Shown here one piece after another: positions 1 through 20,811 of a stretch of DNA of 20,811 bases; positions within the stretch are counted from its first letter, which is position 1, and every line of letters begins with the position of its first letter. Source of the DNA: a virus. The position numbers were made by a program, and so were the translations under genes. The stretch is from IMG/VR virus record IMGVR_UViG_3300025889_001160, positions 1 through 20,811 of that record. One strand, given 5' to 3'. The notes under the pieces are model-generated. The model did no database searches. It was given only the letters and a program-made list of their open reading frames with translations, and was not told the origin of the DNA.

Positions 1-171
1 GGTAATTTCGAACCCCTTTCTACGGCTAGCGCCAGGAGTATGCGTGTCGCAGCATTCCCACATGAGACGCACTTAAGACGCCAAAATGCAAAAGTTGACC
101 ATTATATGCCTCAAAAACGCTATCTGGCACTATTTCGCTTAAAACGCCGCTGTTGGTCTTAAATTGCCCGT
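1..171 (+). promoter_or_regulatory. Non-coding leader upstream of terminase genes (possible packaging-site region)
   Basis: No convincing gene lies here. The stretch is relatively AT-rich from about 85 to 165 and holds three CTTAAnnnGCC-like motifs, listed separately. A TTGACC hexamer at 95-100 could be a -35 element, but no good -10 follows at 16-18 bases (a TATCTG lies 20 bases downstream), so a promoter is only possible. In lambda and relatives the cos or pac recognition DNA lies directly upstream of the small terminase gene. That position, rather than a recognised sequence, is the reason for suspecting a packaging site here. Confidence 0.3.
72..168 (+). repeat. Three CTTAAnnnGCC-like motifs upstream of terS
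   Basis: Copies are CTTAAGACGCC (72-82), CTTAAAACGCC (138-148) and CTTAAATTGCC (158-168). The first two differ at one base. The second and third are 20 bases apart, about two helical turns. TTAAGAC at 73-79 and GTCTTAA at 156-162 also form an inverted pair. A looser relative, CTCAAAAACGC, sits at 110-120. Repeated short sites upstream of terS would suit binding by the HTH-bearing small terminase or by a regulator. The motifs are seen directly; the function is inferred, and chance is not excluded in so short a region. Confidence 0.35.
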
Positions 172-654
172 ATGCAGGTCTGCAACACCAAGGAACTGGC
201 TGAGGAGCTGGGCATCACGCAAGCCCGCATCAGCCAGATGAAGAGCCAGGGGCGGTTTGACGGCTGCTTCGCGGTGAACAGGAACAAGATCGAATGGGAC
301 AAGGAAGCAGCGGTCAAGGCGTACAGGGAAGGCAACCCGCTGGCCAGCGTGAGTCCCACGCGTCGCAAATCAGAAGACCTTGAGATTCCGACATTCAATG
401 AAAGTCGTGCGAAGTCAGAGCATTTCCGTGCGGAGCTGGCTCGCTTGGATCTGGAGGTCAAAGAGGATCAACTCGTGGAAGTTGCTCGTGTACAGCGGGA
501 GGCTTTCACTGCTGCTCGTGCTGTACGGGATGCTTTGGGTAATATTCCTGACCGCGTCAGCAACCAGTTGGCTGCGGAGTCGGATCCTGTTGTCATCCAC
601 CAGACGTTGACCGAGGAGATCCGCAAGGCGCTGGAGACGTTGACCGATGCGTGA
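172..654 (+). CDS. terS: Terminase small subunit (Nu1-like, DNA-recognising)
   Basis: This is the likely DNA-recognition subunit of the packaging motor, which binds the cos or pac site and loads the large subunit. Residues 4-30 read as a helix-turn-helix with a recognition-type stretch (ELAEELGITQARISQMKSQG), as in the Nu1 family. Residues 80-110 are charged and helical and suit oligomerisation. Residues 110-160 (RDALGNIPDRVS, then an acidic helical end) resemble the conserved C-terminal part of Nu1-type small terminases. The 160-residue length is typical. The ATG at 172 is chosen because the HTH starts almost at once after it, although no Shine-Dalgarno is visible. The gene overlaps the large subunit by 8 bases, which suggests translational coupling. 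Confidence 0.85.
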   Translation: MQVCNTKELAEELGITQARISQMKSQGRFDGCFAVNRNKIEWDKEAAVKAYREGNPLASVSPTRRKSEDLEIPTFNESRAKSEHFRAELARLDLEVKEDQLVEVARVQREAFTAARAVRDALGNIPDRVSNQLAAESDPVVIHQTLTEEIRKALETLTDA

Positions 655-2560
655 CGGAGCATTGCTCTATCGGCAGGCATTCCGCGACGGCCTCCGCCCT
701 GACCCTGATCTGTCTGTGAGTCAGTGGGCAGATCTGTACCGGATGTTGTCCAACAAGGCCAGCGCCGAACCGGGACCGTGGCGGACGGAAAGGACTCCTT
801 ACCTCAAGGAGATCATGGACTGCATGTCTGCCAACTCCGCCGTTCAGAAGGTGGTGTTTATGGCTGGTGCGCAGCTTGGCAAGACAGAAGCGATCAACAA
901 CGTGGTGGGCTACATGATTGCCCATGCTCCCGGTCCAGCACTTTTCGTGCAGCCGACGATTGAGATGGCTAAAAGATTGTCAAAGCAGCGGCTTGATTCG
1001 CTGATTCATGAGACACCGTGCCTTGCCGACAAGGTCGCTCCTGCTCGAAGCCGCGATTCAGGCAACACGATGTTTTCAAAGGAGTTCCCCGGTGGCATCC
1101 TGCTGCTCACGGGTGCCAACAGTGCTACGGGCTTACGGTCTGCTCCTTGTCGCTGGGTACTTCTTGATGAAGTTGATGCTTTCCCGAGTGATGTGGACGG
1201 TGAAGGCGACCCTTGTGCGTTGGCTGAGCGTCGTGCGTCAACCTTTTCTCGTCGGAAGATCATCCTTACGTCCACACCAACGGTAAAAGATACGAGCCGC
1301 ATTGAGGCGGAATATTTGGCATCTGATCAGCGCCGATATTTTGTCCCGTGTCCACATTGCGATCACATGCAATGGCTGCAGTGGAAGAATCTGCAGTGGC
1401 GTGACGGTGATCCAAAGACTGCTGCGTATGTCTGCGAGGCTTGCGGGGCGCACATACCAGAGCATTACAAGAGCGAAATGCTGCGCAAAGGTGAATGGCG
1501 TGCGACGGCCGCAAGCCAAGATGCAAGGACGGTTGGATTCCATTTGTCCTCCTTGTACTCGCCGTTGGGATGGAAGAGTTGGGAAGAAATTGTTGGCGAG
1601 TTTCTACGTGCGAAGAACGACGCTCCGTTGTTGAAGACGTTCGTTAATACCATCTTGGGCGAGACTTGGGAGGAAGAAACTGGGGCAAAACTTGGTGCCG
1701 ATAGCCTTTCTGAGCGAGCCGAGTTTTACCCCGCCGGTGAAGTCCCGAAAGGCGCTTCGATACTGACTGCTGGCGTTGACGTGCAGGACAACAGAGTCGC
1801 TGTTGGGCTTTATGCGTGGGGCGCTGGTGAGGAGTGCTGGTTGATCAGTCACACAGAGATTTATGGCGATCCAGCCGGACAAAAGTTGTGGGAACAAGTT
1901 GATGACCTACTGCTAAGGGATTACCCGCATGCCGAAGGCGGAAGACTGAAAGTTTCGGCAATTGGTGTTGACTCTGGCGGCCACTACACCTCCGAGGTGT
2001 ATACGTATGCCAGGGTCAGAAAAGGGAAAGGAGTGTTTGCTTTGAAAGGACAATCGGTGCGGAACAAACCGCCTATTGGGAAGCCTTCCAAGGTGGATAT
2101 TAACTACAAGGGTCAAGTTTTGAAAAATTCGGCTGAGGTGTTCCCTGTTGGTTCTGACACGATCAAGTCCACCTTGTTCGGCAGATTGAAGCACAACGAG
2201 CATGGCGCGGGGTACATTCACTTTCACGCCGAGGCCGGTCAGGAGTACTTCAAGCAAATCACCTCGGAGCGCCAGGTCGTCCGCTATGTCAAGGGTTTTG
2301 CGATTCGAGAATGGAAGAAGAGACCGGGTGATCGCAACGAAGCATTGGACTGTTTTGTGTACAGCTATGCGGCGCTGCACTTCCTGTACATGCGATTCAA
2401 CAGGAACACTATTTTTGAGCAGTTTGAGCGGAGTATTGGGAAGGCTGCAAAAAAAGCAGATACAAGTGACGTATTGCCTGACAAGCCGATAGACTCAACA
2501 TATCGGCCACCGCAAAGGCGGGTCAGGCGCAGCAATCCTTCATTCGTGACGAGCTGGTGA
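647..2560 (+). CDS. terL: Terminase large subunit, GpA family (packaging ATPase and nuclease)
   Basis: This is the motor and endonuclease that pumps DNA into the prohead and cuts genome ends. The N-terminal ATPase shows a Walker A-like GAQLGKTE at 74-81, Walker B VLLDEVD at 171-177 and the coupling motif STPT at 209-212. Two CxxC pairs (C235/C238 and C263/C266) form a probable zinc-binding insert, as in GpA-type terminases. The nuclease half carries acidic motifs: GVDVQDN with D378, GVDSGGHYT with D442, and RNEALDC with E565/D568. The length of 637 residues is close to lambda gpA (641). The C-terminal 45 residues are basic and low in complexity, as expected for a portal-contacting tail. GpA terminases usually go with cos packaging, but a cos site is not proven here. 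Confidence 0.96.
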   Translation: MRDGALLYRQAFRDGLRPDPDLSVSQWADLYRMLSNKASAEPGPWRTERTPYLKEIMDCMSANSAVQKVVFMAGAQLGKTEAINNVVGYMIAHAPGPALFVQPTIEMAKRLSKQRLDSLIHETPCLADKVAPARSRDSGNTMFSKEFPGGILLLTGANSATGLRSAPCRWVLLDEVDAFPSDVDGEGDPCALAERRASTFSRRKIILTSTPTVKDTSRIEAEYLASDQRRYFVPCPHCDHMQWLQWKNLQWRDGDPKTAAYVCEACGAHIPEHYKSEMLRKGEWRATAASQDARTVGFHLSSLYSPLGWKSWEEIVGEFLRAKNDAPLLKTFVNTILGETWEEETGAKLGADSLSERAEFYPAGEVPKGASILTAGVDVQDNRVAVGLYAWGAGEECWLISHTEIYGDPAGQKLWEQVDDLLLRDYPHAEGGRLKVSAIGVDSGGHYTSEVYTYARVRKGKGVFALKGQSVRNKPPIGKPSKVDINYKGQVLKNSAEVFPVGSDTIKSTLFGRLKHNEHGAGYIHFHAEAGQEYFKQITSERQVVRYVKGFAIREWKKRPGDRNEALDCFVYSYAALHFLYMRFNRNTIFEQFERSIGKAAKKADTSDVLPDKPIDSTYRPPQRRVRRSNPSFVTSW

Positions 2561-3135
2561 GCATCCTTGTCCCGAACCTGATTTACGCGGGTGACACCGT
2601 CATTTTTGACGTGCCTGCGTTCAAGGACGCGATTGGAACCAACATCGACAGCGGCACCTACACGCTCACGTGGTATGCCCGGACGAATGTTGCAAGTGAA
2701 GGCACGACTGTTGTTGGCACTGCTGAAGGCACTGGTTGGCGGGTGACGGTGCCTGCATCGACCACCACTGGCTTTGACGCCGGCCTGTGGACTTGGCAGG
2801 CGATTGCCACCTACAGCACGCTGCAGTACACCGCTGGCCGTGGTCAGTTCACCGTCAAGGCCACTGCCAAATACGCCGGCTCGCCCGGTGCTTTTGATGA
2901 TCGGTCTCGCGCTGAGATTGACCTGTCTTATGTTGAGGCAGCCATCCGTACGCTCGCTCAAGGCGGGATGGTGCAGGAATATCAGATCGGCGGACGTAGC
3001 CTGAAGCGGTACAAGATGGCCGAACTCCTTCAATTGCAAGACAGTTTGAAAGCTGAAATTGCAATGGAGCGGAAAGCTGAGAAAATCCGTCAAGGTCTCG
3101 GCAATCCCGGTCTCGCCAAAGTGAGGTTCCGTTAA
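2557..3135 (+). CDS. Head-tail joining protein: beta-domain fused to a gpW-like C-terminus
   Basis: The gene lies between the terminase and portal genes, the place of lambda W. Residues from about 113 to 192 carry a helix, a short beta-hairpin containing QEYQIGGRSLKRY, a second helix and a basic end, the layout of gpW (a small helix-hairpin-helix neck protein). Residues 1-105 are extra: a beta-rich, Ig-like stretch (SGTYTLTWYART, then LWTWQAIATYS) that free-standing gpW lacks. The start is GTG, overlapping the terL stop by 4 bases (GTGA), with only a weak upstream GAG. The role is inferred: gpW closes the portal and accepts the tail connector. The function of the N-terminal domain is unknown. 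Confidence 0.7.
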   Translation: MSILVPNLIYAGDTVIFDVPAFKDAIGTNIDSGTYTLTWYARTNVASEGTTVVGTAEGTGWRVTVPASTTTGFDAGLWTWQAIATYSTLQYTAGRGQFTVKATAKYAGSPGAFDDRSRAEIDLSYVEAAIRTLAQGGMVQEYQIGGRSLKRYKMAELLQLQDSLKAEIAMERKAEKIRQGLGNPGLAKVRFR

Positions 3136-4694
3136 TGGCGATCTTCGGTATCGGTCGCACCGGCGCGTTGCAGAAGCAACTGGCTGAAGCGCAGCAGAAG
3201 AACAGTTATCTAAAGCGTGCTTACGCCGCCGCTCAGAACAACCGCCTCACGTCTGACTGGATCAGTCAAGCCACATCGGCTGACAGCGAGATCCGAGGCA
3301 GCATCAGGATGCTTCGCAATCGCGCCCGTCAACTGGTGCGTGATTCCGACTTCGCCAAGTCTGCCCTGCGTGCTGTCCGCAACAACGTGGTCGGCACCGG
3401 CATCAGGATGCAGGCTCAGGTGCGGATGCAGCGTGGTGGCCGCCTTGCTGATGAGATCAATCGCCGCATCGAAGAGGAATTTGATCGCTGGACTTCGGCA
3501 AAGCGTTGTCACACCGGCGGCAAACTGAGCTGGTATGACATCCAACGTCTCAGCATCACGTCTGTCCTTGAATCCGGTGAAGTCTTCATTCGCCTTGTCA
3601 AGCAACCCTTTGGTGGCAGCAAAGTACCGCTCGGCCTTGAACTCATCGAGTCGGATCTTCTTGATGATGATTACAACGGCATCGAGAAGAACGGCAATGA
3701 AGTACGAATGGGCGTGGAGATTGACAAGTGGGGACGCCCGGTTGCCTATCACTTCTTTGATTACCACCCTGGCGATTACCAATTTGCTTATGCCGTCAAA
3801 GCAATGAAGAAGCGGGTGCGCATTCCCGCTGAAGACATCATTCACCTTTATTTGATTGAACGCCCCGGCCAGACGCGTGGTGTTAGCGCGTTTGCTACGG
3901 CGATCATGCGCCTGCGCAATTTGTCTGGATACGAAGAAGCCGAGATTGTCGCCGCTCGTGCCAGCAGCAGCATGATGGCGTTCGTGAAGACACCAGATCA
4001 GGAGCTGTTTGAAGATGGCACGTTTGATCAGGAGTCTGTCCTCGACTTCTCGCCCGGCAGCATCCGTCGATTGGCTCCCGGCGAAGAAATGCAGTTTTTC
4101 ACGCCCAATCGCCCTGATGATGCATTCACTCCTTTTGTGCAGCAAATGCTGCGAGCTGTGGCTGCTGGGATTGGCTGTTCTTACACGCAAGTCAGCTCAG
4201 ATTTTTCTCAAAGCAACTACAGCTCTTCACGACTGGAACTGCTTGAAACAAGAACGCATTACAAAACACTCCAGCAATACTTGATCGAATCGCTGTGCGA
4301 AGAGGTCTACGAGAAGTGGATTGAAATGGCCGTGTTGGCTGGCGTTCTGGATCTGCCGAATTACGACAGTAATCCTGAGCGTTACGAAGAAGCCAAGTGG
4401 ATTGCACCTGCTGCTCAGTTCGTTGATCCGCAGAAAGAAGCTGCTGCTTACAAGGAACTGATCCGCTCAGGCATCATGACGCTCTCGCAGGTGATCGCCC
4501 TGCACGGCGGTGACTTTGAGGATCAGATGCGTCAACGCCAGCATGAACTCGCTGTTGCTGATGAGTACGGCATTGTCCTTGATACTGACCCGTCGCAGGT
4601 TTCTAACAGCGGCGTTTCTCAACCTGTTCCTGTTGCTCCAACTGAACATCCGATGGAACATGAGGAAGAACCTGAACTTGAGGACATCGACTGA
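3135..4694 (+). CDS. Portal protein, lambda gpB family
   Basis: The portal is the dodecameric ring at the capsid vertex through which DNA enters and leaves and on which the neck and tail are built. The N-terminal region (SEIRGSIRMLRNRARQLVRD from 51, then SDFAKSALRAVRNNVVGTGI to 90) is the hallmark of lambda-type portals. The middle contains IIHLYLIERPGQTRGVSAFA, and from about residue 345 VAAGIGCSYTQVSSDFSQSN and YSSSRLELLETR, also family signatures. At 519 residues it is close to lambda gpB (533). The C-terminal 30 residues are acidic and proline-rich. GAGG at 3123-3126 lies 8 bases before the ATG, and the start overlaps the previous stop by 1 base. Confidence 0.96.
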   Translation: MAIFGIGRTGALQKQLAEAQQKNSYLKRAYAAAQNNRLTSDWISQATSADSEIRGSIRMLRNRARQLVRDSDFAKSALRAVRNNVVGTGIRMQAQVRMQRGGRLADEINRRIEEEFDRWTSAKRCHTGGKLSWYDIQRLSITSVLESGEVFIRLVKQPFGGSKVPLGLELIESDLLDDDYNGIEKNGNEVRMGVEIDKWGRPVAYHFFDYHPGDYQFAYAVKAMKKRVRIPAEDIIHLYLIERPGQTRGVSAFATAIMRLRNLSGYEEAEIVAARASSSMMAFVKTPDQELFEDGTFDQESVLDFSPGSIRRLAPGEEMQFFTPNRPDDAFTPFVQQMLRAVAAGIGCSYTQVSSDFSQSNYSSSRLELLETRTHYKTLQQYLIESLCEEVYEKWIEMAVLAGVLDLPNYDSNPERYEEAKWIAPAAQFVDPQKEAAAYKELIRSGIMTLSQVIALHGGDFEDQMRQRQHELAVADEYGIVLDTDPSQVSNSGVSQPVPVAPTEHPMEHEEEPELEDID

Positions 4695-7357
4695 TGGCAA
4701 AGGTTGGTGACAAAACAATCGACCTGATGCCAACAGAAGGCATGAAGGCCGAAGCGCGTCGCTATCGCGCATGGAAGAAAGATGGTCGCCCCGGTGGCAC
4801 TGATGTTGCTGCTACCCGTGCTGGTCAGATCCTGTCAGGTGACGAACTCAGTCCTGATACTGTCATCACGATGACCGCATGGTTTGCACGCCATGAGGTT
4901 GACAAGCAGGGCAAAGGCTTTCGTCCTGATGGTGAAGACTATCCTTCGCCGGGTCGCGTAGCATGGGCGGCATGGGGCGGTGATTCAGGTCAAACCTGGA
5001 GCAACATGAAATCCAAAGCCATCAAAAAAGCACAGGAGCGTGCCATGGAAATCAACGAAGAGATCGTCGATGGACGCCCTTATCCCAATGAGCATGCTGC
5101 TCGCCTGACTGATCCTGATCAGTACGACAGCATCCGCCGCGTCAATGATGAATTTGGCGCTGGCATTGATGCAATTTATGGGATCAAGGATGGCACCTCT
5201 GAGTTGCAGGCCATTCGTTTTGATGCTGATCGCTTCACGCCCGCCGAGGCTCGCGAATGGCTGAGTGATCACGACTTTGATCCGATGATGTTTGAAGAAG
5301 CCACCGGTGAGCGCAGTGAAGAGAGTGCTGCACCTGATGCTGTCAAGGTTGGTGATTTTGTAGAGTGGGATTCAAGTGGTGGCACCGCACGCGGGAAAGT
5401 TGAACACGTGATGCGTGAAGGTGTACTTGGTGTTCCTGATTCTTCGTTTAGCATTAACGCATCTGAAGAAGATCCCGCTGCATTGATTCGCGTGTACCGC
5501 AAAGACAGCGAAGGTAGTTACAAAGAGACCGAGACTTTGGTCGGTCATAAGTTCTCTGAACTGCGCAAGATTGCTGCGCTGCGCTTCTTTGAAGGCGAGA
5601 CACTGAAGCGTTCACTCGCAACTGAGTTCCGCTCTGAAAGCGAAGATAGGACGCTTGAGTTTCCTTTTGCCAGTGAAGCGCCGGTTGAGCGTTACTACGG
5701 CATGGAAGTGTTGAGCATGGATGCCAAGTCCATGGATCTCACTCGTCTCAACGATGGCGCGCCTCTGCTGTACCAACACGATGCAGACAAGATCGTCGGC
5801 GTTGTGCAGAAGGCTTACATCAAAAACAAGCGTGCCTATGCACGCGTAAAACTCGCGAACAACGAACTGGGTCGCGAGATGCAAGAGTTGATCAAGGATG
5901 GAATCATCCGCAATGTCAGCTTCGGCTACAAGATCAACTCGATGGAAGCCGATGAGTCCACATCACCTGTGACTTATCGCGCTACCAGTTTCCAACCGTT
6001 TGAAATAAGCCTGGTCACCGTGCCGGCTGATAATTCGGTTGGAATCGGACGTTCTTTCTCCCATAATGAGAACGTCGATACGGCCTCAGCCGTTCACAGT
6101 CAACCCAACGGAGTTACAACCGTGGATCAAAACCTCAATGTTGAGGCTATCCGCGCTGAGGCCGCTCAGGCCAAGGCTAAGGAAATGGCCGACATGATTG
6201 CTCTTGGTCAACGCACCAAGAACATTGAAATGGCTCAGGAGTTCATCGCTAACTCCCGCAGCCTTGATGAGCTTCGCTCTGCCCTTCTGGAAAAGATGGG
6301 TGTGGAAGAGAAGCCCCTGAACCCCAAGGATGCCGAGATCGGCATGTCGGACAAAGAGAAGCGTGACTTCTCCTTCATCCGCGCCATCAACGCTCTGGCT
6401 CACCCCAACAGCCAAGAAGCTCAGCGTGCTGCTGCTTTCGAAATGGAAGTCAGCCGTGCTGCTCAGCAGAAGTCTGGCAAGGAAGCCCGTGGCATCCTGA
6501 TCCCCGCTGATGTGCTGGGTTATGGCCGCCGTGACCTGACCGTGGGTTCTGCCTCCGGTGGTGGTGATCTGGTTGCCACCGATCTGATGAGCGACAGCTT
6601 CATCGATCTGCTCCGCAAGGCTCTTGTGCTGCAGACCGCTGGCGCGACTGTGATGACCGGCCTGCAAGGCATGGTTGCTCTGCCCCGTCAGTCTGGTGGT
6701 GCCACTGTGTACCACGTCGCTGAGTCTGGCTCGATCACCGAGTCCCAGCTCACCGTCGACCAGGTGACGATGCAGCCCCGCACGATTGGTGCGCTGACTG
6801 ATTACTCGCGTCGTCTGCTGCTTCAGTCCAGCATCGACATCGAGAACCTGGTGCGTCGCGATCTGGCTCAACAGATTGCCATCGAAGTTGAGAACCAGGC
6901 CATCAACGGCACCGGTGCTTCTTCGTATCCGCTGGGCTTCCTGAACGTGACCGGCATCAACACCGAGTCCGGTTACACCACGTTCCTGGATTACGTGAAT
7001 GCTGAGGCCGCTCTCAGCACCGACAACGCCCTGCTGGGCAGCCTCGGCTATCTGATGAACTCCGCTCTGCGCGGCACTCTGAAGACCACCGAGAAGTCGG
7101 CCACCGGCACCAACGCCAACTTCATCTACGAAGCCGACAACACCATCAACGGTTACCCGGCTTACGTGTCCAACTCCATGCCGAACAACACTGCGGTGTT
7201 CGCTAACTTCAGCGACATCCTGATCGGCTTCTGGAGCGGTCTGGACATCATGGTTGACCCTTACACCGGTTCCGCTTCCGGCACCGTGCGTGTGGTGGCC
7301 ATGCAGGACTATGACGTGGCCGTGCGTCATCCTGAGTCCATCTGCAAGCTGTCCTGA
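4694..7357 (+). CDS. Multidomain prohead protease-major capsid fusion
   Basis: One uninterrupted 887-residue frame joins functions that are usually separate. Residues about 17-118 are a phage-associated domain (GRPGGTDVAATRAG, FARHEVDKQGKGF, GRVAWAAWGGDSG). Residues about 145-202 hold a second (AIRFDADRFTPAEAREWL). Residues 216-293 look like a Tudor/SH3-like DUF2945-type domain (KVGDFVEWDSSGG, ASEEDPAALIRVY, VGHKFSEL). Residues 294-455 are an HK97-type (S78/U35) prohead protease with probable catalytic H362 (LLYQHD) and S409 (RNVSFGY), and E437 (FEISLVTVPAD) as a candidate third residue. Residues 478-600 are helical and charged, like the HK97 delta/scaffold domain. Residues about 600-887 are the HK97-fold capsid. 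GAGGA at 4680-4684 precedes the ATG by 9 bases. The capsid part seems richer in G/C-ending codons than the N-terminal half. Confidence 0.9.
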   Translation: MAKVGDKTIDLMPTEGMKAEARRYRAWKKDGRPGGTDVAATRAGQILSGDELSPDTVITMTAWFARHEVDKQGKGFRPDGEDYPSPGRVAWAAWGGDSGQTWSNMKSKAIKKAQERAMEINEEIVDGRPYPNEHAARLTDPDQYDSIRRVNDEFGAGIDAIYGIKDGTSELQAIRFDADRFTPAEAREWLSDHDFDPMMFEEATGERSEESAAPDAVKVGDFVEWDSSGGTARGKVEHVMREGVLGVPDSSFSINASEEDPAALIRVYRKDSEGSYKETETLVGHKFSELRKIAALRFFEGETLKRSLATEFRSESEDRTLEFPFASEAPVERYYGMEVLSMDAKSMDLTRLNDGAPLLYQHDADKIVGVVQKAYIKNKRAYARVKLANNELGREMQELIKDGIIRNVSFGYKINSMEADESTSPVTYRATSFQPFEISLVTVPADNSVGIGRSFSHNENVDTASAVHSQPNGVTTVDQNLNVEAIRAEAAQAKAKEMADMIALGQRTKNIEMAQEFIANSRSLDELRSALLEKMGVEEKPLNPKDAEIGMSDKEKRDFSFIRAINALAHPNSQEAQRAAAFEMEVSRAAQQKSGKEARGILIPADVLGYGRRDLTVGSASGGGDLVATDLMSDSFIDLLRKALVLQTAGATVMTGLQGMVALPRQSGGATVYHVAESGSITESQLTVDQVTMQPRTIGALTDYSRRLLLQSSIDIENLVRRDLAQQIAIEVENQAINGTGASSYPLGFLNVTGINTESGYTTFLDYVNAEAALSTDNALLGSLGYLMNSALRGTLKTTEKSATGTNANFIYEADNTINGYPAYVSNSMPNNTAVFANFSDILIGFWSGLDIMVDPYTGSASGTVRVVAMQDYDVAVRHPESICKLS
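6110..6124 (+). promoter_or_regulatory. Internal ribosome binding site and in-frame GTG start for free capsid protein
   Basis: GGAG at 6110-6113 is followed by 8 bases and then GTG at 6122-6124, which is codon 477 of the protease-capsid fusion and in its frame. It falls exactly at the junction between the protease end and the helical scaffold domain, where separate capsid genes normally begin. The spacing is ideal for initiation. Use of the site is inferred. Confidence 0.5.
6122..7357 (+). CDS. Major capsid protein, HK97 fold (nested product of the fusion frame)
   Basis: This is the predicted 411-residue product if translation restarts at the internal GTG, and the length is normal for an HK97-type capsid precursor. 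The first 120 residues or so are helical and Ala/Glu/Lys-rich, the expected delta-domain scaffold removed by the protease after assembly. The mature part has the family pattern: a segment with LVATDLMSDSFIDLLRKALV, a glycine/hydrophobic strand region ending in VALPRQSGGATVYHVAESGS, then LTDYSRRLLLQSSIDIENLV, the P-domain helix and loop ending in AINGTGASSYPLGFLN, and a final DYDVAVRHPESIC. The capsid identity is firm. Whether free capsid comes from this start, from cleavage of the 887-residue fusion, or from both is not settled by sequence. Confidence 0.55.
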   Translation: MDQNLNVEAIRAEAAQAKAKEMADMIALGQRTKNIEMAQEFIANSRSLDELRSALLEKMGVEEKPLNPKDAEIGMSDKEKRDFSFIRAINALAHPNSQEAQRAAAFEMEVSRAAQQKSGKEARGILIPADVLGYGRRDLTVGSASGGGDLVATDLMSDSFIDLLRKALVLQTAGATVMTGLQGMVALPRQSGGATVYHVAESGSITESQLTVDQVTMQPRTIGALTDYSRRLLLQSSIDIENLVRRDLAQQIAIEVENQAINGTGASSYPLGFLNVTGINTESGYTTFLDYVNAEAALSTDNALLGSLGYLMNSALRGTLKTTEKSATGTNANFIYEADNTINGYPAYVSNSMPNNTAVFANFSDILIGFWSGLDIMVDPYTGSASGTVRVVAMQDYDVAVRHPESICKLS

Positions 7358-7374
7358 TGATTACGGAGCGGGTA

Positions 7375-7629
7375 ATGCGCATTCAGATGCTGCGTGACAC
7401 CATCGTTGACCTCAAGCAGGTGAAAGTTGGTGATTACGTAGAAACCGATAAAAAATCAGCCCTGCTGTTGATCGGTATTCAGAAGGCCATTCCCGCTCCC
7501 ATCATCGAGGAAGTTGTTGTTACGGCTGACGAGCAGCCGGATCCTGTTCAAAGCAAACCCGCTCCCAAACGGAGAAAGACCAATGATCCACAACCTCGGG
7601 TCGAAGACCACTCTGATTCGCCTGCATGA
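7375..7629 (+). CDS. Small head-module protein, unknown function
   Basis: This 84-residue protein lies directly after the capsid gene. The first half (MRIQMLRDTIVDLKQVKVGD, then ETDKKSALLLIGIQKA) resembles small phage proteins common at this position, with a short beta-strand core around a V.VGD.VE motif. The second half is a proline-, lysine- and acid-rich disordered tail. I chose ATG 7375 because GGAG at 7365-7368 sits 6 bases before it. An in-frame ATG at 7357, overlapping the capsid stop by 1 base, would add 6 residues and lacks a clear Shine-Dalgarno. The gene overlaps the next by 47 bases. A head-decoration or neck role can only be guessed from position. Confidence 0.65.
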   Translation: MRIQMLRDTIVDLKQVKVGDYVETDKKSALLLIGIQKAIPAPIIEEVVVTADEQPDPVQSKPAPKRRKTNDPQPRVEDHSDSPA

Positions 7630-7981
7630 CAACGCTGTGGTTGCATCCACCGGCGCTGGTACTCCGGCTTATGTTGACCTGCAGGGCGACAACGATTTTG
7701 AAGGCGACATTGCTTTCATTATCTCCTCTGCCGCTGCTGGTTCTGGCGTCACCCTGACCGCCAAGCTTCAGCACTCTGACACCACCACCTCTGGTGACTT
7801 TGTTGACATCAGTGGCGGTGGCTTCACTGCTGCTGCTGCTAACACCGCCTTCCGCGAAAAGATCTACCTGAACAGCAACGACCTCAAGCGTTATGTTCGC
7901 GTTCTCTTCACCGTGACTGGTGGCACCGGCACCGGCGCTGTTGCAGTGCTTGGCCTTGCTTCTAAGAAGTACGGCAACTGA
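7583..7981 (+). CDS. Beta-rich structural protein, probable head decoration or connector
   Basis: This 132-residue protein is rich in Gly, Thr, Ala and beta-strand patterns (FEGDIAFIIS, VTLTAKLQHSDT, DLKRYVRVLFTVTGG). The combination of a QHSD motif, a DI-G-G-F stretch and a late LKRYVR strand is familiar from phage structural proteins encoded just after the major capsid gene. The start at 7583 is supported by GGAG at 7571-7574, 8 bases upstream. An earlier in-frame ATG at 7514 would add 23 residues that lie wholly inside the previous gene and do not look conserved. The decoration role is inferred from position and beta character; a capsid-surface or neck protein are alternatives. Confidence 0.65.
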   Translation: MIHNLGSKTTLIRLHDNAVVASTGAGTPAYVDLQGDNDFEGDIAFIISSAAAGSGVTLTAKLQHSDTTTSGDFVDISGGGFTAAAANTAFREKIYLNSNDLKRYVRVLFTVTGGTGTGAVAVLGLASKKYGN

Positions 7982-7986
7982 TCCTG

Positions 7987-8268
7987 ATGGCGTTTCCAGA
8001 ACTGCCAGATGCGTTCCTTGCTGAGTTTGGCGTTACCTGCCAAATCGGTGCTGGTACTGCGTTCCTTGGCATTCTGGATTCGCCTATGGATGTGATCGCG
8101 GGCGGTATGGCGTTGTCTCGGGAGTACTTGCTTACGGCAAAGACTGCTGATGTCAGCACCGCCGCTCGCGGCACTTCTATTACTGTTGATTCCGCGTCTT
8201 ACACCGTGCGTGAGAATCGTCCTGTTGATGACGGTGTGTTTTCGGAACTACTGTTGAGCAAAGTTTGA
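7987..8268 (+). CDS. Head-tail joining protein, gpFII-like
   Basis: This 93-residue protein has the layout of lambda gpFII-type connectors: an N-terminal helix with FLAEFGV, a variable loop with FLGILDSPMDVIAGGMALSR, then strands ending in TSITVDSASYTVRENRPVDD and a final SELLLSKV. It is the right size for a stopper that joins the filled head to the tail terminator. It follows the beta-rich protein by 5 bases. The match is to the family pattern, not to a specific relative. Confidence 0.75.
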   Translation: MAFPELPDAFLAEFGVTCQIGAGTAFLGILDSPMDVIAGGMALSREYLLTAKTADVSTAARGTSITVDSASYTVRENRPVDDGVFSELLLSKV

Positions 8269-8278
8269 CTTTGAGGTC

Positions 8279-8917
8279 ATGAGCAGCGTCTTCAAAGTCA
8301 ACAGCAGAAACAATTGGGCGGCGCAGAACCCTGTCTTGATGGACGGTGAAGCCGCTGTTGAATCGCAGACCAATAATTTGAAAATCGGAAACGGGAAGTC
8401 GACGTGGAGTCAACTGCCGTATTTTTCCGGTCCGGGATATTGGGGTTCGTTTTGGGATTCGACCTCACAGACTGCAACGGCAAATACGCCGACCTCTGTT
8501 TATTTGCGTTCAGAAGATCCAAACAGTCGCGGCATTCATATTGTTTCCCAGAACAGAATCACCTTTGATCACGCTGGTGTTTACAGCCTGACTTTTTCGA
8601 TTCAGTTCAGCAATACGAACGAGCAAATCCACGATGTCAATGTCTGGCTGCGCAAAAACGACAGTGGTGCCAGTGGTGATGTGGCTGCCAGTGACAGCAA
8701 ATTCAGCATCATCGCCAAGCATGGCGGCATCGACGGGAATGTGATTGGCACAGTTAATTTCGTGTTGCCACTTGTCGCGGGTGATTACTTGGAATTGATG
8801 TGGGCAACGTCAAACGCCGCCGCTTACATTCACGCTGAGGCCGCAGCCAGCAGCCCCTTTGCTCATCCGAGCATTCCCGGCGTGATCTGCACCGTTGTTC
8901 AAGTCGCCTCTGCCTAA
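8279..8917 (+). CDS. Fibre-like protein: Mtd-N-like domain plus C1q/TNF-type jelly roll
   Basis: Residues 1-50 contain NPVLMDGEAAVESQTNNLKI and GNGKSTWSQLPYF, which resembles the N-terminal trimerising domain of major tropism determinant and other phage fibre proteins. Residues 53-212 look like a TNF/C1q-type jelly roll common in aquatic phage virion proteins: SRGIHIVSQNRITFDHAGVY, then VNVWLRKN, then VAGDYLELMWATSN and a final PSIPGVICTVVQVASA. Such proteins are usually trimeric and surface-exposed. Its location between the gpFII-like and tail-terminator genes is where lambda has Z, so it could be a head or neck fibre or an unusual connector. GAGG at 8273-8276 is only 2 bases before the ATG, so ribosome binding looks weak. 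Confidence 0.72.
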   Translation: MSSVFKVNSRNNWAAQNPVLMDGEAAVESQTNNLKIGNGKSTWSQLPYFSGPGYWGSFWDSTSQTATANTPTSVYLRSEDPNSRGIHIVSQNRITFDHAGVYSLTFSIQFSNTNEQIHDVNVWLRKNDSGASGDVAASDSKFSIIAKHGGIDGNVIGTVNFVLPLVAGDYLELMWATSNAAAYIHAEAAASSPFAHPSIPGVICTVVQVASA

Positions 8918-8919
8918 TC

Positions 8920-9345
8920 ATGGCTGACACACGCCGCGAGTTGATCCTTGCTCGCATTGCAAGCAACCTGAGCAGCATCACCGGTGCAACGGTCTATCGC
9001 AGCCGTGTGGAACCCTTGGCACGCGGAGAGGTGCCTGCTGTCATCGTGGAACCCGTCAACGATCAACCGATTGACACCAACTTCTACGACAAGTTGGACT
9101 GGACGATGCGGGTCAGGATCACCACTCTTGTTCGTGCTGCCATCCCTGACGACGATTCAGATACCTACACGCAGCAGGTGCATCAAAAATTGATGGCTGA
9201 TCAAACCGTCAACGGTTATGCACTTGACTTGACACCTGACCGTACTGACTTCAGTCTTTATGAAGCTGATGTGCCTTTGGGTATCATTAGCCAAGACTTC
9301 CTTGTGCGGTATCGCACGAGCAGGACTTCATTAACTAGCGCCTAA
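8920..9345 (+). CDS. Tail terminator, gpU-like
   Basis: This 141-residue protein has the known pattern of gpU-type tail terminators: an N-terminal helix (ILARIASNLSSITGATVYRS), a strand with PLARGEVPAVIVEP, a central strand MRVRITTLVRA, a helix with VHQKLMADQTVNG and a final SQDFLVRYRTSR. In lambda, gpU caps the tail tube once it reaches the length set by the tape measure and forms the surface that docks to the head. Lambda gpU has 131 residues. The gene begins 2 bases after the fibre-like gene ends and has no clear Shine-Dalgarno. Confidence 0.85.
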   Translation: MADTRRELILARIASNLSSITGATVYRSRVEPLARGEVPAVIVEPVNDQPIDTNFYDKLDWTMRVRITTLVRAAIPDDDSDTYTQQVHQKLMADQTVNGYALDLTPDRTDFSLYEADVPLGIISQDFLVRYRTSRTSLTSA

Positions 9346-9349
9346 CATC

Positions 9350-9502
9350 ATGGCTAAGATTGAAAGGGAAGTTCCCAATCCCGGAGTGGGCGGCAGCTAT
9401 TTGTTTGACCCTAAGTCTGGGAAGCTTACACTGATCACAGAAACCGCCGCTCCTACCACCGATGGCACTGACTCGGAAGAAGTTTCTGATCGCGAAGATT
9501 GA
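9350..9502 (+). CDS. Small protein between tail terminator and tail tube, unknown function
   Basis: This 50-residue frame starts at ATG 9350, 4 bases after the terminator gene, and ends at TGA 9500-9502 inside the tube gene (41-base overlap). The sequence begins MAKIEREVPNPGVGGSYLFD and continues with PKSGKLTLI and an acidic Thr/Ser-rich end. A short NP-GGSY-G-L pattern is familiar from tiny proteins encoded next to tail tube genes in other siphoviruses. It fills the only gap between two real genes, and its reading frame is closed at exactly the point where the tube start takes over. Function is unknown; translational coupling of the tube gene is one possible role. Confidence 0.6.
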   Translation: MAKIEREVPNPGVGGSYLFDPKSGKLTLITETAAPTTDGTDSEEVSDRED

Positions 9503-10403
9503 GTCAACCTATGGGACTGACCCTAGTCCTGTCGGCGGTTCTGACGCGGTTCAAGTTACCAACCTTGAGGTAACTCCGATTGAATCGGACAACGTTCAAG
9601 CGGCTTCTTATCAAGGCTTCCTTGGTAACAGCACCCGTGGCACTTTGGTTGCCAACAAGCGCGTCAGCGTGACCTTTGATGTTGAGCTGGCTGGTTCTGG
9701 CACTGCTGGCACCGCTCCTGCCTTCGGTCCGCTGCTGAAGTCCTGCGGCCTGAGCGAGACGATTGTTTCTTCCACCTCGGTGACCTATGCCCCGGTGAGC
9801 AGCAGCTTCAGCTCCGCTACGATCTATTGCTTCTACGACGGCACCCGCCACAAGATCACCGGCGCACGCGGCACTGTTAGCTTCAACCTGACTGCTGGTC
9901 AGTTTGCTGTTGCCAGCTTCCAGTTCATCGGCATCTACAACGCCCCTGATGACACCGCCCTGTCTGGCTCTTTCACTGTTGCCAATCAGGCTGCTGCCAT
10001 CGAGGTCAACGATACCAACGTCACCACGGCCACCTTCCACGGTGTGACCAGCTCCCGCATTGAGTCGTTCGACATGGCGCTCAACAACGAGCTGCTGTAC
10101 AAGGAGACCGCTTCCAACAAAGAGGTTTTGATCACCAACCGCGCCCCTGGTGGTACGGCTGTGATCGAGGCTCCTGCTGTTGGCACCACCGACTTCTTCG
10201 CCAAGGCCGTTGCCACTGCCACTGGTTCCACAAGCCTGGTGTTGGGCGCCACTTCCGGCAATATCGTGACTGTCAACGCAGCCCAGACCGACATCACCGG
10301 TTGCAGCTACGCTGATACTAACGGCGTAATCGCGCTGTCCATGCCGTACCTGGCTCTGCCCACCACGGCTGGCAACAACGAGATGTCGCTGGTGTTCACC
10401 TGA
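9462..10403 (+). CDS. Major tail tube protein, gpV-like
   Basis: This is the subunit that stacks in rings to form the tail tube. The N-terminus (ALTRKKFLIAKIESTYGTDP followed by SPVGGSDAVQVTNLEVTP) is typical of phage tail tube proteins. It is followed by strands (RVSVTFDVELAGSG), a central core with GTVSFNLTAGQFAVASFQF, and a C-terminal end with PYLALPTTAGNNEMSLVFT. The 313 residues exceed lambda gpV (246). The protein is Thr/Ser/Ala-rich and acidic. Codons are biased towards G/C endings, as expected for an abundant virion protein. No Shine-Dalgarno is seen before ATG 9462, which lies inside the preceding 50-residue gene, so coupled translation is likely. Confidence 0.88.
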   Translation: MALTRKKFLIAKIESTYGTDPSPVGGSDAVQVTNLEVTPIESDNVQAASYQGFLGNSTRGTLVANKRVSVTFDVELAGSGTAGTAPAFGPLLKSCGLSETIVSSTSVTYAPVSSSFSSATIYCFYDGTRHKITGARGTVSFNLTAGQFAVASFQFIGIYNAPDDTALSGSFTVANQAAAIEVNDTNVTTATFHGVTSSRIESFDMALNNELLYKETASNKEVLITNRAPGGTAVIEAPAVGTTDFFAKAVATATGSTSLVLGATSGNIVTVNAAQTDITGCSYADTNGVIALSMPYLALPTTAGNNEMSLVFT

Positions 10404-10412
10404 TCTCTGTTC

Positions 10413-10739
10413 ATGGCCTTCGTCCTCAAGAAGACTGCTTCCTACAAGTGGGAAGTCAAAGTTGAGATTCCTGTTGATGGGAATCGCTTCGAGTCTCAAA
10501 CGTTCGAGGCAGTCTTCAAAAAGATCAGTCGCTCGGCCTTCAATGCTCTTGTCGAGAAGGGTGATGATGCCCTGCTTGATGGGATCCTTGAAGGCTGGGA
10601 TGGCATCAATGATGAGTCCGGCAAGCCAGTTCCTTTTACCGAGAAAAACAAGAAGGAGCTGTGTGACGATCCCTACGTCATGAAGGCTTTGATTCAGGCG
10701 TATGCCGATAGCGTCACTGGGGCGCCGGCAAAAAACTAA
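10413..10739 (+). CDS. Tail assembly chaperone G (unshifted product)
   Basis: The 108-residue protein lies between the tail tube and tape measure genes, the place of lambda G. It starts MAFVLKKTASYKWEVKVEIP and continues with FESQTFEAVFKKISRSAFN, a beta-strand then helical pattern seen in G-type chaperones. The C-terminal part is acidic (EGWDGINDESGKPVPFTEKN) and ends with a helix before PAKN. In lambda, many copies of G coat the tape measure protein during tube assembly and are absent from the finished virion. The stop TAA at 10737-10739 follows directly on a slippery heptamer, which sends a share of ribosomes into the GT frame. Confidence 0.88.
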   Translation: MAFVLKKTASYKWEVKVEIPVDGNRFESQTFEAVFKKISRSAFNALVEKGDDALLDGILEGWDGINDESGKPVPFTEKNKKELCDDPYVMKALIQAYADSVTGAPAKN

Positions 10740-11077
10740 AAGACGCCGCTGAGTACTGGGCGAAAGGCGGCGTTGTAGACGAACGTGAGGCCGACCTGAA
10801 GGCTCTTGGCGCAAGCGAGGAGCAGATTGCCGCTGCACGTCTGCAGGCTGCTCAGCAGGACTGTGAGATCTGGGAGGAGAACTGGGAGGTTGTGTTGATG
10901 TTCATTCGCATGTCGACGCAATGGCACACGAGCATGGCTGGATTGACAGGACTGATCTACCCGAGTTTGGAATGGCTCTGTAAGCTGTATTCAGTCAAGG
11001 ATCCTGTTGCCATCTTCGAAGGCGTGCAGGTGATGGAAATGGCTGCCCTGGCCGTTCTGAACAGCAAACGCAAATGA
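10413..11077 (+). CDS. Tail assembly chaperone GT, -1 frameshift fusion
   Basis: Ribosomes that slip one base back at 10730-10736 continue in the -1 frame and make a predicted 221-residue protein: the 108 residues of G followed by 113 new residues. The added part starts LKDAAEYWAKGGVVDE. It contains a helical EEQIAAARLQAA region and then EIWEENWEVVLMFIRMSTQW, GLTGLIYPSLEWL and VQVMEMAALAVLNSKRK, a pattern like DUF1799/gpT domains. The -1 frame has no stop until TGA 11075-11077, which overlaps the tape measure start. In lambda the T part brings the tail tube subunit to the tape measure-G complex. The frame has no other good start, so expression by frameshift is the simplest reading. Confidence 0.88.
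10730..10774 (+). other. Programmed -1 ribosomal frameshift signal (slippery heptamer plus stem-loop)
   Basis: The heptamer AAAAAAC at 10730-10736 is read in the G frame as GCA AAA AAC, so it is a proper X XXY YYZ slippery site. The G stop codon follows at once. Six bases later ACGCCGC (10743-10749) pairs with GCGGCGT (10767-10773) to form a 7-bp GC-rich stem with a 17-base loop. A G-T wobble at 10742/10774 could extend it. Heptamer, spacer and stem match the normal arrangement for -1 frameshifting. Confidence 0.88.
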
Positions 11078-13575
11078 GCCAAACCACTGAGCTGCTGCTG
11101 AGGATCAAGCAACAGGGCGGTGAACAGCTCACGAGGCTGTCTGGCAGCTTCAAGAATCTGGGACAACAAGCTGCGGCTGCCAATGTCAATTTCAAAGAAG
11201 TATCTGACGAACTGAGAAAGATTCAGCAGACTTCTGCGAACAGCATTAACAATCTCAAAGGCTATGCAAATGCATGGCGTGAAATTGCAAATAGTGTTGA
11301 GATTGGAACCGCTGAATTCAAACAAGCAAACGCTGAAGCGGCGAAACTTGAAGCACAACTGAAGAAGGTGCAGCCCGGTGGTGGCACTGGTCGCCTGATG
11401 GGGCTTGCCAGGGGTGCTGGCACGGTTGCTGCTGCTGGTGTGTTTGGCGGTCCGCTTGGTGCTGTTGGCGCTCTGGCTGGCGCACCGTTCGGTCTTGCTG
11501 GTATGGCTGCTGGTGGCGCGATTGGCGCCCAAGCCGGAATGATGGGGCAGCAGGTGGCAGGGTTGGCCAGCTATACCGCCTCCATTGAAAGGCAACGAAC
11601 GGCATTGAAGCTGGTCACCGAGGATTCGGTTTCGTACCAGCAAGCTCTTGATTTCATCAATACAACCAGTCAGCGGCTGGCGATTCCGCAGGAGCAGATC
11701 ACGAGGCAGTTCACCCAACTGTCCGCTTCTGTTCTCGGCGCTGGCGGCAACGTACGCGATGCCGAAAAAGCGTTCCTTGGTATTGCCGCTGGTATTCGCG
11801 GCACTGGCGGCAGCCTGCAGGACATGGAGGCCGCACTCCGCGCTACGGCTCAGGTCTTCAGCAAGGGCAAGGTTAGTGCGGAAGAACTTCGCCAGCAGAT
11901 TGGTGAGCGTCTGCCCGGTGCATTCACCCTGTTTGCCAAGTCTGTTGGCATGACGCCGCAGGAGCTGGACAAAGCTCTTGAAGACGGCAAAGTCTCGCTG
12001 CAGGACTTCCAGAAGTTTGCAGAAGAACTGTTCAAGCGTTACGGGCAAAGCGCAGAAATCATTGCCAAGGGACCGCAATCCGCTGGTGATCGCCTGCAGG
12101 CTTCGCTGTCGAAGTTGAGTGAAAGTGTTGGTCGCCTGCTGGCACCTATTGGCGCTGCATTTCAAACAATTTTTGCCGACATTGTTAATGCAATAACAAG
12201 AGCTGCAAATGCACTTGCCCGTTTCATGGGCATGAAATTTTACGACCCTGAGCGAATTGCAGATCTAGAGCGTCGCATTAGAGAGCAGTCTGCAATGTTG
12301 GCTGGACCAGCAGATTCAATGACTGCCCGCCGGCGCGGCTTGCTAACTCAACTGCAAAGTGAATTGCGGCAAGAGCGTTCAAGGATTCCTTCCGCTGGAG
12401 CAGGAACAACACCACGCCCCAGTGGACTGCCCGGTATCACTGCTGACGGCGCTGGTGGTGGTGGAAGCAAGAAAGCCGAACAGGAAGCCAATCGCCAGCA
12501 ACGTCTGCTTGAGCGTCGCAATGACCTCACCCGTCAGGCCGGCGAACTTGAGCGGCAACTCAATTTCAAAATCAACGAGACGGTCGAAGCACTGCAGGCA
12601 TTAGGTGCAATGGCCTGGGAAAAGATTGAAACCAATTACAACAAGTCCGTCAGAGAAGCTGGCAAGCAGACAGATGATCTTGCCCGCAAAGTTTTTAATC
12701 TTGCACGAGAAGCTGCTCAAGCTGGCGGCAACCTCAATGAAGGTCCACTGATTCAGGCTTTGGTGCAGCTTGAAGAAGCATCAAATGAGCTGGCTAAAGG
12801 CGAATCCGCTCAGGCCATGTCTGACTGGTTTGCCTCGACTGAAGACGGCTTCCGCAGCATCACTGACAAGGTGTATGAGAACGCCCGTGCGATGCAGTAC
12901 AACGCTGACATCATGGGCGGCCTGAAGGATGGCCTCGTCAGCTATGCCGATAACGTCGGCACCGTCCGTGAAGCATTCGCCAATCTTGCCAATCAGGGCA
13001 TCAAGGGAGTTGAGAACTCGATCTTTGATCTGATGACAACTGGCACCACTAACTATCAAGCCTTTGCCGCTGAGATCCTGAATCAAACGGCGCGGATGAT
13101 CATTCAGCAATATGTGCTGAAAACCATCATGTCGGCGCTTGGTTTCCTTGGTGGACCGAGCAGCTCCGCTGTTGCGCCCTTGTCTGGCGTTTCGCAATAC
13201 AACATGAACGCCGCATCGTTCAATCCGCTCGCCTTTACCGGTGGCTTCAAGTTTGCGATGGGCGGCATCATGACGCCTGAAGGTCCACTGAAGCTTCGTC
13301 GTTACGCAGCCGGCGGTATTGCAACGGGTCCGCAACTGGCCATGTACGGCGAAGGTAGCCGCCCCGAAGCCTATGTGCCTCTGCCTGATGGCCGCAGCAT
13401 CCCGGTGCGCATGCAGGGCGGTAGTGGCGCTGTCAACGTCGTCGTGAACGTCGATGCTTCTGGCACCAGCGCACAGGGCGATAATCAGCAAGCCACTAGA
13501 TTTGGTGAGCAAATGGGTGCCGCCATTCGGGCGCAGATCATCAAAGAGAAGCGTCCTGGAGGCTTGCTCGCATAA
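11074..13575 (+). CDS. Tape measure protein, gpH-like
   Basis: This protein sets tail length and is ejected ahead of DNA. Residues 1-100 are helical and coiled-coil-like. Residues 103-165 are a Gly/Ala-rich hydrophobic stretch able to enter a membrane. Residues about 245-325 match the tape measure N-terminal domain (QVFSKGKVSAEELRQQIGER, then PGAFTLFAKSVGMTPQELDK). Helical, Gln/Arg/Glu-rich segments follow to about 640. The last 110 residues carry the gpH-type end (AMGGIMTPEGPLKLRRYAAG, then GEGSRPEAYVPLPDGRSIPV). At 833 residues it is close to lambda gpH (853), which suggests a tail of similar length, roughly 140-150 nm. The start ATG overlaps the GT stop by 4 bases and has no clear Shine-Dalgarno. 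Confidence 0.95.
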   Translation: MSQTTELLLRIKQQGGEQLTRLSGSFKNLGQQAAAANVNFKEVSDELRKIQQTSANSINNLKGYANAWREIANSVEIGTAEFKQANAEAAKLEAQLKKVQPGGGTGRLMGLARGAGTVAAAGVFGGPLGAVGALAGAPFGLAGMAAGGAIGAQAGMMGQQVAGLASYTASIERQRTALKLVTEDSVSYQQALDFINTTSQRLAIPQEQITRQFTQLSASVLGAGGNVRDAEKAFLGIAAGIRGTGGSLQDMEAALRATAQVFSKGKVSAEELRQQIGERLPGAFTLFAKSVGMTPQELDKALEDGKVSLQDFQKFAEELFKRYGQSAEIIAKGPQSAGDRLQASLSKLSESVGRLLAPIGAAFQTIFADIVNAITRAANALARFMGMKFYDPERIADLERRIREQSAMLAGPADSMTARRRGLLTQLQSELRQERSRIPSAGAGTTPRPSGLPGITADGAGGGGSKKAEQEANRQQRLLERRNDLTRQAGELERQLNFKINETVEALQALGAMAWEKIETNYNKSVREAGKQTDDLARKVFNLAREAAQAGGNLNEGPLIQALVQLEEASNELAKGESAQAMSDWFASTEDGFRSITDKVYENARAMQYNADIMGGLKDGLVSYADNVGTVREAFANLANQGIKGVENSIFDLMTTGTTNYQAFAAEILNQTARMIIQQYVLKTIMSALGFLGGPSSSAVAPLSGVSQYNMNAASFNPLAFTGGFKFAMGGIMTPEGPLKLRRYAAGGIATGPQLAMYGEGSRPEAYVPLPDGRSIPVRMQGGSGAVNVVVNVDASGTSAQGDNQQATRFGEQMGAAIRAQIIKEKRPGGLLA

Positions 13576-13943
13576 TGGCCACTTTCGACGACACCACGCT
13601 TGGCATCGCAACGGGCGAATCAACTCCCGACTATGGTGCGCAGCGCCTCAGCCAGCCGATCACTCGCACCGTTCAATTTGGTGATGGTTATCAGCAAAGG
13701 CTGCAGTTTGGCTTGAACCAGAATCCACGCAAGTGGGAGCTGAAATGGACAGCAAAAACCAACAGCGTTTCTGACGCAATTGAAAGCTTCTTTGATGCCA
13801 GAAAAGGAACTGAAAGCTTTGACTGGACGCCGCTTGACGAGGCCACTGCCTTGAAATGGGTGTGCCGCAGTTGGAATCGAACTTTTGATTATCCCAACAT
13901 CAATACGATTACAGCCACCTTTGAGCAGGTATTTGAACCGTAA
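13575..13943 (+). CDS. Minor tail protein M-like
   Basis: This 122-residue protein matches the lambda gpM family (phage minor tail protein): YGAQRLSQPITRTVQFGDGY followed by QQRLQFGLNQNPRKWELKWT, then a helix with ESFFDARKGTESFDWTPLDE and a final ITATFEQVFEP. The FGDGY motif and the W-L-W strand are characteristic. Lambda gpM has 109 residues and sits between the tape measure and the L-containing tip. The gene overlaps its neighbours on both sides by 1 base. Confidence 0.92.
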   Translation: MATFDDTTLGIATGESTPDYGAQRLSQPITRTVQFGDGYQQRLQFGLNQNPRKWELKWTAKTNSVSDAIESFFDARKGTESFDWTPLDEATALKWVCRSWNRTFDYPNINTITATFEQVFEP

Positions 13944-14680
13944 TGTCAATACCAGTTTCCGAGTTACAAAAAGTCAGCCCTAGTTTCATCATTGAACTGT
14001 TTGAGCTGCAACTTGTTACTGCATTGCATGGCAGCAATACGATCTATCGCTTTCACGCTGGCGCCAACATGAACGCCAATGGTGAACTTGTTTGGAATAG
14101 CAATAACTATCAACGTTTTCCTGTTGAAGCCACTGGTTTTGAGTACACAGGCAACGGCCAGCTTCCGCGCCCCACAATCCGCATCAGCAACCTACTAGGT
14201 ACAATTACTTCCATTCTGTTGACGGTCAACGCGACGACCGCCGGCAATGACCTCACTGGGGCAACGCTGACGCGCATCAGGACAATGGCGCGTTACATCG
14301 ATGCCGCTAACTTCACCGGTGGCGTCAACCCCTACGGCACACCAGATCCCACCAGTGAATTTCCGCGTGAGATCTACAAGGTCGCTCGAAAGGTGGCTGA
14401 GAACAGGGATATGGTCGAGTTTGAGCTTGCCGCTTCGTTTGACCTTCAAGGCATCAAAGCACCAAAGCGTCAATGCATCAGCAGCATTTGCCAATGGGTA
14501 TATCGCTCAACCGAGTGCGGCTACACCGGCAGCAACTACTGGGATGCAAATGACAACGTGGTTGCAACGCTCGGCGCTGATGTCTGCGGCAAACGCCTTA
14601 GCAGTTGCAAGCTGAGATTTGGCAGCACGTCTGAATTACCCTTTGGGTCGTTCCCCGGCATCGGCACGTACGTCTCATGA
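13943..14680 (+). CDS. Minor tail protein L-like with probable iron-sulfur site
   Basis: This 245-residue tail-tip protein belongs to the lambda gpL family. The N-terminal part ([20 protein letters not shown], then [20 protein letters not shown] and [20 protein letters not shown]) and the middle ([17 protein letters not shown]) are family signatures. The C-terminal part has five cysteines: C178, C183, C192, C215 and C222. The last four have spacings of 9, 23 and 7, the same as the ligands I recall for the lambda gpL iron-sulfur cluster (C173, C182, C205, C212). Lambda gpL has 232 residues. A cluster here is inferred from that spacing. The gene overlaps the K-like gene by 4 bases. Confidence 0.93.
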
Positions 14681-15393
14681 GCTGGAAAGACGACGCTCTT
14701 AAGCACGCGCAAGCTGAAGACCCCAAAGAGTGCTGCGGTCTTGTTGTTGTCGTCAAAGGTCGGAAGAAGTACTGGCCATGCAACAACCTGTCGGTTGACG
14801 GCAATCAATTCATCCTTGATCCAGATGATTGGATCAAAGCCGAGGACGCCGGCGAGATTCTTGCCATCGTTCACAGCCACACCTGGTTGCCGCCTGAGCC
14901 GAGTCAGGCCGATCTGCTTGGCATCGAGAAAAGCGGTCTGCCGTGGTACATCGTCAACCCCAAGACAGAAGCATGGAGTCCAGAGATCAAGCCAAGCGGC
15001 TTCAAGGCGCCTCTGATTGGCCGTGAATGGGTTTGGGCGGTGAGCGACTGCTGGACGCTTGTGCGCGATTGGTATGGGGAGAACGGCATTCACCTGCCTG
15101 ATTGGGATCGCCCGATCACGTATGAAAAGTTTGAGGAGCAGCCGCTATTTGATCAATTTTGGAAAGATGCGGGCTTTTATCAGTTGGACGATGAAGAGCC
15201 GTTGCAGTTTGGCGATGGCTTGTTGATGGGCATTGAAGGCAGCGGCCTCAATCACTGTGGTGTCTACCTTGGTGATCAAACGATCCTCCATCACATCAAG
15301 GGACGCTTGAGCAGCCGTGATTTATACGGTGGCTGGTTGATGAAATGTACGGGCAGGAGGCTGCGGCACAAGGAAGCATCTATCCTTGGATAA
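14677..15393 (+). CDS. Tail assembly protein K-like: JAMM peptidase plus NlpC/P60 domain
   Basis: The protein has two enzyme-like domains. Residues 1-105 form a JAB/MPN+ metallopeptidase with a full JAMM motif: E18 (PKECCGLV), H66 and H68 (HSH), S76 and D79. Residues 115-235 form an NlpC/P60 cysteine peptidase with C125 ([13 protein letters not shown]), H193 ([13 protein letters not shown]) and a further polar site at H205/H206. The 238 residues fit the lambda gpK family with both domains complete. In lambda K is needed for tail-tip assembly; the NlpC/P60 part could also cut peptidoglycan during entry. The neighbour downstream carries the ubiquitin-like partner fold. No key residue appears to be missing. 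Confidence 0.92.
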
Positions 15394-15408
15394 ATAGGAG
15401 CGGGGTCG

Positions 15409-16026
15409 ATGCTGCGCGAAATTCGAGTCTACGGACGCCTCGCCAAGCTCCTGAAACGGCGCGTGTTCAAGGCTGAAATCAGCAATGTCAAAGAGGCAAT
15501 TCGTTTTCTGATTGCCAACTTTCCATGGCTGGAAAAAGAAATTGCGCAGGGTCACTATCGCGTATCAGTTGGTGAGCAAACACTTGGTCAAGATGAACTG
15601 GACTTCCCGGTTGGCATGCTCTCGCCACTGTGCATCGTTCCAGTATTTGCTGGTGCTGGTGCTGTTGGTCGTGTCATTGCAGGTGCCGCTCTTCTTGTCG
15701 CGTCGTTTGCAATTCCAGGTTTTGCTGCATGGGCTGGACCGACCGCTTTTGGTCTAATCACCGGCGTTGGCGCCAGCTTGGTGCTTGGTGGTGTTGCTCA
15801 GTTGTTGACGCCCACGCCAAACATTGCCTCAATGGGTGCGGGCAATGTTGGAAACTACTCGTCTTCCACGCGTGAAACTGAGCTGGATCCGCAGAAGTCT
15901 TACAGTTTCAGCGGCATTCAAAACACCAGCTCACAGGGAACACCAGTCCCGATTTGCTACGGCGAGGTGATAACTGGCTCTGTCGTGATCTCTGTTGGTA
16001 TTGACACTGTTCAGGTGGAAGCATGA
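15409..16026 (+). CDS. Tail assembly protein I-like (ubiquitin-like fold plus hydrophobic region)
   Basis: This 205-residue protein matches the lambda gpI family. Residues 1-70 show a beta-grasp, ubiquitin-like pattern (MLREIRVYGRLAKLL, then FKAEISNVKEAIRFLIANFP, then YRVSVGEQTLGQDEL). Residues 76-135 are Gly/Ala-rich and hydrophobic, with two helical stretches. The end (SYSFSGIQNTSSQGTPVPIC followed by YGEVITGS) is typical of phage tail assembly proteins next to J. In lambda, I is needed for making the J-containing tip but is not kept in the virion. GGAG at 15397-15400 lies 8 bases before the ATG, one of the better Shine-Dalgarno sites in this region. Confidence 0.88.
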   Translation: MLREIRVYGRLAKLLKRRVFKAEISNVKEAIRFLIANFPWLEKEIAQGHYRVSVGEQTLGQDELDFPVGMLSPLCIVPVFAGAGAVGRVIAGAALLVASFAIPGFAAWAGPTAFGLITGVGASLVLGGVAQLLTPTPNIASMGAGNVGNYSSSTRETELDPQKSYSFSGIQNTSSQGTPVPICYGEVITGSVVISVGIDTVQVEA

Positions 16027-19000
16027 CCAAAATCATTCGCGGTGCTGGCGGTGGTGGCGGTCAGCAATCTCAACCTCAACAGACTGTTGTTTATCAAACA
16101 GTTGTTGCACCAACACGCACGCCTGTTCGCGATGCTGACAGCCTTGCGTCAAAACAATTTGCGACCTTTGTTGATCTCCTAAGTGAAGGAGAGATTGAAG
16201 GCTTTCCTTCCGCACGGGCATATACACGTGGTACCGATGATTACAACAAAGCATTGCTGAAGGATGTTTATCTCAATGGGACGCCTGTATTGCGCTCTGG
16301 CGCTGATGTAACCAATCTTCAATCCACGGATTACAACTTCACGGGAATTACAACAGAGCCGCGTTACGGCACACAAAACCAGAGCTACATTGCTGGTTTT
16401 TCTGACACTGAAAATGAAGTAAGCGTCAACTCAACGGTTACCGCTGCGACGCCAATTACTCGCACAATCAGCGACACTGATGTCGATGCAGTGCGCGTGA
16501 CAATCACTGTTCCACGGCTGGAACGGTACACAACAGAAGGTGATGTTTACGGCACTAGCATCAACCTTCAAATCAAAGTTCAGTACAACGGCGGTGGCTA
16601 TACAACTGTCATTGACGACACGATCAATGGCCGCACGGCTGATCAGTACCAAAAGGATTACAAGGTCAGTATTAGCGGCGCATTTCCTGTTGATATTCGT
16701 GTTGTTCGTATTACCGCAGATAGCACTGATTCGAACCTGATCAATCAATTTGTTTGGTCAAGTTACACCGAGATCATTGAAGAGAAACTGCGTTATCCGA
16801 ATAGCGCATTGTTTGCAATGCGTTTTAGCGCAGAGCAGTTCAATAGCATTCCTTCGCGTTCGTATCGCATTCGTGGCATCAAAGTTGCGATTCCAAGCAA
16901 TGCCACAGTTAATTCCAGCAATGGCCGTCTCACATATGCGGGTTCATGGGATGGCACGTTTGGATCTGCGCAGTGGACAACTGATCCCGCCTGGATCCTC
17001 TGGGACTTGCTCACCAGCTCCAGATACGGGTTTGGCGATCACATCAGCAGCAGCAATCTCGATAAGTGGAGCTTTTTCGCCGCGTCCCAATACGCAAGTG
17101 AGCTTGTTGATGATGGCTTTGGTGGAACCGAGCCTCGCTTCTCCTGTAATGCCCTGATTCAAAACCAAGATGAAGCATTCAAGCTGATCAATGATCTTTG
17201 CTCGGTGATGCGCGTGATGCCGTATTGGTCGGCAGGATCGCTCACCATCAGTCAAGACAAGCCAACAGATGCCAGCTATGTCTTCACGTTGGCCAATGTT
17301 GATCCTGAGCAAGGATTTGTTTACAGCGGCTCAGATCTGAAGACGCGCCACACCGTTGCCATTGTCAGCTACTTGGATCTTGAAACTCAGGATCTGGCGT
17401 ACGAAACCGTTGAGGATCAAACTGGTATTTCTAAGTACGGCGTCGTCAAAACTGAAGTCAAGGCATTTGCCTGCACATCACGGGGTCAGGCTGCACGTCT
17501 TGGTGAATGGCTCCTGTATTCCGAGCAAAACGAATCTGAAGTTGTCACCTTCTCGACCAGTATTGATGCTGGCGTCATCGTTCGCCCCGGTCAAGTCATT
17601 GAGGTCTCTGATCCTGTACGAGCTGGTCTTCGTCGCGGTGGCCGCATCAGCAGCGCAACGACAACAACGATCACCGTTGACGATACGACCAACACCAGCC
17701 TGCCCACGACTGGCAGTCCCACGATCTCCGTTGTGATGCCTGATGGTTCGATTGAAACCAAGGCCATCAGCAGCATTTCCGGCGCTGTAATCACTGTCAG
17801 CTCGGCATTCAGCGTTGCTCCGAATGCCAATAGTGTTTGGGTCATTCAAAACAGCAGTGTTGAGAATTCGCAGTGGCGTGTTCTGTCAATTGCCGAGAAG
17901 GATGAGTGCAAATATGAAATCAGCGCACTGGCTTACAACCCAAGCAAATATGACTATGTGGAGCGTGGATTCAAACTCCAACAGCGAACAATTTCACAGC
18001 TAAACCAACCGCCTGATTCGCCAACCGAACTAAACACGGCTGAAGCCTTTTATGAATCCAATGGCAAAGCAAACGTCAAACTGATTGTCAGTTGGCGACC
18101 TGTTGTTGGCGTCACCAATTATCAAGTGCAATGGCGGCAGCAAAACGGGAACTGGACGACCGCTATTGTTCCGCGCCCTGACTACGAAATCCTCGACATT
18201 GTTGCTGACACTTACGACATTCGTGTTTATGCCCTGAACGGATCAAACATTCCATCAATCAGCCCAGCAAGCATCACTGTTGCCACCATCGGCAAGACGG
18301 CTGTACCTGGCAATGTACAGAATCTCACGTTTGAGGCCATCAACAACAACTCCGGTCGTTTGCGTTGGGATGAAACCATTGATCTTGACGTGAAGGTTGG
18401 TGGCAAGGTCTACATCCGCCACAGCAGCCTTACTGATGGCACAGCAACCTGGAGCAACAGTGTTGACTTGATCCCAGCCAAGTCCGGCTCTCAGACAGAG
18501 GCCATCATCCCGCTCGTTGAAGGGGAAGTGCTGGTCAAGTTTGAAGACGACGGTGGGCGGCAATCAACGACTGAAACCAGCGTCATCATTGATCTGCCTG
18601 ATACCATCGCGCCTCTGACGATTCAGACGCGTCGAGAAGATCAAGACAGCCCGCCATATCAAGGCACAAAATCCAGCACCTTCTACAGCGATGAATTCGA
18701 TGCGTTGACCCTTGATGGCCTGACGCTATTTGATTCGGTCACTGATGTAGATGCCCTAGCCACCTTCGATGTGATGGGCAATGTGTCATCGTCTGGCACC
18801 TACACGTTTGCCAACACCTTGGATCTCGGCAATACCTTCTCTGTCGATCTTCGCCGTTACTTTGTCACGCGTGGTTATTTTCCATCTGACCTTATTGATT
18901 CACGCACCAATACCGTTGATGACTGGGCGGATTGGGATGGTGGTGTGATCGACAAGGTAAATGCCAAGTTGATGTTGCGTTCCACCACGGACAACCCCAG

Positions 19001-19424
19001 CAGCAGTCCTACGTGGGGTGCATGGCAGGAGTTCGTCAATGGCGCCTTCCGTGGTCGTGGCTTCCAGTTCCGTGCTGACCTCAGCAGCAGCGCAGTTGAT
19101 CAAAACATCCTCGTGGATGAGCTTGGCTATGAAGCCACCTTCCAACGTCGTACGGAAAACAGTAACGGGGCGGTGAGCAGCGGCGCAGGCGCGAAGGCGA
19201 TCACCTTCACCAACGCCTTCTGGACTGGAACAGCAAGCCTCGGTGGGGTCAACGCCTACCTGCCCAGCATCGGCATCACGGCTCAGAACATGGGAACAGG
19301 CGACTATTTTGAGGTCACAAGCATCAGTGGCACTGGCTTCACCGTCACATTCAAGAACTCCGCTGGAACCGCTGTCAGCCGTAACTTCAACTGGAGTGCG
19401 GTTGGTTATGGCCGAGGCGGCTAA
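16023..19424 (+). CDS. Central tail tip / host specificity protein, gpJ-like
   Basis: This 1133-residue protein is nearly equal in length to lambda gpJ (1132). It starts with a Gly-rich arm (GAGGGGGQQ) and then the conserved tip part with FVDLLSEGEIEGF at 49-61, DPAWILWDLLTSSRYGFGDH at 321-340, and the phage tail core that includes RPGQVIEVSDP at 521-531. Two fibronectin III-like repeats follow at about 663-755 and 762-857. The C-terminal 260 residues include TVDDWADWDGGVIDKVNAKL and a late beta-rich segment (AGAKAITFTNAFWTG, then GTGDYFEVTS), common in large aquatic phage J proteins. In lambda the C-terminal end binds the host receptor. It overlaps the I gene by 4 bases. Confidence 0.94.
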   Translation: MTKIIRGAGGGGGQQSQPQQTVVYQTVVAPTRTPVRDADSLASKQFATFVDLLSEGEIEGFPSARAYTRGTDDYNKALLKDVYLNGTPVLRSGADVTNLQSTDYNFTGITTEPRYGTQNQSYIAGFSDTENEVSVNSTVTAATPITRTISDTDVDAVRVTITVPRLERYTTEGDVYGTSINLQIKVQYNGGGYTTVIDDTINGRTADQYQKDYKVSISGAFPVDIRVVRITADSTDSNLINQFVWSSYTEIIEEKLRYPNSALFAMRFSAEQFNSIPSRSYRIRGIKVAIPSNATVNSSNGRLTYAGSWDGTFGSAQWTTDPAWILWDLLTSSRYGFGDHISSSNLDKWSFFAASQYASELVDDGFGGTEPRFSCNALIQNQDEAFKLINDLCSVMRVMPYWSAGSLTISQDKPTDASYVFTLANVDPEQGFVYSGSDLKTRHTVAIVSYLDLETQDLAYETVEDQTGISKYGVVKTEVKAFACTSRGQAARLGEWLLYSEQNESEVVTFSTSIDAGVIVRPGQVIEVSDPVRAGLRRGGRISSATTTTITVDDTTNTSLPTTGSPTISVVMPDGSIETKAISSISGAVITVSSAFSVAPNANSVWVIQNSSVENSQWRVLSIAEKDECKYEISALAYNPSKYDYVERGFKLQQRTISQLNQPPDSPTELNTAEAFYESNGKANVKLIVSWRPVVGVTNYQVQWRQQNGNWTTAIVPRPDYEILDIVADTYDIRVYALNGSNIPSISPASITVATIGKTAVPGNVQNLTFEAINNNSGRLRWDETIDLDVKVGGKVYIRHSSLTDGTATWSNSVDLIPAKSGSQTEAIIPLVEGEVLVKFEDDGGRQSTTETSVIIDLPDTIAPLTIQTRREDQDSPPYQGTKSSTFYSDEFDALTLDGLTLFDSVTDVDALATFDVMGNVSSSGTYTFANTLDLGNTFSVDLRRYFVTRGYFPSDLIDSRTNTVDDWADWDGGVIDKVNAKLMLRSTTDNPSSSPTWGAWQEFVNGAFRGRGFQFRADLSSSAVDQNILVDELGYEATFQRRTENSNGAVSSGAGAKAITFTNAFWTGTASLGGVNAYLPSIGITAQNMGTGDYFEVTSISGTGFTVTFKNSAGTAVSRNFNWSAVGYGRGG

Positions 19425-19458
19425 AGTTAGACAAACACTGTCCTGGTAAGGACTCGGC

Positions 19459-20811
19459 ATGGCACAGCACGATTACGTGATCGCTAACGGCACTGGCGCT
19501 GCCGTCCGTTCCGATCTCAACAACGGTTTGGCGGCAATCGTCACTCAGAACAGTGGTGCCACTGAACCCACCACGACTTACGCATTCATGCGCTGGGCTG
19601 ATACCACGGCCGGTGTCATGAAGATGCGCAATAGTGCGAATTCGGCCTGGATAACTCTTTATCAACTCGATGGCGAATGGACGAATATTGCATTTGAAAA
19701 CGGCACGGCTGCTGCCCCGTCGATCTACTTCAAGGACAGCGGGACCGATACCGGCTTCTATTCGCCTGGTGCCAATCAGGTCGGAATTTCAACGGGCGGC
19801 ACTGCTGCGCTGGTGATCGACTCCTCGCAGCGGGTAGGTCTGGGGACTTCTACTGTTGACGAGCTATTGCATCTCAAGGGTGGTAGTGCTGCGAGCACAA
19901 CCGTCAAGGTTGAATCCACTGCAACTGCATCTGAGCGTAGCTCTATTCACTTTTTTAACGGCTCTGTTTCGCGTGGTCGCGTTGGCGGTTCCAATGATTT
20001 TGATGGGCTAACGCTTGATTCCAGCACTACTGAATCAGCAGCAGCAATCCGATTCAGAACTGGCGGAGCATCACTCACCACCAAAATGACCCTTACTTCT
20101 GGAGGGTCACTAGGGATTGGCTCTACTGCGCCCACCACGACTCTAGATGTCGCCGGAAATGCTCGGCTTCACAACTCAACCTCCAATACAAATAGAAAAC
20201 TGGAGATGCGGTCAACGCAGGGTTACTCTAGTTTTATTCAATTCACCGAAGACAACATTGCGGATCGCTGGTCATTTGGCATTGCTAATGGCGACGGCTC
20301 GCTGATCTTCAAGACTGGGGCAGACTTCACTGGAACTGAGGCTCTCAGAATTGATGGTTCTCGCAGGCTCTTAGTTGGCACGTCTAGTGCGCGTGCAAAT
20401 TTCTACAACTCGACACTTACAGCGGGGCTTCAAGTAGAAGGAACTGGTGGGGCTGCATCTAGGGCTGCAATCAGTGTTATCAACAACGATGTAGGAGATA
20501 ACCCTGCCTATGTTGTTCTTGGCAGATCACGGACTGCAAGCATTGGGTCCAATACTGCGCTACAGAATGGAGACTGGATCGGTATTCTTTCATTTCAAGG
20601 CAATGATGGAACCGAATTTGTCGAAGCCGCACGCATTGACGGCATAGTAGATGGCACTCCTGGCAGCAACGACATGCCAGGCCGCCTAGTGTTCTCCACT
20701 ACCGCCGATGGAGCGAGCAGCCCGACGGAGCGGATGAGAATACGGTCGGATGGGCAAATTGTAGTAACTAATAACAACACAAACATTGTTTATGTCAACA
20801 CGGGAGTTAAC
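19459..20811 (+). CDS. Tail fibre protein, N-terminal 451 residues (open at window end)
   Basis: The frame is open from ATG 19459 to the last base, so this gene is partial. AAGGA at 19448-19452 lies 6 bases before the ATG. Residues 37-70 (TTTYAFMRWADTTAGVMKMR, then NSANSAWITLYQLDG) and 84-130 (AAPSIYFKDSGTDTGFYSPG, then AALVIDSSQRVGLGT) are patterns familiar from aquatic phage and cyanophage fibres. The rest is Ser/Thr/Gly-rich with repeated GLGT/GIGS/LVGT units. Fibres of this type often end in an intramolecular chaperone domain, which would lie beyond the window. The role, contacting the cell surface beside J, is inferred. Codon choice changes in the distal part, with more AGA, AGG, CTA, TTA and ATA. 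Confidence 0.85.
   Translation, partial: MAQHDYVIANGTGAAVRSDLNNGLAAIVTQNSGATEPTTTYAFMRWADTTAGVMKMRNSANSAWITLYQLDGEWTNIAFENGTAAAPSIYFKDSGTDTGFYSPGANQVGISTGGTAALVIDSSQRVGLGTSTVDELLHLKGGSAASTTVKVESTATASERSSIHFFNGSVSRGRVGGSNDFDGLTLDSSTTESAAAIRFRTGGASLTTKMTLTSGGSLGIGSTAPTTTLDVAGNARLHNSTSNTNRKLEMRSTQGYSSFIQFTEDNIADRWSFGIANGDGSLIFKTGADFTGTEALRIDGSRRLLVGTSSARANFYNSTLTAGLQVEGTGGAASRAAISVINNDVGDNPAYVVLGRSRTASIGSNTALQNGDWIGILSFQGNDGTEFVEAARIDGIVDGTPGSNDMPGRLVFSTTADGASSPTERMRIRSDGQIVVTNNNTNIVYVNTGVN
19810..20770 (+). repeat. Degenerate fibre repeats with GLGT/GIGS/LVGT cores
   Basis: Four related units occur in the fibre frame, starting near 19810 (VIDSSQRVGLGTS), 20090 (LTSGGSLGIGST), 20345 (LRIDGSRRLLVGTS) and 20731 (RMRIRSDGQIVV). 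Each is a hydrophobic-Asp/Ser-turn-Gly-hydrophobic pattern. Spacing is uneven at about 255-385 bases. They probably mark repeated beta segments of a trimeric fibre shaft. The similarity is at protein level and not in the DNA. Confidence 0.6.

Follow-up and report, generated by a model that had tools for sequence, protein, structure and literature searches.

Known arrangements of protease and capsid genes

Tailed phages build their shell from hundreds of capsid subunits and have to enclose a few proteases in it. HK97 encodes an S78-type protease (gp4) and a capsid protein (gp5) in two separate genes, the latter with a delta domain before the capsid fold that is removed on maturation. In lambda (C/Nu3) and Mu (I/Z), a nested in-frame start in the protease gene yields a shorter product that shares the C-terminus of the longer one. 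Protease, linker, helices and an HK97-type capsid are found in one ORF in PAJU2 (ORF003), c2 (l5), Murka, the Rhodobacter RcC cluster and Paracoccus prophages. The PAJU2 capsid is cited as fused and autocatalytically cleaved in PMC8306868, and the Murka protease-capsid is described as a single propeptide (PMC10892653); the texts that we found on PAJU2, c2, Murka, RcC and the Paracoccus prophages present single propeptides or fusions, with an internal start left unmentioned. Dinoroseobacter phage R4C (PDB 8GTA), whose capsid belongs to the same family as that studied here, has a 629-aa fused gene with a linker start at ATG189, and its structure paper mentions neither a protease domain nor two products (PMC10276861). 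For the protease/scaffold gene of Pseudomonas PaMx73, a Val codon with a Shine-Dalgarno sequence (SD) has been proposed as a nested start (PMC4378225). Nested products of protease genes for scaffolds are thus already known, as are protease-capsid fusions, while a nested capsid start within such a fusion is apparently new, no report of one having been found in the open-access literature, the only literature covered.

A single protease-capsid ORF with an internal GTG

The window, that is, the whole 20,811-base virus record analysed here, carries a lambda-like head module. Its S78 prohead protease and HK97-fold capsid (Pfam PF04586 and PF05065) share one uninterrupted ORF of 887 aa and 96.9 kDa (4694..7357, plus strand), whose ATG overlaps the stop codon of the portal gene (TGA 4692-4694). 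The gene resembles HK97 in its S78-type protease, delta domain and capsid fold, but being a single ORF it does not meet the canonical separate-gene arrangement of gp4 and gp5. From the N-terminus it encodes an N-terminal domain, a TUDOR-like domain, the protease, a delta-like region and the capsid, and a PHROG 617 match spans residues 301-886. The approximately 300 residues before the protease (4694-5740) comprise a PHROG 2859 domain of unknown function (residues 10-115) and the Hva1_TUDOR domain (5351..5524, plus strand, residues 220-277; PF11160, E 2.3e-6). The latter is confined to the long form of the protein, and both would be carried only by a minor long product. Elsewhere in the window, a slippery heptamer A AAA AAC (10728-10739) lies directly before the stop of a tail-chaperone-like ORF (10413-10739), with the -1 frame open past it to 11077, comparable to lambda G/GT-type programmed frameshifting.

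The Peptidase_S78 domain occupies 5741..6046 on the plus strand (residues 350-451; PF04586, E 1.9e-13). An AlphaFold2 model built on a 40-sequence alignment (mean pLDDT 78) predicts the protease fold to residue ~453, disorder over 455-481, delta/scaffold-like helices from ~483 to 594 (6140..6475, plus strand) and then an HK97 fold, and it matches HK97 prohead structures. The helical region is expected to be removed on maturation. Aligned from its first residue, the mature capsid of R4C (PDB 8GTA) begins at residue 623 of the window gene, which places a mature HK97-fold domain (Pfam Phage_capsid, residues 623-886) of ~265 aa and ~28 kDa at 6560..7354 on the plus strand.

Between protease and helices, the plus strand bears GGAG at 6110..6113, an 8-nt spacer (6114-6121) and an in-frame GTG at 6122..6124, codon 477 of the long ORF, which opens a nested ORF of 411 aa and 44.1 kDa (6122..7357). 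The first-pass annotation had proposed this site as a second start, and its coordinates and both chain lengths proved exact. It had further placed the start between the end of the protease and the scaffold-like helices, with which the predicted structure agrees, as codon 477 falls in the disordered linker before the first helix (483-507). Its comparison with lambda C/Nu3, with the capsid itself as nested product, also holds, since the nested ORF is by its Pfam and PHROG 617 matches the capsid precursor. In lambda C/Nu3-type genes, in contrast, it is the scaffold that is nested, and the capsid protein comes from a separate gene.

The motif alone proves nothing, because GGAG followed by a 5-10-nt spacer and RTG occurs at chance level across the window (27 matches versus 33 expected), and we rejected it as evidence. 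Nor is the junction the best SD site of its own ORF, as 22% of the other windows along it score equally well; a bare GGAG makes a modest SD, and as a start codon GTG is weaker than ATG.

The start is conserved at the DNA level

The close set consists of 80 viral contigs with the fusion (58-100% identity over the junction). GTG is present in 80/80 and GGAG in 79/80, while residues 456-476 vary strongly. In four relatives (L068, L076, L115 and L130) the codon phase of the GGAG differs, with tcG GAG in place of GGA G, which shows conservation of the DNA and not of the protein. L062, L107 and L108 do not have GGAG, yet GTG and a hairpin upstream of it are present. Because the members of a clade share ancestry, such counts are not independent of one another.

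Codon invariance was examined in a de-replicated set of 41 relatives. All 41 have GTG for Val477, which among 31 conserved Val columns is the sole one with an invariant codon. Conserved four-fold codons are fixed at 9/15 positions within codons 463-493, compared with 12/243 elsewhere (Fisher p=9e-8). As far as comparison of relatives can show it, selection acts on the start, the SD and the hairpin, and for the start this is well supported. The window gene has one mark of the lambda C/Nu3 type, namely an in-frame internal start whose ribosome-binding site is under selection; with lambda C/Nu3, Mu I/Z and PaMx73 it has in common that this nested start with an SD lies inside a protease-bearing gene.

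A position-fixed hairpin precedes the start

The cyanophage-like clade has, upstream of the start, a stem of 5 bp capped by a loop of 4 nt. In the window the hairpin reads ACGGC-CTCA-GCCGT (6080..6093, plus strand), its 3' end lying 28 nt before the start codon, and variants such as GCGGC-CCCA-GCCGC, GCTGC-TTCG-GCAGC and TCGGC-CTCA-GCCGA are found elsewhere. Across 44 distinct sequences, 220/220 pair cells are paired, 30 of them changed on both sides, and the covariation reaches 0.346, compared with 0.116 in shuffled alignments and at most 0.136 in slid ones. The stem codons follow the pairing (Thr..Val, Ala..Ala, Ser..Asp), and the stem pair formed by two wobble positions goes synonymously from G-C to T-A. 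The distance from hairpin to start is 19-34 nt, commonly 25 or 28 (10 nt in L161), and it is independent of the linker length (19-50 codons; correlation 0). The position of the hairpin tracks the start and not the end of the protease.

More divergent lineages carry a different hairpin at 19-30 nt. The strict form occurs in 8/29 viral clusters against a background of 1.3% (p=3e-9). Prophage clusters, whose starts rely on the SD, all lack it; several hairpin-bearing lineages have no SD at all. An Rfam search of the linker gave no match above noise. Whether the hairpin opens the start region, offers a ribosome standby site or protects an mRNA end is not determined, and these roles remain hypotheses. 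Two other structures were dropped: a stem sequestering GGAG/GTG in the fold of 6070-6140, the pairing of which is broken in L071 and L079, and a second hairpin just past the start (CTGAG-GCCG-CTCAG), which by inspection is broken in L015-type relatives.

The hairpin also bears on the idea that a nested precursor is made but begins at ATG 6194 (codon 501, with TAAGGA upstream) in place of GTG 6122. The SD-like energies of the two sites are equal (-6.0 versus -6.1), and in some relatives ATG 6194 is the best-scoring site. Its AAGGA, however, consists merely of the codons of a conserved Lys-Glu, initiation there would cut into the first predicted delta helix (483-507), the Met is missing from many more distant relatives, and both hairpin and DNA-level conservation centre on 6122. 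We consider initiation at ATG 6194 very unlikely and retain GTG 6122 as the nested start.

A promoter-like element before the hairpin

The window clade alone carries TTGGAA or TTGGCA, 17 nt and CATAAT, 12 nt before the hairpin; in the window this consensus-scored element is TTGGAA-17-CATAAT at 6039..6067 (plus strand). The elements of the linker could accordingly be transcriptional, with an internal promoter giving an mRNA that covers the capsid alone and has the hairpin as its 5' end, the nested start being used mainly on this mRNA. The resemblance to the consensus favours such a promoter, a score of at least 9/12 being reached by 35 of the 63 representatives but by 0.4% of random positions, and so does codon usage: Asn458 is AAT in 35/35, compared with 25% in the remaining Asn columns, His457 is CAT in 31/31, compared with 43% in the remaining His columns, and these are the only His/Asn columns in which the codon is always CAT or AAT. 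However, the sequence is absent from the other hairpin lineages (the S-CBS, S-LBS1, AASAA and AAPAA types), its -35 is variable and lies inside coding sequence, and consensus matches are no proof. An internal promoter in the window clade is therefore plausible, its activity being a hypothesis, and as the explanation of the linker elements we hold it only tentatively. It complements the nested start and does not exclude it.

Codon usage changes at the nested start

In the window gene, the most likely switch in codon usage is at codon 484, seven codons past the GTG, and downstream of it no GCA, TTT, TCA, AGT, ACA or GTA is used at all. Among 78 members of the clade, the median position of the switch coincides with the GTG (0 codons away), and 76% lie within 15 codons. 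Prophages with a short protease part offer too little training sequence, so the change-point analysis was replaced by a comparison of ENC after clustering at 75% identity (91 clusters); the nested part has the lower ENC in 82/91 clusters (median 37.6 versus 46.7, p=1.6e-14). By this measure, the C-terminal part evolves as if its expression exceeded that of the N-terminal part with which it shares the ORF, an inference that we regard as well supported. Translational selection has this effect on a segment that is produced more abundantly. Selection for accuracy on the capsid fold could be a partial alternative for the stronger bias of the capsid half. A 414-aa antisense ORF crosses this half (6086-7330, minus strand) and is most likely a by-product of the strong capsid codon bias and not a gene.

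A step of this kind might also be left by recombination, had the capsid module come from a differently biased genome. The head genes of phages are mosaic, and the step coincides with an old gene boundary. Yet it is seen in 82 of the 91 clusters, and where GC3 drops in the nested part, the nested part is still the more codon-biased in 18/20; a bias that recurs in the same sense argues against a scar, an origin to which we give hardly any credence.

Linker starts in diverse protease-capsid fusions

The diverse set of 255 loci came from cultured phages and from scanning viral contigs and 84,980 bacterial and archaeal genomes with profiles. A capsid-only scan of bacterial genomes gave no matches; the family profile subsequently recovered 467 relatives, and 80 of these were retained. 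All loci examined at the junction are continuous fusions, the window and every family member checked having just one ORF, and suspected split-gene loci turned out to be continuous fusions that a strict search pattern had missed. The CRP-823 record (L086:1480-4408) has its fusion annotated as two overlapping ORFs, both named major capsid protein; its near relative CRP-821 has one ORF, and the two-ORF annotation is a frameshift or sequencing error.

With prophages included, the fusions form 57 clusters at 60% identity, 91% of which have an SD-preceded ATG or GTG in the linker, compared with 32% of other windows in the same ORFs (p=3.5e-11). Examples are TAAGGAG-6-ATG in CRP-811, AAGGAG-7-ATG in CRP-823 and GAGGTG-5-ATG in VP882, while the linker ATG of S-CBS1, S-CBS3 and S-LBS1 has no SD. 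R4C has CGGAGG-5-ATG at codon 189 of its 629-aa gene, the best SD-start of the ORF, and its deposited mature chain (PDB 8GTA) begins at residue 362, without protease and delta region. In sequence, PAJU2 and c2 are not closely related to the window gene, but they too have an SD-ATG at the matching place. In PAJU2 ORF003, AGGAGGG-6-ATG at codon 197 is the best-scoring non-initial start. GGAG-9-ATG is found at codon 131 in lactococcal c2, at 131 in bIL67 and at 142 in the 56%-identical LG75P3, and an SD-ATG at codons 144 and 145 in Q54 and Nocturne116, respectively; the linker start scores best among non-initial starts in LG75P3 and at or near the top in c2, bIL67 and Q54. The ClpP-type fusions (S1, RcKemmy, F10 and mEp213) make a weaker case, as other sites score as high as their candidate starts or higher. 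In Moraxella phage Mcat3 (L258:995-2964), a relative of PAJU2, protease and capsid are two overlapping genes, the capsid gene beginning at the position aligned with the PAJU2 linker start; Mcat3 is the natural split counterpart of the fused PAJU2 gene.

The first-pass annotation had stated that its proposal would be refuted if relatives lost the start while keeping the fusion. No such loss was seen, the start being present throughout the clade and matched by an SD-ATG in nearly all diverse relatives, so the proposal survives, and the comparison supports a nested start as a putative property of the whole class of protease-capsid fusions and not only of the window phage.

These data also weigh on the possibility that only a polyprotein is made, all capsid subunits being full-length and cut by their own protease, with the internal start as a relic of the time before fusion. 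Processing does occur, since the c2 record sets the mature capsid N-terminus at codon 206. A relic would decay, however, whereas GTG, GGAG and synonymous codons are kept despite amino-acid drift; the codon-bias step lies at the start in 82/91 clusters, an SD-plus-start is found at the junction in nearly all clusters, and each prohead would need room for hundreds of protease copies. We consider this possibility improbable. Under it the fused genes look paradoxical, and the paradox is removed by a nested start.

A probable gene with two products

Thus, we propose, with considerable confidence, that the window gene specifies a minor 887-residue protease-bearing chain and a major 411-residue capsid precursor, both products being inferred in the absence of protein data. 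Conservation and codon bias bear out the earlier suggestion of one gene with two products, while the products themselves and their ratio have not been shown. Initiation at 4694, beside the stop of the portal gene and probably coupled and weak, would give a small amount of the long chain, in which the prohead protease sits at the N-terminus of a capsid subunit. Independent initiation at GTG 6122 would supply most of the product, a precursor of delta-like region and HK97-fold domain. The two forms share the capsid C-terminus, so the long one could enter the shell lattice alongside the nested one and in this way bring the protease inside the prohead; the protease may then remove the delta regions and itself to leave a shell protein of ~265 residues. 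Unlike in HK97, the protease would be covalently joined to a minority of the capsid chains. Co-assembly and processing are likewise inferences, with expected masses of 96.9 kDa for the long, 44.1 kDa for the nested and ~28 kDa for the mature chain, the virion protein being shorter than the nested product through loss of the delta region, which the R4C capsid implies. The linker of the window clade may serve as a packed control region of -10-like CATAAT, hairpin (28 nt upstream), GGAG and GTG.

We surmise, with the chances about evenly balanced, that fused protease-capsid genes are generally two-product genes (in this family, PAJU2, c2/Q54 and probably the ClpP-type), the nested start yielding the bulk capsid and the long chain being a minor but obligate protease-delivering subunit. 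The cyanophage-like starts would then be marked by a position-fixed hairpin with or without SD, and the window-clade linker would be a complete promoter-leader-RBS-start unit within coding sequence. Conserved RNA elements that guide internal initiation are rare, and the hairpin would be one, often where a Shine-Dalgarno sequence is missing. With a nested start, the annotation changes for numerous capsid genes of phages and prophages that are now filed as single proteins, and a protease-bearing capsid subunit is expected as a minor component, a prediction that can be tested directly in R4C, S-LBS1, c2 and other cultured phages.
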